In this document: piece after piece, positions 1 to 64,000 of the stretch | Layout of the letters: each line of letters starts with the position of its first letter | Position numbering within the stretch: position 1 is the stretch's first letter | Source of the DNA: Isosphaera pallida ATCC 43644 | Lineage (GTDB): Bacteria > Planctomycetota > Planctomycetia > Isosphaerales > Isosphaeraceae | DNA: 64,000 nt | Direction of reading: 5' to 3' | Assembly (NCBI RefSeq): GCF_000186345.1 | Contig: NC_014962.1 | Span: 2,170,001-2,234,000, forward strand | The notes under the pieces: generated by a model | Database searches by the model: none | What the model was told of the DNA's origin: nothing | Seen by the model: the letters and a program-made list of their open reading frames with translations, nothing else | Translations under genes and position numbers: made by a program

Positions 1-397
1 ACATCAGACCCGTGACCACCGTAGGGATTGCCAACGGCAGATCAATGAACGCGTTGACCCAACGTTTGCCCACGAACTCCCGGCGCGCTATCACCCAAGC
101 GGTGAGGGTGCCCATCACCGCATTGATCACGGTCATGACGGCAGCGGTGGTCAACGTCAAAACCAGGGCGTGCCGCGCAAAGGGGTCGAGCAACGCGCTG
201 AGCAACGCCGAGGGACCCGAGCGGATCGCTTCCACCCCCAACGCACCCAGGGGCAACACGATCATGACCGCAAGGTAGCCAATCGCTAACCCCCGTAGAA
301 TCAGACCGCCGACCGAAGGTGGTCGTCCTCGATCGGTCCCCAGCACCACGTTTCGCCACCAACGCCCCATCCAGGTGGCGTCCTTCGTTGCCGTCAT
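1..397 (-). CDS. cysT: Sulfate ABC transporter permease CysT/CysU, partial (3' end off window)
   Basis: Only the first 132 codons are present; the gene runs off the left edge. The start is an ATG at 397, preceded by GGAGGAGGG about 12 bases upstream. After a short basic cytoplasmic tail there is a membrane segment (LAIGYLAVMIVLPLGALGV, near residues 38-56), then a second hydrophobic stretch and the run FVGKRWVNAFIDLPLAIPTV, which matches the permease core of CysT (FPGKR...DLPFALPT in known homologues). It would form the inner-membrane channel for sulfate/thiosulfate together with CysW and the ATPase CysA, presumably beyond the edge. It lies 110 bases downstream of the binding-protein gene on the same strand, so the two are probably cotranscribed. 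A related anion permease is possible, but the neighbour supports sulfate. Confidence 0.88.
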   Translation of the reverse strand, partial: MTATKDATWMGRWWRNVVLGTDRGRPPSVGGLILRGLAIGYLAVMIVLPLGALGVEAIRSGPSALLSALLDPFARHALVLTLTTAAVMTVINAVMGTLTAWVIARREFVGKRWVNAFIDLPLAIPTVVTGLM

Positions 398-507
398 GGT
401 TCGCCGTGCCCTCCTCCTGGTGGCTCCGCTTGGTTCGATTTGGTCGTGGGAGTGATCCACAACCGATCGTGTCAGAATAAGAACTGGTTCATTTGGAATA
501 AGGTTTT

Positions 508-1605
508 TTACGCTCGTAAGTTCAACAAAGCACGGGTCCAAACGCCTTCGGGTCCATACAAACGTTGGGCGACCTCCTCCCAGCCACCCAACTCGTCGAT
601 GGTCCAGGCGTCGGGGGGACGATCGACCCGCAACCGCCGGAAGCCGAACTCCGCCAAGGCGTCCTGTCCGGGATCGCTCCGGAGGAACTCTAGGAACGAA
701 CGGGCGAGATCCCGCGTCCCGTGTCGCTCCACTGAACGCTCCAGGATTGCGGCGGGCGTCTCGACGATCAGCGTATGGAGCGGCGTAAAGTAGGGCAGGG
801 GGGTACGGTTCCGCTCGCGGGCGCGGCGATGTTGGAGCAAGACTTCATTCTCATAGGTCAATGCTGCGTCGCCCAGACCATCCTCGAAGACCATCAAGCT
901 GTGACGGGCTGAGGCGTCCAGGGTGACCACGTTACGTCGGAGGCCCTGAAAAAGGTGGTCGATGTCGCTGGGAGACCACCCTTCCCGAAGCGCTGCGCCA
1001 TAGACGGCGTTGAGGTTCCAACGCGCCCCGCCGGAAGTTTTGGGGTCGGGGAAGACCAGTTGAAGTCCGGGACGGGCGAGGTCGGTGAACCGTTCCAGCC
1101 GCCAGGGGTTGCCGGGACGGTGAACGATCACGACCCGGCTTTCGGCCACCACGCCGCCGGGGGGGGAGTCCCAGTCTTGGGCGACCAAGCCGGCGCGAAC
1201 CAGAGGCCGAACGTCCCCCACATGCGAAAGCAACGCCACATCAGCGTCCAGACCGGATGCCAAGGCGCGGGATTGCGCGCCGCTGGGTCCATAGGATTCC
1301 TCGAACCGGACGGGGCGTCCGGTTTGGTGCCGAAACCACGCTTGGAAACGAGGAAGAACTGCCTCGCGCATCGCCTCGCGGATGACGGAATAAGCGGCGA
1401 GGGTCAACGTGTCGGCATGATCGTCCGAGGGTCCACACCCGGTGACGGAACCACCCAAAGACAGACCACCAGCGACCCATCCAACGGCGGATCGGCACCA
1501 GCGTCGGCGGGTCCAGACCAACGCGAGCCCGACGGAGGCGTCATCCTCCCGCCACGCGATTTGCGACGTGTCGCATGCGGTACGATCTCCCTCCAACCCG
1601 CTCAT
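508..1605 (-). CDS. sbp: Sulfate/thiosulfate-binding lipoprotein of an ABC transporter
   Basis: Predicted 366 aa. It captures sulfate outside the inner membrane and delivers it to the CysT permease encoded just downstream. The run PDPKTSGGARW is a signature of the sulfate-binding family, as are FEESYGPSGAQSRA and ALTYENE. The export signal has a twin arginine (RRRW near residue 33), a hydrophobic core and a lipobox VTGC with Cys57, so the mature protein is probably a lipoprotein. I chose the ATG at 1605 because GGAG lies ten bases upstream; this leaves an unusually long n-region. A TTG at codon 29 would give a more normal signal peptide, and the frame stays open upstream to 1689. The fold could bind another oxyanion (molybdate), but length and motifs favour sulfate. 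Confidence 0.87.
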   Translation of the reverse strand: MSGLEGDRTACDTSQIAWREDDASVGLALVWTRRRWCRSAVGWVAGGLSLGGSVTGCGPSDDHADTLTLAAYSVIREAMREAVLPRFQAWFRHQTGRPVRFEESYGPSGAQSRALASGLDADVALLSHVGDVRPLVRAGLVAQDWDSPPGGVVAESRVVIVHRPGNPWRLERFTDLARPGLQLVFPDPKTSGGARWNLNAVYGAALREGWSPSDIDHLFQGLRRNVVTLDASARHSLMVFEDGLGDAALTYENEVLLQHRRARERNRTPLPYFTPLHTLIVETPAAILERSVERHGTRDLARSFLEFLRSDPGQDALAEFGFRRLRVDRPPDAWTIDELGGWEEVAQRLYGPEGVWTRALLNLRA

Positions 1606-1838
1606 CAACCGCCATCTCCATCGAGCCGTCTTTCCCACATCCTTCCCGGGCATGGTGGCGCGTTGGGGACGATTGGTCAAGTCGATCAAGTCGGCTTGTC
1701 AAATCGGCGCACATTGGGCCCAATGGCTCGGGTACTTCGCTTTTTGTGTGCAAGGATGTCCTGTTCCGTTTCTCCCGCCCCCTCGCCCATGCGACTCGGA
1801 ACAGCTTACCGTCTCCAGGGAAAGGACGCGGTTCCTCC
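1606..1838. promoter_or_regulatory. Divergent intergenic region between sulfate transporter and glycosyltransferase
   Basis: This 233-base gap separates two divergently transcribed genes and must hold at least two promoters. I see no convincing -35/-10 pair, and no obvious CysB-type or other operator. Open frames across it are extensions of the flanking genes. Confidence 0.35.
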
Positions 1839-3728
1839 ATGACTCCGCTCGACCGACCACGCGACTCCGTAGCGACCGACTCGGTTTCGAGGTTGGCCCG
1901 CATGGTCTCCATGTGGACAACCCCCGCCGCGTTGGGGCTGCTGAGCCTGTCCCTGGCGTTCCTGGGCAACGCTTCGACTCCACTTTGGGACCGCGACGAA
2001 CCCCGCTACGCGGTCTGTGCGCGGGAGATGGGTCAGTCGGGCGACTACATCCGACCCACCTACAACGCCGAACCCCGCCACCAAAAGCCAGTGCTGATTT
2101 ACTGGTTGATGCAACCGGGGCGTTGGCTGGCAGGCGACACTCCTTTTGGCGCGCGGTTGACTTCTGGGGTGATGGGAATGTTGACCGTGTTGCTGGTCTG
2201 GTCCACCGGACAACGCCTACATGGTCCAGGCGGCGGGCTTTGGCCGGGTCTGATTCTGGCCACCATGCCGCTCATGGTCGTCGAATCCAAACTCGCCACC
2301 ACCGACGCGACCCTCGCCTTCTTTGTTACCCTGAGCTTCCGCGCCTTGTGGGAACTCTCCCAAAACCCGCCCCGTCATCCCTCCTTCTGGGCCGCGGTCT
2401 TTTGGATCGCCCAGGCTCTGGGGATTCTAACCAAAGGCCCAGTGGCCCCGGCGGTGTTGATTGCCTCCAGCCTAACCACGTTGGCGTTGGGCGGACGTTG
2501 CGCCGTGGTCGGTTGGAGCCGTCTGAAGTGGAAATGGGGTCCCCTGTTGGCGTTGGTGATCGCCGCCCCCTGGTACGTCGCCATTGAACTTGCGACCCAA
2601 GGCGAGTTTTCCCGACAGATGATCGGCTATCATGTCATCGAGCGGGCCACCCGCGACCTAGAGAGTCACGGCGGCTTCCCCGGCTTCTACGTGGTCGGTC
2701 TGATCGGCTTGTGTTTCCCCTGGTCGGTATTGTTCGGCCCGATGCTTCGCAACGCCCGCCGCGAGCTCAAAACGGCCACCGATCCCAACCGCGTTCATGG
2801 TCTGGCCTTCTGGCTGGGCGCGGTGTTAGGACCTTTGATGCTTTTCGAGCTGGCCCGGACCAAACTTATTCACTACATCCTGCCGGTCTTGCCCCCCCTG
2901 GCACTCCTGGTGGGCGACTGGCTCAAGCGTCGCCTCGACGCGGACCGTCACGCGGTCGTGGTACCAGCATCCCCAGCGGAGATCGCGCGGGACAACGTCA
3001 GCCTGAGTGCCCGTTGGCCACGTTGGGGGTTGCGTTTGGGAGCTGCGTTAATCATCCCCGCCGGAATTGCTGCGGCGGTCTTGCCCTCCCAAACGACCCT
3101 CGCCGCGCTGTCCCGAAGCGCCTCGGCCTCCCCCTGGCCGTCCTGGTCGTCGTATGAGTTGATGATTCCCTGGCCAATTGGGTTGGGATTGGCAGCGATG
3201 AGCCTCTCGCTGGGGGTGGCGAGTCTGACGGCGGCCTCAACACTGAGGGAACCATGTCCGGACTGGTTGCGGGCTGCCAAACGTCTGGCTTTAGGATCCA
3301 CGCTCGCCCTCTTCATCTTGGGTGGATGGGTCGCGCCGATCGCCGGACGCCATACCCTGGCCTGGCGACTAGCCAAGGCGCTCGAACGCCGCGAACGCGC
3401 AGAAAACCTCATTCCCGTCATGGTCGGCTACCGCTCCGCCGCCGTGGTCCACATGGTCGGACACCCCCTCCCTATGCCCGAGAATCTGGAGCAACTCCTC
3501 GCCCTTGTGGAACAGCACGGCGCGGTTCAACTAGGAATTGATCCGCGGGGTCTGCCAAAACTGAAGGCTGACCCACGGTTCGGAGTCGAACGCCTGGAGG
3601 ACCTCGCTGGATTCGACGCCGAAAAAGGCTGCTGGCGCGACTTAGTTCTGGTCCGCTTAACCACGCGGCGGGTTCCCCTGTTGGCTCAACCAATCGACGA
3701 CACCTTCAACACGATGCGACGACGTTGA
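1839..3728 (+). CDS. Glycosyltransferase family 39 / ArnT-like membrane protein
   Basis: Predicted 629 aa integral membrane protein. Residues 53-57 (DEPRY, in WDRDEPRYA) form the acidic loop motif of ArnT and protein O-mannosyltransferases; the acidic residues take part in transfer of a sugar from a polyprenyl-phosphate donor. Ten or more hydrophobic segments follow, with HQKPVLIYWLMQP and ILTKGPVAPAVL typical of the family. The C-terminal 130 residues form a soluble region. The likely acceptor (lipid A, cell-wall glycan or protein) cannot be read from sequence. I take the ATG at 1839: the upstream in-frame stretch has no family similarity and overlaps the divergent promoter region. It converges on the SUI1 gene across a 56-base gap containing a short T-run. 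Confidence 0.85.
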   Translation: MTPLDRPRDSVATDSVSRLARMVSMWTTPAALGLLSLSLAFLGNASTPLWDRDEPRYAVCAREMGQSGDYIRPTYNAEPRHQKPVLIYWLMQPGRWLAGDTPFGARLTSGVMGMLTVLLVWSTGQRLHGPGGGLWPGLILATMPLMVVESKLATTDATLAFFVTLSFRALWELSQNPPRHPSFWAAVFWIAQALGILTKGPVAPAVLIASSLTTLALGGRCAVVGWSRLKWKWGPLLALVIAAPWYVAIELATQGEFSRQMIGYHVIERATRDLESHGGFPGFYVVGLIGLCFPWSVLFGPMLRNARRELKTATDPNRVHGLAFWLGAVLGPLMLFELARTKLIHYILPVLPPLALLVGDWLKRRLDADRHAVVVPASPAEIARDNVSLSARWPRWGLRLGAALIIPAGIAAAVLPSQTTLAALSRSASASPWPSWSSYELMIPWPIGLGLAAMSLSLGVASLTAASTLREPCPDWLRAAKRLALGSTLALFILGGWVAPIAGRHTLAWRLAKALERRERAENLIPVMVGYRSAAVVHMVGHPLPMPENLEQLLALVEQHGAVQLGIDPRGLPKLKADPRFGVERLEDLAGFDAEKGCWRDLVLVRLTTRRVPLLAQPIDDTFNTMRRR

Positions 3729-3784
3729 ACCGATCAGAACCGCGTTCCCAACATTTTTTCCCTCTCGCCGCGCTTCGCCCGGCT

Positions 3785-4135
3785 TCATCCTTTGACGCGA
3801 TATCCAATCGCTGTCAACTCCGCGCGGATGGTCTCGAGATGGTCACCCTGAAGTTCAATACGCCCCTCCTTGAAGGTTCCACCTGAACTGCAACGAGTTT
3901 TGAGTCGCGACAGCAGGGCAGATAGATCGTTACCTTGGGGATCCAAACCGCAAACCAGACTTACCCATTTGCCGTTGGCGCGTTTCTCTTTGCGAAGTGT
4001 CGCAGTCTGGGTCCGTGGGTCGAGCCGAAACGGGGTTGAGGATGGGGCCGGACAAACACACGCGGTCTCCAGCGCTGCGCAGCGCTCACAAACGGGAGGG
4101 CGGTCGAACGGGGTGCCGGCGAACAGGCGTTGCAT
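3785..4135 (-). CDS. yciH: SUI1-family translation initiation factor (YciH-like)
   Basis: Predicted 116 aa. The C-terminal 75 residues are a SUI1/eIF1 domain: TATLRKEKRANGKWVSLVCG, then a helix leading to CSSGGTFKEGRIELQGDH, the conserved glycine-rich segment, and a final IRAELTAIGYRVKG. Bacterial homologues (YciH) influence start-codon selection on the 30S subunit. The N-terminal 40 residues carry four cysteines (CERC, then CVC), perhaps a small metal site; many bacterial YciH proteins have a short disordered tail instead. The ATG at 4135 gives normal family length; the frame is open to 4414 but the extra residues look non-coding. It converges with the glycosyltransferase and diverges from ubiX. 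Confidence 0.85.
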   Translation of the reverse strand: MQRLFAGTPFDRPPVCERCAALETACVCPAPSSTPFRLDPRTQTATLRKEKRANGKWVSLVCGLDPQGNDLSALLSRLKTRCSSGGTFKEGRIELQGDHLETIRAELTAIGYRVKG

Positions 4136-4356
4136 CGTGTCGAAGCCTTTCGATTCGATCGCTTGAGAGTCGATTTCATTTCTCGGACATCTTCGAATCA
4201 AGAAGGCCGAGTGAGGCGTCGCCGCCTGGTTCGGTTTCCGCCTCTTGATTTTGGTCAAACAATGAATGGGACGACAAGACGAGACCGAACCGGTCTCTAA
4301 AACGGTTCGATCGCGGCTCGTCCCCACTTGGTCTTGCCCCTCTAGGATCCTCCTTG

Positions 4357-5088
4357 ATGACCGAACACCTGGCCACCACCGACGGCAACGCGAACTTGAA
4401 CCCAACGCCGGCATGGGTGGCGTCGCCCATGCCCCGGCAACGTCCGGTGGTGCTGGGCATGACCGGGGCCAGCGGCGCGCCTTACGCCGTGGGACTGCTG
4501 CGGACCCTGTGTCGAGCCGGTTTGGAGGTCCATTTGACTATCAGTCCCTCAGCCGCTCAGGTGTTGCGGGAAGAGATGGGCATCGCGGTGGCCCTCAACC
4601 GCTTCGATCCCTCCGTCTTCGGCGACCTGGGAGCTGCGCGGCTGCATTATCACCACCACGCCGACTTCGGCGCAGGAATCGCCAGCGGATCCTTCCTCAC
4701 CGCCGGCATGGTCATCGCGCCTTGCAGTATGAGTACACTCGCCTCGATCGCTCACGGCATCACCACGAACTTAATCACCCGTGCCGCCGATGTTCACCTC
4801 AAGGAACGTCGCAAGTTGATCGTGGTACCTCGAGAAACCCCGTTGAGCTTGGTTCACCTGGAGAATATGCTCAGGGTTACCCAAGCCGGAGCGGTTGTCC
4901 TGCCGGCGATGCCGGGATGGTATCACCGCCCCCAATCGTTCGATGACCTGATTGGCTTCATCGTGGGTCGCATTTGCGACCAACTCGGTTTGGAAAACCG
5001 CCTCATCAAGCGTTGGGGCCAATCGGTTCCACAGGGGGATCAGACCACCGACCGGCCTCCTCGAACACCGTCCCCCCATCTCCATTGA
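4357..5088 (+). CDS. ubiX: Flavin prenyltransferase UbiX
   Basis: Predicted 243 aa, with a 25-residue N-terminal tail longer than usual. UbiX attaches dimethylallyl to FMN to make the prenylated flavin cofactor of UbiD-type decarboxylases. The N-terminal flavin loop is GMTGASGAPYAV (residues 34-45); the later conserved segments ITRAADVHLKERRKLIVVPR and ETPLSLVHLENM are diagnostic, as is APCSMSTLASIAHG. The ATG at 4357 follows AGGATCCTCCTTG, a reasonable ribosome-binding site; a TTG just before it is in frame. It heads a same-strand cluster with an SDR (66 bases on) and a UbiA prenyltransferase, which points to quinone biosynthesis. No UbiD partner lies in the window. Confidence 0.95.
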   Translation: MTEHLATTDGNANLNPTPAWVASPMPRQRPVVLGMTGASGAPYAVGLLRTLCRAGLEVHLTISPSAAQVLREEMGIAVALNRFDPSVFGDLGAARLHYHHHADFGAGIASGSFLTAGMVIAPCSMSTLASIAHGITTNLITRAADVHLKERRKLIVVPRETPLSLVHLENMLRVTQAGAVVLPAMPGWYHRPQSFDDLIGFIVGRICDQLGLENRLIKRWGQSVPQGDQTTDRPPRTPSPHLH

Positions 5089-5154
5089 CATTGACCTTAG
5101 TTGATTTTCTCCCCACGCCGCGTATGGCTCCGCCACGGACCGGGAAGCGCCTCC

Positions 5155-6171
5155 ATGACCACGTTCCCTCCGACCCAGGTTCGGGCCCGTCTTGGCATCT
5201 CACCGCGTGAAGTGGGACGGCCCTATCAGATCATCCTCATCACGGGAGCCTCCAGTGGTCTTGGAGCGGCCCTCGCTCGGGTCATGGCTCGTCCCGGTCG
5301 GTTCCTCGCTCTCACCGCCCGCCGCGTCGATCGTCTGCACCGGGTCGCCCAAGAGGCGCGGGAACGCGGCGCTGAAACGTTGGAAATCCCCGCCGATCTC
5401 AGTATCTCCAGCGGCCCCCGGATCATTTTGGAAAAAACCCTCGATGCCTTTGGCGGCCTCGACGTATTAGTAAATAACGCCGGCCTGGGATTGCCCCAAC
5501 TCTTCCACGGTACCGAATCCCAAGCGCTCCGCTCGCAGATCGAAGTCAATTTCACTGCCCCTCTTATGCTGACTCATCGGGCTTTGCCCCATCTCATTGC
5601 ACGCAAGGGCATGGTAATCAACATTTCTTCCGCAATCACCTCGGTCCCGATTCCATTTTTGGGAGCTTACGGTGCGACCAAGGCGGGATTGTCTTACTGG
5701 AACGACGCGCTGCGGCGTGAGGTCGCCCATCTAGGCGTGCGGGTCTGTTTGGTGGAGCCTGGACCAATCCAGACTGAGTTTCACGAGGCGCTCGTGGAGC
5801 GCGCTGGGGGAGAGCGGCAACTCGCCGAAACTATGGACCCGCCACCCTTTTTGACTGCCCGCGTTGACGATGTGGCCCAACGGGTCGCCAGCCTGTTGGA
5901 CCGCCCTCGCAGACGGATCGCGCCGCTGCGTCGCATGACGGTCCCCTGGGATTGGCTAGGCGCGTTGTTCCGCTTGGTTCCGCCGCTGGGTGACGCCGTG
6001 GCCCAAGCGGCGATCCGCCGTTACGCCCACAACCAGGAGATCGCCTCCCCCACCCGCGGCGACACCCCCCTCGACAATGTCTCCTACCAACGACTCCAGG
6101 CCGGTCTACCCACCCGCCCGGTCAGAACCTCGTTTCACGACGGCTCCGCCCAATCCAACCCACGTGATTGA
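5155..6171 (+). CDS. Short-chain dehydrogenase/reductase (SDR) family oxidoreductase
   Basis: Predicted 338 aa. A classical SDR Rossmann fold: the cofactor loop TGASSGLG at residues 30-37, NNAG in VLVNNAGLG, catalytic Ser in INISSA, and Tyr172/Lys176 in YGATK, followed by VEPGPIQTEF. All catalytic residues are present, so an active NAD(P)H-dependent reductase is likely; the substrate is unknown. It is longer than the usual 250-280 residues because of a C-terminal extension rich in Pro/Arg. It sits between ubiX and ubiA (gaps 66 and 43 bases), so a role in lipid or quinone metabolism is plausible but is only inferred from context. The ATG at 5155 follows GGGAAGCGCCTCC; an upstream in-frame TTG at 5101 is less likely. 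Confidence 0.88.
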   Translation: MTTFPPTQVRARLGISPREVGRPYQIILITGASSGLGAALARVMARPGRFLALTARRVDRLHRVAQEARERGAETLEIPADLSISSGPRIILEKTLDAFGGLDVLVNNAGLGLPQLFHGTESQALRSQIEVNFTAPLMLTHRALPHLIARKGMVINISSAITSVPIPFLGAYGATKAGLSYWNDALRREVAHLGVRVCLVEPGPIQTEFHEALVERAGGERQLAETMDPPPFLTARVDDVAQRVASLLDRPRRRIAPLRRMTVPWDWLGALFRLVPPLGDAVAQAAIRRYAHNQEIASPTRGDTPLDNVSYQRLQAGLPTRPVRTSFHDGSAQSNPRD

Positions 6172-6214
6172 TGGACTGGATTTGAACCAAATTGCATTGA
6201 ACCACCTAAACCGT

Positions 6215-7204
6215 ATGAGTTCTCCGATTTTCGAGCCTTCGAACCGGTTGCCCTCCCCGCCCGATCACCCGGTCCACGCGAGTCTATCCCCAGTAGGATC
6301 GCCTTCCGCTGCCGACCCGCCCGCGAACCTGTGGCAAGCGACCCGTCGGGCTCTGGAGATGATCAAGTTCAGCCACACCCTCTTTGCCCTCCCGTTCGCC
6401 CTGCTGGGGGCGGCTTTGGCAGCGAAGGGGCCAGACGGCTGGCGGGGACGTCCTCAGGATTTTGTTGGCATCCTCATCTGCATGGCCACCGCGCGTTCGG
6501 CGGCGATGGCGTTCAACCGACTGGTCGATCGTCGCTACGACGCGGCAAATCCCCGCACCGCCAACCGTCACCTCGCCACTGGCGCGCTTTCGGTCAACTT
6601 CGCCCGGCTCTTCGCCCTGACTAACACTGGGCTCTTCATCGCGGCCACGTCGCTGTTCCTGCCCAACTGGCTGCCGTTGGCCCTCTCGGTGCCAGTTCTC
6701 CTGTGGCTTTTGGGCTATTCCTACGCCAAGCGGTTTACCTCGTTGGCTCACTATTGGTTAGGTCTAGCACTGGGAATGGCCCCCCTGGCCGCCTGGATCG
6801 CCTTGCGCGGCGATGTGGCGTGGACCCCAGTGATTTTGAGCGCGGTCGTACTGTTTTGGGTAGGGGGATTCGATATTATCTACGCTTGCCAAGACGTGGA
6901 TTTCGATCGCGCTGTTGGGCTTCGCAGCATTCCCGCACGTCTTGGGGTCTCACGCGCGCTTTGGGTGGCACGCATGTCCCACGCTCTTATGCTGGTTTGT
7001 CTCTTGATTTTAGGCCAGGCGGCAGGTCTGGGTTGGATTTACCACCTGGGGGTGGCTGTCGTCGCTTTAGTGCTGTTGGCGGAACACCTTGTGGTGCGCT
7101 CTGACGACCTAGCACGGATCAACCTCGCCTTCTTCCAACTCAACGTCGTCATCAGTGTCGGGCTTCTCATGGTTGGTCTGCTCGATTTGACCTTCTTGGG
7201 GTGA
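6215..7204 (+). CDS. UbiA-family polyprenyltransferase (MqnP/4-hydroxybenzoate type)
   Basis: Predicted 329 aa integral membrane prenyltransferase with about eight hydrophobic segments. It carries both magnesium-diphosphate motifs: N101-D105-D109 in NRLVDRRYD, then ANPRT, and D227/D231 in CQDVDFDRAVGLRSIPARLG. Family members join a polyprenyl chain to an aromatic acid. In bacteria using the futalosine route to menaquinone a UbiA-like enzyme (MqnP) acts before UbiX/UbiD-type decarboxylation, and the ubiX gene two positions upstream fits that; 4-hydroxybenzoate as substrate cannot be excluded. The family core begins at IKFSHTLFALPFAL (Met49), so the 48-residue Pro-rich N-terminus is either real or the start lies downstream. 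I chose the ATG at 6215. Confidence 0.9.
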   Translation: MSSPIFEPSNRLPSPPDHPVHASLSPVGSPSAADPPANLWQATRRALEMIKFSHTLFALPFALLGAALAAKGPDGWRGRPQDFVGILICMATARSAAMAFNRLVDRRYDAANPRTANRHLATGALSVNFARLFALTNTGLFIAATSLFLPNWLPLALSVPVLLWLLGYSYAKRFTSLAHYWLGLALGMAPLAAWIALRGDVAWTPVILSAVVLFWVGGFDIIYACQDVDFDRAVGLRSIPARLGVSRALWVARMSHALMLVCLLILGQAAGLGWIYHLGVAVVALVLLAEHLVVRSDDLARINLAFFQLNVVISVGLLMVGLLDLTFLG

Positions 7205-7359
7205 GAACGACTCCACTCGTCTCATTGAAGTTGAAGTGGTTGTTAAGTTCTAGCTCAAACCTGCTCTAACCAACAGGATTTTCCAACAAATCGAATAGGC
7301 AAGGTACAGACTTCCGGACGCTTCAACGCTGCACAATCCACGTTCCTTTAGATGAGGAT

Positions 7360-7394
7360 GGCGTTGGGATCATGCAACCCATGATCCCAACGCC
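7360..7394. terminator. Perfect 15-bp hairpin between convergent genes
   Basis: Arms at 7360-7374 and 7380-7394 (GGCGTTGGGATCATG and its exact complement) with a five-base loop CAACC. It lies between the 3' ends of the UbiA-type gene (plus) and the acyltransferase gene (minus). There is no clear T-run on either side, so it may be a bidirectional transcription barrier or RNA-stabilising hairpin and not a classical intrinsic terminator. Confidence 0.65.
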
Positions 7395-7440
7395 GCCGTG
7401 AGTCTTCAAGACCCACGAATCCTCCCACGTCCAAGACGGA

Positions 7441-8658
7441 TTACGCCGGCAACGCCATCGTGCATTTCGGCTTGGACGACGCAAGCTTGGCCGAAGCTGG
7501 TTCGGCCACGAAACTCGAATTAAGCCAACGCGACTCGACCAGGCGATAAAAACCGAAACCAACCGCCAGCGAGGTCAGTGTCGCCGTTGGCACAACCACG
7601 AAGACCATCGCCCAATAGTGGGACAATCCCCATTCGATCAGTCCCGCGCCCACGATCACACAGACTGACAAGTGTGTCAAATAGATACTGAAACAACGCC
7701 GACCTAGCGCTTGGAATGGTTGCGACCATCTAGCCGAAGTCAAGTGTTTGTCGAACCGTCGAAGACCAATCAGGGTCAGCGCGAAGCACGAGGCGACCAG
7801 TTCCTCATGGAGATGATGAATCCAACCCACCACCCCCAACGCCACCAGGGCGGCCATGATGGCTCCACGCATCCGAAGCGCTTCGGGGTCACGGCGTGAT
7901 TCAAACCTCATCGACCAGTGAACCGCCAACCCGCAGGCAAACGCCATCCAATATTGCGTGAAGATGCCCTCAATCGCGCGGGCCCCCCCAATATCCCAAA
8001 TCACCACGCGATAGGCGGCGATCAGACAGGTCAAGACGACCAACGCGCGTTGGGGGTTGCGGGGAAACAACAATAATATGAGCGCACAAATCAAATAGAA
8101 CTGCTCTTGATGGCAAAGGGTCCAGATGACGCCCATATGCAAATGAGCCGTGGCATCCCCCCAACAGCGCCAACGCCAGGTCTCGGTCAGGGTCAGGTTG
8201 CCCACCCACTGCGCGAGCGATAGTTCCTCAGTCGGTGCGATGCGAATACCTTGCCCGGCGTGATACAGATGGCGCAGACCCAGCAGGTCGCACACACCCA
8301 AAACCGCTACAAAAAATCCTAGAGCGATCCAAAGCGGGGGAAAGGTCCGGCGCAGGCGTCGGGTCCAGAAGGTCAAGGGTCGCATCCCTTTGCGACTGGC
8401 TGAATCCAGCGCCGAGGCCAGGCAAAGCCCACTGATGACGAAAAACATCGCAGGACCCAACGCCTGGGATGAGAGAGCGGCCGTCAGCCAGCGAAACCAA
8501 CCTTCCCAGGAGACCGCAGCCAAATCGAGGTAGGCGCGACTCTCCATCCCTTGATGCAGCACCACCGCCGAATGGTCGAACACGACCATGAGGCAAGCCA
8601 ACCCCCTCCAAAGATCGAGCGAGCGATAACGCCCGGCCACCGCGTCTCCCGATCCCAT
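7441..8658 (-). CDS. Membrane acyltransferase, acyltransferase-3 (OafA/YrhL) family
   Basis: Predicted 405 aa with about ten membrane segments. The N-terminal run YRSLDLWRGLACLMVVFDHS has the catalytic-type His of the family, followed by ALGPAMFFVISGLCLASAL (the FFVLSGF-like motif) and a basic loop WTRRLRRTFPPLWIAL. Such enzymes O-acylate sugars of surface polysaccharides, peptidoglycan or lipids; the acceptor here is unknown. I placed the start at the ATG at 8658 because GGAGGTGAT (8662-8670) is a near-perfect Shine-Dalgarno seven bases upstream and the protein then begins just before the conserved segment. An ATG at 8688 and a TTG at 8718 are in frame but have no such site. Confidence 0.88.
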   Translation of the reverse strand: MGSGDAVAGRYRSLDLWRGLACLMVVFDHSAVVLHQGMESRAYLDLAAVSWEGWFRWLTAALSSQALGPAMFFVISGLCLASALDSASRKGMRPLTFWTRRLRRTFPPLWIALGFFVAVLGVCDLLGLRHLYHAGQGIRIAPTEELSLAQWVGNLTLTETWRWRCWGDATAHLHMGVIWTLCHQEQFYLICALILLLFPRNPQRALVVLTCLIAAYRVVIWDIGGARAIEGIFTQYWMAFACGLAVHWSMRFESRRDPEALRMRGAIMAALVALGVVGWIHHLHEELVASCFALTLIGLRRFDKHLTSARWSQPFQALGRRCFSIYLTHLSVCVIVGAGLIEWGLSHYWAMVFVVVPTATLTSLAVGFGFYRLVESRWLNSSFVAEPASAKLASSKPKCTMALPA

Positions 8659-9173
8659 CCCATCACCTCCAAGTCCGAGTTGGCTCATATGATCGCCAAA
8701 CTTGGCTCCAACGAGCAAATAACCTAAACTGATTGAGAGGGTTGGTCATCATCAAGACAGACAATCGAACTGGGGGGTGTTCGTCCCACGACGACTCCAG
8801 AAACACGGGTCGTAGTGTGGGCGGAGTCGGCCGAGCCAACACCCCAATCCTTGCCGCTGCGTTGTGCTTTGCGACTTACGGATGGATTAGCCATCCGTCC
8901 CCTTGACCAAGAGAGGCGACAACCGCGCCGACTTGGTCCCGGAATTTTTGAAAAGTCATGAAGCAATCGGGGGTTCCTCAGCCCTCGAGAGCCACAACAA
9001 GGACCGTGACCGGAATGGACACCGACGCCTTGAGAACGGAGGATCGGCGGGTTAGCCTAGCCACCGGCTTCTGTTCCCCGGCTTATCGCGGCCGGTGACG
9101 CAACGGCTGACACTCAACTCAGGGTCGTCTTGAACACGACGGGTCTTTTCTTTCGTTGCGAGGCGTTCCGCTC
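8659..9173. other. Non-coding 515-bp divergent region before xylA
   Basis: No open frame here looks real. It must hold the promoters of the acyltransferase (minus) and xylA (plus). A perfect 8-bp hairpin lies at 8878-8898 (ACGGATGG, loop ATTAG, CCATCCGT). A looser CACCGGC/GCCGGTG inverted repeat lies around 9060-9095, just upstream of xylA. Neither is followed by a T-run; either could be an operator or leader structure. I see no recognisable XylR-type site. Confidence 0.4.
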
Positions 9174-10487
9174 ATGGCCGAATTTTTTCCGGACGTGCCC
9201 AAAATCCGATATGGTGGTCCCACGTCCAAAAACCCTCTTGAGTTCAAACACTACAATCCCGATGAGGTGGTCGCAGGCAAGACGATGCGCGACCATCTCC
9301 GGTTTTCAGTGGTTTACTGGCACACCTTCACCAATCCCCTATCCGACCCATTCGGCGTGGGCACGGCGGTTCGTCCCTGGGACGACGGCACCAAAACCGT
9401 GGAAAACGCCCAACGCCGCGTTCGCGCCGCCTTCGAATTCTTCGAGAAGCTCGGCGTCCCATATTACGCCTTCCATGACCGCGACGTGGCCCCCGAGGGA
9501 GCGTCGCTCAAGGAAACCAACGCGATTCTGGATCAAGTGGTGAAGGTTCTCAAAGAGGAACAACAGCGCACCGGCGTCAAGCTGCTTTGGGGAACCGCCA
9601 ACCTTTTTTCCAACCCGCGTTACATGCACGGGGCGGCCACCAGTCCGCATCTCGACTCGTTCGCCTTCGCCGCCGCTCAGGTCAAGAAGGCGATGGAGGT
9701 GACCCTGGAGCTTGGAGGTGAAGGCTACACCTTCTGGGGGGGGCGGGAAGGCTACTCAACCCTGCTCAACACTGACCTGAAACGCGAGTTGGATCATCTG
9801 GGACGATTCCTGCACATGGCGGTGGATTATAAAAAGTCGATTGGTTTCACCGGTCAATTCTACATTGAGCCCAAACCCAAGGAACCCACCAAGCACCAGT
9901 ACGACTCCGACGCGGCTGCTTGCTTGAACTTCCTCCGTCAGTACAACCTACTGGACCACTTCAAACTCAACCTCGAAACCAACCACGCCACCCTGGCCGG
10001 TCACGAGATGATGCACGAAATGGTCACGGCGATCGCCGCTGGAGCGTTGGGGTCGATCGACGCCAACACCGGCGATCCGCTGTTGGGCTGGGACACCGAC
10101 CAATTCCCCACCTCGGTGTATCTGACGGCACAATGCATGGGCTGCATCCTCGACATGGGCGGTTTCACCACCGGCGGGGTCAACTTCGACGCCAAGGTGC
10201 GCCGCGAAAGCTTCGAGCCAATCGATCTGTTTTACGCCCACATCGGCGGGATGGACGCCTTCGCCCGCGGCCTCAAGATCGCCGACGCCCTACGTCGGGA
10301 TGGTCGCTTGAGCCAGTTCCTCGCCCAACGTTACCGGAGCTGGGATTCGGACCTGGGCCGCAAGATCGAGGCAGGCCAAACCGGGTTCGCCGACCTGGAA
10401 ACCTACATCCTGGCCAAAGGGGATGTGGCTCCAATGGAGTCGGGTCGCCAAGAGTTGCTGGAGAACATCGTCAACGAGTTCATTTGA
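9174..10487 (+). CDS. xylA: Xylose isomerase
   Basis: Predicted 437 aa, the usual class II length. It interconverts D-xylose and D-xylulose (and glucose/fructose more slowly). Active-site features are visible: His101 and Asp104 in FHDRD, then the WGGREGY segment, the metal-ligand Glu in [15 protein letters not shown], and WDTDQFP with the second metal site. Everything needed for activity is present. The ATG at 9174 gives [16 protein letters not shown], the normal N-terminus; the frame is open 18 bases earlier at an unsupported start. No xylulokinase or xylose transporter lies nearby, so the gene stands alone. An imperfect 20-bp hairpin about 54 bases past the stop is the likely terminator. 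Confidence 0.97.
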
Positions 10488-10540
10488 GCCAATTCCTCAC
10501 ACGTGCGGATTCACCGGCTCTCACGAACCTCGTGGAAGAA

Positions 10541-10584
10541 GGCGCGGCGGGATCAGGTTTAACAAAACCCGACTCCACCGCGCC
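10541..10584 (+). terminator. Long imperfect hairpin after xylA
   Basis: Arms 10541-10560 and 10565-10584 pair over 20 positions with three mismatches and one G-U, closing on the loop AACA. The outer seven pairs are all G/C. The following bases GTCGTCTTC are only mildly T-rich. This probably ends xylA transcription and isolates the WXG100 cluster. The rest of the 338-base gap 10488-10825 shows nothing else I can support. Confidence 0.6.
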
Positions 10585-10825
10585 GTCGTCTTCACCCCGA
10601 CTCGCCCTGCCGTATCTCTTCGCGTCGCAAGCAACGGGGAGCTAGAATCAAGCCAAGACCTGTCGCGGCGCGATGGCCAAAACGGGAAGTCAAGGCCGTC
10701 GGCGACGTCGCGCCGATTCCGATCCCATCCTACTCGAACTGATTCACAACGGCCGCGCTGCGACCCGACGCCCCCCGCTGGTTCACTCCGGATCGCCTCG
10801 ATTCGACTCTAGGGAGAAGGTTACC

Positions 10826-11098
10826 ATGTCCCAAGCGATTGTCGATCCGGCGGAACTGCGCCGGTTCGCCCAACACCTCAAGACCTTCCGGTTCGAGTTG
10901 GAAGGTCAACTCGCCTCGCTGCACGGCCAACTCGTCGGACTCGGGCAAACCTGGCGCGACCGTGAGCATCAGAAGTTCGTCGAGGAGTTCGAGGAGGCCA
11001 TCAAACAGATTGACCGCAGCATGGAGGTTGTCAACCAATACATTCCCTTTCTGCTCCGCAAGGCCGAGCGGATCGAGGAGTATCTCCAACAACGTTGA
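10826..11098 (+). CDS. WXG100-like small helical protein (1)
   Basis: Predicted 90 aa, no signal peptide, no Cys. Two long amphipathic helices flank a central turn at TWRDREHQKF: Trp43-Arg44-Asp45 sits where WXG100/ESAT-6 proteins have Trp-x-Gly, followed by F51 and an acidic helix, and the length is right. WXG100 proteins are substrates or partners of FtsK/SpoIIIE-type type VII ATPases; a gene for such an ATPase lies three genes downstream on the same strand. The C-terminus (ERIEEYLQQR) lacks a clear Tyr-x-x-x-Asp/Glu export signal. The ATG at 10826 follows AGGGAGAAGG, a strong site; the frame is open upstream to 10673 without similarity. Assignment rests on size, Trp motif and context. Confidence 0.75.
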   Translation: MSQAIVDPAELRRFAQHLKTFRFELEGQLASLHGQLVGLGQTWRDREHQKFVEEFEEAIKQIDRSMEVVNQYIPFLLRKAERIEEYLQQR

Positions 11099-11165
11099 TC
11101 CCACTCCAAACGAAGCTTGACCCGAGCGCAGGGTTCCCGTAGGTGGAATCGGGAGGATCATCCTC

Positions 11166-11810
11166 ATGGCGTCCGAAGGTGGCGGGGCGTGGGTCCTGTC
11201 GATCGAGCAGTTGGAGACATTTCGGGCCTCGCTGGCCAAGTTCCAGGAGGAGGCCAAGGCAGCGATCACCTCGGCCGATCTGGAAGTTCGCCGAGCGCTT
11301 CAATGGCTTCATCAGGACCAACCCAGCCGCTGGAACGGCGAGATCCGCCGCACCCGTCAGGAACTCGCTGAGGCTCGCACCACCTTGACTCGCAAGCGAA
11401 TCGCCACCGCCGAGGGACCGCCGCGGGACACCCTCGAACGCGAGGCGCTTCAAGCAGCCGAGCGACGGTTGCGCCACGCCGAGGACCAACTCGCCAAGGT
11501 CAAACGCTGGATCCCCTTGCTGGAACGCGCGGTTCAGGAATATCAGGGCCAATCCCGTCCTTTGGCCGAAACCCTCGCCCACAGTGTTGATGAGCAGCTG
11601 CATCACCTATCCGCCCTGATTCACGCCTTGCAGCGCTATCTCGACACCGCCGGTCCCCGCAGCGTGTTCGTTCAGGGCACACCCAGTCTCCCTACCAGCT
11701 CGCCCACCACAACCACCGCCTCCCCATCGGACGATCCACCACCATCCTCCCCCCCCCTCCCTCCAGACGCCGACGAAGTTCTTCCTGCCTCCAACCGCCA
11801 TTCAACCTAA
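11166..11810 (+). CDS. Hypothetical coiled-coil protein of the WXG100/FtsK cluster
   Basis: Predicted 214 aa; I do not recognise a named family. Residues 10-40 (WVLSIEQLETFRASLAKFQ) begin a helix, and residues 60-160 are almost wholly alpha-helical and charged, with heptad-like spacing (EIRRTRQELAEARTTLTRKR, then AERRLRHAEDQLAKVKRW). The last 50 residues are disordered Ser/Thr/Pro. No signal peptide or membrane segment. It lies 67 bases after the first WXG100-like gene and 64 before the second, so it is likely a partner, chaperone or substrate of the same export system, which is inference from position only. GGGAGGATCATCCTC precedes the ATG at 11166, supporting the start. Confidence 0.75.
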   Translation: MASEGGGAWVLSIEQLETFRASLAKFQEEAKAAITSADLEVRRALQWLHQDQPSRWNGEIRRTRQELAEARTTLTRKRIATAEGPPRDTLEREALQAAERRLRHAEDQLAKVKRWIPLLERAVQEYQGQSRPLAETLAHSVDEQLHHLSALIHALQRYLDTAGPRSVFVQGTPSLPTSSPTTTTASPSDDPPPSSPPLPPDADEVLPASNRHST

Positions 11811-11874
11811 AACCCTTTGGATCGACCACACGACGTCGCCCCGCTCGTCTCGTCCTTGGGAGTCTGCAAAACTC

Positions 11875-12096
11875 ATGCGCACCGCCAACCTCATCTCTGC
11901 CTCGACGCGGTTGGACAACGCGATCAAAACCCTAGATCGTTGTTGGGACACCCTGCGTGATTCGTGGCGTGATCGCAAGGCCAACGAGTTTGAAACCGAA
12001 TTCCTGGCCCCTCTCAAACGTCAGGTCCAAGGTACGGTCCAGGCGATGGCCGAGTTGGGCGAGTTGCTCGAACGCATGTACCGCGACTGCGAGTGA
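11875..12096 (+). CDS. WXG100-like small helical protein (2), with YxxxE tail
   Basis: Predicted 73 aa. Like the first WXG100-like protein it has a helix, a turn with Trp31-Arg32-Asp33 (SWRDRKANEFETEF) and a second helix; the block W-R-D-R/x-x-x-x-F is shared by both. It ends in Tyr69-Arg-Asp-Cys-Glu73, which fits the Tyr-x-x-x-Asp/Glu signal of mycobacterial type VII substrates. At 73 residues it is shorter than typical WXG100 proteins. GGGAG lies upstream of the ATG at 11875. The two small proteins may form a heterodimer, as EsxA/EsxB do, but this is inference. Confidence 0.72.
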   Translation: MRTANLISASTRLDNAIKTLDRCWDTLRDSWRDRKANEFETEFLAPLKRQVQGTVQAMAELGELLERMYRDCE

Positions 12097-12280
12097 AACC
12101 TTGGTTGCCTCGGTCGGGAACGCGGATGCGTCGCCGTGGGTTGATGTTCCGCGTTGTTCGCCTTCCCGACCTGGCTTTTCCTGATTCAAGGCTACGGTGT
12201 TGCGTTGGGCGGGGAACCGCCACCCCGCTCCATCCCGTTTTGCCACCTCCTCGTTCCTTCTCCTTGGTCGGAGTTCGCCC

Positions 12281-15200
12281 ATGCTTCCCGATCTGAATCC
12301 ATCCGAACTCCGGTCCGCTTCCGCCTCACGCTCTTGGCATCACGATTCCGGTTCAGTTGAGGCGTCGGAATGGTCTAGGGAAGACGGCCAATTCAACCCC
12401 ATCTCAGTGATGAGTCGAGTGAGCCGTCTGGTTGAGGAGCTGGAAGCGCTCTGTCGGCGCAGAGCCGACGCAGAACAGTTGGCGTTGACCGAATATCCGG
12501 CCAGATTGGTCGAAGTTAGCCAGGAAGAACAACAGCACCGTCACCAGGCCGAAGCCGCCGAACGCGAAGGCCGACGACGCGCTGAGGAGTCGCACCAACA
12601 ACGAGTTGCCGCCATCGAAGCCCGGTTCGCCGAGGAAACCAACCGCCTGACGGAATCGAATCAAGCCAACCTCGCCAAGCTCGCTGCCAAGTACGATCAA
12701 GCCGAAGCCAAAGCCCGCAAATCAGCCGAGGAAGCCATCTGGGAGGCCGCCACCCTCTGCGAGTCGTCCCAGGCCGCCGCCCACGCCAAGAAGGAGGCGA
12801 CCCTCGCTACGCTGAAGGAGGCTCTGGAACGCCTCGACGAGTGCGAGAACGCCGCCGGCAAACTCGCCCCCGCGGCAGCGCGCCCGCCTGGCAAGAACCT
12901 CGCCCCGGATCCGGGCGAGACCCTGTCCGACGACGAGACCTCCGCCGACGACTTGTTGGCTCGAGTCAACCAGAACATCGACAATCTGGACCGTCGCCTG
13001 GCCGCTTTGGAGAGCAATCCCCTCGTCGTCTGGTGGCCGGTTCGGACGCTGATGGTTGCGGGTGTCGGCTCGGCGCTGGTCTGGGGCCTGAGCCTGGGCG
13101 GTCTGGTCGCGTCGCTGAAGCCCCTCGCCGCTTCAGTGATCAGTGGAGGACTCGCCCTCATGGTTCTCGGTGGTTGGATCGCCCGAATCGCCGCCGTGGC
13201 CAAGTTCGTCCAACCCTGGCGCGCTGAGGCGGAGGACCTGCGACGCCTCATCTCTCAGACCCGGACTCGTGCAGAGTTCGAAGCGCGGCGTGATCAATGT
13301 CGCGCTGCCGAACGCCGCGACGCCGAAACCCAGCGGGCCGAAACGACGTTGGAGCGGCGTCTGACCGAACTGGCCACCCGCAGGACCGAGGAACGCGAAG
13401 CCACCCGGCGGGCTTACGACAACTTGATGGCCGAAGCCCGCCACCGCCGCGAGCGCGACCTCGCCACCAGCCAAACCACTCTCCAAACCGACCTCGCCAA
13501 GGTCGCAGAACGACTGAGCCAAATCCAGGCCGAACGAGAGCAACGTTTCGTGGCACGCCGGCGCGAGTTGGAACGCCTCCAAGCCGAGAACCACGCGGCC
13601 ATGATCCGTGACTGGACCGAGGGGTTGGCTCGCCTTGAGGCCGAACGCGCCGCCCTCATCTACCTGGTAGAGACCTTCTGCCCAGATTGGTCGGCCTTCA
13701 GGATGGAGGACCACCCCCCGCGTCCCCTACCGACGACCCGACCGCCGGCGATCCGGTTCGGCCAACTGACCATCGACCGCGCGACGATGGAACATGGCCA
13801 CGCCCGCCATCCCGACCTGATCGGTCCCGAAGGGGACGGCCCCCTGCGACGGTTCACCCTCCCCGCGGTGGTCGATTTTCCCGACCACGCCTCAATCCTG
13901 GTCAAAACCTACGACCGCGGCCGAGCCGAGGCGGTCGCCTTCCTTCAAGGTTATATCCTCCGACTGCTCACCGCGCTGCCACCCGGCAAGGCGCGGTTCC
14001 TCTTCCTGGACCCGGTAGGTCTAGGCGAGAGCTTCGCCGCCTTCATGCATCTGGCCGACCATGACGACCAACTCGTCACTAACCGCATCTGGACCGAACC
14101 GCATCACATCGAACAACGGCTGGCCGACCTCGCCGAACATATGGAAAATGTCATCCAGAAATACTTGCGTAACGAATTCGCCACCATCGACGACTATAAC
14201 CTCAAAGCCGGTGAGATTGCCGAACCTTACCGCTTCCTCGTGGTAGCCAACTTCCCGGCCAACTTCAACGAAACCACCGCGCGACGTCTGGTCAGCATCG
14301 CCGCCAACGGCGCACGCTGCGGCGTCCATACCCTGATCAGCGTGGACTCCCGCTTACCCTTGCCTTCCGGAGTGTCCCTGGCCGATCTGGAACCCCACGC
14401 CGTCAACATCACCACCAAAAGCGGCGAACTCGTCTGGAAGCACCCGATCCTCGGCCGCTGGCCTCTCCAGTTGGAGCGTCTACCCGAATCGGAACTGGTC
14501 AATTCGATGTTGAACCGCGTGGGTGAACAGGCCAAACTTTCCAAACGGGTTGTCGTCCCGTTCGATATCATTGCCCCCCGCGACGATGCTCTCTGGACCG
14601 AATCCAGCCGCGACCGTCTGGAACTGCCGATTGGACGCTCCGGCGCATCCAAGCTCCAAACGCTGCGGTTGGGCGAAGGCACCTCGCAGCATGTGCTGAT
14701 CGCGGGCAAAACCGGCTCAGGCAAATCTACCCTGTTGCACGCCCTCATCGTCAACCTGGCGCTACGGTTTGATCCCGACGAAGTGGAACTCGACCTCATC
14801 GACTTCAAGAAGGGGGTGGAATTTCAAGTTTACGCCCGTTTGGAACTGCCCCACGCCCGAGTCGTGGCAATCGAGTCGGAACGGGAATTCGGTCTGAGCG
14901 TGTTGCAACGTCTCGACCAGGAACTCAAAAATCGGGGCGAACGCTTCCGCGCCGCCGGCGTTCAAGATTTGCCTGCCTTCCGCCGCGAATGTCCCGGTGA
15001 ACGAATGCCTCGGATTCTGCTCATTGTGGACGAATTTCAGGAATTCTTCGTCGAAGACGACAAACTCGCGCAGGAAGCCTCGTTGTTGTTGGATCGTTTG
15101 GTCCGCCAAGGACGTGCCTTTGGCATCCATGTCCTGCTGGGTAGCCAAACCCTGGGCGGAGCCTACTCACTGGCCCGCAGCACCCTGGGACAAATGGCAG

Positions 15201-16555
15201 TGCGGATCGCGTTACAATGTTCCGAGGCCGACGCGCATTTGATCCTCAGCGAGGACAACAGCGCCGCGCGGCTGTTGTCGCGTCCCGGCGAGGCGATCTA
15301 CAACGACGCTAACGGCCTGCTGGAGGGCAACACCTTCTTCCAAGTGGTCTGGCTCTCCGAGGAGGAACGGGAGGAACGTCTGCAGAAGGTCGCCCGCTTG
15401 GCGCGGGAACGCCACTTCAACCGTTCCGATCGTTTGATCGTCTTCGAAGGTAACGCGCCGGCGAGTCTGGAAGGCTGTCAACCCTTGATCGACTGGGTCC
15501 AGGCGGACGATTGGCCCGACCCGGCCAGCCTGCGGGTTCCCAAGGCGATTCTGGGCGAACCGATCGCGATCAAGCCGCCGACGATGCTCAGCTTCCGCCC
15601 CCAAACCGCCGCCAACACCCTGATGGTCGGTCAGGCCGATACCGCAGCCCTCGGCGCATTGTGTGGCGCGGTGCTGTCGCTGGCGGCCCAACTCGCTCCC
15701 TTCCCCCCGTCCGACCCTACACATCCCGAGACGCCCCGCGCCCCGCGTTTTACCCTCATCAACGGCGCGACCATCGAATCGCCCCAGCAAGACGCATTCG
15801 ATCGTCTGGCCCGTCATCTGCCCGGACCGGTCGCCCTGGGCCACGCCCGCGACGCCGCCCGCTTGATCGCCCAAGTCGGCGACGAACTTGATCGACGTCT
15901 GCAAGCTCCCAACCAAGATCATCCCCCGATCTTTCTCGTGATTTATGGCCTGCAATCCTTGCGCGACCTCCGCAAGTCGGACGACTTCGGCAGCTCCTCG
16001 TCGTTTGGTTCCTCCTCGTTCAGTTCCTTCAGCTCCTTCAGTTCCTTCGGTTCGGAACGCGACCCGGACGAACCACCACCACCCCGGAAAATCCCCCCCG
16101 CGGAACGCTTCTCCTCGATCCTCCGCGAGGGGCCGGCGCTAGGAATCCACACCCTGGTCTGGTGCGATAGCCTCAACAACCTCAACCGAGCTCTGGAACG
16201 GGCCGCGCTTCGTGAGTTCGACCTCCGCGTGTTGTTCCAGATGAGCGTCAACGATTCATCCAACCTGATTGACTCGCCAGCGGCCAACCGTCTGGGCAGC
16301 CACCGCGGCTTGTTCCACACCGAGGAACAAGCCGCGCCCGAGATCTTTCGACCTTTTGGCCCCCCCTCCGACGCCTTCCTCGCGCGGTACTCAGCGCTGA
16401 TGGCACGAAAACCCTCGCCGTTCCAAACCAGTAAGTCCGACCATCGCGCTCACGGCGACCCCGTTCACCAATCGGACGCCTCGCCCGATCGTCATCCCTC
16501 CGACGTGCCCGAGCTTGACCGGGATGCGCCGACCCACACCGATCGCTCGGAATGA
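12281..16555 (+). CDS. FtsK/SpoIIIE-type ATPase, EssC/EccC-like
   Basis: Predicted 1424 aa. Order of parts: coiled coil rich in Glu/Ala/Arg (about 45-220), two adjacent membrane segments (about 256-306), a second coiled coil (about 310-455), a linker, then an FtsK/SpoIIIE motor with Walker A GKTGSGKS (809-816) and Walker B LLIVDEFQEFF (Asp917/Glu918). A second motor-like domain starts near 1110 but its P-loop is GQADTAALG at 1117, without Lys-Ser/Thr, so it cannot bind ATP normally. It also carries a Ser/Phe repeat loop near 1237-1255. One active plus one degenerate motor recalls type VII EssC/EccC and not the chromosome translocase FtsK, since the FtsK gamma domain is absent. It sits 184 bases after WXG100-like genes. 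I take the ATG at 12281; an ATG at 12410 is an alternative. Confidence 0.88.
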   Translation: MLPDLNPSELRSASASRSWHHDSGSVEASEWSREDGQFNPISVMSRVSRLVEELEALCRRRADAEQLALTEYPARLVEVSQEEQQHRHQAEAAEREGRRRAEESHQQRVAAIEARFAEETNRLTESNQANLAKLAAKYDQAEAKARKSAEEAIWEAATLCESSQAAAHAKKEATLATLKEALERLDECENAAGKLAPAAARPPGKNLAPDPGETLSDDETSADDLLARVNQNIDNLDRRLAALESNPLVVWWPVRTLMVAGVGSALVWGLSLGGLVASLKPLAASVISGGLALMVLGGWIARIAAVAKFVQPWRAEAEDLRRLISQTRTRAEFEARRDQCRAAERRDAETQRAETTLERRLTELATRRTEEREATRRAYDNLMAEARHRRERDLATSQTTLQTDLAKVAERLSQIQAEREQRFVARRRELERLQAENHAAMIRDWTEGLARLEAERAALIYLVETFCPDWSAFRMEDHPPRPLPTTRPPAIRFGQLTIDRATMEHGHARHPDLIGPEGDGPLRRFTLPAVVDFPDHASILVKTYDRGRAEAVAFLQGYILRLLTALPPGKARFLFLDPVGLGESFAAFMHLADHDDQLVTNRIWTEPHHIEQRLADLAEHMENVIQKYLRNEFATIDDYNLKAGEIAEPYRFLVVANFPANFNETTARRLVSIAANGARCGVHTLISVDSRLPLPSGVSLADLEPHAVNITTKSGELVWKHPILGRWPLQLERLPESELVNSMLNRVGEQAKLSKRVVVPFDIIAPRDDALWTESSRDRLELPIGRSGASKLQTLRLGEGTSQHVLIAGKTGSGKSTLLHALIVNLALRFDPDEVELDLIDFKKGVEFQVYARLELPHARVVAIESEREFGLSVLQRLDQELKNRGERFRAAGVQDLPAFRRECPGERMPRILLIVDEFQEFFVEDDKLAQEASLLLDRLVRQGRAFGIHVLLGSQTLGGAYSLARSTLGQMAVRIALQCSEADAHLILSEDNSAARLLSRPGEAIYNDANGLLEGNTFFQVVWLSEEEREERLQKVARLARERHFNRSDRLIVFEGNAPASLEGCQPLIDWVQADDWPDPASLRVPKAILGEPIAIKPPTMLSFRPQTAANTLMVGQADTAALGALCGAVLSLAAQLAPFPPSDPTHPETPRAPRFTLINGATIESPQQDAFDRLARHLPGPVALGHARDAARLIAQVGDELDRRLQAPNQDHPPIFLVIYGLQSLRDLRKSDDFGSSSSFGSSSFSSFSSFSSFGSERDPDEPPPPRKIPPAERFSSILREGPALGIHTLVWCDSLNNLNRALERAALREFDLRVLFQMSVNDSSNLIDSPAANRLGSHRGLFHTEEQAAPEIFRPFGPPSDAFLARYSALMARKPSPFQTSKSDHRAHGDPVHQSDASPDRHPSDVPELDRDAPTHTDRSE
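16019..16045 (+). repeat. Tandem 9-bp repeat encoding Ser-Ser-Phe in the FtsK-like gene
   Basis: Three copies of TTCAGYTCC in a row at 16019-16045, within a wider Ser/Phe stretch at about 15985-16055. The copies are in frame and add a low-complexity loop to the degenerate second motor domain. Copy number may vary between strains. Confidence 0.6.
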
Positions 16556-16640
16556 GTCGTCCGTTCGACACTCACTTCGCTTCCCTATCGGGTTGGTGTC
16601 GCATGTCCTTTCCCCCTCTTGTCCCTGAAGACCTTCGACC

Positions 16641-17759
16641 ATGCGCGACGTGTTGCAACAACTGGTTGACGACCTGACCCAAGGTCGGGAGCGGATCGTG
16701 TGTCAGGTGGTGGAGACCCGGGGTTCGACCCCCCAGAAAGCCGGAGCGCTGATGGTTCTGGACGATCGGGGCGGCCAAGTCGGAACACTCGGCGGCGGTT
16801 GCGTTGAACATGAGGTCCGCCAAGCCGCCGTTCAACGTCTGGGACGCCCCGGCGCGGAGCGTTTCGACTACGTGTTGGACCACGACTACGCCTGGGCCGA
16901 TGGCCTCATCTGCGGCGGCAAAATGGTCATCCTGGCCGAATCGTTTCAAGGACCAGAGGCGGCCGAATTCTGGACACACCGCTTGCAGCTCGACCAACAC
17001 GGGCGGGGATTGGTTGAAACCGTGGTGGTCGAACCGAGCCACCAAACGGCCGGGGAATCGTCCAGTCCGCCTTCCCCTCTGGGAGCACGAGTGGTGTTCG
17101 ACCCCGACGGTCGCGTGGTGGCCGGCTGGAATCACTCCGACGAGTTGATCCAACGCCTCCGCCCTCACTGGATCGACCTAGACCATCGCCCTCGCCCCTT
17201 CGTGGCAGGCGGTGCCAGCTGGATGCCAGTGTTGCCGCGGGTCAAACTCGTGATCGTCGGCGCGGGGCACGTGGGCCAAGCGGTCGCGGATCTCGCTGCG
17301 CGTTGCGACTTCGAGGTCTGGGTGGTGGACGATCGCGAGCAGTACGCCAACCCCCAACGCTTTCCTCAAGCCAGCCGGATTCTAGTCGGCCCCATCGAGG
17401 AAATCCTCCCCACGCTGGAATACAACGCCCATACGTATGCCCTGATTGTCACCCGTGGCCACGGCCACGACCAGGAAGCGCTCTTCCACCTGGCTCCCAC
17501 CGCCGCAGGTTATGTGGGTCTCATCGGTTCTCAGCGCAAAATTCAATTGATCTTCGAGGGTCTTCACGATCTCGGAATCGCTCCCGAAGCCCTAGAACGG
17601 GTCACCGCCCCAATTGGATTGGAGATCGGCTCGCAAACCGTGCCGGAAATCGCCGTGAGTGTGGTGGCCCAACTGATCCAGCGTCGCAACTTGGGCACCC
17701 ACGCCCGCAACAAAGTCCGATTGGCCCGCGCCGCCAGTCAAGCGGAGGCTCAAACGTGA
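16641..17759 (+). CDS. xdhC: XdhC/CoxI family molybdenum-enzyme maturation protein
   Basis: Predicted 372 aa. N-terminal XdhC/CoxI domain: VVETRGSTPQKAGALMVLDD and GTLGGGCVEHEV (Cys in the GGGC motif), the typical family start. C-terminal Rossmann domain from about residue 200: KLVIVGAGHVGQAVADLA, VDDRE, VTRGHGHDQEAL, and the closing GLIGSQRK and APIGLEIGSQTVPEIAVSV blocks. XdhC binds molybdenum cofactor and inserts its sulfurated form into xanthine-dehydrogenase-family enzymes. No target dehydrogenase is in this window. Its TGA overlaps the GTG of the next gene (GTGA), so it is translationally coupled to a MocA-type nucleotidyltransferase. Confidence 0.93.
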   Translation: MRDVLQQLVDDLTQGRERIVCQVVETRGSTPQKAGALMVLDDRGGQVGTLGGGCVEHEVRQAAVQRLGRPGAERFDYVLDHDYAWADGLICGGKMVILAESFQGPEAAEFWTHRLQLDQHGRGLVETVVVEPSHQTAGESSSPPSPLGARVVFDPDGRVVAGWNHSDELIQRLRPHWIDLDHRPRPFVAGGASWMPVLPRVKLVIVGAGHVGQAVADLAARCDFEVWVVDDREQYANPQRFPQASRILVGPIEEILPTLEYNAHTYALIVTRGHGHDQEALFHLAPTAAGYVGLIGSQRKIQLIFEGLHDLGIAPEALERVTAPIGLEIGSQTVPEIAVSVVAQLIQRRNLGTHARNKVRLARAASQAEAQT

Positions 17760-18493
17760 GTTTTTATCTTAATCTCAATCGCCATTCGTTCCCAGTTCCA
17801 TCTCCGCGCGTCCGTTTTCCCGTGATCCTACCGGCCGCCGGCTCCAGTCGCCGCATGGGGCGACCTAAATTGATCCTGCCCTGGCGTGGTACCACAATTT
17901 TGGCGCGGGTGGTCGAGGAATTCGCCCGCGGCGGCGCGGGGCCAATCGTGGTGGTGACTCCCCCCCGTCACCACGATGAATTCGAGATGATGGTGCAAAG
18001 CGTCGAAGTTCTCAACCTCTCGGTTCATGTCCAATGGGTCGTGCCAGAGGAACCACTTGCCGAGATGAAGGCGTCGATCGTGATGGGACTCGACGCCCTT
18101 TGCTCGCCGGCGAATCGTTCGCCGGCTCCTGTGGCCTTTCTGCTCGCCCCGGCCGATTCAGTCGGCATCCGGGCTGACTTAGTGCGCCGCGTCATTCAGT
18201 CCTTCGACCCGAATCAACCGGAACGGATCGTTGTCCCCGCGCGACGTTCCGACGGCCGACAAGGTCATCCCGTTCTGATCCCTTGGCCTGTCGCCGCCGC
18301 TATGCGGGCCTTGCCGGACGGAGTGGGAGTTAACGCTCTGTTCAAGGAGGAGGCCCTACGGCGACGGTTGGGAATGACTGCGTTTCCGATTGAACTTCTC
18401 TGGGTGGACGAGGAGGATTTCCTCAGCGACTTGGACACCCCGGACGATTACCAACGCTTGCTCGCCCATGACTCTTTGATTGAGCAGGCGTGA
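17756..18493 (+). CDS. mocA: MocA/MobA-like molybdenum cofactor nucleotidyltransferase
   Basis: Predicted 245 aa. The nucleotide-binding N-terminus is PVILPAAGSSRRMGRPKLIL, the classic LAAGxSxRMGxxK signature, followed by DSVGIRADLVRRVI in place of the usual D-x-P segment, and GHPVLI and DLDTPDDY near the end. Related enzymes transfer CMP or GMP to molybdopterin; the pairing with xdhC favours the cytidylyl (MCD) cofactor of xanthine-dehydrogenase-type enzymes. I chose GTG at 17756: it overlaps the xdhC stop as GTGA and has GGAGG eight bases upstream, inside the xdhC coding sequence. The reading frame extends far upstream but only antiparallel to xdhC coding content. Confidence 0.9.
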   Translation: MSFYLNLNRHSFPVPSPRVRFPVILPAAGSSRRMGRPKLILPWRGTTILARVVEEFARGGAGPIVVVTPPRHHDEFEMMVQSVEVLNLSVHVQWVVPEEPLAEMKASIVMGLDALCSPANRSPAPVAFLLAPADSVGIRADLVRRVIQSFDPNQPERIVVPARRSDGRQGHPVLIPWPVAAAMRALPDGVGVNALFKEEALRRRLGMTAFPIELLWVDEEDFLSDLDTPDDYQRLLAHDSLIEQA

Positions 18494-18556
18494 CCAATTC
18501 CAAGGCGGCGGAGTCGAATGGAGAAGAAAGAGGGTTGGATGAACAGCGGGAGAGGG

Positions 18557-19831
18557 TCAAGCCGTGCTGAAAAGCTGCCGGAACGGCTTGGGAGCCGCCG
18601 CGCGATAACCACCCTCGAGGGAAATTGGAATGCGACCGCGACTGCGATCCGCGACACCCACGCCACGCTCCGTGACCTCGAAGCCGGGGATGACCACCCG
18701 TTCCAACGTCTTGTTGATCAACACCTCGATGTTGGTGAGTGGGATTCCCTCGTCGGGACCCACGAAGGTGTAGGCCACGCCGTCCTTGCCCATGCGTCCT
18801 GTCCGCCCGATGCGGTGAAGGTAGTTTTCTGGGTCGTCGGGGATATCGTAATTGACGACGTGACTGATCTCCTCCACGTCGATTCCTCGGCCCACCACGT
18901 CGGTGGCGACCAAAATCGGAATCGAGCCGTCGCGGAAGCCGCGCATGACCCGGTTGCGGGCGGTCTGGGGTAGGTCACCGTGAATGGTGGCGACACCCGG
19001 GTAACGCCTGGCCAAACGTTGAGCCAGCTTGTCGGCCCCGCGTTTGGTCCGGCAAAACACGATGCACTGGCGGGGTTTTTCAAGCTCCAACAGATGCAGC
19101 AGCAACTCCATCTTGCGGTTGTGATCGACGGGAATGTACTTCTGGACGATTTTCTCGACCGAAGGCTCGTCGCGCGACAGGTTGAGCTCTACGGGCTCGT
19201 GCATGTAACGCGCCGCCAGACGCCGGACCTCGGGGCTGAGGGTGGCCGAGAGGAGCAAGGTCTGGTGGGGTTGGGGCACTTTGCGCAGGATTCGCTCAAT
19301 GTCGGGACGGAAGCCGATGTCAAGCATCCGATCGGCCTCGTCCAGGACGACATGATACACCCCCTCCAGACTCATCGTGCCACGCTGAAGGTGATCGATG
19401 ACCCGTCCAGGAGTGCCCACGACGACATCAACCCCCTTGGCCAGCGAACGCAACTGGCGTTCGATCGGTTCGCCGCCATAGATTCCTCGAACCACCAAGT
19501 CGCGTCCACGGGCGAGCCGCTCGAATTCCCCACAGATTTGTTGAACCAACTCACGGGTTGGCGCGAGGATGATCGCTTGGGGACCAGGTTGGCCGGGTTC
19601 GTGCATCTCGATGAGAGGCAAGGAGAAGGCCGCCGTTTTACCGGTTCCGGTTTTGGCCTGGCCGATCACGTCCCGCCCTTCCAGAGCGGGGGGGATGAAA
19701 GCGGCCTGGATCGGCGAGGGAACCCGATAGTTGACCGTCTTGAGCGCTGCGAGGGTCAAGCGGCTCAGACCCAACTCAGCGAAACTCGCCGGCGGGGTGG
19801 GTGAAGACGCGATACGCTGAATCAAACCCAT
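18557..19831 (-). CDS. DEAD-box RNA helicase
   Basis: Predicted 424 aa. All helicase motifs are present: Q motif near 35-42, Walker A AKTGTGKT (59-66), PTRELVQQ, TPGR, DEAD, SAT, ATDVVGRGID and HRIGRTGR, with a short basic C-terminal extension instead of an RNA-binding domain. Such enzymes unwind RNA during ribosome assembly, decay or cold adaptation (RhlE/CshA-like), and the exact subfamily is not clear. The ATG at 19831 is fixed by CAGGAG six bases upstream; an in-frame start at 19903 would make a non-conserved leader. An intrinsic-terminator-like structure lies about 85-110 bases upstream on the same strand, suggesting leader regulation. Confidence 0.94.
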   Translation of the reverse strand: MGLIQRIASSPTPPASFAELGLSRLTLAALKTVNYRVPSPIQAAFIPPALEGRDVIGQAKTGTGKTAAFSLPLIEMHEPGQPGPQAIILAPTRELVQQICGEFERLARGRDLVVRGIYGGEPIERQLRSLAKGVDVVVGTPGRVIDHLQRGTMSLEGVYHVVLDEADRMLDIGFRPDIERILRKVPQPHQTLLLSATLSPEVRRLAARYMHEPVELNLSRDEPSVEKIVQKYIPVDHNRKMELLLHLLELEKPRQCIVFCRTKRGADKLAQRLARRYPGVATIHGDLPQTARNRVMRGFRDGSIPILVATDVVGRGIDVEEISHVVNYDIPDDPENYLHRIGRTGRMGKDGVAYTFVGPDEGIPLTNIEVLINKTLERVVIPGFEVTERGVGVADRSRGRIPISLEGGYRAAAPKPFRQLFSTA

Positions 19832-19914
19832 GACTCCTGAACGATGCGATGGAGTGAGTGAGAAGAAAGACAAGCCACGCGCAATGTCCGGGCTGATCTC
19901 CAACCGGACCCAAC

Positions 19915-19953
19915 AAAAAACGCTGGCGCGAGGGCCAGCGGCGCGGAAGCTGG
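19915..19953 (-). promoter_or_regulatory. Putative attenuator in the helicase leader
   Basis: Read on the minus strand: CGCTGGC, loop CCTCGC, GCCAGCG (19940 down to 19921), immediately followed by six T (19920-19915), the form of a Rho-independent terminator. Just upstream on the same strand CCAGC (19953-19949) can pair with GCTGG in the terminator's first arm (19939-19935), giving a competing hairpin. It ends 84 bases before the helicase ATG, so it could control read-through into that gene, or end a short unannotated transcript. Confidence 0.6.
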
Positions 19954-20588
19954 AGTGAAGTCAAAGGCGATCCCTCCCGTCAGCGCCACGATGGGCGATG
20001 TTTGGGGATCGCGGAATGACGAAGGGCCCCGAAGACACCAACGCGGTCTACGCAACATGTCCAGGCCAAGCAGGGCCGGATCAACGGCACCTGTGAAAAC
20101 TCGCGGGGAAATCACACAACAAACCACTACGCAAGAGGCCATCACACGATCGAAGCGGACCAAGTCAACAACGGGAGTCAAGGCTTCGACCATCGGATTC
20201 GTGGAAAGAGTCCACCGGTAAAATAAAATGAGTTGGTAAACCACTGTGGGCGACCAAGGACGTCGTCATGTTGCCCCCGTCGCCAAAGAGTCGAGATGCT
20301 GCCGCGAAAAACCACGGGTGTCTATGCGGAACTCGTCAAACTCAGTATAACCTTGACGGCGGGATTGGTCAAAGCCAACCGTCATCCTCGGAGGGGGGCT
20401 GTCAGGTCACCCAGCGTTTCGGTCCAAATCAAATCGGTCGATTGGGGGAGTTCGATACGCGATACCCGATCCCCAAGACCATCTGTTTTCCTCGGCGACA
20501 GCGTTCGGTTTGATGGCGACGCGATTGTTGACGGTGACGCTCCCTCCGTCCCGCCGTTGGTTTGGTTCCGCAACGGGAGACCGCCGCG
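19954..20588. other. Non-coding stretch upstream of the helicase leader
   Basis: About 635 bases without a supportable gene. The open frame on the minus strand from 20244 overlaps the attenuator and the helicase start and looks spurious. An A/T-rich patch at 20219-20230 (GTAAAATAAAATG) stands out in this GC-rich DNA and may belong to a promoter. I see no tRNA or known riboswitch. Confidence 0.35.
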
Positions 20589-20825
20589 ATGTCCGAAACA
20601 GCCGCTCCGACCCCATCCCCTACCAACGCCCCGCAGCCTCCGGCCGACCTGCAGCGCAAATACAAAGAGTTCCTCGACCTGCTGCCACTGACCCTGGCGC
20701 TGGCTGGTCTCCCCACCAGTGAGGGCCGCCTTTACACCGAAGAGCAAATCGAAGGTCGGGCGATGACCATTCGGATCGCTTATCGCAAAGCGCGCGAGGC
20801 GGCGAGGGAATGCCTGGGCGGATGA
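20589..20825 (+). CDS. Small hypothetical protein
   Basis: Predicted 78 aa; family not recognised. The first 25 residues are Ala/Pro/Thr-rich and probably disordered; residues 26-78 (LQRKYKEFLDLLPLTLALAG, then EGRLYTEEQIEGRAMTIRIA) look like a compact helical domain with coding-like composition. No signal peptide, membrane segment or Cys motif except a single Cys near the end. The ATG at 20589 gives the most natural protein; the in-frame start nine codons earlier is also possible. Flanked by long non-coding DNA, so no operon context. Could be a conserved planctomycete family, which a search would settle. Confidence 0.6.
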   Translation: MSETAAPTPSPTNAPQPPADLQRKYKEFLDLLPLTLALAGLPTSEGRLYTEEQIEGRAMTIRIAYRKAREAARECLGG

Positions 20826-21658
20826 TGCGCGGGATGACGAACCCTCCGGGCTCGACCTGACGGAGTCGCGTGGTTCGTCGCGCGACCACGCCGCCATCTG
20901 CCGATAAACCGGGTGTCGAGCGATCCGTCGGGGAGGAGGCCGGATGGATCGCTCTTAGCTTCGCCTTGGAAACGTCACGCGATTCGGTTCTGGTCTCGCA
21001 TTGTCCGGCTCTCCGGGTGTCGTCGAGGTGGATTCGAACGTGGCCCTTTCGTGATTCGGCTGAGTCGTTCCCAGCACGCCGCGTAGGCGTGGGTCGATGG
21101 CGCAGGCGCAAGAAGGTCGGGTATGGTTGGGATTTCCGCCCCGAACTGCTTTGTTCGGGCAGGTCGCAATTGGAACGGGCTTGAGGCCAACATCGCCTCA
21201 CGTTCCGAGATTGAGATTCGTTGGAAACCGTCCCAACCGCTCCCGCCCTACTTTGAGGCCAATGTGTCCCGACCACCGAGGAAGACCCGCCTCCTTTCTC
21301 TGTCGCGCGTGAGAGAGCGGAGCGCAATCACGGAAAGTGCCGTCTTCGAATTCGATCCGAGAGGCTTCGACGTCGTTCGGAAGCGGAACGTTTGGTCGTC
21401 CGGTTGTGGTTCCATCCGTCCGACCCTCCCCGTTTGGATTGGAGGATTGGACCCCGTCGCTTGACTCAGCACGGAGGGTGACTCGCGTCGTTGAACCGCC
21501 GCCGTCGTTTCGAGGACGACGGCAGCCCTCGCGCTGGCGTCCAACGACGCGGTCTCTGGACACGACTTGGCTCGTCCATGCGTTCTTGCTCGCCAAGGAC
21601 GATTCGGATCGTCCCGCCGCCGAATCGCCTTTTGCCAACCGGAAAGGTCGTCCTCCCC
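20826..21658. other. Non-coding 833-bp region with tandem hairpins
   Basis: Many overlapping frames are open, but none has consistent codon use. Two hairpins lie close together: CCCGAAC-TGCTTT-GTTCGGG at 21140-21159 (perfect 7 bp) and a two-part stem at 21172-21206 (GGAACG...CGTTCC around GAGGC/GCCTC). They could be part of a small structured RNA or terminator. A tRNA-like GATTCGAACG near 21031 does not fold as a tRNA. Confidence 0.35.
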
Positions 21659-22141
21659 ATGTTCGAGTCGAACCACGCCGCGGTCGGATCTCGCCGAGCC
21701 GCTTTATTGGGTCTGGGTGTCGCAAGCGACGACGGCGTTCGACGGTGTTTGACCGCGGAGCATGCCGTGATCGTCGGGGGGTCCGCTGAAGACCACGCCA
21801 TGATGATCGAGACCCTGTTGCGTTTGGAGACCGAACTGGAACGCATGGGTCGGCATCTCGGTCAACTCTCCCCCGACGAATTGATCGAACTCGCCTGGCG
21901 AATCGACTCGCCCGAGTTAATGGAGGCCGCTCGTCGCCTCCGCTTCGCCCTCAAGCGCAGGGGGTTGCGCTTCGAGGAGTTGACCGCCGATAACCTCACC
22001 CAACTGGCCAGTGAACCGTTCGATCCCCATCTGGACGACTTCGCCGACGAATTGAATTCCGAAGCGGCGGTCAATCCCACCGCCGCCTCCCCATCACCCC
22101 CTCGCAACGACATCGACATCGACCCGCTCTTGGCCCGCTGA
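21659..22141 (+). CDS. Hypothetical helical protein
   Basis: Predicted 160 aa; not recognised. Residues 50-130 are helical with good codon bias: METELERMGRHLGQL-like segment, LSPDELIELAWRIDSPELME, then ARRLRFALKRRGLRFEELT. The N-terminal 45 residues (ESNHAAVGSRRAALLGLGV) are weak and the true start may be the ATG of MMIETLLRLE further in. The last 25 residues are acidic and Pro/Ser-rich. No membrane segment. GGAAAGG lies upstream of the chosen ATG at 21659. A 10-bp inverted repeat follows 139 bases after the stop. Confidence 0.6.
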   Translation: MFESNHAAVGSRRAALLGLGVASDDGVRRCLTAEHAVIVGGSAEDHAMMIETLLRLETELERMGRHLGQLSPDELIELAWRIDSPELMEAARRLRFALKRRGLRFEELTADNLTQLASEPFDPHLDDFADELNSEAAVNPTAASPSPPRNDIDIDPLLAR

Positions 22142-22279
22142 ACCTCGCGCGAAGTTCACTCTGGGTTCCGCCGCGAGGCGCGGCAAGACAGCGTCCAGAC
22201 CACAGCCCAGTCCGAGGATGGCTCGCCAATCCATCCCACTTCGGATCAATCCAACCGACTTCATCCGTTCCGTACTCCC

Positions 22280-22319
22280 CGTCCCGACTTGAACGACGAA
22301 CACCGTCCTAGTCGGGACG
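22280..22319. terminator. 10-bp inverted repeat downstream of the hypothetical gene
   Basis: CGTCCCGACT at 22280-22289 and its exact complement at 22310-22319, enclosing 20 bases that themselves can form GACG/CGTC. No T-run follows. Probably a terminator or processing hairpin for the gene ending at 22141. Confidence 0.5.
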
Positions 22320-23000
22320 AGTGGCTTGAGAGACAACGCGACCCGCGCGAGCTACGAATTGCGGAACAGATGGTGTCGTGCGGCCGCTGCGAATGACGAC
22401 TTGTTCACAGATCGTGGACAACTCAATCGAAACCGCCCGAACCGATCAGGCACCGGACTGAAGACGAAACGCTCTTCGGAAACTGAACTTGATCGGATCG
22501 ATCGGATTGGGTAGGATCGAATGGCGAGGGAAAAGGAGTTGCCCTCGCCCGGCCCACCTCTTCGACTCACACCTACCTCGTTTTCGGCCAAGGATGGCTC
22601 GCCGTGCCTACGCCCCTCCTGTCACCCTTCGACATTCACCTAATGGCTCCCTTCGCTCCGTCTAGGGGAACGGGGCACGGTCCGTGGAGACAAGCTTTCG
22701 GCGGCGTTGCGGCCTTCGCCACCAAGCCAGCGCGAGGTCCTTGGACCAGATCATCCTTGACGCCTCGGACACGCGGATCGGATGTCTCGAACAGCCACGG
22801 GAAGGCCAAGTCAATCGAGCTCAAGGTCGCTTCCAAGCGCATCGCGAAGGGTTGGCGCGACCCGGTGGCCCCGTTGATCCCACCCGCCTTGAACCGCTCG
22901 AATTGCCTCCGCCGAATGGTCCGCCTCTGGATCGGCGGCCTTCGCGCGTCTCTGCGAATCGACACCCTTCCGTCTTCTTCGCCTCAAAGGAGTTGAGCCG
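22320..23000. other. Region upstream of the giant TPR gene; possible short coupled ORF
   Basis: Mostly featureless. A plus-strand frame 22684-23004 (106 codons from a GTG) ends in TGA overlapping the ATG of the TPR gene (ATGA), which would suggest coupling, but its third-position composition is mixed and I see no family. AAAGGAG at 22989-22995 is the ribosome-binding site of the TPR gene. Short GATCGGATCGATCGGAT repeats near 22490-22507 are too short to classify. Confidence 0.3.
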
Positions 23001-26000
23001 ATGACCGTTCGATGGAAACCTCTTCTGATTCTCTCAGGCGTCTTCGTGGTAATCGCCGCGATCGGTCTGTTGGCGTTCAGCTATTCGATGAATTCTGGCG
23101 CTCAGGACCTCGTCGAACTTGCTCGCGCCGCTAAGGCGTCCGGTCAACTCAACGAGGCGGTGATTCATTATCGTCGCGCCTTGCAGCGCGAACCGCGGGC
23201 TGCGGCGATTCACTGGGAGCTCGCTCAGGTTCAAGCGGAGCAGGTCGCCGGTCTGAGCGGATCAGCCCGCGAACAGGCCCTGGCGGACTGGCGGGGCACG
23301 CTGGTTGAAGCGGCGACTTACGATCGGGGAATGCTGGAACCCCGCTTGGCCCTCTTGAGGCTGGCGTTGGAACGCGGCGAGATGTCGGAAGCCGGACGTT
23401 GGGCCGACGAGGTGGCTGCGTTGGCACCCGAGCAACCCGAAGCGGCCTATGTGCGTGGCCTCATGGCAGTGGAGGCCGACAATGCCCAACTCGCCAAAGC
23501 TCGGGAGTGTCTGGCGATCCTGGAGCAATCTCAACCCCGCCTCCCCCGCGCCGATTGGTTGGCCTACAAAATCGCCGAACGCACCAGCCCCGCAGAGGCC
23601 GCCGAGGTCCTCAAGCGAGTGCGCGCTGCGGTCGAACCCGACAAGCTGGCGATCCCCGATCGCTTGGCCCTGATTCGCCTACGCGCTTTGGATTTGGGCA
23701 AGGCCGAGGACCCTGAGGACCAACTGATTCGCGCCGATCGTTTGCGTCAAACGATCCATCATCTGATCGATCGCCATCCTATGACGCCGTTGATCCTCCA
23801 CCAGGTCAACGTCGTGGTCGAGGAGGCGCAGCGTCGTCTCAAGCAACTCTTGGTCGCGCGCCCTGAACTGGCCAACCAGGCCAAGCCTCATCTGGAGGCG
23901 CTTGAGGCCGATCTGACCGCGTTGTTTGAGACCGCCTTGGCCGACGGCGGCGACAATCCCGACCTACGGATTCTGCAAATCCATGCCGACCATTTGATGT
24001 TCAAAGGCGACCGCGAAGGCAGCCTCCAGACCGTCAAGCGGGCGTTGGCCTTGCCTTCCGCGGGCAATCCCAACCTCGGCCGTTCAGTGCTTTTCCTCAA
24101 GGAAACCGCGGTCAAGGCGGCGCTCTCCGACCCCTCCGACCCCGACCGCTTCAACAAGGCGTCGTTCTATCTGAATGATCTGATCGCTTCGGAGGATCCC
24201 TACTTCCAAGGCATGGGTCATCTGTTTCAGGGAGCGATCGACTTGGAACGCAGCGGCCTGGCCACTGGCACGGCCGACAGGGCGGACACCGAGGCCGCTA
24301 AGCTACGCGACAAGGCGACAGTCCATCTCCGCGAAGCGGTCGCTAGGCTGCCTAAGCTCGCCACCGCTCAGGCGCTCTACGGCATCGCCCTAATTCTAGG
24401 CAACGAGCCGGCTTTGGGTCGTCAACACCTCGCAAACGCCTATGAACTGGGCAACCTTGAAGTGCGCTACCAACTCTGGGCGGCCTTCGCTATGGTGCAA
24501 ACCGGCTATCCCGAGGAGGCCGAACGCATTGCCCAAGGACTCCGTCAGGGAATCGAAACCCGGGTGTTGCCTGAAAGCCTGCGCAAAACTATCCTCATGC
24601 TTGAAGGCGAAATCGCCCAGGCCCGCAAGACGCCTGAACAGCTCCGCGTCGCCTACGCCAAGTTCCAGGAAGCGATCCAAGCCGGTCAAGAGTTGACCCC
24701 AGCCCTCAAGGTTCGCTTAGCTCAGATTCAGATTGTCTTGGGACGAACCGATGTTGGTTTGGGAATGATTGAGGATTTGCGCAAGGATGGACGAGGCGGC
24801 GCGGCCGCTGAGAAATTGGCGGTGCTGACCCTGCTGGAACAACAACGCCGCGACGAGGCGTACCAAACTTTGGACGAGGCGCGCCGTCGCTATCCCGACG
24901 ACGAGGATCTTGTCGCGCTTCATTCGGCGCTGAAGATCCGCGACGGCAAGGCCGAGGAAGCCGACGCGCTACTGGCCGAGTTTCTGGAGACCCATCCCAC
25001 CAGCGTCAAGATTGCCCAAACCCGTGCGCAGGTGCTGGCCGACCAGCTCAATCGTCGTCACCAAGCCCGCGCTTTGCTAGCAGAGACGGCCAACCGTTCC
25101 AAAGCCTCCGGTCCCCTCGCCCAATTGGCTTTGATGGACCTGGCCGACGGCGACTTGGCGGCGGTCGAGTCGCATATTGCCGAGATGCGTAAGCGTTGGC
25201 CCGACTCCGCCGCGGCCGATCTGCTGGCCTCGCAACTGGCCCTGGTCCGGGGCGATCGGGCGGAGGTCTCCCGCCTTCTGGCCGAGGCGGTTCGTAAGGA
25301 CCCCACCAACAAAATTGCCCTCTACTGGAAGGCAAACCTTGACTTGGCCGGAGGGGCTCGGGACGACGCTCAGGAAGCCCTCAACCAATTGGCCTCCGCC
25401 GATTTGACCAAGGAGATCGAGCCGGGTCTGTCGTTGTCCAAGGCGGCCGAGCTTTCCCTGGCCCGCGCCGCGGCCCGCGAAGGCAACCTCGATGAAGCCC
25501 TGGACCGCCTCCGCGAACTGATCCGCGAGGACGAAAATCACCAGGGCCACGGCCGTTTGAGCCGCCGCGCCCGCTGGCAAATCGTAACCCTGCACGTCGC
25601 CAAAAACGAGGTGAACGAAGCATTCAAGCAAACCCAGGCCATCCTCAACGACCCGATCAACCCGCCTCAACCCGAGGATCGCCTGCAAGCCGCGCGGGTA
25701 TTTCGGGATCTGAAGCGGCCTGCCGAGGCCGTCGCCCAGCTGGACCTGGTTCTTAAGGATCAGCCGGGACGAATCGACGCTCTGGTGTCCAAAGCGCTTT
25801 GTCTGCATGATCTTCAAAAGGACCATGAGGGTGCCGAGGTGATTCGTCGCGCCATCGCCGACCATCCTCAAGCCCCGGCCGATCTCTACGGGATGCTTGC
25901 CGCCTTCGAGAACCTGCTACCGCCCGCCGAGACCCGCGCGGAACGGATCGCCCGGATTCTCGATGAGGGACTCGCCCGCGAACCTAACAACCCCGACCTC

Positions 26001-27605
26001 ATCCGCGCTAAGGTGCAATCCCTAGCGCTAGCTCAAGGCCCCGACCAAGCGATCGAGTACCTGAAACAACGCGCCGCGGAAAACCCCGACGGCATCGCCA
26101 ACCGCTTGCTGGTGGCCGCGTTGCGCGAGCGTCAGCGGTTCGACGAGGCCGACCAGCTGGTGGGTCGTCTCCGTCAACGCCAACCCCGGGACCGCTCGCT
26201 GGCGCTGGAGTCAATCCAACTGGCCGAGATTCGCAGTCGCCAGGCCCTGGAGCAAGGCGATCTGGAACAAGCCGACGCGCTGATGGAGACCACCCGCGAA
26301 CGGATCGAGGAGGCCCGACGCGCCTTCCCCGAGGCGGTGGAATTCGTCGAGGCGGCTTGCGAACTGGCATTGCGGCGGGGCCGGCCCGATCAGGCCATGC
26401 AACTGAGTCAACAGCTCGACAAGCTCGATCCCACGTCGATGGGCGGCCCGCTCACCCGAGCTCAAGTCTACTTGGAGCAGGGTCAAAGCGTGTTGGCGGT
26501 CGAGCAAATGGAGGAAGCGCTGAAGCGGAACCCGCGTCGCCTGGACCTTCGAATTCGCATGGGTGAACTGTTGCTGGACCTAGGGCGTCCCGCCGAGACC
26601 CTGACCCAAGCCGATTGGGTTCTCAAGCGGGTTCCCAATCACGGGGTGGCGACCATCCTCAAGGCCCGTGCTCTGACCGCGTTGACCGCCTCCGCCGAAA
26701 AGGCCGCCGCCAACCGTCGGGAAGCGATCGCGCTGCTGAGCAACCTGGTCCAAGCCCGTCCCCGCCTCGTTGAGGCCGCGCAACGTTTGGCTGAATTGCA
26801 TCTCATCGAGGGACGCCGTGACGATGCGGTCAAAGTGATCGAAACGACCCTCCAGGCCAACCCCAACGATGCGGCCGCGGTGGGCCAATTGGTTCAAGTT
26901 CTCACCGCCCCGCTTCAAGATCAGCCAGTAGGCAAGGCCGAACTCGCCCGGGCTGAGGGAATCGCCGAGTCGGCCGCTCAGAACGACCCCGAAGGCCGGA
27001 TCGCCCTGGCGGTCTCGATCGGCTACGCCAAGTCGCGTCGCCTCGACGAGGCGATCCTTTGGGCCGACCGGGCCGTTCAGGTCGAACGCCCCTCCACGTT
27101 CGCCTGGCTCCATTTGGCCGGTCTGCTTCTGAGCCGGGCCGAATTGACTCCCGACCATCCCCAAGCCCGATCCGGTCTAGAACAGGCCGCCCACCTATAC
27201 GCTCAGGCGCTGGCGCGTCAACCCAACCTGATCGAAGCGGCCAACAACCGCGCTTGGATCCTTCATCGCCACCTGGGACGCCACCAGGAGGCGATGGAGG
27301 TGGTCGATGCCTTGACGCGGCGGATCGATCCGAGCCTGCTTCCCCCGGCCTTCTTCGACACCGTCGGCGCGATCCAGGAAGCCTTGGGACGAACCGAAGA
27401 GGCCGAACGCAGCTACGCCCGAGGCCTGGAACGTCTCCCCAACGAGCCGGTCTTGAATTTCCATCTGGGCCGCTTGTTGGCCAACGACCCCAGCCGCACC
27501 CAAACCGCCCTAGAACACCTCCGTCGTGCCCAGGCCGGTCAAGCCCGGCTCAAGCCCGACATGAAGCGGGAACTCGACGCCCTCTTGGCCCGCTTGGGCG
27601 GCTGA
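23001..27605 (+). CDS. Giant membrane-anchored TPR-repeat protein
   Basis: Predicted 1534 aa. One N-terminal membrane segment (PLLILSGVFVVIAAIGLLAF, residues 8-27) is followed by a long array of helical tetratricopeptide-like repeats; clear units begin at SGQLNEAVIHYRRALQREP (near residue 48) and recur to the end (GRTEEAERSYARGLERLP, near 1460). It is therefore probably anchored in the inner membrane with its scaffold outside the cytoplasm. The architecture resembles PEP-CTERM/EPS-associated PrsT-type or secretin-assembly TPR proteins, but no adjacent genes support a specific role. GGAG precedes the ATG at 23001. Confidence 0.85.
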   Translation: MTVRWKPLLILSGVFVVIAAIGLLAFSYSMNSGAQDLVELARAAKASGQLNEAVIHYRRALQREPRAAAIHWELAQVQAEQVAGLSGSAREQALADWRGTLVEAATYDRGMLEPRLALLRLALERGEMSEAGRWADEVAALAPEQPEAAYVRGLMAVEADNAQLAKARECLAILEQSQPRLPRADWLAYKIAERTSPAEAAEVLKRVRAAVEPDKLAIPDRLALIRLRALDLGKAEDPEDQLIRADRLRQTIHHLIDRHPMTPLILHQVNVVVEEAQRRLKQLLVARPELANQAKPHLEALEADLTALFETALADGGDNPDLRILQIHADHLMFKGDREGSLQTVKRALALPSAGNPNLGRSVLFLKETAVKAALSDPSDPDRFNKASFYLNDLIASEDPYFQGMGHLFQGAIDLERSGLATGTADRADTEAAKLRDKATVHLREAVARLPKLATAQALYGIALILGNEPALGRQHLANAYELGNLEVRYQLWAAFAMVQTGYPEEAERIAQGLRQGIETRVLPESLRKTILMLEGEIAQARKTPEQLRVAYAKFQEAIQAGQELTPALKVRLAQIQIVLGRTDVGLGMIEDLRKDGRGGAAAEKLAVLTLLEQQRRDEAYQTLDEARRRYPDDEDLVALHSALKIRDGKAEEADALLAEFLETHPTSVKIAQTRAQVLADQLNRRHQARALLAETANRSKASGPLAQLALMDLADGDLAAVESHIAEMRKRWPDSAAADLLASQLALVRGDRAEVSRLLAEAVRKDPTNKIALYWKANLDLAGGARDDAQEALNQLASADLTKEIEPGLSLSKAAELSLARAAAREGNLDEALDRLRELIREDENHQGHGRLSRRARWQIVTLHVAKNEVNEAFKQTQAILNDPINPPQPEDRLQAARVFRDLKRPAEAVAQLDLVLKDQPGRIDALVSKALCLHDLQKDHEGAEVIRRAIADHPQAPADLYGMLAAFENLLPPAETRAERIARILDEGLAREPNNPDLIRAKVQSLALAQGPDQAIEYLKQRAAENPDGIANRLLVAALRERQRFDEADQLVGRLRQRQPRDRSLALESIQLAEIRSRQALEQGDLEQADALMETTRERIEEARRAFPEAVEFVEAACELALRRGRPDQAMQLSQQLDKLDPTSMGGPLTRAQVYLEQGQSVLAVEQMEEALKRNPRRLDLRIRMGELLLDLGRPAETLTQADWVLKRVPNHGVATILKARALTALTASAEKAAANRREAIALLSNLVQARPRLVEAAQRLAELHLIEGRRDDAVKVIETTLQANPNDAAAVGQLVQVLTAPLQDQPVGKAELARAEGIAESAAQNDPEGRIALAVSIGYAKSRRLDEAILWADRAVQVERPSTFAWLHLAGLLLSRAELTPDHPQARSGLEQAAHLYAQALARQPNLIEAANNRAWILHRHLGRHQEAMEVVDALTRRIDPSLLPPAFFDTVGAIQEALGRTEEAERSYARGLERLPNEPVLNFHLGRLLANDPSRTQTALEHLRRAQAGQARLKPDMKRELDALLARLGG

Positions 27606-27864
27606 GACAACCCCGGCGGGTTCCAGTCGAACCGCTCCGCCCAACCTTCAACCCCGACAACCGCCCGGGACGGCTCCCCACCTCCCGGTCGGTTCACGTC
27701 GCGTTCGTGGGGTTGGTGCCTCGGGCCGCTCGACAGACCTTGGTTCGATTTGGTAGGGTATCCTCCAGCTGGATTGAATGGTGTCCCACTCTCCGGCTGG
27801 ATTCCGGTCCCCCGCGGGGTGGGTTGTATTTCGCCTACCGAAGTTCATCTTAGGACCAACACCC

Positions 27865-28473
27865 GTGCACTCCGAATGGCTGACCTGGGGGGCCGCCGGC
27901 CTTGCCCTGATGTCGATGATGAGTTGGAGCGCGCTGAGCGCCTCGGCTGGTTCCACGCAAGCCGCCGACGACCCGACTCCCCGCGTCATTCTAGAGACCA
28001 CTCTGGGCAATGTGGTGATCGAACTCGACGCCGTCAAAGCGCCGATCACCACCAAGAATTTCCTCACCTACGTGGATGCGAAGTTCTACGATGGATTGAT
28101 CTTTCATCGGGTCATTCCGGGCTTCATGATCCAGGGGGGTGGGTTCGATCCGGGGATGAACGAGAAGAAGACGCTCAAGCCGATCAAGAACGAGGCCTCC
28201 AACGGTCTGAAAAACCTGCGGGGCACCCTAGCGATGGCCCGCACTAACGACCCGGATTCGGCCACCGCTCAGTTTTTCATCAACGTCAAGGACAACGACT
28301 TCCTCAACGCCTCACCCGGCAACGCTGGCTACGCCGTTTTCGGGAAGGTCGTCGAAGGTATGGACGTGGTGGACAAAATCGTCTCCGTCCCCACCAAAAC
28401 GGTCCAGTTCTACGAGAACGTGCCGGTGGAGCCGGTGGTGATCAAGTCGGCCCGCCGCATCACCACTAAGTGA
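27865..28473 (+). CDS. Exported cyclophilin-type peptidyl-prolyl isomerase
   Basis: Predicted 202 aa. A cyclophilin fold catalyses cis-trans isomerisation of proline bonds. After a signal peptide ([20 protein letters not shown], cleaved near ASAGS or TQAA) come the family blocks [32 protein letters not shown] (Arg and Phe of the active site), [32 protein letters not shown] and [15 protein letters not shown]. Length and motifs fit PpiA-type periplasmic enzymes. GTG at 27865 is chosen because AGGA lies ten bases upstream and it starts the signal peptide; the frame extends 29 codons upstream without similarity. Confidence 0.94.
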
Positions 28474-28775
28474 GGAGACCAGAGCCAGACCGGCGGCTTG
28501 GGGTTGGTATCACCCAGGAAATCGGTGTCCTCCGTTTTCTCGCCGCTTCAAACCCGCCGGAGGCAGCTGGCTCCCTTGACCGAATCTTCGGGTTGTCTAA
28601 CATCGTTGCGAAGGATGCGAGTCGGCCGGGTCGCGCTCCCCGTCGAAACCGACCGCCTAGGCTGATTGGTTCGGGGGAGTCGAGTCCGGTTTGCTCGACT
28701 CTGGGCCGCCCACGTTGTGAGGCGCTGTTTTGGCCCGTTTCACGTCTCCACGTTTATTCCGAGGGTTCGCCGCTC
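28474..28775. other. Intergenic 302 bp before the ferredoxin gene
   Basis: Nothing recognisable as a gene. GAGGGTTCGCCGCTC at the end is the ribosome-binding region of the ferredoxin gene. No clear hairpin or promoter hexamers found. Confidence 0.3.
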
Positions 28776-29072
28776 ATGGCCCATGTGGTCACAGCTCCCT
28801 GCTTTGAATGCAAATACACCGACTGTGTCGTGGTGTGCCCGGTCGAGTGTTTCTACGAAGGCGAACAGATGCTCTACATTCACCCCGATGAGTGCATCGA
28901 CTGCGAAGCCTGTGTGCCCGAGTGCCCCGTTGAAGCCATCTTCCACGAGGACAACGTGCCGGCCGACTATAAAGAGTTTATCGCTTTGAACGCCGAGAAA
29001 GCCCCTCACTTGCCGGTCATCACCCAGAGTAAGACTCCTATGGAAGGACCGGCCTGCAAGGGCCGCAAGTAA
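28776..29072 (+). CDS. fdxA: 7Fe ferredoxin (3Fe-4S / 4Fe-4S)
   Basis: Predicted 98 aa electron carrier. The N-terminus [20 protein letters not shown] continues into CPVECF with the cysteine spacing of FdxA-type seven-iron ferredoxins; the second cluster is [17 protein letters not shown]. The C-terminal 40 residues ([19 protein letters not shown] and on) form the usual extension. The ATG at 28776 is the normal family start. It is monocistronic: a perfect intrinsic terminator follows at 29168. A ferredoxin-NADP reductase that could use it is encoded 8 kb downstream, not linked. Confidence 0.95.
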
Positions 29073-29167
29073 CGTAAGGAGGGGAGGTCGGCGGCGGTCG
29101 TCGCTTGGCGGTCGATCCTCAGTGTACGCTTCCCTGGTTTAGTTCGCATCCTTCGACAACCCTGCGG

Positions 29168-29200
29168 CCCCGGAGGACAGATCCTCCGGGGTCTTTATTT
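29168..29200 (+). terminator. Rho-independent terminator of the ferredoxin gene
   Basis: Perfect 10-bp stem CCCCGGAGGA (29168-29177), loop CAGA, TCCTCCGGGG (29182-29191), followed by TCTTTATTT. It lies 96 bases after the stop codon. This is the clearest intrinsic terminator in the window. Confidence 0.9.
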
Positions 29201-29343
29201 CGAAGGCCGTCCGATCCGCGCTCATGGTCGCGTGGCCTGGCGTTGAGCCGTCGTGTGCGTTTTCTCTTTGGTTCTTTGGACTTGTTCACCCGCGACCCGT
29301 CGCGCCCGCATCCGCCGGGTGGGACGGTGGGAATGGAACGCCG

Positions 29344-30612
29344 ATGTCCTCCTCCGCCCCCAACTCCGACCCCGCTACCTTCCCGCTGTCCACTCCGCTT
29401 CGGCCCCGCGTGGTTCTCAAGGCTCGCCGCGCCCGTCCATTCTTCGCTCGCCACCCTTGGGTACTGGTCAACTCGATCGAGCGGATCGAATGGTCTGATT
29501 CTGTGGATAAGATCACGCCAGGGGCTGAGGTCGATCTGGTTAGTTTCGAGGGCAAGTGGATCGCGCGGGGGTTGTACAACCCCTCCAGTTCAATCCGGGT
29601 TCGTCTGTATCGTTGGGAAGATGGCCCCCTCGACTCCCCGTTTTGGAATCGGCGTTTGGAGGAGGCGGTGCGTTTCCGCCAAACCACTCTCGCGGTCCCC
29701 TTGGCCCTGGAGGATCCCGCTTCGGCGTGCCGTCTGGTTTACAGCGAGGCCGACGGCCTTTCGGGCCTGATCGTCGATCGTTACGCTGACTGGCTGGCGA
29801 TCCAGTTCAACGGTCTGGGGATGTATCGCCGTAAGGATCACCTCATTCCCAAACTTTTGGAACTCACCGGAGCCGTCGGCGCAGTGGCCCGCTTCGATAA
29901 GGTGATTGCCGACCAGGAAGGTCTGGCGGAAAGCGACAAGGTGATGGTCGGCGAGCCTCCCTCGGCCCCTCTGGAAATCCGTCAGGACGGATTAACCTAT
30001 TTGGCCGACGTGCTTTATGGTCAAAAGACTGGGTTGTATCTGGATCAACGGCTCAATCGCCTGGCGGCCGCCCGCTACGCGCGGGGCCGTTGCGTGTTGG
30101 ACCTGTATTGCCACGTTGGCGGTTTCAGCCTGGTCGCGCTCAAACATGGGGGAGCCGTCTCGTCGTTGGGGTTCGACTCCTCCTCGGTCGCGGTGGAGTT
30201 CGCGCGGCGCCACGCGGTGATCAACCATCTGCCAACCGCCCGCTTCGAGGTCGCCCACGTACCCGACGCCCTCAAAATGCTCAAGGCCACCGGACGAACC
30301 TTCGGCATGGTGGTGGTCGATCCACCCAAGTTCGCCCGCTCGACCAAGGGGGTCGAAGAAGCTGTCAAGGCTTATGTTCGTCTCAATTGCGACGCCGTGA
30401 GCCTGCTAGAACCCGACGGCATCCTCGTCACCTGCTCTTGTTCCGGCTTGATCGAGCGTGAACTGTTTCTGCAACTTCTCGGCCACGTCGCCGAGCAAAC
30501 TGGGCGAACCATCCAAATCCTGGAAAGCCGCGGCCAAGCGCCCGATCACCCGGTCGCCGCCAACTGCCTTGAGACAGACTACCTCAAATGTGTGATCGCG
30601 CGGATTCTCTGA
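29344..30612 (+). CDS. RlmI-like 23S rRNA (cytosine-C5)-methyltransferase family protein
   Basis: Predicted 422 aa. An N-terminal PUA domain (VVLKARRARPFFARHPWV, about 22-100) precedes a class I SAM methyltransferase domain: LYGQKTGLYLDQRLNR, VLDLYCHVGGFSLVALKHG (SAM loop), GFDSSS, VVVDPPKFA (catalytic-type DPPK/DPPxF) and a C-terminal CSCSG with the cysteine used by RlmI-type cytosine enzymes. It likely methylates 23S rRNA, but the site is not predictable. I take the ATG at 29344; the frame extends 40 codons upstream across the ferredoxin terminator region, which is not coding. It converges on the zinc-ribbon gene. Confidence 0.9.
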   Translation: MSSSAPNSDPATFPLSTPLRPRVVLKARRARPFFARHPWVLVNSIERIEWSDSVDKITPGAEVDLVSFEGKWIARGLYNPSSSIRVRLYRWEDGPLDSPFWNRRLEEAVRFRQTTLAVPLALEDPASACRLVYSEADGLSGLIVDRYADWLAIQFNGLGMYRRKDHLIPKLLELTGAVGAVARFDKVIADQEGLAESDKVMVGEPPSAPLEIRQDGLTYLADVLYGQKTGLYLDQRLNRLAAARYARGRCVLDLYCHVGGFSLVALKHGGAVSSLGFDSSSVAVEFARRHAVINHLPTARFEVAHVPDALKMLKATGRTFGMVVVDPPKFARSTKGVEEAVKAYVRLNCDAVSLLEPDGILVTCSCSGLIERELFLQLLGHVAEQTGRTIQILESRGQAPDHPVAANCLETDYLKCVIARIL

Positions 30613-30677
30613 ACGCATCGCGGATCATCCACACGACATAGCGTCTACTCACCTTTGAATGACCAAGTCCCGTTCGT

Positions 30678-30775
30678 GCCGCCGGCGTGATTCTGGCGGC
30701 GTGGTTGGTGGAGGGTGAAAGGGAGTCGATCCTCATTGGGGAATCGAATCGCGCCGGCGTGTGTCAGCCGCGATT
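30678..30775. terminator. Hairpins between convergent genes
   Basis: GCCGCC/GGCGGC (30678-30683 with 30695-30700) and AATCGCG/CGCGATT (30747-30753 with 30769-30775). No T-runs. They lie between the 3' ends of the methyltransferase and zinc-ribbon genes and may act as weak bidirectional terminators. Confidence 0.35.
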
Positions 30776-30818
30776 GTCGCGTCGGCTTGGGGTTGCGTTG
30801 TAGCCGGAAGCAAGCGGG

Positions 30819-31166
30819 CTAGTTGGAACTGAAATCCAGTTTGCGGGCGTTGCGGCGTCCCAGTCCCAACGGGTCGGCGATGAATTGGGCGCGACAGGCG
30901 GGGCAGAGGTCGTATCGAAAGCCACGGGTTTGTTCTTCATCCTGCGCGTCAGCTTGAGCTTGCTGGGTGGCGGGATCGGCCACGAGACGAAGGGCTTCCT
31001 GGCGACGGATCATCTCAGCGATCGACTCCAGGGCGTCCTCCTCCCATTCGGTCTCGTCGAGACGTTCGGGATCTGGTTGAGCCACGACTTCGATTCGCAC
31101 AACGAACCTTCGGTCCTCCACAGGATCCAGGGACTTCCCACAAAGATCACATGAAAGGTGAATCAT
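30819..31166 (-). CDS. Small zinc-ribbon-like protein, conserved hypothetical
   Basis: Predicted 115 aa, named function unknown. Two Cys pairs, CDLCGKSLDP near residue 6 and LCPACRAQFI near residue 88, could bind one zinc ion across an acidic helical insertion (TEWEEDALESIAEMIRRQ). The central region (FVVRIEVVAQPD) resembles the start of small domains in planctomycete proteins that begin with a Zn ribbon; I do not recognise a family. No signal peptide. The ATG at 31166 starts MIHLSCDLCGK, a natural N-terminus; a TTG five codons upstream is possible. It lies 166 bases after the YfhO-like gene on the same strand and may be its last cotranscribed gene. Confidence 0.72.
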   Translation of the reverse strand: MIHLSCDLCGKSLDPVEDRRFVVRIEVVAQPDPERLDETEWEEDALESIAEMIRRQEALRLVADPATQQAQADAQDEEQTRGFRYDLCPACRAQFIADPLGLGRRNARKLDFSSN

Positions 31167-31332
31167 TCGAGTCAAACCCAATTGAGGGAGGGAGAACCGA
31201 TTTGGTCATCCCGCAAGACGTCAACTCAACGACCAAGCCGAGTCAGCGTAAGCCGCTCCTGGTCGTCGTCCATCCCATCACGTCCGGATTCTAACCCATC
31301 CGAAACCAGGTGGGAACGGGAACGCGGTTGAC

Positions 31333-33897
31333 TCAAGAACTGCGGTGAAACCGGATCAGGACTCCCAAGATCACTAGCAGGGTCGCGCCGGCCACGGCCA
31401 ACCCCCAAGCGACCTCGGGAGGCTCGTACACCACGTCGATCCAACGGGGACACGGTGGGCCAGCGGTGGTTTCGTCACGGTTGGCCACCACCACGAAGCA
31501 TGGGCCCAGTTCGGGCGGGCACGGCTCCAAGGGCAGGGCTCGGCCCTGATCGTCGCGTGCCTTCCAACCGGGATCGAAGGTCTGCCGCACGAACCACCGT
31601 CGCTCGGCGGGTTGAGTTGGTCCCGAGTTTTCCAGCCCTGGCCCGAACAGGCACGGATCTGGTTCGATCCGCCAGTGACCCGACCGCAACCGCGTGACTC
31701 GGTCCCGCCAGGGTGGTCTGCCGTCCAACGGGCGCACGGTGGGACCCGGCGGTCGCAGCCAGGCGATCCAAACCGGCCGGCCTCGACGGCCAAGCGAAGC
31801 GGACGGCTCGACAACTTCCCAGGCGTCCAAACGTGGTCGGATGGTCTCGGGCGGAGGAGTGTCGGCCACCAACGCCTCGACGCCCGCTGCCTCCAGACGT
31901 GTCCAGCCCCGCTCGACCCCCGCCCAGGTGATGTCGCGGCGACTGGTGCGGTTGGTCCCACTGGTCTTCTCAAACAATGGTTCGAGAAACGCCAACATGG
32001 CGGTCTGTTCAATCGAATCATAGTTCCTCAAATCGGCCAGGCCAAACCGCATCGCCAGATTGGGCGGCAACTCGGCTCCCAAGCCAACGACTCGCCCACC
32101 CTCGCCCAGCCGCTCCCGAAGACGGCACAGGGTCGGCGGCCACGGCTCGAACCGCGCCAAGTCGGGATCGATCAACGGATGCTGACCTTGAACCAGCCGG
32201 GCCAGATCCAACCCAATCGCCCCCCCCAACACGACCGCTGACCAAACCAATGTCGTACCCGCCTTGGGGGTTTGCAAACGAAGCCTCAGGGCCCACCATC
32301 CTGCTAGAGCAAGACATCCGGTGGTGAAGAAATGCCAGATTCCAAAGGTCTGAATCGCTTCTAAGCGACGAGCGACCCGAATCTCCAACTCGGCCGGTTC
32401 GATCCGCGGATTGACCGCCAGGGCGTCGGCCCGAATCCAACGCTCCCAAGAGGGACCCGCCAGAGCCACCCCAACCGCGACGACCCAAACCAACACGCCT
32501 CCCGCCAGTAACATGCGACCAACCCATGCCGCCTGACGCTTCGACCAGGGCAGGGGATCACGGCGACACCACGCGTCCCAACCCAAACCGCCCAGGATTG
32601 CCAGAGCGAAGAGACACCACAGCGTCAAACGGCGATGGTCAATCGCGTTGAGAAGCGGCACCGCCCGCACGAGGTTGATCGCCGGAGGCACCTCCAAAGC
32701 GACCAACCCCCCCGCCACCCCTACGCCCAAGGCGAACCATGCCGGGCGGATCGTTGACCACGCCACGCCTGGTCGAACGCGACGATGATCCAAGTCGTTC
32801 GACGCGACGCGACGCGACGCGGTCCAACCTAGAGGTGCCAACACCATCAACGTCAGCATCCCGGCGAATCCACCGGCCGACTCGTTGAGGTTGTCGGCCC
32901 CAAGAGGACGCGCCAAATTGGGATGGCCTCGGCGCTGACTGCCCAACGCCAGTGCATCCACGAACCGAATGGCTTCGATCCATCGGGGTGGCACCAACGC
33001 GAGCGGCCAGGGGCGTTCCGCGGCGCGATCCTCCCACACCGGTGAACGCCCAAGGTAGGCCAGCAAGGGCAGCCAGACCGCGGCACTGAGACCGATCGCC
33101 AGCAGAAACCCCGCCAGACCGGCCCTCAAACCGCGACGGTCGGACGCGCGGAACAGTCCCCAAGCAGCGGTCAATATCCAAACGTGCGCAGCGGTCTGCA
33201 CATGACCGCCTAGACAGGAAAAGGTCAACGGCAACGCCAACACCGCCGACCGTTGCGCTGAGGGATGTTCCACCAAACGATCGGCTGCCAGCAAACACCA
33301 AGGAAGCCACGCCGACGACGAGGCGACAGTGTGGTGCAGCCAAAGGGTTGTGAAGCCGCCGAAGGCATAGGCCAAGCCGGCGAACCAACGACCCGGCCTC
33401 TGCAGACCCCAGCGATCTGCCAGCAGGAACATTCCCCAACCTGACACCATCCAACGCGCCCAGAGAACCCAGGCAAAGGTGAAAGGGGGTTGACCCAGAT
33501 AGGAAATCAGATGAAACGGATCCAACACCGCCGATTGGGCATTGGCCCAGTGCGGCGCGCCCAAGGCGACCCGATCGTTCCAAAGCGGCAACCACCCTTG
33601 CCAAAGCGCTGCCCGATTGAACTCGACCCACGGCTCGAACTGAAGGGTGGGATCGGTCTGAAGCCGGTTGCGCGGCTCATAGGGCAACACCGCGCCCGGC
33701 TCGGCCAACCCCTCGAAGACCGCGGTGGCCAGCACCCAATCGCTGGGACTGGCCACCTTGAACCCCACCAGCGCCGGCCCCAGCGGCCATCCGGCCAGCA
33801 ACCCCAAAACGATCAGAAAGGCGATCGTTTCCCACCGTCTTGGTTTGGTCCACGAGGACGCGGCCAAGATGGACCCGCGGTCACAAGGAGTCGGCAT
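31333..33897 (-). CDS. Large polytopic membrane protein, YfhO-like
   Basis: Predicted 854 aa. A first membrane segment (IAFLIVLGLLAGWPLGPALV) is followed by a loop with FEPWVEFNRAALWQGWLPLW and NAQSAVLDPFHL, then ten or more membrane segments, and a C-terminal soluble domain with RWFVRQTFDPGWKARDDQGR and a final membrane helix. The loop and the C-terminal pattern match YfhO-family proteins, which act in polyprenyl-linked glycosylation of cell-surface polymers (lipoteichoic acid in Firmicutes). The substrate here is unknown. Its ATG lies inside the end of rsgA (17-base overlap), so it is probably translated from the same message. Confidence 0.8.
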   Translation of the reverse strand: MPTPCDRGSILAASSWTKPRRWETIAFLIVLGLLAGWPLGPALVGFKVASPSDWVLATAVFEGLAEPGAVLPYEPRNRLQTDPTLQFEPWVEFNRAALWQGWLPLWNDRVALGAPHWANAQSAVLDPFHLISYLGQPPFTFAWVLWARWMVSGWGMFLLADRWGLQRPGRWFAGLAYAFGGFTTLWLHHTVASSSAWLPWCLLAADRLVEHPSAQRSAVLALPLTFSCLGGHVQTAAHVWILTAAWGLFRASDRRGLRAGLAGFLLAIGLSAAVWLPLLAYLGRSPVWEDRAAERPWPLALVPPRWIEAIRFVDALALGSQRRGHPNLARPLGADNLNESAGGFAGMLTLMVLAPLGWTASRRVASNDLDHRRVRPGVAWSTIRPAWFALGVGVAGGLVALEVPPAINLVRAVPLLNAIDHRRLTLWCLFALAILGGLGWDAWCRRDPLPWSKRQAAWVGRMLLAGGVLVWVVAVGVALAGPSWERWIRADALAVNPRIEPAELEIRVARRLEAIQTFGIWHFFTTGCLALAGWWALRLRLQTPKAGTTLVWSAVVLGGAIGLDLARLVQGQHPLIDPDLARFEPWPPTLCRLRERLGEGGRVVGLGAELPPNLAMRFGLADLRNYDSIEQTAMLAFLEPLFEKTSGTNRTSRRDITWAGVERGWTRLEAAGVEALVADTPPPETIRPRLDAWEVVEPSASLGRRGRPVWIAWLRPPGPTVRPLDGRPPWRDRVTRLRSGHWRIEPDPCLFGPGLENSGPTQPAERRWFVRQTFDPGWKARDDQGRALPLEPCPPELGPCFVVVANRDETTAGPPCPRWIDVVYEPPEVAWGLAVAGATLLVILGVLIRFHRSS

Positions 33898-35152
33898 CGC
33901 CTTCCAGCGGTTGTTGGAAAAAGAGCTTCAAGTAACTTTCATAGCGGCCATCATGAATCAATCCCTCGGCCACCGCCTCCTTCACCGCGCATCCCGACTC
34001 GTGGGTATGGGTGCAGTCTGGAAAACGGCAGTGGGGAATCAACGGGCGGAACTCCGGGAAATAGCCCTCGATCTCGCTAGGCACCACTCCCCAAAGCTCG
34101 AACTGGCGCAGTCCCGGCGTATCAACCACAAACCCTCCCGAGGAGGTGCGGATCAATTCGGCGGTGGTGGTCGTGTGTTTCCCTTTGTGCGTCTGGCTAG
34201 AAACCTCGCCCACTTTCAGGTGGATCGCCGGATCGACGGCGTTGATCAGCGAGCTTTTCCCCACTCCGCTTTGACCGGAAAGCGCGGTGATGCCCCGTTG
34301 CAGAATCGTTCTCAGACGATCCAACCCCACCCCGCTTTTGACCGAGGTGACGAGGGTTTCGTAGCCGAGTTGAGCGTAGAGCCCCACAATCCATTGATAA
34401 TGGGCTAGATCGACCAAATCAGCCTTGTTGAACACGATCACGGGACGGACTCCACCCCGCTCGGCCGAGATCAAATAGCGGTCAATCAAGCCGGGTTTGA
34501 GTCCCGGATCCTCGAAGGCCGAGACGATCAACAGCTGATCGACATTCGCGACCAACACATGCTCGCGCTTGCGATAACCGCGGGTGACGATGCCGCGACG
34601 GCGTTCCACTTTTTCGATGAAGCCCTCGCTCCCCCCCGGGCGATCGGGACGAAACCAGACCCGATCACCCACGGCTAGCACGCCGCGGCCGTCGATCGCC
34701 AGGGTTTTGAGCAGGCGGCGAAGTCGGCAACGCACCAACCGGCCGTCACCGTCCGCTTCGACGACCGAGTTGAGACCGTGGATCCGCACCACCCGACCTG
34801 GCTCGCAGCGGCTCAGATCGACCGCCAGCATGGCGAAGGGTTCCAGAGCGTCGTCAGGGGTGTCGCCGCGTGTCTCTCCGTCTTGTTCCTCTTCGGCGGT
34901 GGTCACAATCGTCCGCTTGCGAGACAGGTCGCCCCGCGCCCGAACCCGCTCCGAACTGGTGAGCCGATCCTCCAACTCTCCCAGTTCCAGGGCATGGAAC
35001 GAGTGGCTTCCCGACGCCGGAGAAGCGACCTTCGGCGCGTCTTCTCGGAGGTCGTTTTGAAAGTCGCGGGTCAGGTCGTTGTCGCGGGTCCGCTTGCCGC
35101 GGTTTTTGCGAAACTCGACCCGGACCTTGCGTTTGCCTTGCGATTTGGACAC
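33881..35152 (-). CDS. rsgA: Ribosome small-subunit GTPase RsgA
   Basis: Predicted 423 aa. RsgA is a late 30S assembly GTPase with circularly permuted motifs, and all are visible: NKAD (G4) comes first, then GQSGVGKSSLIN (G1), then DTPG (G3). The C-terminal zinc finger HCRFPDCTHTHESGCAVKEA is complete. The OB-fold domain covers about 110-180. The basic N-terminal tail (KSQGKRKVRVEFRKNRGKR) matches other RsgA proteins. I choose GTG at 35152 because GGAG lies seven bases upstream and the tail begins there; a TTG eight codons earlier is in frame. It overlaps the following YfhO-like gene by 17 bases. Confidence 0.95.
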   Translation of the reverse strand: MSKSQGKRKVRVEFRKNRGKRTRDNDLTRDFQNDLREDAPKVASPASGSHSFHALELGELEDRLTSSERVRARGDLSRKRTIVTTAEEEQDGETRGDTPDDALEPFAMLAVDLSRCEPGRVVRIHGLNSVVEADGDGRLVRCRLRRLLKTLAIDGRGVLAVGDRVWFRPDRPGGSEGFIEKVERRRGIVTRGYRKREHVLVANVDQLLIVSAFEDPGLKPGLIDRYLISAERGGVRPVIVFNKADLVDLAHYQWIVGLYAQLGYETLVTSVKSGVGLDRLRTILQRGITALSGQSGVGKSSLINAVDPAIHLKVGEVSSQTHKGKHTTTTAELIRTSSGGFVVDTPGLRQFELWGVVPSEIEGYFPEFRPLIPHCRFPDCTHTHESGCAVKEAVAEGLIHDGRYESYLKLFFQQPLEGDADSL

Positions 35153-35403
35153 CGAGTCGCTCCACTCCAAAACCAAAACCGACTACCACTGCGACGCGTT
35201 TTGAACCAACCTGTTGGCCCATTCTATCGGGAACGGCACCACCGCCAAGTCGCCTCTGATTCCAGTTCCAATGGGTCCCAACCCCAACAGTTTGCCTCGT
35301 CCCCGATCGCGTCCCATGTGGCAATTGCGGACTTGTCCCCACGAAACCGATCGGGTGAAATCAACCCTCAACCCGTTTTTCATCGCGCGAGGTGCCCGCC
35401 CTT
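35153..35403. promoter_or_regulatory. Divergent region rsgA / carboxyltransferase
   Basis: A 251-base gap with the promoters of both genes. GAGGTG upstream of the ATG at 35404 is a likely ribosome-binding site. I see no clear operator. Confidence 0.35.
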
Positions 35404-37068
35404 ATGTCTTCTGCGTCCGCGTCCGCCGAATCGTCGCCGCCAACGCCCAGCGCCGCTGCCTCGACCAACCCCATCCGGGCCGCCGCCGAGGCGATCGCCG
35501 CGCAAGAAGCCCAAATCAAGCTGGGCGGCGGTCTCAAAGCGATCGAACGCCAGCACGAGAAAAACCGCCTGACCGCCCGTGAACGCATCCAACGCCTCAC
35601 CGACCCCGGCTCCCGCTTCTTGGAACTGGGACTTTGGGCCGGTTATGGTCTCTACGACGAGGTGGGAGGCGCGGTCTCGGCCGGTGTGGTCGTTGGCGTG
35701 GGAACCGTCTCGGCACGACGGGTCGTGATTGTCGCCAACGACGCGACCGTGAAGGCCGGCGCGTTTTTCCCCATGACCTGTAAAAAGGTTTTGAGAGCCC
35801 AACGGGTCGCCTACGACAACCGCCTGCCGATGATTTACCTCGTCGATTCAGCGGGGGTCTTTCTGCCGATGCAGGATGAGGTGTTTCCGGACGAGGACGA
35901 CTTTGGGCGGATTTTCCGCAACAACGCGGTTCTCTCCGCTAAGGGGATTCCCCAATTCGCCGCGATCCTGGGCAACTGCGTGGCTGGGGGCGCGTATTTG
36001 CCGGTGCTGTGCGACACCCTGGTCATGACCGATGGCTCGGGTCTCTACTTGGCCGGTCCCGCCCTGGTCAAAGCGGCGATCGGTCAGGAGGTCTCCAGCG
36101 AGGATCTTGGCGGTGCCAAGATGCACGCGGCCGTCAGCGGCACGGTTGACTACCGCGAGCCGGACGACCCCGCCGCGTTGGAACGGCTCCGCAAGCTGGT
36201 CGCCCTATTGCCCCCCGACCCCGAGCCGGTCCAACGTCGTTCCGCAGTGCCACCACCCCGTCGTCCCATCGAGGAGTTGGAAACCATCATCAAGACCGGA
36301 TTCGCCCAGCAGTACGACATCCGCGACGCGCTGGAATGCCTCGTCGATGGCGACGGCTTCGAGGAATTCCGCCCCGAATACGGCCGCACTTTGGTCTGCG
36401 GCTTCGCTTACTTGGGCGGGATGCCCCTGGGGATTGTCGCCAGCCAACGTCTGCGGATCAAACCCGAGGGCGGCGGCCCCCTCCAGTTCGGCGGCGTGAT
36501 TTACGCCGACAGCGCCGAGAAGGCCGCGCGGTTCGTCATGGAGGCGAATCAGTCGCGGGTTCCTCTGCTGTTCCTCCAAGACGTCAATGGGTTCGAGGTA
36601 GGCCGCGAGGCTGAACGCGGTGGGATCATCCGCAGCGGGGCCAAGCTGGTCAACGCCGTCAGCAACGCCCAGGTACCTAAGCTGACGGTGATCCTCAACG
36701 CCTCCTTCGGCGCAGGTCACTACGCGCTTTGCGGTCGGGCGTTCGATCCGCGGTTCCTGTTCGCATTGCCCCAGGCGCGTTACGCGGTCATGGGGGCGGC
36801 CCAGGCGTCCCAGACGATGCTCGACGTCAACGTGGCGGCGCTCAAGCGAACCGGCAAGGAGGTCTCCGAAGCTGACCTCGAAACCATGAGGCGGGATCTC
36901 GCCGCCAAGTACGACCGCGAGACCGACATCCGCTACGCCGCAGCGCGACTCTGGATCGACGCTATCCTCGACCCCCGCGACCTTCGGGAAACCCTGATCC
37001 TGGCACTCGACGTGGCGACCCGTCACCGAGTTCCGGTCGAACCGGCCTGGGGGGTGTTTCAAGTCTGA
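35404..37068 (+). CDS. Acyl-CoA carboxylase carboxyltransferase subunit
   Basis: Predicted 554 aa. Two crotonase-fold carboxyltransferase halves: the N half has KAGAFFPMTCKKVLRAQRVA, IYLVDSAGVFLPMQDEVFPD, GNCVAGGAYLPVLCD and the GQEVSSEDLGGAKMHAAVSG loop; the C half has LLFLQDVNGFEVGREAERGG and FGAGHYALCGRAFDPRFLFA. The DSAGVFLP and AFDPRFLF patterns resemble methylcrotonyl-CoA carboxylase beta more than propionyl-CoA carboxylase beta, so leucine breakdown is the best guess. The partner biotin/carboxylase subunit is not in the window, which is unusual since the genes are often adjacent. ATG at 35404; the frame is open four codons upstream. Confidence 0.88.
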   Translation: MSSASASAESSPPTPSAAASTNPIRAAAEAIAAQEAQIKLGGGLKAIERQHEKNRLTARERIQRLTDPGSRFLELGLWAGYGLYDEVGGAVSAGVVVGVGTVSARRVVIVANDATVKAGAFFPMTCKKVLRAQRVAYDNRLPMIYLVDSAGVFLPMQDEVFPDEDDFGRIFRNNAVLSAKGIPQFAAILGNCVAGGAYLPVLCDTLVMTDGSGLYLAGPALVKAAIGQEVSSEDLGGAKMHAAVSGTVDYREPDDPAALERLRKLVALLPPDPEPVQRRSAVPPPRRPIEELETIIKTGFAQQYDIRDALECLVDGDGFEEFRPEYGRTLVCGFAYLGGMPLGIVASQRLRIKPEGGGPLQFGGVIYADSAEKAARFVMEANQSRVPLLFLQDVNGFEVGREAERGGIIRSGAKLVNAVSNAQVPKLTVILNASFGAGHYALCGRAFDPRFLFALPQARYAVMGAAQASQTMLDVNVAALKRTGKEVSEADLETMRRDLAAKYDRETDIRYAAARLWIDAILDPRDLRETLILALDVATRHRVPVEPAWGVFQV

Positions 37069-37227
37069 ACGACCAAACCCAGCTTGCGACGCGCCCCCCT
37101 CCCCACCTTACCGACAATGGTTGACCACGACGGGGCCGTTCACCACAATGAGCGGGTTGGAGCAACCCGATGGGGTGTTGCGTCTTCCCCCACCGAACGA
37201 TTGGTTCCGTTGGAGTCCACGTCCGCC

Positions 37228-38124
37228 ATGAGTTCGTCCGCCGCCCGGATGCCCGCCCGGGAGACGATACCGTTCAATCTGTACAAGATCAACAAACCCG
37301 GCGTGGCCCGCGTGGTCTCCACGACCCAACTCAACCCCGGCTCGCCTAACGACGAGGCGCGACACATCGTGCTGAGCCTGGAGGGCCTAACCTACCCCTA
37401 CCTCGAAGGTCAGAGCATGGGCGTGTTGCCCCCCGGCCTCGACGAAAACGGCAAGCCGCACAAACTGCGGCTCTACTCGATCGCCTCCACCCGCAACGGC
37501 GACGACGGCCGGGGCGCGACCGCCTCGCTTTGCGTCAAACGCGATATCACCCGCGTGCCTGAAACCGGCGCAGTCCACTACGGCGTGGCCTCGAATTACC
37601 TTTGCGACCTCAAACCCGGTGATCTCGTCAAGATCACCGGCCCCGTTGGCAAAGTCTTCCTCCTCCCCGAAGACCCCGAAGCCAACCTCGTGATGGTCGC
37701 CACCGGCACCGGAATCGCCCCCTTCCGCGGCTTCCTCAAACATCTCTACGAAGAGCGCCGCGACTGGAAGGGCCGCACCGTGCTGTTTTTCGGCGTCCGC
37801 ACCCGACTCGACTACCTCTACGGCAACGAACTTGAAGCCATGCGCCACCATCCCGGCTTCGAGCTGTACACCGCCTTCAGCCGGGAACAGACCAACGCCA
37901 AGGGCGGACGCATGTACGTCCAGGACCGCATGGCCGAACAGGCCGAACTGCTCTACGACCTGCTTCATCGACCTAACACCTATCTGTATATTTGTGGACT
38001 CAAAGGCATGGAGGACGGGATTGATACCGCCCTGGAGGAGCATTGGGCCCGCGTGGGAGGCAACTGGACCGACCACCGCGAGAAACTGCTGGACGACCAT
38101 CGCATGCATATTGAAACCTACTGA
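37228..38124 (+). CDS. Plant-type ferredoxin-NADP+ reductase
   Basis: Predicted 298 aa. FAD domain: KLRLYSIAST (FAD-binding RxYS), ASLCVKRD and GVASNYLCDLKPGD; NADP domain: VATGTGIAPFRGFLKHLYEE, LFFGVRT and YICGLKGMEDGID, ending in the C-terminal aromatic Tyr of plant-type FNR. It transfers electrons between ferredoxin and NADP(H). A cyanobacterial/plant-type FNR in a heterotroph most likely runs in the NADPH-to-ferredoxin direction. ATG at 37228 (MSSSAARMPARETIP); the frame is open upstream to 37084, but that stretch is non-conserved. Lies 28 bases upstream of the next gene. Confidence 0.93.
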   Translation: MSSSAARMPARETIPFNLYKINKPGVARVVSTTQLNPGSPNDEARHIVLSLEGLTYPYLEGQSMGVLPPGLDENGKPHKLRLYSIASTRNGDDGRGATASLCVKRDITRVPETGAVHYGVASNYLCDLKPGDLVKITGPVGKVFLLPEDPEANLVMVATGTGIAPFRGFLKHLYEERRDWKGRTVLFFGVRTRLDYLYGNELEAMRHHPGFELYTAFSREQTNAKGGRMYVQDRMAEQAELLYDLLHRPNTYLYICGLKGMEDGIDTALEEHWARVGGNWTDHREKLLDDHRMHIETY

Positions 38125-38151
38125 ACAACTTTTTCCAAGGATTCCCATCCG

Positions 38152-39105
38152 ATGACGTCTTCTCCGTCGCTCCCTACCGTCGCGCCTGGACGAACCCGCG
38201 TGGGCTGGATCGGCACCGGGGTCATGGGCCGTTGGATGTGCGGCCACCTGATGAACGCCGGCTACGCCGCCACAGTGTACAACCGAACCCAATCCAAGGC
38301 TCGGGAGTTGATCGATCGGGGAGCCACCTTGGCCACCAATCCCCGCGAGGTGGCCGAAGCCTCCGACGTGATTTTCACCATTGTGGGCTTCCCCAGCGAC
38401 GTTCGGCAGGTCATCCTGGGATCCGACGGCGTTCTGGCCGGTGCCAAACCTGGCGCGATCGTGGTCGATATGACCACTTCCGAGCCCGAACTGGCCCGCG
38501 AGATTCACCGCGTGGCAGCCGCCCGAGGAGTCCATGCGATCGACGCGCCGGTCTCCGGCGGTGACCTGGGCGCGCGGGAGGCCCGGCTCTCGATCATGGT
38601 CGGTGGCGACCCCGAGCCAGTCGCCGCCGTCCAACCGTTGTTTCAGATCATGGGCAAAACGATTGTCCACCAAGGACCGCCCGGCGCAGGCCAGCACACC
38701 AAAATGGTCAATCAGATTCTCATCGCCGGTAACATGGTGGGCGTCTGCGAAGCGCTGCTCTACGGCTACAAGGCCGGGCTCGATCTGACCACCGTGCTTC
38801 AAAGCGTCTCCGGCGGCGCGGCAGGATCATGGAGCCTGTCCAACCTGGCTCCCCGAATCCTCAAGGGCGACATGACGCCAGGATTCTATGTCGAGCATTT
38901 CATCAAAGACATGGGCATCGCCTTGGCCGAAGCCCGCCGCATGAAGCTGGCCCTGCCCGGATTGGCGCTGGTGGAACAGCTTTATCAAGCGCTGGCCGCC
39001 CAGGGCCACGCCCGCGACGGCACCCAAGCGCTCACGCACGCCCTCGCCCGTCTCTCCGGCTTCGAGTGGAAGGCCGTCGTCACCACCACCCAAGGCCAAT
39101 CCTAA
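38152..39105 (+). CDS. 3-hydroxyisobutyrate/2-hydroxy-3-oxopropionate dehydrogenase family protein
   Basis: Predicted 317 aa NAD(P)-dependent beta-hydroxyacid dehydrogenase. The Rossmann loop is [20 protein letters not shown]; the substrate motif is [20 protein letters not shown]; the catalytic lysine lies in [13 protein letters not shown]-terminal helical domain follows. In valine or glycerate pathways such enzymes oxidise 3-hydroxyisobutyrate or reduce tartronate semialdehyde; glyoxylate/succinic semialdehyde reductase is another option. The carboxyltransferase upstream would fit branched-chain amino acid degradation. AAGGATTCCCATCCG precedes the ATG. Confidence 0.9.
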
Positions 39106-39121
39106 CCCCAACCCAAGCTCG

Positions 39122-39155
39122 CATGTATCTTCTTATACTCAATTTCATGTATCTT
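39122..39155. repeat. Direct repeat CATGTATCTT x2 before the esterase gene
   Basis: Two exact copies of CATGTATCTT at 39122-39131 and 39146-39155, spaced 24 bases start to start, in an A/T-rich island with TATACT at 39134-39139 (a possible -10). Unusual in this GC-rich DNA; could be a regulator site for the esterase gene. No good -35 is seen. Confidence 0.5.
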
Positions 39156-39169
39156 TGGAGTTTCCTCCG

Positions 39170-40090
39170 ATGAAGCTGGACAATTGGTTCGCGCCCGCTT
39201 GGCGCGTTGGTTGTGCGTTGGTGATATTGGTTGGTCTGGGCGGGGTCGTATTCGCGTTCGCTCAGGACGCCCCCGAGTTCCGAATCACCAACGACTTGAC
39301 GTATCGCACCATCAACGGGGTCGAACTCAAGCTCGACGTGATGGAGCCCGCTCAAGGGGAAGGTCCCTTCCCGGTGGTCATTTGCATCCACGGCGGGGCA
39401 TGGCGGGGCGGCAAGCGTCAAGATATGAAGCCGTTCATGGAGCGTTTCGTCCGTCGCGGTTACGTCGCGGTTTCTCCTTCCTACCGACTTTGTCCCGACC
39501 ATGTGTTCCCCGCCCAAGTGTTCGACTTGAAAGCCGTGGTGCGGTGGATCAAAACCAACGCCCCTACCTATAAGATCGACCCGGAGCGGGTAGGTGCCTT
39601 CGGCGTCTCCGCCGGAGCCCATCTTGCGATGATGCTTGGTACCGCTGGTCCCGAAAACGGCCTGGAAATCGAGCCCGAGGAGGAGCTGCCCGCCAATGCG
39701 CCTTCGACCAAAATCCATGCGGTCGTCAATGTGGTCGGTCCCACCGATTTGCGGGCCAAGAACATCCCCCCGGTCTCGCGGCCCCTGCTGCGCGACTTTC
39801 TAGGCGGCGAACCGGATGAGTTGACCATCCCGGCCGCCCTGGCCTCGCCGGTGGCGCTGCTCACCAAAGACGACGCCCCCATCTTGACCTTCCAAGGCAC
39901 CCGCGACCCCCTCGTGCCTTATGACCAGGCCGTACTGCTAGCCGACAAGATGCACGAAGTCGGTGTGGCGGGCCGGGTCGAGTTGCTGGTCGGCGAGGGA
40001 CACGGGTGGGGCGAACCCGAACTATCCCGCACCCTGGAACAAAGTTTGGCCTTCTTCGATCGGTACCTCAAGCCAAGCCGTCGAAAGTAA
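39170..40090 (+). CDS. Exported alpha/beta-hydrolase (esterase/lipase)
   Basis: Predicted 306 aa. Signal peptide at residues 1-32 (VGCALVILVGLGGVVFAFAQ), then an alpha/beta hydrolase of the BD-FAE/hormone-sensitive-lipase type: oxyanion HGGAWRGGKR, nucleophile Ser in GAFGVSAGAHLA, acid in FQGTRDPLVPYDQA, and His in GEGHGWGEPE. The full catalytic triad is present. Related planctomycete enzymes act on acetylated polysaccharides. GGAG lies ten bases upstream of the ATG at 39170; the short in-frame extension to 39155 lacks support. Confidence 0.9.
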   Translation: MKLDNWFAPAWRVGCALVILVGLGGVVFAFAQDAPEFRITNDLTYRTINGVELKLDVMEPAQGEGPFPVVICIHGGAWRGGKRQDMKPFMERFVRRGYVAVSPSYRLCPDHVFPAQVFDLKAVVRWIKTNAPTYKIDPERVGAFGVSAGAHLAMMLGTAGPENGLEIEPEEELPANAPSTKIHAVVNVVGPTDLRAKNIPPVSRPLLRDFLGGEPDELTIPAALASPVALLTKDDAPILTFQGTRDPLVPYDQAVLLADKMHEVGVAGRVELLVGEGHGWGEPELSRTLEQSLAFFDRYLKPSRRK

Positions 40091-40414
40091 CCCAATCCAA
40101 ACCAGCTTCGCCCAGAATCCTTCGATCGTTCCAGAGCCCAAGACGCGAACTTGACTTTTCTTGATCTTTACTGGTTCGATAAATCGATCGTCACGCTTCC
40201 CAATCCCTACGCGATCGGCAAGCGTGACGATGAAGAGCTGTATCGGTCGTGAATCGTTGACCAGGTTCACCATGTTTCGGATGCCGCGGCGACGAACCCA
40301 ACGGAAATGGGATGAAGGACCAGGATAACTCGGGCGTCATCGGGTCTTTGTTCCTCTCCCTGCGGAGCTCGGTTCAACTCTTGAATCATCGTTCAATGGC
40401 ATCGAAGCGCGTTG
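40091..40414. other. Convergent non-coding 324 bp with a 12-bp inverted repeat
   Basis: Contains ATCGTCACGCTT at 40188-40199 and its exact complement at 40221-40232, with a 21-base loop. It lies between the ends of the esterase (plus) and VWA (minus) genes. No T-run on either strand. Candidate terminator or protein-binding site. Confidence 0.5.
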
Positions 40415-42346
40415 TCACCAAGGGCGGCCTCCAGTGGCAAGCTGGAAGTCGTCGCCGCTGGGGAGCTGCGAGGAGTCGATCAGCCGATCCCGCGCCCGTC
40501 GCGTCTGTTCAAGTCGATCCAGCGCAGCCTCCAGCCGCCGAATCGCCTGGGCGCGACGGTCACGGCTCGATCCGTCCGCTCCCCCAACTCTGGCGAAGGC
40601 GTCCATCTCCACCGCCACCGACTCCGCCTCCTGCTCTGCCAACTCGGTGGCTGCCACAGGTTCCAAGGATTCGCCCGGGTCGAAACGATCCGTCGGTGGC
40701 GAAGACGCTGCGGATGTGGATCCATCGAGACGATCGCCGGGACGACCTTCGGATTCTCCGCGTCGTTCGGTTGATATCGCCTCCGCGCTGGATCGCCAAC
40801 GAATCAGCGCGTCTAGGTTAACGCGTGCGTCATTCTGAAGGGCTTGAAGAACGGCCGCTTCGCGTTCGGCCCCCTTGGGAAGGTCAAGGCACGCCTGATA
40901 GGAGGCAATCGCCGCGCCCCATACCCCCCGACGAGCTTCAAGGTTTCCCCTAGCCAGCAACAACCGCGCTTGGTTGATGGTGTTGATCGCGTTCGGTGGA
41001 TCGGAGGATTGGTCCAACCACCGCGCCGCCTCGTCCAGCGCGCGGGCCGCGTCGTCCCACCGCCCCAGCGTCTCGAAGGTCACGCCGACGTTGTACCAAC
41101 TTTCAAAGCGGCGCGGGTGAGCGGACGCCTGGGCGAGGAAGACTTCCAAAGCCTCGGCAAATCGTCCTTCACGCCAGAGGGTCAGCCCGTCGGCAGAGGT
41201 CTGGTGGGCGGCTCTTGCCGCGCAGAGGATCAAGGCAACCAAAGCAGTCACTCCAGCGATACGCCGCTTCTCTTTGACAGAGACAGAGGGCTTGGTTGGT
41301 GGAAGATGAAGAGGGTTGCGCAACGTCAAAACCACGAGCGATCCCAATCCCACCATGCAAAGCCACTCAACCAGCCCCGGTCGCTGCCAGCTTGCCGCAT
41401 TGCGATTAGAATCGAACCGTTCTTCCAGGGATGGCAAGGGAGCCAACGGCTGGGTGAAGGTCGGAGGAGCGAGAGTTTGGGCAAGGTCGAGTTCACGGAT
41501 CAGCGCGCGTTGGAAATCAATAGGCGACGGCGACGCTTCTAAACGGATCATCACGCCCTTAGTGGTTTGAGCGATTTTGGCGAGGGTCGCGTCGTCGCGG
41601 CTGGAGAGGATCGGTTGTCCTTGCCGAGACCGCAGGATGCCATTGGCAAGAGGGACGGGCGCACCCGGCGGTTCGGCGCGACCCACCGCGACGACGTGAA
41701 TCGGCGCAGGTGACGCGCTTAGCAACGAGATGCCTGGTGGTCGGGGTGATTCGCCGTCGCTGAGCAACCAGATGGCCGCCGAACGTGGAAACGCCGGATC
41801 GTCCAATCGTTTGGAACGAATCAACAGATTTTGAGCAACCGTGACTGCTTCAGCCAAATGACTTCCGCCCGGCCTCAATTCGCCGGGACGAAGACGCGCC
41901 AGGGCCCGTCGGACCAGATCCGCGCGACGGGTCAACGGCGTCCGGATCACCGCACGGTCGGAGAAGACGATGAGCGCCACCCGATCGTGCGGCGAACGCA
42001 TCGCCAGGTCGATCAATGCGTTGGCGACGGTTTGAGCTGTCTCCAAACGGCTGGGGGGAGCGTCGCGCGCGGCCATGCTTCGGCTCACGTCAATCACCAA
42101 CACCCAATCACGCCCTGACCCCAACGGGTGTTGAGGTGGAGGTTGCGACCCCAGCCGATCGAACCAGGCGGTGCCCTCCCAAACCCACCCGATCGCCACG
42201 CAACAGAGCGCCAGCAGTCGCAAGTTTCGACGAAAACCCGGACGGGTCGCTGGTGAAACCGACCATCCCGCGAATTCGGCGGACGACTCAAACCTGGTCG
42301 CTGAGTTCGTCCGGGAGGTTGTCGTTAGAGTAAACGTTTTGGACAT
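40415..42346 (-). CDS. Membrane VWA-domain protein fused to TPR repeats (BatB/BatC-like)
   Basis: Predicted 643 aa. A membrane segment at about 42-55 precedes a von Willebrand factor A domain with an intact metal site, Asp86-Val-Ser88-Arg-Ser90 in VIDVSRSM, plus a conserved Thr region and SDGES. A second membrane segment (about 310-330) and a third lead to TPR-like repeats (GLTLWREGRFAEALEVFLAQ) and an acidic helical tail. Bacteroides BatB and BatC are separate VWA and TPR proteins; here they look fused. No MoxR ATPase lies nearby. The start is uncertain: the ATG at 42346 overlaps the end of yebC by 59 bases, and an upstream TTG is in frame. Confidence 0.8.
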   Translation of the reverse strand: MSKTFTLTTTSRTNSATRFESSAEFAGWSVSPATRPGFRRNLRLLALCCVAIGWVWEGTAWFDRLGSQPPPQHPLGSGRDWVLVIDVSRSMAARDAPPSRLETAQTVANALIDLAMRSPHDRVALIVFSDRAVIRTPLTRRADLVRRALARLRPGELRPGGSHLAEAVTVAQNLLIRSKRLDDPAFPRSAAIWLLSDGESPRPPGISLLSASPAPIHVVAVGRAEPPGAPVPLANGILRSRQGQPILSSRDDATLAKIAQTTKGVMIRLEASPSPIDFQRALIRELDLAQTLAPPTFTQPLAPLPSLEERFDSNRNAASWQRPGLVEWLCMVGLGSLVVLTLRNPLHLPPTKPSVSVKEKRRIAGVTALVALILCAARAAHQTSADGLTLWREGRFAEALEVFLAQASAHPRRFESWYNVGVTFETLGRWDDAARALDEAARWLDQSSDPPNAINTINQARLLLARGNLEARRGVWGAAIASYQACLDLPKGAEREAAVLQALQNDARVNLDALIRWRSSAEAISTERRGESEGRPGDRLDGSTSAASSPPTDRFDPGESLEPVAATELAEQEAESVAVEMDAFARVGGADGSSRDRRAQAIRRLEAALDRLEQTRRARDRLIDSSQLPSGDDFQLATGGRPW

Positions 42347-43031
42347 CCTCGTTGTCGTCAAGGGCTTCCCGAAGCTTGAGCATCTTTTTACCTAGTTCCA
42401 CGTCGAGATCGACCGTGGTGCTGGGAATGTAGGTCAACTCGGCCGATTCGATCTCGATGTGACGGTCGACCAAAGCTTGTTTGATCGCGTCGAGGCTCTT
42501 GGGATCACACGTGATTTCATAAAAACCCGAGTCAGGGTGCATATCCTCGGCTCCTGCCTCTAGGACGATCTCCATGAGTTCATCCTCCGCGATCGCGGTC
42601 TGGTTGACTAGGATGACCCCCTTTTTGGCGAAGAGGTAGCTTACGCAACCAGTCGAGCCGAGGTTGCCGCCGGCCACGTCGAACGCTTTGCGCAGTTCGC
42701 CCGCGGTGCGGTTGCGATTGTCGGTCAAGACTTCGCAAAGCACGGCGACTCCGCCGGGACCATATCCCTCGTAAAGGACTTCCTCGTAGTTGTCGGCACC
42801 GAGTTCACCGGTGGCCTTCTTGATCGATCGTTCAATGTTTTCCTTGGGGCAACTGAATTGCCGAGCCTTTTCAATCGCGTAGCGCAGTCGCAGGTTGCTT
42901 TCTGGGTTGGGATCGCCGTTCTTGGCGGCGACGTAAATGGCGCGACAGAGCTTGCTGAACAACTTGCCGCGACGAGCATCCACCACCCCTTTGCGGTGGG
43001 CCACGTTGGCCGCGTGGGAGTGACCTGCCAT
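42288..43031 (-). CDS. yebC: YebC/PmpR family protein
   Basis: Predicted 247 aa. MAGHSHAANVAHRKGVVDAR (KWANIKHRK equivalent), the RLRYAIEKARQFSCPKENIE block, EGYGPGGVAVLCEVLTDNRN and GCVSYLFAKKGVI are diagnostic of the family. Homologues act as transcription regulators or, as recently shown for some, resolve ribosome stalling; the role here cannot be told. The N-terminal His-rich start varies from the usual GHSKWANIK. ATG at 43031 follows AATGAGGAGCCGAACCA, a good site. It overlaps the VWA gene that follows. Confidence 0.95.
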   Translation of the reverse strand: MAGHSHAANVAHRKGVVDARRGKLFSKLCRAIYVAAKNGDPNPESNLRLRYAIEKARQFSCPKENIERSIKKATGELGADNYEEVLYEGYGPGGVAVLCEVLTDNRNRTAGELRKAFDVAGGNLGSTGCVSYLFAKKGVILVNQTAIAEDELMEIVLEAGAEDMHPDSGFYEITCDPKSLDAIKQALVDRHIEIESAELTYIPSTTVDLDVELGKKMLKLREALDDNEDVQNVYSNDNLPDELSDQV

Positions 43032-43287
43032 TGGTTCGGCTCCTCATTAAACATCGGTTGAGACGGTTGAATCCCGCGCCAAAGGACGACTCTCGAGACG
43101 AGACACCATCCTGAACAAGCGGGATGGCGATCCGATTTAGGGACTGGACGCGGTGAAATCCGCATGGCGAACGCGGTGATGGGATCAGATCAAACCGAAG
43201 GCGGCGAGGCCAACGGCTCCCGAACCCGCACGGGTTGGTTGACCCAAGGCCAAAGCGTCGAATGATCCCGGTCAGCGCGGTTCAACG

Positions 43288-45969
43288 TCAGCGGGACGGA
43301 GGGGGCTTGTCGGGCGAGACCGAGACGTTCTCAGATTCAATCTTGTCAAGCAATTTGAGTTTCGCCTCGAGATCGGCCAGACGAACATCAGGAGGATCGG
43401 TTCGTTTGGCCGCCTCAATGGCGTTGAGCCAGGCTTGCCGCGCTTTGGCGTAATTCCGAAGCTGAAGGTAGGCGTCGCCTAGATGGTCCTGCAAGGTGGC
43501 GCTGCCGCCAACAATTGGATACTTGGCGATTGCCTTTTCGAGCAAGGGGATGCTCTCTTCCACCTTGCCGCGCTTGTAAAGCACCCACCCCAGGCTGTCG
43601 AGGTAGGCGGGGTTGTCCGGCTCCTCCTCCAGCGCTTTGCGGATCATGGTTTCGGCTTGTTCCAAGTTGATGCCTTGGTCAGCGTAGAGATAGCCCAGGT
43701 CGTTATTGAGTCCCGCGTCGTCGGGATATTTCTTAAAGAGCGTTTCCAAGACCTCCTGACCCGATTTGATCCGGCCAAGTTTAACCAAGAGACCCGAGAG
43801 GCGTTGGCCGATGGTCAATTCGAGTTCGGGATTGGTCGCAATGTCGGCCTTGTCCAGAATCGAGCGGTAAAACTCGATGGCATCGTCGGTTTGCTTGAGT
43901 GCTTCGAGCGCTTCGCCCACCATCGAGGGATAGTCGGGATTGGCAGGGTCGAGTTCCAGCGACGCGCGCGCAAGCGCCAGGGCGTCCTCATGGCGCTTGG
44001 CGCGCATGAGGATGCTAAACAAGGTCAAACGAACCAGGGGTTCGTTGGGGGCGTCGGCTAGCAGCGCGCGTCCCAGTTCGATCGCCTCGTCCTCGACGCC
44101 AGCCTGAGACAAAACCAGCGCGGCGAACCGACGGGTCTCCCAATCGCCACCGGCCAGGGCGTTGGCGTCACGCGCGGCTTGGATCGCGCCTGGTTTGTCG
44201 CCGGCTCGCAGGCGGGTTTGGGCCAGCGTGACCACGATCCGCGGTTCACGCGATTCGGGAAACTTGGCGATCATCTCGCTGAGCGTTTCCGCCGCGTCAC
44301 CATGCCGACCGGCCTCGACCAATCCGAAGAACAGTTGCAGGTAGGTTTGGCGATTGGGGTTGCGCTTGAGTTCTAAGCGATCGAGTTGGAGTTGGAGTTC
44401 CAGATCATTGAGCTGCCTGGCGATGGAGGCCAGAGCGACGCGGCAGGATTCCGGTAGGGTTGGGGGCTCGGCCGACAGGCCCTCGATCCCTTGACGCAGA
44501 AACAGGCGGGCGAACTCAGGGGTGGCCACGATCCGGGCCAACAGAGGTTGGGCCGCGATCACGCCGTTGGGACGGGCCAACAGGTCTCCCACAATCTTGA
44601 GCAGATCGGTCACCCGTTCCGCTTTGATGAGCAGATCGGTCAGGGTGATCAGGGCGGGAGGGTCAATCGGGCCGTTGATCAAGCCGGTGAGGATCGCCAA
44701 CGCCTCTTGGTCGCGTCCCTCCCGAGCCAGACGATCGGCCAGTGCCGCTTGGATTGCCACGTCGCGGGGCGACGCCTTAGCCAACGCCTCCAGACGTGCC
44801 AGCGCCTCATTGCCCCGGCCAAGCGCTTCAAGTGCTTCGCTTTGCAACCGGTAGGTTTCGGGAAACTTGACAACGTTAGGCTGAGCGATCAGCCCTTCCA
44901 CCAGCCGCAACGCCTCGGCGGCTCGGTCCTGGCGGAGGCGTGCCCGGGCCAATCCCGTGACCAACGCGGAATCGTTAGGCGCGTAGACCAAGCCGCGCTC
45001 GAACGCCAGGGCCGCTTCATTGGGGCGGTTGGCATTGAGCAGGGTTTCCCCAAATCGGAGGTAGGTTTGGGGGGGATTTCCCAAAACCCGGCTGAGTTCC
45101 GCGCGGCTGAGGTTACCCGCCGCCTTGTCGTCCAACGCGCGGACCACACGAGCGATTAGGCTGGCTCCTTCATGGATGCGTTCGGGCTGAAGAACATAGA
45201 GGAATCCCAACTCGCGGGCAGCTAGCAGGGCGGAGGCGGAGTCTTGTCGAAGTGCAGGGGCGGCTAGGACGGTTTCCAACAGCGTGCGGGCTTCGTCGAG
45301 TTGGCCAGCGCGTTGGAGAAACAGCACCACCAGTTGCAATGATTCGGAGTCATTCGGATCGAGTTCGACCGCACGCCGACTGTATTCAACCGCCTCGTTG
45401 ATGCGTCCCAACACCAGGTTGATTCGGCTCAGACGTCGCAGCACGGCGGTGGAACGGGGAGCGGTCTCCAACAGCTTACGGTAGAGACGGATCGCGGCCA
45501 GATTATCGCGGTTGAGTTCCCGAGCGCGGGCGGCGGCGAAATCGGCCAGACGATCCAGCCGCGCCCGGCCTTCGGCGTCGAGGGGATGGGCTGGCACGAA
45601 TGGTTCGGGAGGCTGTTCCAGATTGCGCGGGAGGGCAGACCCTCGGACTTGACCAACCGGATCGGGGTCAAGGTCCAACCTGGCGGCGGGCGGAGATTCC
45701 CGCGTCTTGCCGGCGTTGTTTTCTTGTTCAACCGGTTGCGATGAGGAGTCGGTCGAATCCAGACGTGGTTCGTCCATCAACGCAGGTGGAATGGCGTGCG
45801 ATGCCTCCTGAGCTTGCAGGGGGCCTTGAGCAACGTTGACCATCCACGCCAGAGCGATGAGGAACGCGGTCAACCACCATCGTTTGGGGCTGATGAACTC
45901 TCCGCGGACTCTGTCAGGAGGTAATAAGTAGAACGCATCTCTGGAATCGAACCCACGTCGCGTCATCAT
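43288..45969 (-). CDS. Exported TPR-repeat protein
   Basis: Predicted 893 aa. Residues 30-54 (WWLTAFLIALAWMVNVAQG) look like a signal peptide or anchor ending at AQE. A Ser/Pro-rich stretch (60-125) precedes more than twenty helical TPR-type repeats from about 140 (AIRLYRKLLETAPRSTAVLR) to 850 (GKVEESIPLLEKAIAKYP). Likely an envelope scaffold; similar in type to, but not a copy of, the giant TPR protein at 23001. MM start at 45969 follows GAGGGGCG. A 256-base gap separates it from yebC. Confidence 0.85.
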   Translation of the reverse strand: MMTRRGFDSRDAFYLLPPDRVRGEFISPKRWWLTAFLIALAWMVNVAQGPLQAQEASHAIPPALMDEPRLDSTDSSSQPVEQENNAGKTRESPPAARLDLDPDPVGQVRGSALPRNLEQPPEPFVPAHPLDAEGRARLDRLADFAAARARELNRDNLAAIRLYRKLLETAPRSTAVLRRLSRINLVLGRINEAVEYSRRAVELDPNDSESLQLVVLFLQRAGQLDEARTLLETVLAAPALRQDSASALLAARELGFLYVLQPERIHEGASLIARVVRALDDKAAGNLSRAELSRVLGNPPQTYLRFGETLLNANRPNEAALAFERGLVYAPNDSALVTGLARARLRQDRAAEALRLVEGLIAQPNVVKFPETYRLQSEALEALGRGNEALARLEALAKASPRDVAIQAALADRLAREGRDQEALAILTGLINGPIDPPALITLTDLLIKAERVTDLLKIVGDLLARPNGVIAAQPLLARIVATPEFARLFLRQGIEGLSAEPPTLPESCRVALASIARQLNDLELQLQLDRLELKRNPNRQTYLQLFFGLVEAGRHGDAAETLSEMIAKFPESREPRIVVTLAQTRLRAGDKPGAIQAARDANALAGGDWETRRFAALVLSQAGVEDEAIELGRALLADAPNEPLVRLTLFSILMRAKRHEDALALARASLELDPANPDYPSMVGEALEALKQTDDAIEFYRSILDKADIATNPELELTIGQRLSGLLVKLGRIKSGQEVLETLFKKYPDDAGLNNDLGYLYADQGINLEQAETMIRKALEEEPDNPAYLDSLGWVLYKRGKVEESIPLLEKAIAKYPIVGGSATLQDHLGDAYLQLRNYAKARQAWLNAIEAAKRTDPPDVRLADLEAKLKLLDKIESENVSVSPDKPPPSR

Positions 45970-46204
45970 CGCCCCTCGACATCAAAGTCAAGGCTGAGAG
46001 GTGGAAGCGCCGGACACCGTCGCCTTAGGACGGGGGAGTCTCATCCGAGGAACCGAGGACGACGCATCGAAGAGGAAGGCGACGGGTTCGACGCCTCCCA
46101 CTCGTCGCAAGCCGAGTCGAAACCAAACAGATACGGAGACGCTTGCCGAAACCATCCCGGTTCCTCATGCATCGAATCGTAACAATCCCCCACTTAAACG
46201 GCAA

Positions 46205-46232
46205 GGCACGTGGAGTCGAAACTCCACGTGCC
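46205..46232 (-). terminator. Perfect 12-bp hairpin, UUCG loop, after the fasciclin gene
   Basis: On the minus strand GGCACGTGGAGT, loop TTCG, ACTCCACGTGCC, then TTGCCGTTTAAG. A UUCG tetraloop on a 12-bp stem is very stable. It lies 145 bases past the fasciclin stop, inside the 408-base gap 45970-46377. The rest of that gap holds nothing else I can support. Confidence 0.7.
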
Positions 46233-46377
46233 AGACTGATTGAGTAGCTCAGCCAATCTCCCGTCGCAGCTGATTCAGGGTTCAGACAACCCAAGGTGGT
46301 TGCGATTTCCAGGAGTGGTGATGCCCATTCAATTCAGTCGGAGATCAGCAAGACGATCGGCTGTGAGTGGGATCAAT

Positions 46378-46863
46378 TCAGTTGTTGTCGGGGGGCAGAA
46401 TCACGGTGTCGATGACATGGATCACACCGTTGCAGGCTTGAATGTCGGTCTTAATAACGTTGGCTTTGTTGATCATCACCTTACCACCGCTCACGGTGAT
46501 GGTGATGTCCGAGCCTTGAACGGTGGGTACCTTCTTGCCGTTCATGCCAAGAACCTTCTCAGCTTTGACCTCGCCCTTGAGAACGTGGTAGGTCAGAATC
46601 TTCACCAGCTTGTCTTTGTTTTCGGGCTTCAGCAGGTTCTCGACCGTGCCTTCGGGCAGTTTGGCGAAGGCTTCGTCGGTCGGGGCGAAGACGGTGAAGG
46701 GACCGGGGCCATTCAGGGTGTCAACCAAGCCGGCAGCCTTGACGGCGGCGACCAGAGTGCTGAAGTCTTTGTTGCCAGCAGCGATTTCGACGATGGTCTT
46801 GTCTTCGGCGGAAGCGGGCAGGGCGATAGCCAGAGCAGCGAAAGCGGAAAGCAGAGTGCGCAT
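46378..46863 (-). CDS. Exported fasciclin (FAS1)-domain protein
   Basis: Predicted 161 aa. A signal peptide ([20 protein letters not shown]) is followed by one complete FAS1 domain: [37 protein letters not shown] (H1 box), [17 protein letters not shown] and [14 protein letters not shown] (H2 box). Single-domain secreted FAS1 proteins are thought to mediate adhesion. ATG at 46863 starts the signal peptide; an in-frame extension to 46929 has no support. A plausible promoter is seen upstream (TTTACG, 16 bases, TATAAC). Confidence 0.94.
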
Positions 46864-46956
46864 AGTGTCAAAGACCCCAGTTGCAACACGGTGAAACCAC
46901 GATGGGTTGTGGCTTCGATGACGCCACATTGGTCACTTCCCCATCGTGACCCCTTT

Positions 46957-46984
46957 GTTATATGCGGTTTGATCTCGTCGTAAA
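46957..46984 (-). promoter_or_regulatory. Candidate sigma-70 promoter of the fasciclin gene
   Basis: On the minus strand TTTACG (46984-46979), 16-base spacer, TATAAC (46962-46957), about 94 bases before the ATG. Matches 4/6 and 5/6 to the consensus; found by eye and not tested statistically. Confidence 0.4.
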
Positions 46985-47067
46985 GCGGCTGTCCCCAAAA
47001 AAACGATCTAATCGAGCAAGACGGAACTTGTCTAAAAACGGATCGTCGGATTGTTCGTCACGCCGGG

Positions 47068-48255
47068 TTAGGACTTACGGGAACGCTTGGAGCGTGGCGG
47101 GGGCGAGCCGTTGGTGAACGGCGGCTCCGTCGGAGCGTTGGGGTTGGAACGTTTGGCGTTCTGAGACTTACGCAGCGGGGGTGGACCATTCTCATGACGT
47201 GGTTCGACCACGGTTTCACCGCCGGGTTGTTCTCTGTTTGGATGCTGGACCGATTGGCTGGAGACCGAAGAAGGCGTGGGGGCGATGGTCTCGGACGCTT
47301 GGGAGGTTTCGTCCCGAATCTGGTGGTTGGTCGAAACCAAAGGGTCGGTGGCGGTCTCGCTCGCGGTGGTTGCTGGCGCGGTCGTGTTCGATACGGACGA
47401 CGCCGACGCTTTGCTGCGTCCACGGGCAGAACGCGATCCGCTAGGCTTGGCGGCGGGTGCTGAACTCGTTCCTGCTTCGCGTTCGGAGGAGCCGGCAGAG
47501 CTGGAGGATTGAGCGGCTGACTCCGGCAACCCCAAACGGCGTCGGACTTCAAGCCGCAGCTGTTCCACGTCGAGTTCGACCCCTGGCAACCGTCCGGCCA
47601 ACAGTTCCAATCGCATTAGAAACTCCACGCCGCGCGCTTTGGGAACCAAACGCTCCAGCTGACTCCGTGCCGCGGCCGGATCCAGACCCGGATCGAGCAC
47701 CTCCAACCGTTCCAGCAATCCCCGGGTGACGGCGTCCAACGGCAGCGCGTGTCCTCCCAGGGCCGACTGGATCACCGTGGCCTGAACGTGGTCGGACTGG
47801 GTGAACGCCTCGAACCGTTCCAGCGCCTTGAGCGCCTCCTTTTGAGGCTTGCGAGCCAGAACGTCCAGCACCACTTCCAATCGGGCTTTGTCCCCCGTCT
47901 TGACAATGTGATTGAACACCTGTTTGAGCAGGCGCAGAATGGTCCGCGCGCGGGTCTCGGCGTCGGGCAGGTCGAGGACGTCCAAAAGATCCTTGACTCG
48001 GGAGACTCTGACTTCGTTGAAGTCGAAAAAGTCGGTCTTGAGTCGCCGCAATGCCTTGATGGCGGCGAGGTGTCCGGCGTTTTCCCGGCAGATCCCCAGC
48101 AGCATCGCGTCGAGAACCGGCATACGGCCGCCGGGGGTGGAGTCGGGAAGCATCGCCTCACCCGTGTCCGAGCGTTCGGCGAGGCGCTGGAATTCGACGT
48201 CCAACAATCCCAGGAGTTCGTTGAGGATCTGTGCTTTGGTGGGAGTCGCCATCAT
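47068..48255 (-). CDS. Endonuclease III-like (HhH-GPD) protein with disordered tail
   Basis: Predicted 395 aa. Residues 30-240 look related to endonuclease III: RMPVLDAMLLGICRENAGHL, DFNEVRVSRVKDLLDVLDLP (the NEVRVS block) and SALGGHALPLDAVTRGLLER, where Asp in PLDA sits where Nth has its catalytic Asp in PVD. The lysine of the hairpin-helix-hairpin loop and the iron-sulfur cysteines are not visible, so it may be non-catalytic. The C-terminal 150 residues are Ser/Pro/Ala-rich ending in a basic KRSRKS. MM start at 48255; no strong ribosome-binding site. It lies 196 bases after rbfA on the same strand, an unusual neighbour. Confidence 0.65.
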   Translation of the reverse strand: MMATPTKAQILNELLGLLDVEFQRLAERSDTGEAMLPDSTPGGRMPVLDAMLLGICRENAGHLAAIKALRRLKTDFFDFNEVRVSRVKDLLDVLDLPDAETRARTILRLLKQVFNHIVKTGDKARLEVVLDVLARKPQKEALKALERFEAFTQSDHVQATVIQSALGGHALPLDAVTRGLLERLEVLDPGLDPAAARSQLERLVPKARGVEFLMRLELLAGRLPGVELDVEQLRLEVRRRLGLPESAAQSSSSAGSSEREAGTSSAPAAKPSGSRSARGRSKASASSVSNTTAPATTASETATDPLVSTNHQIRDETSQASETIAPTPSSVSSQSVQHPNREQPGGETVVEPRHENGPPPLRKSQNAKRSNPNAPTEPPFTNGSPPPRSKRSRKS

Positions 48256-48451
48256 CAACCCAAGGAGGAGGAGCCGGTGAGAGGAAGGGAATTGTGCGAG
48301 ACCGACGCGCGGCGGGCCAATTCGGGTGGGCCCAAGGATAGCTGCGGCGTTTCCGTCGGACGCAAGGCGGAACGCGCGGGTTGACGTCGTGGACAGGCTG
48401 GGGAGGAGCGCAGCGTGTTCGGCGTCCCGGGGGAACCATCCGACGATCAAC

Positions 48452-48994
48452 TCAACGCGGCGGAGGCTGGTCAGCCGCGTTCGGGTGAGAGGGAGAACCG
48501 CAAGGCGGGGGGTCGTCCTGATTGGTTGCCGGGGAATCGGCGGTGTCCGTCGTCTCCTGGTCCGACTGGTCGGGTTCATCGTGGGACGAGGGTGGGTGGT
48601 CAAGAGGCGCGGTCGGCGGTGGCTCGGCGGCGGTTCGGGTTCCGAGACCCAGTTCGGCTTCCGCGCGGGCGAACAGTGCCGCCATCTCCTGGGCTTTGCG
48701 GAGGCTGTCATCCAACTCAAAGCTGAGGATCGGCACCGTTTTCATCTGCAGGCGGGCGGCGACTTTGGATTGCAGAAAGCCACGGGCGCTTTGGAGACCT
48801 CGAAGGCTCAGACTTTGGGTTTTGGGCGGACCCATCACCGAAACGAAGACCTTGGCCGTTCTCAGGTCGCCCGGCACCTCGACCCTCAGCACGGTGACAT
48901 TCTTGATCCGCGGGTCGGAAAGTTCAAACAAGATCGAGTGAGCGACCACCTCGCGGATAGCTTCGGCGACTTTCAAAGGGCGATGACTGGGCAT
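48452..48994 (-). CDS. rbfA: 30S ribosome-binding factor RbfA
   Basis: Predicted 180 aa. RbfA is a KH-like 30S maturation factor. The domain is residues 1-115: VAEAIREVVAHSILFELSDP, then VEVPGDLRTAKVFVSVMG and VPILSFELDDSLRKAQEMA. The last 55 residues are an acidic Pro/Thr tail not seen in the bacterial family. The ATG at 48994 is the family start; the ORF extends upstream without similarity. It follows infB in the standard nusA-infB-rbfA order, but 382 bases away. Confidence 0.92.
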   Translation of the reverse strand: MPSHRPLKVAEAIREVVAHSILFELSDPRIKNVTVLRVEVPGDLRTAKVFVSVMGPPKTQSLSLRGLQSARGFLQSKVAARLQMKTVPILSFELDDSLRKAQEMAALFARAEAELGLGTRTAAEPPPTAPLDHPPSSHDEPDQSDQETTDTADSPATNQDDPPPCGSPSHPNAADQPPPR

Positions 48995-49376
48995 GGGCAG
49001 GGGACGCCAACGTAGGAACGGGAAACCACCGAAAACCGAAACGGTTGGCGTGGCGTGGCATGCAATGGGGTCGCAACGGGACCAAACCGACTCCGGCAAC
49101 GCGGAGGCGCGCTGAATCCAACGCGAGGTGACCCGACCAACGCCAACCCCAAGTTTCTAAGGAAATCAGGGCGAAACGAGCAACACTTTTCAGACGGTGC
49201 GACGGGAGGGGTCAACGAATCCCGCCTTCAACGCGATTCGACCATCTCCCTTGCCTCCGCTTCTGCGGGTCACGCGGCCGAATCCGAACCAGGTTGGCGG
49301 GAGATGGGTTTGGGAGGAACGACCACCTCCAACCCAACCTGATTCGGTGCAGCGCGGGAGTTGGGATCCTCCCGAC
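48995..49376. other. Gap between infB and rbfA (382 bp)
   Basis: No gene supported on either strand. In many bacteria rbfA follows infB closely, so the gap is unusually long. The G-rich stretch near 49310-49345 has a weak partial hairpin (GGAGG/CCTCC) only. Confidence 0.35.
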
Positions 49377-52300
49377 TTACGACGCGGTTTTTTGAACATC
49401 CTGGATGCTGCGGCGAACCTCTTCGATGCGATACGCCTCGATGATGTCGTCCACCTTGAGGTCGTCGTAGTTGGCAATCTTGATGCCGCACTCAAAGCCT
49501 TCGCGGACTTCGCGGACATCGTCCTTGAAGCGTTTGAGGGCTTCAATCGTGCCCTCGTAGATCTGCTTGCCCTCGCGGAGGACCCGCACCCGAGCCGAGC
49601 GTTCGATGATTCCCTTGGTGATCATGCAGCCAGCCACGGTGCCGACTTTGGAAATCTTGAACACCTGAAGCACCGCCGCCCGACCGAGTTGGACCTCTTT
49701 GATGTCGGCTTTGAACTTGCGTTCCAGGGCGTCCTTGATATCGTCGGTGACCTTGTAGATGACGTCGTAGCGTTGAATGGCGATGCCCTTGGACTCGGCC
49801 AGGCTGACCGCCCGATCCTCCCGGTCCACCCGAAAGGCCACGATCATCGCCTTGGAGGCCACGGCGAGGCTGACGTCGCTTTCGGTGACCGCGCCGACCC
49901 CACGGTGCAGAATCCGAATCGGAATCTCGGTGTTTTCCAGTTTGCCGAGTTCCTTGGTGATCGCTTCCAGCGAACCCTGAACGTCGGCCTTCAAAATCAG
50001 GTTGAGCGACTCGATCTGACCGCGGGTCATCAGGTCGCCGAGGTTTTCCAGGTCGATCTTGGGACGCTCGAAGACCACATCGTCGCGGGACACAGCGCGA
50101 CGACTTTCGGCGATCTCGCGGGCTTTGTTGATCGAAGGGGTGACGAGGAATCGTTCCCCCGCCATTGGCACGGTGTCGAGGCCGTAGATCGCCACCGGGG
50201 TCGAGGGAGGTGCCTCCGTCAGCGAACGTCCCTTGGAGTCGAACATCGCCCGCACGTTGCCATACGCCTGGCCACACACCACCGGTGCGCCGACCCGGAG
50301 CGTTCCTTCCTGAACCAGAACGTTGCACACCACCCCCCGGTCGCCCGACATCGACGCCTCCAGGCAGGTCCCCATCGCCGGACGTTTGGGGTCGGCCTTG
50401 AGCTCGTGCAGTTCGGCCACGATCCCCAAGGTTTCCAGCAGGTCAGGAATCCCCTCGCCAGTCAACGCCGAAGTCCGCACCACCGGAACCTCGCCACCCC
50501 AGGCTTCAGGCACCAACTCGTGTTGAGACAACTCACCGTAAATCTTCTCAATGTTGATGTTGGGCAAGTCGCACTTGTTCAGTGCCACCACGATCGGCAC
50601 CTTGGCCGCCTTGGCATGGTTGATCGCCTCAATGGTCTGGGGCATCACCCCGTCATCGGCGGCGACGACCAGCACCGCAATGTCGGTGACCATCGCGCCA
50701 CGCTCCCGCATCGCGGTGAACGCTTCGTGACCGGGAGTATCCACGAAGGTGATCTTGCGACCTTGATGGTCCTCCACCTGGAAGGCTCCGATATGCTGGG
50801 TGATCCCGCCCGATTCGGAAGCCACCACGTTGCGCCCGCTGATTTTATCCAGCAGCGAGGTCTTGCCGTGGTCCACATGGCCCAAAATGGTGATGACCGG
50901 CGGACGCGGCTGAAGATCCTCTTCGGACGATTCGTACTTGAGCTCCTCGAGAAACTCCTCCTCGGCGGTCTTGCCGCGTTGAATCGTCAAATCAACACCA
51001 AACTCCAACGCCAACAGCTGAGCTGTCTCGTCGTCGATGATGTCGTTAATTGTGAGCATCCGCGAATATTTACTGAACAACTTGGACATCAGTTCGCTTG
51101 CACGGATGCCGGTGGCTTCTGAAAGCGAGCGCAGGGTCACGGGTGGCTCGACCACCGCGGACGATTTGCGAGCCACGATTTGGTCGCGTCGTCCGCTCTT
51201 GGACTTGTGGCGTCGGATGCCGCGGTTTCGGAGTTCCTCGGAGCCGTCGTCCTTGAGGATGACTTCGGCGGAGATCGGCGAGGTGACCCGGCGATCGGCG
51301 GCCCGTTCGTTGCGGCGTGCGCGGCGGCTGGCTCGGTCGGCGGCCGAACCGAGGCGGCCTCCGGCAGTGGCTTTGCGGCGGTCTTCCTCGTCGTCCACCA
51401 ACCCTGGCGACGTGCTGGTTTTGCGGGTGGTAGCTGGATCGCGGCGGGTGGGCAGGCCCAGGGCCGACGCGGCCGAGGGAATGGGTGGGAAGGGCAAGGG
51501 GGGAATGTTGGGAGTCCCGCCGCGAGACGGCCGCGGGGTCAAAACGGGGCGGGCGGCGGAGGGCGGTGGGCTAGCGGCGGGGCGGTTGCGATCGGTCCGG
51601 GGCGGAGCGGGTTCGCCGCCCCGCGGCAAAGCGGCCCCTGGTTCACCGAGTTTGCCGGCTTGCATCATGGCCCGCAGTTGTTCTGGGGTGAACGTGCGGT
51701 CGGGCCGAACGATTTTCCCTTCCGGCTGAGGGGAACGCGGCCCTTCGCGACGGATCGGCGGCGCGGGGACGGCCATGCTGGGCAGAGGACGGCCCCCCTC
51801 GCGGCGCCCGCCTTCGTCGCGTTCGCGACGCCCTTCCGCCCCTGATGCGCTTGCTGGAGGGGGTAGAACGAGCGGAGCGGGTCGTCTCAGGGGCGCCGGT
51901 TCGGAACTCGAACCGATTCGGGGGCTGGCTCCCTGGGGTCGGGGTTCACTCCGCTGAATGGGTGGACGGGGACCACCGGCATCGCCGCGATGGGGACCGG
52001 TGTGACCCGACAGGGGACCACCACCCGACCGGGTAGGCGAAGGCGGGGGCGGAGGGGGGGTAGACCGGGACAGGGGCGGGGCCGGGGCCGGAGCCGGACT
52101 CGGCCCCGAGGCGGCGGGGAGATCGGGACGGGGCGCTGCCGCCATCCGCGTCGCCTGAGCGTTGGGCGGCGTGGACGGTTCCGACGTGGACTCGGACGCG
52201 ACGGCCACCGGGGGCTCCGGGGCCACGGCCAGATTGGCCGAGATCGGGGCGGGACTCGACTTCACGGGGACGCTCGCGGGGGAGGACGTCGATACCGGGG

Positions 52301-52940
52301 AAGGAGACGACACCGGTTCGGCCACGACCGAGGCCGGCGTGGAGGACGCGGGGGGCTTCGGTGGCACGGCGGGAGCCGACACGGACGAAGCCAAGGGGGA
52401 CGAAGGCCGGGCAGACGCAGCTAACGGTGCCTCGACCTGGACACTCACGGCAGGGGAGGGCAGAGCGGATGGGGTTGGAGCCGGGGACGGCTTCTCCTCG
52501 ACGCTCGCCAACGGGGCAGACGGCGTGCTGGGTTTCGCCTTCACCTCGCCACTTGGGGCGACCGCCGCGACGGCAGAGCGGGTGGTGGCAGGCGACGGCG
52601 GGACTGGGGGTTTGGACGCGGACGGTTTGGGCGGAGCGGGGCGTGAGGTCAGGGACGGCGAATCTGCGGCGGTTGGCTTGGGAAGAGGCGGCGGTTTAAT
52701 CATTGGCGGCGCGGCAACGGACGGAGCGTTTCGGGACGACGCGGTGGATCGCGGCTTCGATTGAGCGTCACGCACCCAATCGCGGATCTTACGAACCGCG
52801 TCCTCGTCCAAGGCGGCCAGGGCGCTTTCCTTCACTTTTTCGTCCAACGCGCCGGCCTTTTTGGCCTGACGGATGGTCTCGACCAACTCGGGACTTTTCA
52901 GACCCAGTTCCTTCGCCAACTCGTGAATCCGAATGGACAA
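49377..52940 (-). CDS. infB: Translation initiation factor IF-2
   Basis: Predicted 1187 aa, larger than the usual 740-900. It begins with [23 protein letters not shown] is the conserved IF-2 N-terminal helical domain, so this start is chosen despite an ORF open to 53225. Residues ~60-590 are a disordered Pro/Ala/Ser/Arg linker. A second N-terminal-type domain ([20 protein letters not shown]) precedes the G domain with G687-HVDHGKT694, DTPGHEAF and NKCD, followed by domains II-IV with [19 protein letters not shown]-2 places fMet-tRNA on the 30S subunit. A 665-base gap separates it from nusA. Confidence 0.97.
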
Positions 52941-53605
52941 CGGCGACTTCTCCAAGAAACAAGGCGGCCGTCGAATCGAGATTGAAGCTGAGACGCAACG
53001 GATCGAAGCCAGCCCAATTGCATCGGTGGAGAAGTCGCGCCTGGAAACCAACAGGTGGCGCGTCATCCCTCTCTCTTGAATCGTCGGCTCGAACCAGCGT
53101 ATTGCTCCAGATCGCCACGAACATGATAGCGAGGGAGGGCAACACCGGTCCGTCACAAGGCCTTCGGTTCGCGTCACCGAAGAGGGGTTGCGCATCAGGA
53201 TCAGAAGATCGACTCGACAGACCAACCCGGGATGAGGGGGGGAGGGTTCAGGCGGGTTGACCGGACGTGGAGCGGCTCCGATGGTGACGGTGACGATTCG
53301 CTTGGGGAAACGGCGTCGAATCGTCGGGGCTCGGGCCGATTCTTCGGAGTCCGGTGAACCAGGATCCTCGCCTTGGAGTCGTCAGACGCCGCAGGTTGGG
53401 AAGGAGGACACCGCAAACCAAGAACTCCAACCGAGAGGGCCGGGGGCCGTAAACCGAGGGAGCCAGGAGCGAACCCAAGATGGCTCGCAAGCGACAACGC
53501 GACGGCGTGGGCGAAACACTGAAGCCGGGTGGATGAGTCCCGAAGCGGCCCGACGCGCGATTGGACGAAACCGGTCCCGTGACGGGATCAAGGGGCCGGC
53601 GGCGT
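52941..53605. other. Long gap between nusA and infB (665 bp)
   Basis: nusA and infB are usually nearly contiguous (with small ylxR/ylxQ genes). Here I find no YlxR- or L7Ae-like ORF on either strand. The stretch may hold an infB promoter or long leader. TTGGAGAA at 52960-52953 (minus) is the likely infB ribosome-binding site. Confidence 0.35.
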
Positions 53606-55168
53606 TCATGGCTGGTTCATGTCCCGCACCTCGCCACCGGATTCCGGGGCTGACTGGGGAAGCGTTGAGGGAGCGTCCGCCGCGACCGCCGCGGCGGCGT
53701 CCGCCCCGGTGGTCGCAACCGGAGCGGGGGGGGGGTCATCGTTGAATCGGACGCTGTCGTGGTCCTCCTCGTTCGCCTCGGAAACCTCCAACTCGTTCTC
53801 CTGAGAGGGGGACGTCTCGGACGCGACCGACTCCCTTTCCATCGCGGTAGCATCGACGGACGCCTGCTGGGGGGCGGCTTCGTCGTCGGTCGCGTCGCTG
53901 GCCACCGACCCCGTTTCAACCGCCACCGCGGACACGACGGAACTCGAATGAGCTTGGACCTGACTGACCGCGTTGCGGCCCGAGGTGCTGCCACGCCCTC
54001 CCTTGCGCCGGGGGCTCTCCTCGCTTTGCTGCTCGGCCAACTCCTCAGCCGCCTCCACAATCCGGATGGCTCGCTCGTGGTCCAGACCTTCGATCGTCGC
54101 CACCAGATCGTCGATCTCCATGACCGACAGGTCGTCGTAACTCAAAATCCCCTGCTCTACCAGGTTCTGAGCAAGCTCGGCGTCCACTCCCTCAATTTGA
54201 GTGAACATTTGAATCGCTCTATCAATAACTTCGTCGAGTTCCTCGGCGGTCATGATTTCGATGTCCCACCCGACCAGTTTGCTGGCGAGCCGGACGTTTT
54301 GTCCCCGCCGCCCGATGGCCAAGGAGAGTTGGTCGTCGCGGACCAGCACGATGGCCCGTCCCAGCAGGCCGCAGAGCATCACCTCGTCGATCTCGGCGGG
54401 AGCCAGCGCGTTGGGGATCAGGACTTGGAGTGAGTCATTCCAGCGTACAATGTCGATGCGTTCGCCGCCGAGTTCGTCCGTGATTGTCTTGATCCGGCTG
54501 CCGCGCACGCCGACACATGCTCCCACCGCGTCCACCTTGGGATCGACCGAGGCGACCGCTACCTTGGTGCGGTAACCGGCCTCCCGCGCCAGGGCTCGGA
54601 TCTGAATCGTGTTGTCCGCGATCTCGGGAATTTCCAACTCGAACAGCTTGCGCACGAAGTCGGGGTGGGTGCGGCTGAGGATGATTTTGACCCGCTGCCC
54701 TTGTTTTTTGACCTCATGGACCACCGCCCGGATTCGGTCGCCGGGGTGGAGCGCTTCGCCGGGGATCTGTTCCGGGCGGGGGAGGATCGCATCGGTCTTG
54801 CCCAAATTGACCAAAACCGCTCCTCCCTCGAAGCGTTGGACCGTGCCGGTGAGCAAGTCGCCCTTTTGACTCTCGAACTCCTCGAACAACGTGTCCCGTT
54901 CCGCCTCGCGGAACTTTTGGATCATGATTTGTTTGGCGGTTTGCGCGGCGATTCGGCCAAACACCGCTGGATCGACCCGTTCGCCTCCCCGGGTGGCGTC
55001 GATTTTGAGGGTTTGAGGGTCGATGGTGATCGACAGTCCCTCGGAGTCGTTGAAGAACTTGCGGGCGGCGTTGAGGATGGCAGTTTGGATCGCGTCGATG
55101 AGGAGATCCTTGGGGATTCCCTTCTCGCGGTGGATCGTATCGATAATGCGCGGCAAATCCAAACTCAT
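53606..55168 (-). CDS. nusA: Transcription termination/antitermination factor NusA
   Basis: Predicted 520 aa. N-terminal RNA-polymerase-binding domain (about 1-100: [20 protein letters not shown]), S1 domain (about 105-170), then two KH domains with [20 protein letters not shown] and [20 protein letters not shown], then a helix-hairpin-helix/AR domain ([20 protein letters not shown]). The last 130 residues are acidic and low-complexity. NusA controls pausing and termination. ATG at 55168. No rimP gene lies upstream, although rimP-nusA is the common order; upstream is a divergent fur-like gene. Confidence 0.97.
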
Positions 55169-55746
55169 CCGGGGCTGCTCCAGCGGCCGCGCCTCCCTTG
55201 GAACCGGTCCCACAACTTAGGGGAGAAGGGCGGGGCCGACACTGACGGTCGGTCGTATTTTGAAAATGAGGACGAAAGGAACACCAGGCGCGTTGGTGAC
55301 TCTGCCGGGGTCGGAGGCAAGTGAACCGGCGGGTCGCGTCGCGGTTGCCCTGGACGGATCGCGTGTGCCGACGCCTCGGAGTTGCAAGCCGAGACAACGG
55401 CAAGCGGCTTGTACGAATCCTCCCGAGCGAATCTGGCTTGGCGTCATGATGCGTAGTCGAGACCGCCAGTCAACCCGGAGGAAGTCTGTATCGCGCGGTT
55501 TCGAACCAAAGGGAGGATTCGTCTTGCCAGCCGGCTTCAAGCCACTAAAATACCAGGGCTTGCGAAACTGTCAAGACGCGATTCTTGTCTTGGCATCTCG
55601 TCCTGAATCGGAATGATGTTCGACTGAGTGAGATTGATTTGCATCACCAACTGGGGGGCTTTCAAGTCGCCTGGTCAACTTCAAAGCGTGGATGGAGGAT
55701 TGGGACGGTGCAAAGCGTGGCTTCTAGGGAGAATCATGGCGAGGGC
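55169..55746. promoter_or_regulatory. Divergent region nusA / fur-like gene (578 bp)
   Basis: No gene found. Contains a 6-bp palindrome CAAGAC-N9-GTCTTG at 55572-55592 about 155 bases before the regulator gene, a possible operator. No T-run hairpin and no classic Fur box (GATAATGATAATCATTATC-like) is seen. Confidence 0.35.
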
Positions 55747-56223
55747 ATGTCTTCGATCCGCGAGACCCTGGAACGTCACGGCCTGCGCTGCACCCGACAA
55801 CGTCTGGCGGTCTACGACTTTCTGAACCGTACGGAATCCCACCCGACCGCCGAGGAGGTATTTTTGGCGGTCCGTGACCAGGTGCCCCATATCAGCCTCG
55901 CCACGGTGTACAAAACCCTAGATGTGCTGGTGGATCGGCGTTTGGTGGTCAAGTTGCCGGACACGACTGGCTCGGGGTCGTCGCGGTTCGACGCCCGCGC
56001 GGAGCATCACTATCATCTGCGTTGCCTGGAGACCGGGCGTGTGGAAGACCTGGATGCTCCCTTCGACCCTGAGTTGCCTTTCAAGGTCATTCCGGAACTG
56101 GAGGACCACCTGCGGCGCAAAGGGTTCATCATGACCGGTTACCGTCTGGAATTGCATGGGCGTTTCGCTCCGGAGCTTTCCGCCTTGGACGACCAAGGCG
56201 GGGGGGAGGGAGACCGCTCGTGA
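55747..56223 (+). CDS. Fur-family metal/peroxide-responsive regulator
   Basis: Predicted 158 aa. Winged helix: RCTRQRLAVYDFLNRTESHP, SLATVYKTLDVLVDRRLVVK (recognition helix), then the dimerisation domain with AEHHYHLRCLETGRVEDLD. The HHYHLRC metal motif is kept, but the usual CxxC...CxxC structural zinc pairs are missing: only one Cys after HHYH. This resembles PerR/Irr-like proteins with a reduced zinc site. The ATG at 55747 starts MSSIRETLERHGLRCT; the frame is open further upstream. Its stop overlaps the next start (GTGA), so it is coupled with tatD. Confidence 0.88.
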   Translation: MSSIRETLERHGLRCTRQRLAVYDFLNRTESHPTAEEVFLAVRDQVPHISLATVYKTLDVLVDRRLVVKLPDTTGSGSSRFDARAEHHYHLRCLETGRVEDLDAPFDPELPFKVIPELEDHLRRKGFIMTGYRLELHGRFAPELSALDDQGGGEGDRS

Positions 56224-57074
56224 CCACCCCGCGCGATGCGTTCGAGGAGTCACCGGTTCGTTTGAGTCCGTTGGTGGACACCCACGCCCATCTCGATGAT
56301 CCGCGTTTGGCCGGGCAACTCGCTGTTCTTCTTGGCCGCGCGCGTCAAGCTGGCTTGGTGGGAATCGTCGCCGTCGCCACCACCTGGGAGTCGTCGCAAG
56401 CGGTCCAGCGTATGGCGATCGATCACGCCGACGCCGGGGTGGTTGCCGCTGTCGGCTTCCATCCCAACCAGCTGGACGAAGCCCGGCCCGGTGATCGGGA
56501 CCGTCTGGAATCCCTCGGCGACGCCCCCGGCGTGGTCGCCGTCGGCGAGACTGGCCTGGATCGTTACTGGAACCGCGTCGCCTTCGACCTCCAACGCGAC
56601 TGGTTCGATTGGCACCTCGATTGGGCCCGGCGGATTGGGCTCCCCGTCGTCATCCATTGCCGCGACTCGGCCGAAGACATCCTCGACCAACTCCGTGGGC
56701 GTCCCCGGCCCCTTCAGGGTGTCCTACATTCGTTCACCGGTAACCTGGACCAGGCTCGCGCCTTTCTTGACCTTGGCCTCCACCTTTCCTTCGCGGGTCA
56801 ACTCACCTTTGCCAACAAAGCGCTCGAGCCGTTGCGCGAGGCGGCCCGATTCGTTCCCGAAGATCGGTTACTGGTCGAAACCGATTCGCCCTACCTCAGC
56901 CCTCATCCTCACCGGGGCCGAACCAACGAACCGTCGCGGGTGGTCCACACCGCGTCGACCCTAGCTCATCTTCGGGGAGTCGATCCCGAAGCTTTGGCGC
57001 AACGCCTCACTCAAAATGCCCAGATTCTCTTTCAACGCGCGAACTGGAATCCTTCGCCTTGTCCTCTCTCTTGA
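56220..57074 (+). CDS. tatD: TatD-family metal-dependent DNase
   Basis: Predicted 284 aa. A TIM-barrel metallohydrolase: VDTHAHLDDPRL (metal ligands His22/His24), GETGLDRYW (Glu), IHCRDSAED (His), LHSFTGNLD (His) and ETDSPYLSPHPHRGRTNEPS (Asp). All metal ligands of TatD are visible. TatD proteins are 3'-5' DNases involved in DNA repair or processing. GTG at 56220 overlaps the fur-like stop by four bases. A TTGACA lies at 57071-57076, overlapping the stop. Confidence 0.95.
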   Translation: MTTPRDAFEESPVRLSPLVDTHAHLDDPRLAGQLAVLLGRARQAGLVGIVAVATTWESSQAVQRMAIDHADAGVVAAVGFHPNQLDEARPGDRDRLESLGDAPGVVAVGETGLDRYWNRVAFDLQRDWFDWHLDWARRIGLPVVIHCRDSAEDILDQLRGRPRPLQGVLHSFTGNLDQARAFLDLGLHLSFAGQLTFANKALEPLREAARFVPEDRLLVETDSPYLSPHPHRGRTNEPSRVVHTASTLAHLRGVDPEALAQRLTQNAQILFQRANWNPSPCPLS

Positions 57075-57418
57075 CAAAGGCATGGGTCGGTTGAGGTAAG
57101 GTGGGAGATCCCAAGCGGTTCGGTTGCTTACCGACCACGATTTGCCGGTCGCCTGCTGGTTTCCCCATCGTTTCGTTGAACGCGACTCGCGCCGCGTCAA
57201 ACCCATCATCGATCGCATAGGCGAGTTTCGGCTCGACCTGCGGTCACGGCGAAGTTGGTGGGTTCGTAATCGGGTACGAGGCACCACATCAAGGTCACCA
57301 AGAAAGCGCGTGAGAACCGGAAAGCAAACGATTTCTCGGCACGTCGAAGCATCAAGACGGACCGCTCAACGTAATGCGTTTGCTCGAGTTCATTTTTGGG
57401 ATGGAGAGCGAGCCCACC
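57075..57418. promoter_or_regulatory. Upstream region of the WD40-kinase operon (344 bp)
   Basis: Non-coding. TTGACA at 57071-57076 is a perfect -35, but the best -10-like sequence (TAAGGT at 57097) is 20 bases on, too far; so only a weak promoter candidate. No hairpin terminator after tatD is seen. Confidence 0.3.
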
Positions 57419-60400
57419 ATGTCGAAGGAACAGGACGGCAGCTGGCCATCGTGGCGAAGGACGATCGGTCTGGCGGCCTTGGTCGGCGGGTTGCTGTGGC
57501 TGAAACCCGACCGGCTCCACGCCCAATCCAGCCTCGACCGATTCCGCGCTGAGCCGTTGTTGACCCTGATCCCGCCAGGTCACACTGGCGAGGTTCGCGC
57601 ATTGCAATTTGCCGAGGGCAATGGTGGGACTCAACTCCTGTCGGCGGGCTTGGACAAGGTGGTCCACGTCTGGGACCTCAACCCAGCCAACCCCCCGTTG
57701 ATCCGAACCCTGAGACCACCGCGTTGGCGGGGGTTGGCTGGGGCGATCTATACAATGGCCCTCTCACCGGTCGATCTGCCCGGCGATCCAGGCCAGCGGC
57801 TTTTGCTAACCGCCGGTTACGGGGTGGATGCCAAGGGAGGCTCGGCGGTGTTGTTCCGATACCCCGGCGGAGACGCGCCCACCGGCGAAATCGTGGGACG
57901 CCTCCTCTCCGGCGACGAAGCGCTGAATCGCCTCGGGCACGACAACGCGATCGTCGCCTCCGTTTTTTCGCCCGACGGACGACGATTGGCCACTGGCTCG
58001 CTCGACGGCTCGATCATCCTCTGGGAGGTCAATGCCATCGCGCCTGAGGATCGGGACCGCCCCCGCGCCTTGAAGCGCATTTGGCTCGCCGATGCCAACC
58101 GTGGCAACGCCGATGCCGCCGCATCCGGTCCGACCCGGACTCCCACCTGTTTGGTTTTCACGCCCGACGGATCGTTGCTGATCGCGTCGGACTCGCTGGG
58201 TGGCCTGACCGTGTGGGATTCGCAAAACGGGACGCGGCGCGTCTCGACCAAATTGGGGGAGGCCCGCGTCAATGATTTGGCGATTGCGCCCGACGGCCGC
58301 GACCTTCTCGCCGCCTCCGCCGATGGGCGTCTGACGCGCGTGACCCTACCGAACCTTGATGGATTGACACCCCTCAATCTCGACGGACAGGCGGATCGGG
58401 CCGGAAATGTCCGTTCCAACCCAGGCCGCGAACTCTTCGCGGTCGCGGTCGCGCCAGAAGGCAAACGGTTCGCGGTCGCGCGCCTCGCCCACCCGTTTGT
58501 CCAACGCGACCGCTTGCCCGACCTGACCACCGTAGTTGAATTGCGGACCTGGCCCGAAGGACGCCTGGAAACCATCCTGCGACAAGTTCCTGGCCGGGTG
58601 GCCTGCCTCGCCTTCAGTCCGGATGGCTCTGCCCTAGCGCTGGGGGGAGGCGAAGGTCATCGGGTGGAATGGCACCCTTTGGCCACTCCTCCCGCTGACC
58701 CCGCTGGGCTCGCTCCGGCCTCGCGTCAGTTCGGCTCGGGAGGCGACCCGATCCGCCGACTGGCGTTCCTCGATCCCAATCGGCTCGTTTGGTCGAATGG
58801 TCACGCCGTCACCCCGACCAACCCCGCCCGCGGGTTCGACCTGGCGCGCCGTCAGCCCTACGAACTGAACGCGAACCTCGCCGTCGAGCAATTTTGCGCG
58901 ATTCAAACCGCCCTGAGGCTCGATGTAATCACCGCGTTGGGCGACTTGCGCCGGCTCGCCTTTGCCGCAGCCGCCCTGCGCGCCTTGGAGACGGACCCCG
59001 GCCAACCCGCGCGGGCGGACAACCTTCTGCTGACGCCTCTCGACCCACAACGTGTGGAGATTCGTCGGATCGACGCCCCTGCCCAAGCCCCGCGTTCGCT
59101 CACGCTCGACCCCAACCGCGAGGGTCGCTGGTGGTGCCTAGCGTTGACCCCTGCCCGCCCCCCCCGTCCACCCTTAGCCTGGATTGGCACCGACGCGGGC
59201 GTGTTGGTTTATCGTCTCGACCCCGCCAATCTCCGCGACCCGGTCCTGGTCCGGTTCCTCGCCGCGCACGAGGGTCCGGTTCTGAGTTTGGCCTTCTCGC
59301 CCGACGGCCGTTGGGTGGCGACCGGCTCCTCCGATCAAACCATTCGATTGCATTCGTTGGCGGGACTCGACTTCACTCGCCCTCCTGGCTTGGGAGCCAC
59401 CTTCCAAGTCCGCGACGATCGCCGCGTGATCCTCATCGCCCTCCAACCCGAGGGCTTCGCCAACCGCGCCGGGCTACGGGTGGGCGACGTGATCGACCAG
59501 GCGTTCATCGGACGCGACCAGTTCGGTCCGGTTGCGCGGTTTCCCAACCGCCCGACACGCGACCTGAGCCTCTTCCCCGCACTGGCCGAGGCCGAGATCC
59601 CCAACCGCGTCGCAATTCAGCTGCTGGTTCGTCGTCGCCAGACGCTCTTGTTCGGTTGGACGCTCGACCGCGGCAATCTGGGCTTCTCGATCACCAAACG
59701 GGACAACGCCGACCTCGCGCTCTACCGCGACTCGACCGATTGGGTGGTTTGGACGCCTCAAGGACTTTATGACACCTCGATCGAGGGCGACTCCCGAATC
59801 GGCTGGCATATCAACCGATTCTTCGTCGAGGACTCTGCCCGACGCCCTACCGACGCCTTCGCCCTGCGGGAGTTGGAATCGACTTACCGTAACCCCGCCT
59901 GGCTGGACACACTTTGGCAAACCGGGCGAATTCCCCCACCGCCCGCTCGGGCTCCTGCGCCGCCGCCGATCCGTCCGGTGGTCCGCGTGGAGGATCCGCC
60001 GCTCGATCGTCTGGTGACGGCCGCCTCGCTCTCGACTCCCCTTCCCAACCCCCCCAATCGCCTACTGGCGTTGAATGTCGCCATCGAGTCCCTGGCCGCT
60101 GGACCAGCGCCGGCTCGTCTGCGTGTGCGTCTCGATCGCGCTGTCTCCCGCTTGGAACCAATCCCGGCCGGTGGAGATGTGGTGCGGCTGGCGTTCAACA
60201 ACCTGCCCATCGACCCCGGTTCCCATTTGCTCGACCTGACCGTGCTCGATCTGGACAACCAGCCGTTGGCCGTTCGTCAGTACCCGTTCCAGACCCAGGC
60301 CGAAGCCCCTCCCGAATCATCGCCGACCCCCGCCCGCCCCGCCCGGTTCCATTTCGCTGCCCTGGGTGGCGCAACCTTTCAGGCAGCGTTACGGTTGCCC

Positions 60401-61207
60401 ACCATCGTGCAATCCCCACGTGATTTGCGCGTCTTCCAGAACGTCGCCGCTCACGCCTGGATTGATCCGTCCACGCTGGAACCCTGGGGCCAACGGATTC
60501 CCCCCCCCGCCGTATCGGACCAAGCCACGGATCTCGACGACCCGGAGGACCCCGACGGCGACCCCTCAACCACACGCGCCGACTCCCCCATTTTTTTGAG
60601 TTCCAACGTGGTTGAATTCGTGGAGATTTTACGTCAAAAAGAAACCTTCCTCCAAGCCGACGACACGTTGGTGATCGCGCTTCAGACCCACGGGTTGCAA
60701 ACCCGCCCTGGTTCAAATCAACTGGATGACCTCCTCGATCCGCAGGGCGGTCGGGTCAGTCGGGATGAACTCGTTTCGTCGCTCGGTGGTGTGGTAGAGA
60801 AAGGAGTGCGGGTGATCGTGATCGCCGACCTGCTCCACGTGGAGGCCGACCTCGCGCGAACCTATCCCGGCCGGGACAAACCCGCTTATGATCTGACCGA
60901 ACTGGGCCGCCGCCTGCAAAACCAAGGCGTGCTGGTCCTCTGCGCGTCGGTCCGCGGCCCCTCGCAGCACGATGGCCGCGTTGGCTACTTCGCCCGCGCC
61001 CTAGCGGACACGCCTGGCGACACGCTTGATCAACCCCTGACTCTTTTTCAATACGAGCGACGGGTCCGCGAGGAGGTTGAGCGTCGCACCGACCAATCCC
61101 GATTGGGACGTCAACGGGTTCGCTTCCTGTTGCCACCCATCAGCGCGAATCGACACTTCGATCGCAATCATCCCTTCTTCCGCCCCGTCGGGACAACCGG
61201 ACCATGA
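57419..61207 (+). CDS. Exported WD40 protein with PDZ-like and degenerate caspase-like domains
   Basis: Predicted 1262 aa. A signal peptide (TIGLAALVGGLLWLKPDRLH, ending HAQS) starts it. WD40-type repeats follow from His55 (GHTGEVRALQF) through SPDGRRLATGSLDGSIILWE to AHEGPVLSLAFSPDGRWVAT at 617, then a PDZ-like segment (PEGFANRAGLRVGDVIDQAF). Near 1000-1240 lies a caspase-like (C14) fold: DTLVIALQTHG (His1091-Gly1092) matches the SGHG motif, and DLLHVE (Asp1137-Leu-Leu1139-His1140) lines up with DACHSG, so the catalytic Cys is Leu1139. It is probably inactive. The stop overlaps the kinase start (ATGA). I take the ATG at 57419; an ATG at 57401 is possible. Confidence 0.85.
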   Translation: MSKEQDGSWPSWRRTIGLAALVGGLLWLKPDRLHAQSSLDRFRAEPLLTLIPPGHTGEVRALQFAEGNGGTQLLSAGLDKVVHVWDLNPANPPLIRTLRPPRWRGLAGAIYTMALSPVDLPGDPGQRLLLTAGYGVDAKGGSAVLFRYPGGDAPTGEIVGRLLSGDEALNRLGHDNAIVASVFSPDGRRLATGSLDGSIILWEVNAIAPEDRDRPRALKRIWLADANRGNADAAASGPTRTPTCLVFTPDGSLLIASDSLGGLTVWDSQNGTRRVSTKLGEARVNDLAIAPDGRDLLAASADGRLTRVTLPNLDGLTPLNLDGQADRAGNVRSNPGRELFAVAVAPEGKRFAVARLAHPFVQRDRLPDLTTVVELRTWPEGRLETILRQVPGRVACLAFSPDGSALALGGGEGHRVEWHPLATPPADPAGLAPASRQFGSGGDPIRRLAFLDPNRLVWSNGHAVTPTNPARGFDLARRQPYELNANLAVEQFCAIQTALRLDVITALGDLRRLAFAAAALRALETDPGQPARADNLLLTPLDPQRVEIRRIDAPAQAPRSLTLDPNREGRWWCLALTPARPPRPPLAWIGTDAGVLVYRLDPANLRDPVLVRFLAAHEGPVLSLAFSPDGRWVATGSSDQTIRLHSLAGLDFTRPPGLGATFQVRDDRRVILIALQPEGFANRAGLRVGDVIDQAFIGRDQFGPVARFPNRPTRDLSLFPALAEAEIPNRVAIQLLVRRRQTLLFGWTLDRGNLGFSITKRDNADLALYRDSTDWVVWTPQGLYDTSIEGDSRIGWHINRFFVEDSARRPTDAFALRELESTYRNPAWLDTLWQTGRIPPPPARAPAPPPIRPVVRVEDPPLDRLVTAASLSTPLPNPPNRLLALNVAIESLAAGPAPARLRVRLDRAVSRLEPIPAGGDVVRLAFNNLPIDPGSHLLDLTVLDLDNQPLAVRQYPFQTQAEAPPESSPTPARPARFHFAALGGATFQAALRLPTIVQSPRDLRVFQNVAAHAWIDPSTLEPWGQRIPPPAVSDQATDLDDPEDPDGDPSTTRADSPIFLSSNVVEFVEILRQKETFLQADDTLVIALQTHGLQTRPGSNQLDDLLDPQGGRVSRDELVSSLGGVVEKGVRVIVIADLLHVEADLARTYPGRDKPAYDLTELGRRLQNQGVLVLCASVRGPSQHDGRVGYFARALADTPGDTLDQPLTLFQYERRVREEVERRTDQSRLGRQRVRFLLPPISANRHFDRNHPFFRPVGTTGP

Positions 61208-63870
61208 CCCCCCACGACCATGCCGACGACTGTTCCCTACCAACCCGCGCGACCCACGCCGGCGCGTCGGTCGCCTCGGTGAACCAAGAGGAGGAATCGG
61301 CACCTCCCACCTCCGCCGGCTCGGTCCCGCACGTGATGAGTACGGCCCAATCCGACAAGGCGAATCCGCCCTCCACCCAGCCCAAGGAGACGGCTTCCCA
61401 CCACCTTGGCTCCTCAGGAGCGATCTCGATGGGTTCAACCGCCGCCTTGAACCCCAGCGGAACCAACACCGCAACGGTTCTCGGTTCAAGTTCCCGCACC
61501 CTGCCTGCGGTGATCGAGCCGGGCGCGATCTTGTTCGGCAAGTATCGGGTCGATCGCCTGCTGGGACGCGGCGGGATGGGGGAGGTCTGGGGCGTCATTC
61601 ACGTTGAACTCAAAACCCGTCGCGCCATCAAATTGATCCGCGTCGAACGAACCGCCGACGCCCGCAACTTCGACCGCTTCAAACGCGAAGCCGAACTGCT
61701 GGTCCAACTCAACCACCCCGGCGTGGTCTTGGTCCACGACTTCTCTCACAACCCTGAACGCGGCGAAGCCTACCTTGAAATGGAGTGGATCAACGGCTCG
61801 AGCCTCAACAAGATTCTCAAGTCGGACCAGCCCTGTTCGCTTGACTGGATTTACGAGATTCTCCGCCAACTTTGCAGCGTGCTTGAATTAGCCCACGCAA
61901 AAGGGATCATTCATCGAGATCTCAAACCCAGCAACTTGATGCTCCACGACCGCGGTGATGGACGTCCCGAACTCAAGGTCCTCGACTTCGGCCTAGCGCG
62001 GATGATCGACGAGGACGATCCGATCAGTCGCACCAATGAGAATCCATACACTGCTGCCTATGCCGCTCCCGAACAGATCGACCCCTCCATCAACAACAAC
62101 CAACTCGACGAACGGACTGATCTGTACGCCGTTGGGGTCATGCTTTATGAGTTCCTGACCGGGCGGCGACCCTTCGTGGGGGGACTGCCTCAGATTTGCA
62201 TGAACAAGCTGGCCTCGCTCCCCAAACCGCCTTCGCACCACAACCCCGAAATCTCTCCCCAACTCGACGCCTTCACGCTACGTTGTCTAGCCAAAAACCC
62301 AAGCGATCGTCCTCAAACGGCCAGGCAGCTTCTGGAGGACTTCGCCGCCATTTTGGGCCACTCCAGCGTACTTCGTCTCCCACCCCGCCCAGTCGTTGTC
62401 CCCGGCGAGCAGATATCCACCAACCCCAGTGGTTATTCAACCCTCCCCCCCTCGACCACTCAACCCAATACGGGCTCCACGACCGCCAAGAGCTCCAGCA
62501 CACGCGATTCCACCGCCACCAACGATCACTCGCTGCCCAACGAACATGAGAGTCTCAACACGGATTTCCTTCGCTCTTCCAACTTCGCCCCCTCCTCTTA
62601 CCCCACTCATTTCATCAGCGGCGATTCCTCCGCCCCGACGCCTGGAAGTTCTCACGAAAACAGCGACGTTTCCCAACACCTGACCGCCTTTCCAATCCAA
62701 GTGGTGGGAACGTTGGTGGCGTTTGGCGTCCTGGTCTTGGCGGCCGTCTTCCTGCTCCCGCGAGAATGGTTCTCCAACACCAAAGGTATCGATCCGCCGA
62801 AGATCGAGTCAGATGGTCCGAAGAGGTCGCTGACTTGGGACGGCATGATCGACGAGGAGGGCCGTTCAAGCTTCGCCGATTGGCCCGCCGTGCTGGTGCG
62901 GGCCGACAAACCGGGCATTCGCTATCGTCGCCTAGACCGCTTCATGGGCAAGGACCTCAACCCCCGTCCGCTCTACCTCCCCGATGGCCTAGAGGCGGTT
63001 TCCGAACCCCGCGACGACAACCGCGACGGCTGGCCAATCCAACTGCGCCGCAGCCTCGACGGCGCGACCTTCCGCCTCATCCCGCCAGGGTCCTTCGAGA
63101 TGGGACGCGACGAGGGTGGCACCCAGGGACCTCGGGGCGATTTCCCCGCCCACCGGGTCGAACTGACCCGGCCGTTCTATTTGCAAGATCACGAAACCCG
63201 TTATCGGGAGTTCGAACTCTGGCTCGGGGAAACTAACCGCAAACCGTCCGCTGAGTTGGAGCGCACCCGTCAGGAACTCATCGAGGCCTTGGGAGCCCAA
63301 GCGATCGACGACCTGCCGGTCGGCTCGGTCACCTGGGCCGAGGCCGACGCCTTCGCCCGCTCCCGAGGCGGTCTGCTGCCCACCGAAGCGCAATGGGAAT
63401 ACGCCGCCCGCTCCCGAGGCGCACGCGCCTTACCCACCGTCTGGCCGGCCAACCTGAATGTGCGCGACCGCGTCGAAAACCTCGCCAACCTGCGCCGGGA
63501 CACCCCAAGCCCCCCCGGCTCGTTCGTTAACGACACCACCGCGGAAGGAATCCGCGACCTGTTCGGCAACCTCGCCGAATGGACCCGCGACCTTGGCCGG
63601 GTCTACAACTATGACTCGCAAATTGACCCGGGCGACGGAGCCGACGTTGGCGGCTCCCACAACGCGGAGGGCCCCCGGATCGTGCGGGGCTTTTCCTACA
63701 ACGACACCGACGCCAACCCCGTCCTCACCAAACGTAGAGAGTGGGAGGCCAGCTCCTCGGCTCCCTGGATTGGTTTTCGCATGATTCTGGTTCCCCTGTC
63801 CCGCCCGGACTCGAACGACGCACCGGTCCGGGTCGCGTCCTCGTCTGGCCCCCGAGGGTCGTCCAGATGA
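61204..63870 (+). CDS. Membrane Ser/Thr kinase with cysteine-free FGE/SUMF1-type domain
   Basis: Predicted 888 aa. After a 100-residue disordered N-terminus: kinase domain with G121-RGGMGEV128, Lys143, HRDLKPSN (Asp239), DFG (261-263) and AAPEQ. A Ser/Thr/Pro linker, one membrane segment (about 500-520, VVGTLVAFGVLVLAAVFLLP), then an FGE/SUMF1-fold domain from residue 620 (GATFRLIPPGSFEMG, LLPTEAQWEYAARS, DLFGNLAEWTRDLG, RIVRGFSYN, WIGFRMIL). The FGE-fold part contains no cysteine at all, so it cannot make formylglycine and is probably a binding module outside the membrane. ATG overlaps the WD40 stop, and its own stop overlaps the next ATG. Confidence 0.93.
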   Translation: MTPHDHADDCSLPTRATHAGASVASVNQEEESAPPTSAGSVPHVMSTAQSDKANPPSTQPKETASHHLGSSGAISMGSTAALNPSGTNTATVLGSSSRTLPAVIEPGAILFGKYRVDRLLGRGGMGEVWGVIHVELKTRRAIKLIRVERTADARNFDRFKREAELLVQLNHPGVVLVHDFSHNPERGEAYLEMEWINGSSLNKILKSDQPCSLDWIYEILRQLCSVLELAHAKGIIHRDLKPSNLMLHDRGDGRPELKVLDFGLARMIDEDDPISRTNENPYTAAYAAPEQIDPSINNNQLDERTDLYAVGVMLYEFLTGRRPFVGGLPQICMNKLASLPKPPSHHNPEISPQLDAFTLRCLAKNPSDRPQTARQLLEDFAAILGHSSVLRLPPRPVVVPGEQISTNPSGYSTLPPSTTQPNTGSTTAKSSSTRDSTATNDHSLPNEHESLNTDFLRSSNFAPSSYPTHFISGDSSAPTPGSSHENSDVSQHLTAFPIQVVGTLVAFGVLVLAAVFLLPREWFSNTKGIDPPKIESDGPKRSLTWDGMIDEEGRSSFADWPAVLVRADKPGIRYRRLDRFMGKDLNPRPLYLPDGLEAVSEPRDDNRDGWPIQLRRSLDGATFRLIPPGSFEMGRDEGGTQGPRGDFPAHRVELTRPFYLQDHETRYREFELWLGETNRKPSAELERTRQELIEALGAQAIDDLPVGSVTWAEADAFARSRGGLLPTEAQWEYAARSRGARALPTVWPANLNVRDRVENLANLRRDTPSPPGSFVNDTTAEGIRDLFGNLAEWTRDLGRVYNYDSQIDPGDGADVGGSHNAEGPRIVRGFSYNDTDANPVLTKRREWEASSSAPWIGFRMILVPLSRPDSNDAPVRVASSSGPRGSSR

Positions 63871-64000
63871 CGAGGTTTCCAAGAAACTGGTCAACGTGGC
63901 CAGAGCGGGGGCGGCGTCCGCCGTTCGTGTTGGGTTTGGGTTTGCTCATCCTGTGGGCCGCGTCATCAAGCGGTTGCGGACCGGGACAGCCCGAGCCGAT
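63867..64000 (+). CDS. Putative lipoprotein, start only (runs off window)
   Basis: First 44 codons of a gene whose ATG overlaps the kinase TGA (ATGA). The peptide begins MTRFPRNWSTWPERGRRPPF, followed by a hydrophobic core (VLGLGLLILWAAS) and SSSGC with Cys37, a relaxed lipobox, then GPGQPEP. It is probably a lipoprotein and the third coupled member of the operon. The rest is beyond the window. Confidence 0.75.
   Translation, partial: MTRFPRNWSTWPERGRRPPFVLGLGLLILWAASSSGCGPGQPEP

Follow-up and report, generated by a model that had tools for sequence, protein, structure and literature searches.

A four-gene WXG100 and EccC/EssC-related ATPase cassette in Planctomycetota, a candidate type VII-like translocase

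Gene content and order of the cassette

Four open reading frames, designated A, C, B and K, lie on the plus strand at positions 10826-16555 of a window from Isosphaera pallida ATCC 43644, the window being the whole stretch of 64,000 nucleotides that was analysed (Table 1). An earlier sequence-only reading had placed here two WXG100-like proteins, a coiled-coil protein and an EccC/EssC-like ATPase on one strand, and the sequence analysis of the four frames bears that description out. Pfam assigns four of the five neighbouring genes scanned in the window to a TIM barrel protein, an XdhC protein, a DEAD helicase and an acyltransferase, and there are no vWA genes among the five. The sole Pfam match of the fifth neighbour (21491-22141), to EccE (E 0.0016, 34 residues), is below the cut-off and was read as chance.

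Table 1. Positions of the four genes and their features in the window
Feature	Position	Strand	Basis or conservation
A, WXG100 protein of HP0062 type, 90 aa	10826..11098	+	PF06013 match and HP0062 likeness
W43-R44-D45 of A, WXG motif position	10952..10960	+	invariant, 46/46
C, long helical hairpin protein, 214 aa	11166..11810	+	between A and B in relatives; AlphaFold2 model
Predicted hairpin part of C, residues 11-161	11196..11648	+	pLDDT 87-98 by blocks of ten
Tail of C, residues 162-214, Pro/Ser/Thr-rich by eye	11649..11807	+	pLDDT 56-77 by blocks
B, short WXG100-like protein, 73 aa, W24/W31/D33	11875..12096	+	PF06013 below cut-off
K, EccC/EssC-related ATPase, 1424 aa	12281..16555	+	FtsK_SpoIIIE and NCBIfam matches
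Hydrophobic hairpin of K, two TM-like stretches, about residues 258-297	13052..13171	+	hydropathy 1.74 and 1.63
First RecA-like domain of K, degenerate (predicted)	13850..14542	+	AlphaFold2 model
Second RecA-like domain of K, with Walker motifs (predicted)	14618..15352	+	AlphaFold2 model; FtsK_SpoIIIE match
Walker A of K, GKTGSGKS	14705..14728	+	G-x-T-G-x-G-K-S in 81/81
Walker B of K, D-E	15029..15034	+	both residues invariant in 69 aligned
Third RecA-like domain of K, degenerate (predicted)	15542..16405	+	AlphaFold2 model

We compared 81 loci, 80 of them fetched in addition to that of the window. The order A-C-B-K is found in 51, and A is missing from 30; in 13 of these the sequence begins less than 1 kb ahead of K. 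The start of B overlaps the stop of C by ATGA in 24 of 57 loci, the window locus being without this overlap. No other clustered family occurs in the flanks of more than 10 of the 81 loci, the commonest being Ser/Thr kinase-like (named by eye), which is present in 10 at varied distances and on both strands. The cassette is a four-gene unit without a recurring extra gene, present in part of the Planctomycetota. A viral element was considered and rejected, there being only three IMG/VR matches, at 28-30% identity over part of the ATPase; the best PADLOC matches, SspH and mad8, were likewise set aside, since they cover the shared ATPase domain only.

The WXG100 pair, the hairpin protein and the ATPase

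Protein A matches PF06013 with an E of 3e-7 and 31 bits, above the Pfam cut-off of 27.3, and among the 51 A proteins in the set all 46 that were aligned match at E <=0.01. Its best match by sequence among solved structures is HP0062 (3fx7, E 1.3e-11), with EsxB at 1.5e-7, so that A is, by sequence, probably a hairpin of WXG100 type, as had been proposed. Trp-x-Gly is absent from the hairpin turn of all aligned A proteins, with W-R-D instead, and the published text on HP0062 likewise gives WRD at the WXG position (PMC3397514). A has no C-terminal YxxxD/E; it ends in Y-L-Q-Q-R, with Y86 and L87 invariant. For B the PF06013 match (E 5e-4, 20.6 bits) falls below the cut-off and is shared by five of 54 members (59 B proteins in the set), and the earlier call of two WXG100-like proteins thus stands firmly for A and as a sub-threshold likeness for B. 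Within B, W31 and D33 are invariant and W24 is present in at least 90%, and comparison of the A and B profiles gives a probability of 52% over 35 columns. The window B also carries YRDCE, the Tyr of which is not conserved among relatives.

An AlphaFold2 model of C, built on an alignment of 47 of the 57 C proteins, has a mean pLDDT of 85.3 and predicts a hairpin of two helices (residues 11-80 and 89-161). No Pfam family scores above its cut-off for the window C, tail included. Foldseek returned nothing at E 0.001 or better with this model, and VIA-align found generic coiled coils up to Z 11.3, within the chance range for long helices; any likeness of C to LXG or PPE proteins is therefore one of shape alone. 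Identity of C as an LXG or PPE protein was rejected, there being no profile match and no convincing alignment with A or B. The C-position proteins of two loci (L107 and L119) have tails with a D..ExK-like motif, recognized by eye only; a search of solved structures up to E 1 gave these tails no relative, and Pfam gave them no family over the cut-off.

K matches FtsK_SpoIIIE in Pfam (E 3e-32, residues 776-957), as the sequence-only reading had led us to expect, and in NCBIfam it matches EccCa (9e-33), EssC (5e-29) and FtsK (9e-6), all far below the curated cut-offs. A charged N-terminal part, judged a coiled coil by eye, surrounds the hydrophobic hairpin, and by hydropathy only, 70 of the 74 K proteins that are complete have at least one TM-like segment here. 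Residues 1-478 have no ATPase match in Pfam. The AlphaFold2 model spans residues 479-1400 only, and over this span three RecA-like domains are predicted, not four, with Walker motifs in the middle one only. Sequence comparison with solved structures favours EccC (4nh0, 9e-35) over FtsK (9e-13), as does Foldseek with the model (2e-30 versus 3e-11), whereas VIA-align reverses the ranking, with Z 25.7 over 262 residues at rmsd 2.8 for FtsK and Z 23.7 over 490 residues at rmsd 7.4 for EccC. In the tree K forms its own clade, inside neither the FtsK group, a placement that would have told against the sequence-only reading, nor the EccC/EssC D1 group; the AU test rejects neither a sister position to EccC/EssC D1 (p 0.31) nor one to FtsK (p 0.36). 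A separate FtsK gene is located elsewhere in the same genome. From these comparisons, K is probably a membrane-anchored, EccC/EssC-related ATPase.

Distribution, inheritance and relatives

The four genes occur together in part of the phylum. K is present in 62 of 392 Planctomycetota genomes, A, C and B accompany it in 59, 59 and 60 of these, and beyond them in one genome only (Fisher 3e-65 for A with K over the 392 genomes). Each positive genome has one match each of A, C and B, which makes this a single-copy set, and the kept gene order together with the co-occurrence rules out a chance neighbourhood. In three genomes (G024, G105 and G356) distances of more than 160 kb separate A, C and K on a single contig, and still none is missing. 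Where K is the only one of the four at its locus, A is encoded at another place in the genome in eight of nine cases. Among the scattered genomes B adjoins C in G024, G137, G194, G356, G307, G152 and G251, and lies apart from it in G105, G087, G365 and G216. The K tree, in which 37 of 69 rows carry a taxonomic label, sorts by taxonomy with 7 label changes versus 21.4 when shuffled. The label changes that Isosphaeraceae, Pirellulales and Gemmatales need on this tree (5, 3 and 2, respectively) make some transfer or duplication likely, although the cassette appears to have been mostly inherited by descent.

In the 15 cassette genomes searched YukC/EssB was found in none, with a positive control detected in B. 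subtilis, in keeping with the earlier statement that the locus has no EssB homologue; EccB was also found in none, but there the positive control was detected nowhere. YukD is matched in two of the 15, one of them Isosphaera pallida, where it lies 254 kb from the cassette within a ubiquitin-like E2/E1/JAB operon, and no EsaB/YukD-type protein is encoded at the cassette locus itself. No LXG effector scored over the cut-off in the 15 genomes, which leaves A, B and C as the only evident candidates for cargo.

The T7SSa to T7SSj systems of Actinomycetota and Bacillota have an ATPase with two N-terminal TM helices and four NTPase domains, as well as further components, among which EsaB/TsxB is almost always present (Garrett et al. 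2024, PMC11217815). With their core the cassette shares a WXG100 protein encoded together with an FtsK-type ATPase, which is probably membrane-bound (two TM-like stretches in the window K by hydropathy) and probably related to EccC/EssC. It has WRD and three modelled domains, and neither EsaB/TsxB nor the further components were found linked to it. The label ESX-like is supported in part, K forming a clade of its own and A being without YxxxD/E. With the FtsK/SpoIIIE DNA translocases K has the active-domain fold in common, but it differs in its separate clade, two extra degenerate domains and WXG100 partners.

The earlier remark that type VII export is classically from Gram-positives overlooks published relatives in diderms, and the same kit is already in print for Helicobacter and for TerY-P/CoCoNuT loci. 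The published passages describe HP0062/HP0066 of Helicobacter as a 'WXG100 secretion system' (PMC4978471, PMC3397514), which resembles the cassette in an HP0062-type A with WRD and an FtsK/SpoIIIE-type ATPase. On the Helicobacter plasmid pNHP190012_1 (L123) A comes first and K last, and between them lie the C position, an extra gene and a small gene where B would be, in this order. It differs in that the C position is taken by a WHH nuclease with a SUKH-1 gene next to it, in C- and B-position genes that the planctomycete C and B profiles do not match, and in a shorter K without a TM hairpin before the ATPase part.

In the passages on the TerY-P/CoCoNuT extension, an EssC-like ATPase with a long N-terminal coiled coil and three ATPase domains, the middle one alone predicted active, is accompanied by a coiled-coil protein and a pair of WXG100 proteins, one of which does not have the motif. 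This account reportedly goes back to work by Anantharaman et al. in 2012. The planctomycete cassette has these features too, with three modelled ATPase domains of which the middle one carries the Walker motifs, an N-terminal coiled coil in K by eye, a WXG100 and a WXG100-like protein, and a coiled-coil-like protein. The two also differ. The ATPase described there has no TM helices, against a TM-like hairpin in the planctomycete K; the coiled-coil protein there carries a nuclease domain, of which none is recognized in the window C; and vWA genes flank the published set, while the cassette of the window is a free-standing chromosomal group. The planctomycete form is set apart by the TM-like segment of K, by a short C (<=240 aa in 52 of 57) and by having no recurring extra gene.

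Among the 40 of 78 plasmid records listed, the cassette of Caballeronia pSBC2-5 lies inside a vWA-CARF-PP2C-kinase cluster, and on a Rhodococcus plasmid K stands beside TerD genes. In five plasmid K relatives from outside the phylum the part ahead of the ATPase domains never shows a convincing TM hairpin, one of them (L120) having a single borderline hydrophobic stretch at residue 17, and the K family can thus work without a membrane anchor.

Proposed function and alternatives

We propose, with a probability of about 0.5, that the cassette is a domesticated, membrane-anchored type VII-like protein translocase for which export is predicted. The gene content, the co-occurrence, the intact Walker motifs and the TM-like hairpin are observed features of this model, and structure prediction adds the folds of C and of the ATPase part of K. 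K would form a ring, as its superfamily suggests, held in the cytoplasmic membrane by the hydrophobic hairpin and burning ATP in its middle ATPase domain only. A would be the core WXG100 dimer, as in HP0062 or EsxA, and C and B may pair into another helical complex, with a shape like that of LXG-Lap or PPE-PE pairs. Both A and C-B are envisaged to dock on the inactive domains on either side of the active one in K and to be moved across the cytoplasmic membrane, or held at its periplasmic side. Observations running against a translocase are the lack of YxxxD/E in A, the first rank of FtsK in VIA-align, the anchor-less plasmid K proteins, the separation of B from C in four genomes, the lack of an LXG effector over the cut-off in the 15 genomes and the label changes on the K tree.

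The plasmid loci would rather fit a different role, in which A, B, C and K make up a complex in the cytoplasm or at the membrane that detects damage or phage without any export, or acts otherwise, as considered in print for the TerY-P/CoCoNuT extension. The Caballeronia and Rhodococcus settings, the WHH nuclease and SUKH-1 gene of the Helicobacter plasmid and the plasmid K proteins without a convincing hairpin all favour such an intracellular conflict or stress device, as do published passages that tie similar sets to TerY-P and restriction loci, although one of these still leans to secretion. In the planctomycetes, however, no flanking family recurs beyond 10 loci, the kinase-like one keeps neither distance nor strand, K is mostly of the TM type, and the set is single-copy and sorted by taxonomy, unlike a mobile defence island; we regard this role as possible but doubtful here. 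A role of K as a DNA pump at the membrane or septum, in which A, B and C would serve as its clamps or adaptors, would fit the VIA-align match of its active domain and the FtsK kinship allowed by the AU test, but is unlikely given that profiles, sequence search and Foldseek favour EccC/EssC, that the genome already has a separate FtsK, that two of the three modelled domains are degenerate and that WXG100 partners are a type VII hallmark.

Strict membership of a known class (ESX or T7SSb-j), with partner genes that go unrecognized elsewhere in the genome, seems more improbable still: EccCa and EssC are the best models for K and the EccB control was silent, but EssB and LXG proteins did not score in the 15 genomes, the rare YukD in Isosphaera pallida belongs to the ubiquitin-like operon, K falls outside the EccC/EssC D1 group and three ATPase domains are modelled. 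An unrelated ATPase lying by chance beside two small helical proteins is scarcely credible, with A alongside K in nearly all K genomes and the order so often kept.

Returning to the translocase, we suggest more tentatively, and at well under even odds, that Planctomycetota, a diderm-type phylum, have an export machine of type VII class of their own, without toxins and passed on largely by vertical descent: a housekeeping translocon with the ATPase as sole membrane component and A and C-B as cargo. In the main translocase reading the unit would share an ancestor with the cassettes of other bacteria, some of which have a nuclease at the C position; the tail of C is too short for a toxin domain in most Planctomycetota, which we take to reflect toxin loss rather than later gain. 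The toxin-bearing relatives elsewhere, set beside the single-copy, short-C set in Planctomycetota, look like the domestication of a conflict system, the direction of change being a proposal. The cassette carries type VII-like machinery past Actinomycetota and Bacillota, the Gram-positive phyla of the 2024 survey (PMC11217815), and, with no further partner gene recurring beside its four, makes it testable what the ATPase and WXG100 proteins do alone. We also note that four of the C proteins, all from Phycisphaerales, carry an Imm33-like domain.

The cassette and its distribution in Planctomycetota

Four successive open reading frames on the + strand of the window, in the order A-C-B-K, make up a cassette in which A is a WXG100-type protein, C a long helical hairpin, B a WXG100-like protein and K an ATPase (see table). 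The genome comprises 5,529,304 bases in two contigs, and in it PF01580 matches, besides K, one strong FtsK and one weak match elsewhere (E 9e-4), while PF06013 matches A, B and two weak candidates (E up to 1). A weak WXG100-like match (E 0.03) lies at 2797739-2797945 of contig C2, within a 567-aa open frame (L037, L144).

Genes of the cassette in the window and gene content of loci on plasmids outside Planctomycetota
Feature	Position	Strand	Content
A	within 10826-16555	+	90 aa; exceeds Pfam cut-off for WXG100
C	within 10826-16555	+	214 aa
B	within 10826-16555	+	73 aa; under Pfam cut-off for WXG100
K	within 10826-16555	+	1424 aa; FtsK_SpoIIIE domain (Pfam)
Caballeronia pSBC2-5			vWA, A, 436-aa protein, 113-aa gene, 76-aa gene, K, CARF, vWA, PP2C, kinase, AAA
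Helicobacter pNHP190012_1			A, 340-aa protein with WHH nuclease domain, SUKH-1 gene, 77-aa gene, K
Rhodococcus AH-ZY2 plasmid	L120 7706-16821		K; two TerD genes and a DUF475 gene nearby
Deinococcus plasmid			K; small genes downstream
R. pseudokoreensis plasmid			K; small genes downstream

Across 392 Planctomycetota genomes K was found in 62, A in 60, C in 60 and B in 61; the remaining 330 gave FtsK-level matches or none, and because they lack K it is not essential to Planctomycetota as a phylum. A accompanies K in 59 of the 62 genomes, C in 59 and B in 60 (Fisher's test for A with K over the 392 genomes, 3e-65), the exceptions being G219, G336 and G377 (no A), G107, G219 and G336 (no C), and G107 and G336 (no B); G296, which is 61% complete, has A, C and B and no K. 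Each positive genome gave one match each to A, C and B, where scoring was mostly limited to the top 13, 8 or 15 candidates in a genome. In G024, G105 and G356, distances of more than 160 kb on the same contig separate A, C and K, and in the single-contig genome G105 all four genes are separate. Among such scattered sets B adjoins C in G024, G137, G194, G356, G307, G152 and G251, and stands apart from it in G105, G087, G365 and G216. The retention of dispersed genes in the same genome is the pattern expected of a working complex.

Comparison of the ATPase part of K with GTDB contigs yielded 340 relatives; the 80 best, by title nearly all from Planctomycetota with three from Chloroflexota, were taken together with the window as 81 loci, and profiles were grown on these loci themselves. 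Every one of the 81 has K; 59 have B, 57 have C and 51 have A, and the trio of A, C and B is complete in 51. Among the 30 loci without A, the K frame is preceded by less than 1 kb in 13, six contain C and B, and in nine K has 2.5 kb or more ahead of it yet none of A, C and B; for eight of these nine A is encoded elsewhere in the genome, L118 being the exception. In Chloroflexota, one genome has A, with two matches, and the other two have none. Clustering of flanking ORFs in the 81 loci gave no further family in more than 10 of them, and the commonest, named by eye as Ser/Thr kinase-like, varies in distance and strand. The C stop and B start overlap as ATGA in 24 of 57 loci, the window not being one of them, which suggests that C and B are co-translated.

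On a tree of 69 K proteins built quickly, with 37 rows labelled, five taxa require 7 changes of label, where shuffled labels average 21.4. Phycisphaerales and Chloroflexota each form one group, and Isosphaeraceae, Pirellulales and Gemmatales require 5, 3 and 2 changes. Judged by these changes, descent dominates the history of K, with duplication or transfer added to it. A second Isosphaeraceae cassette with C, B and K and no A nearby is seen at L098, L084, L080, L105 and L115, and the K proteins of these loci make up a single clade; in Singulisphaera acidiphila this cassette (L098) coexists with a full one (L043), with only one A.

Architecture and kinship of the four proteins

Residues 479-1400 of K are modelled as three RecA-like domains (pLDDT 84.5), with both Walker motifs in the middle one; the Walker A motif is complete in 81/81 proteins, and the D-E of Walker B does not vary among the 69 aligned. 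Of 74 complete K proteins, 70 have a TM-like segment ahead of the ATPase part, and two of the four that lack it are from Chloroflexota, with an N-terminal part that by eye resembles WD40 repeats. In these (L107 and L096) the apparent repeats stand in place of the charged stretch and TM-like hairpin of planctomycete K, and on this by-eye reading the N-terminal part of K reads as an exchangeable module.

In NCBIfam the window K matches EccCa (9e-33), EssC (5e-29) and EccCb (5e-21) ahead of FtsK (9e-6), all far under the curated cut-offs, and the L107 core behaves similarly (EccCa 9e-43, EssC 4e-39, FtsK 3e-9). Foldseek places EccC (2e-30) and EssC (5e-18) ahead of FtsK (3e-11), whereas in VIA-align FtsK comes out on top (Z 25.7, 262 residues, rmsd 2.8) and EccC after it (Z 23.7, 490 residues, rmsd 7.4). 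A tree of the active domain (37 rows), in which the bootstrap had not converged and several branches are long, places K and the plasmid and fecal relatives in one group (91/83) outside both FtsK and D1 of EccC/EssC, and groups a Rothia FtsK-like protein with the latter; constraining K with the type VII D1 (p 0.31) or with FtsK (p 0.36) is rejected by neither test.

Protein A has an invariant W-R-D at the W-x-G position of WXG100 proteins, and the best solved relative of its profile is HP0062 of Helicobacter pylori (1.3e-11), followed by EsxB (1.5e-7) and, more weakly, SAG1039 (4e-4) and EsxA (1e-3). HP0062 is described as a hairpin whose dimer is a four-helix bundle, with WRD at the turn, as in A, and with its gene clustered with an FtsK/SpoIIIE gene (PMC3397514). 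In B, W31 and D33 are invariant and W24 nearly so, and its kinship is weak both to A (profile comparison, 52% probability over 35 columns) and to EsxA (E 0.05). C is modelled as one long helical hairpin with a low-confidence tail, and structure searches with this model returned generic coiled coils only. The 52 of 57 C proteins of 240 aa or shorter, among which that of the window was scanned, would have too little length after the hairpin to house a typical toxin domain. All four long Phycisphaerales C proteins have an Imm33-like domain, and Chloroflexota L107 has a true C with a long tail that matches no family above cut-off.

Relatives on plasmids, published systems and a predicted function

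Among plasmids, 78 records matched at E 1e-14. Of the 40 listed, five are clear K relatives from outside the phylum, with 33-45% identity and E values of 2e-37 or better, and the remainder are at E 3e-20 or weaker; K is also found on a fecal phage-labelled contig. Matches to the A profile occur at the loci of Caballeronia (4e-26), Helicobacter (7e-16), Rhodococcus AH-ZY2 (7e-11) and Deinococcus (2e-7), and not at those of R. pseudokoreensis or the fecal contig. The C profile is weak in two of the relatives (5e-4, 6e-3) and silent at the others, so that, beyond Planctomycetota and Chloroflexota, correspondence at the C position is more one of location than of sequence. None of the five plasmid K proteins has a convincing TM hairpin before the ATPase part, with one borderline stretch at residue 17 in L120. 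The TerD and DUF475 genes near the L120 K are a link to tellurium-type stress systems.

The same kit as A-C-B-K is already in print, within TerY-P/CoCoNuT loci. As described in PMC11090510, which cites Anantharaman et al. 2012, these contain an EssC-like ATPase, said to be without TM helices, that starts with a long coiled coil and has three domains of which the central one alone is predicted to be active, together with two WXG100 proteins and a coiled-coil nuclease, and secretion is considered likely. Among published surveys, that of T7SSc-j, which covers Actinomycetota and Bacillota, reports four NTPase domains and a nearly universal EsaB (PMC11217815); a 2014 survey found WXG100 proteins nearly confined to Actinobacteria and Firmicutes, with few in Chloroflexi (PMC3935865); and a 2012 survey placed T7SS in Firmicutes, actinobacteria, chloroflexi and other lineages, with planctomycetes among the carriers of toxin domains (PMC3482391). 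In the open literature on WXG100, EssC or type VII secretion in planctomycetes we found no report of such a system.

The best account of the cassette, predicted from genes and models, is a pared-down, membrane-anchored type VII-like translocase, and in its favour are the relationships of K and of A, the TM-like hairpin, the short C, and the inheritance of a single-copy set, mostly by descent. Counting against a translocase are the first place of FtsK in one structural ranking, the relatives without a clear membrane anchor, and the result that no LXG cargo family exceeded the cut-off in 15 genomes (one weak match, E 0.008). The cassette and the toxin-carrying conflict cassettes would share an ancestor, and the change may have run from toxin carrier to toxin-free unit.

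A search at score 60 found no tandem repeats in the whole window, and AT skew at 32001-34000 reaches 0.32, well above the remainder of the window. Elsewhere in the genome, in locus L143 (contig C2, 1919000-1937000), a ubiquitin-like gene of the YukD type (E 6e-14) and, after it, E2-like (UQ_con), E1-like (ThiF) and JAB genes together occupy about 7846-12020; this is a bacterial ubiquitin-like conjugation operon, unlinked to the A-C-B-K cassette.
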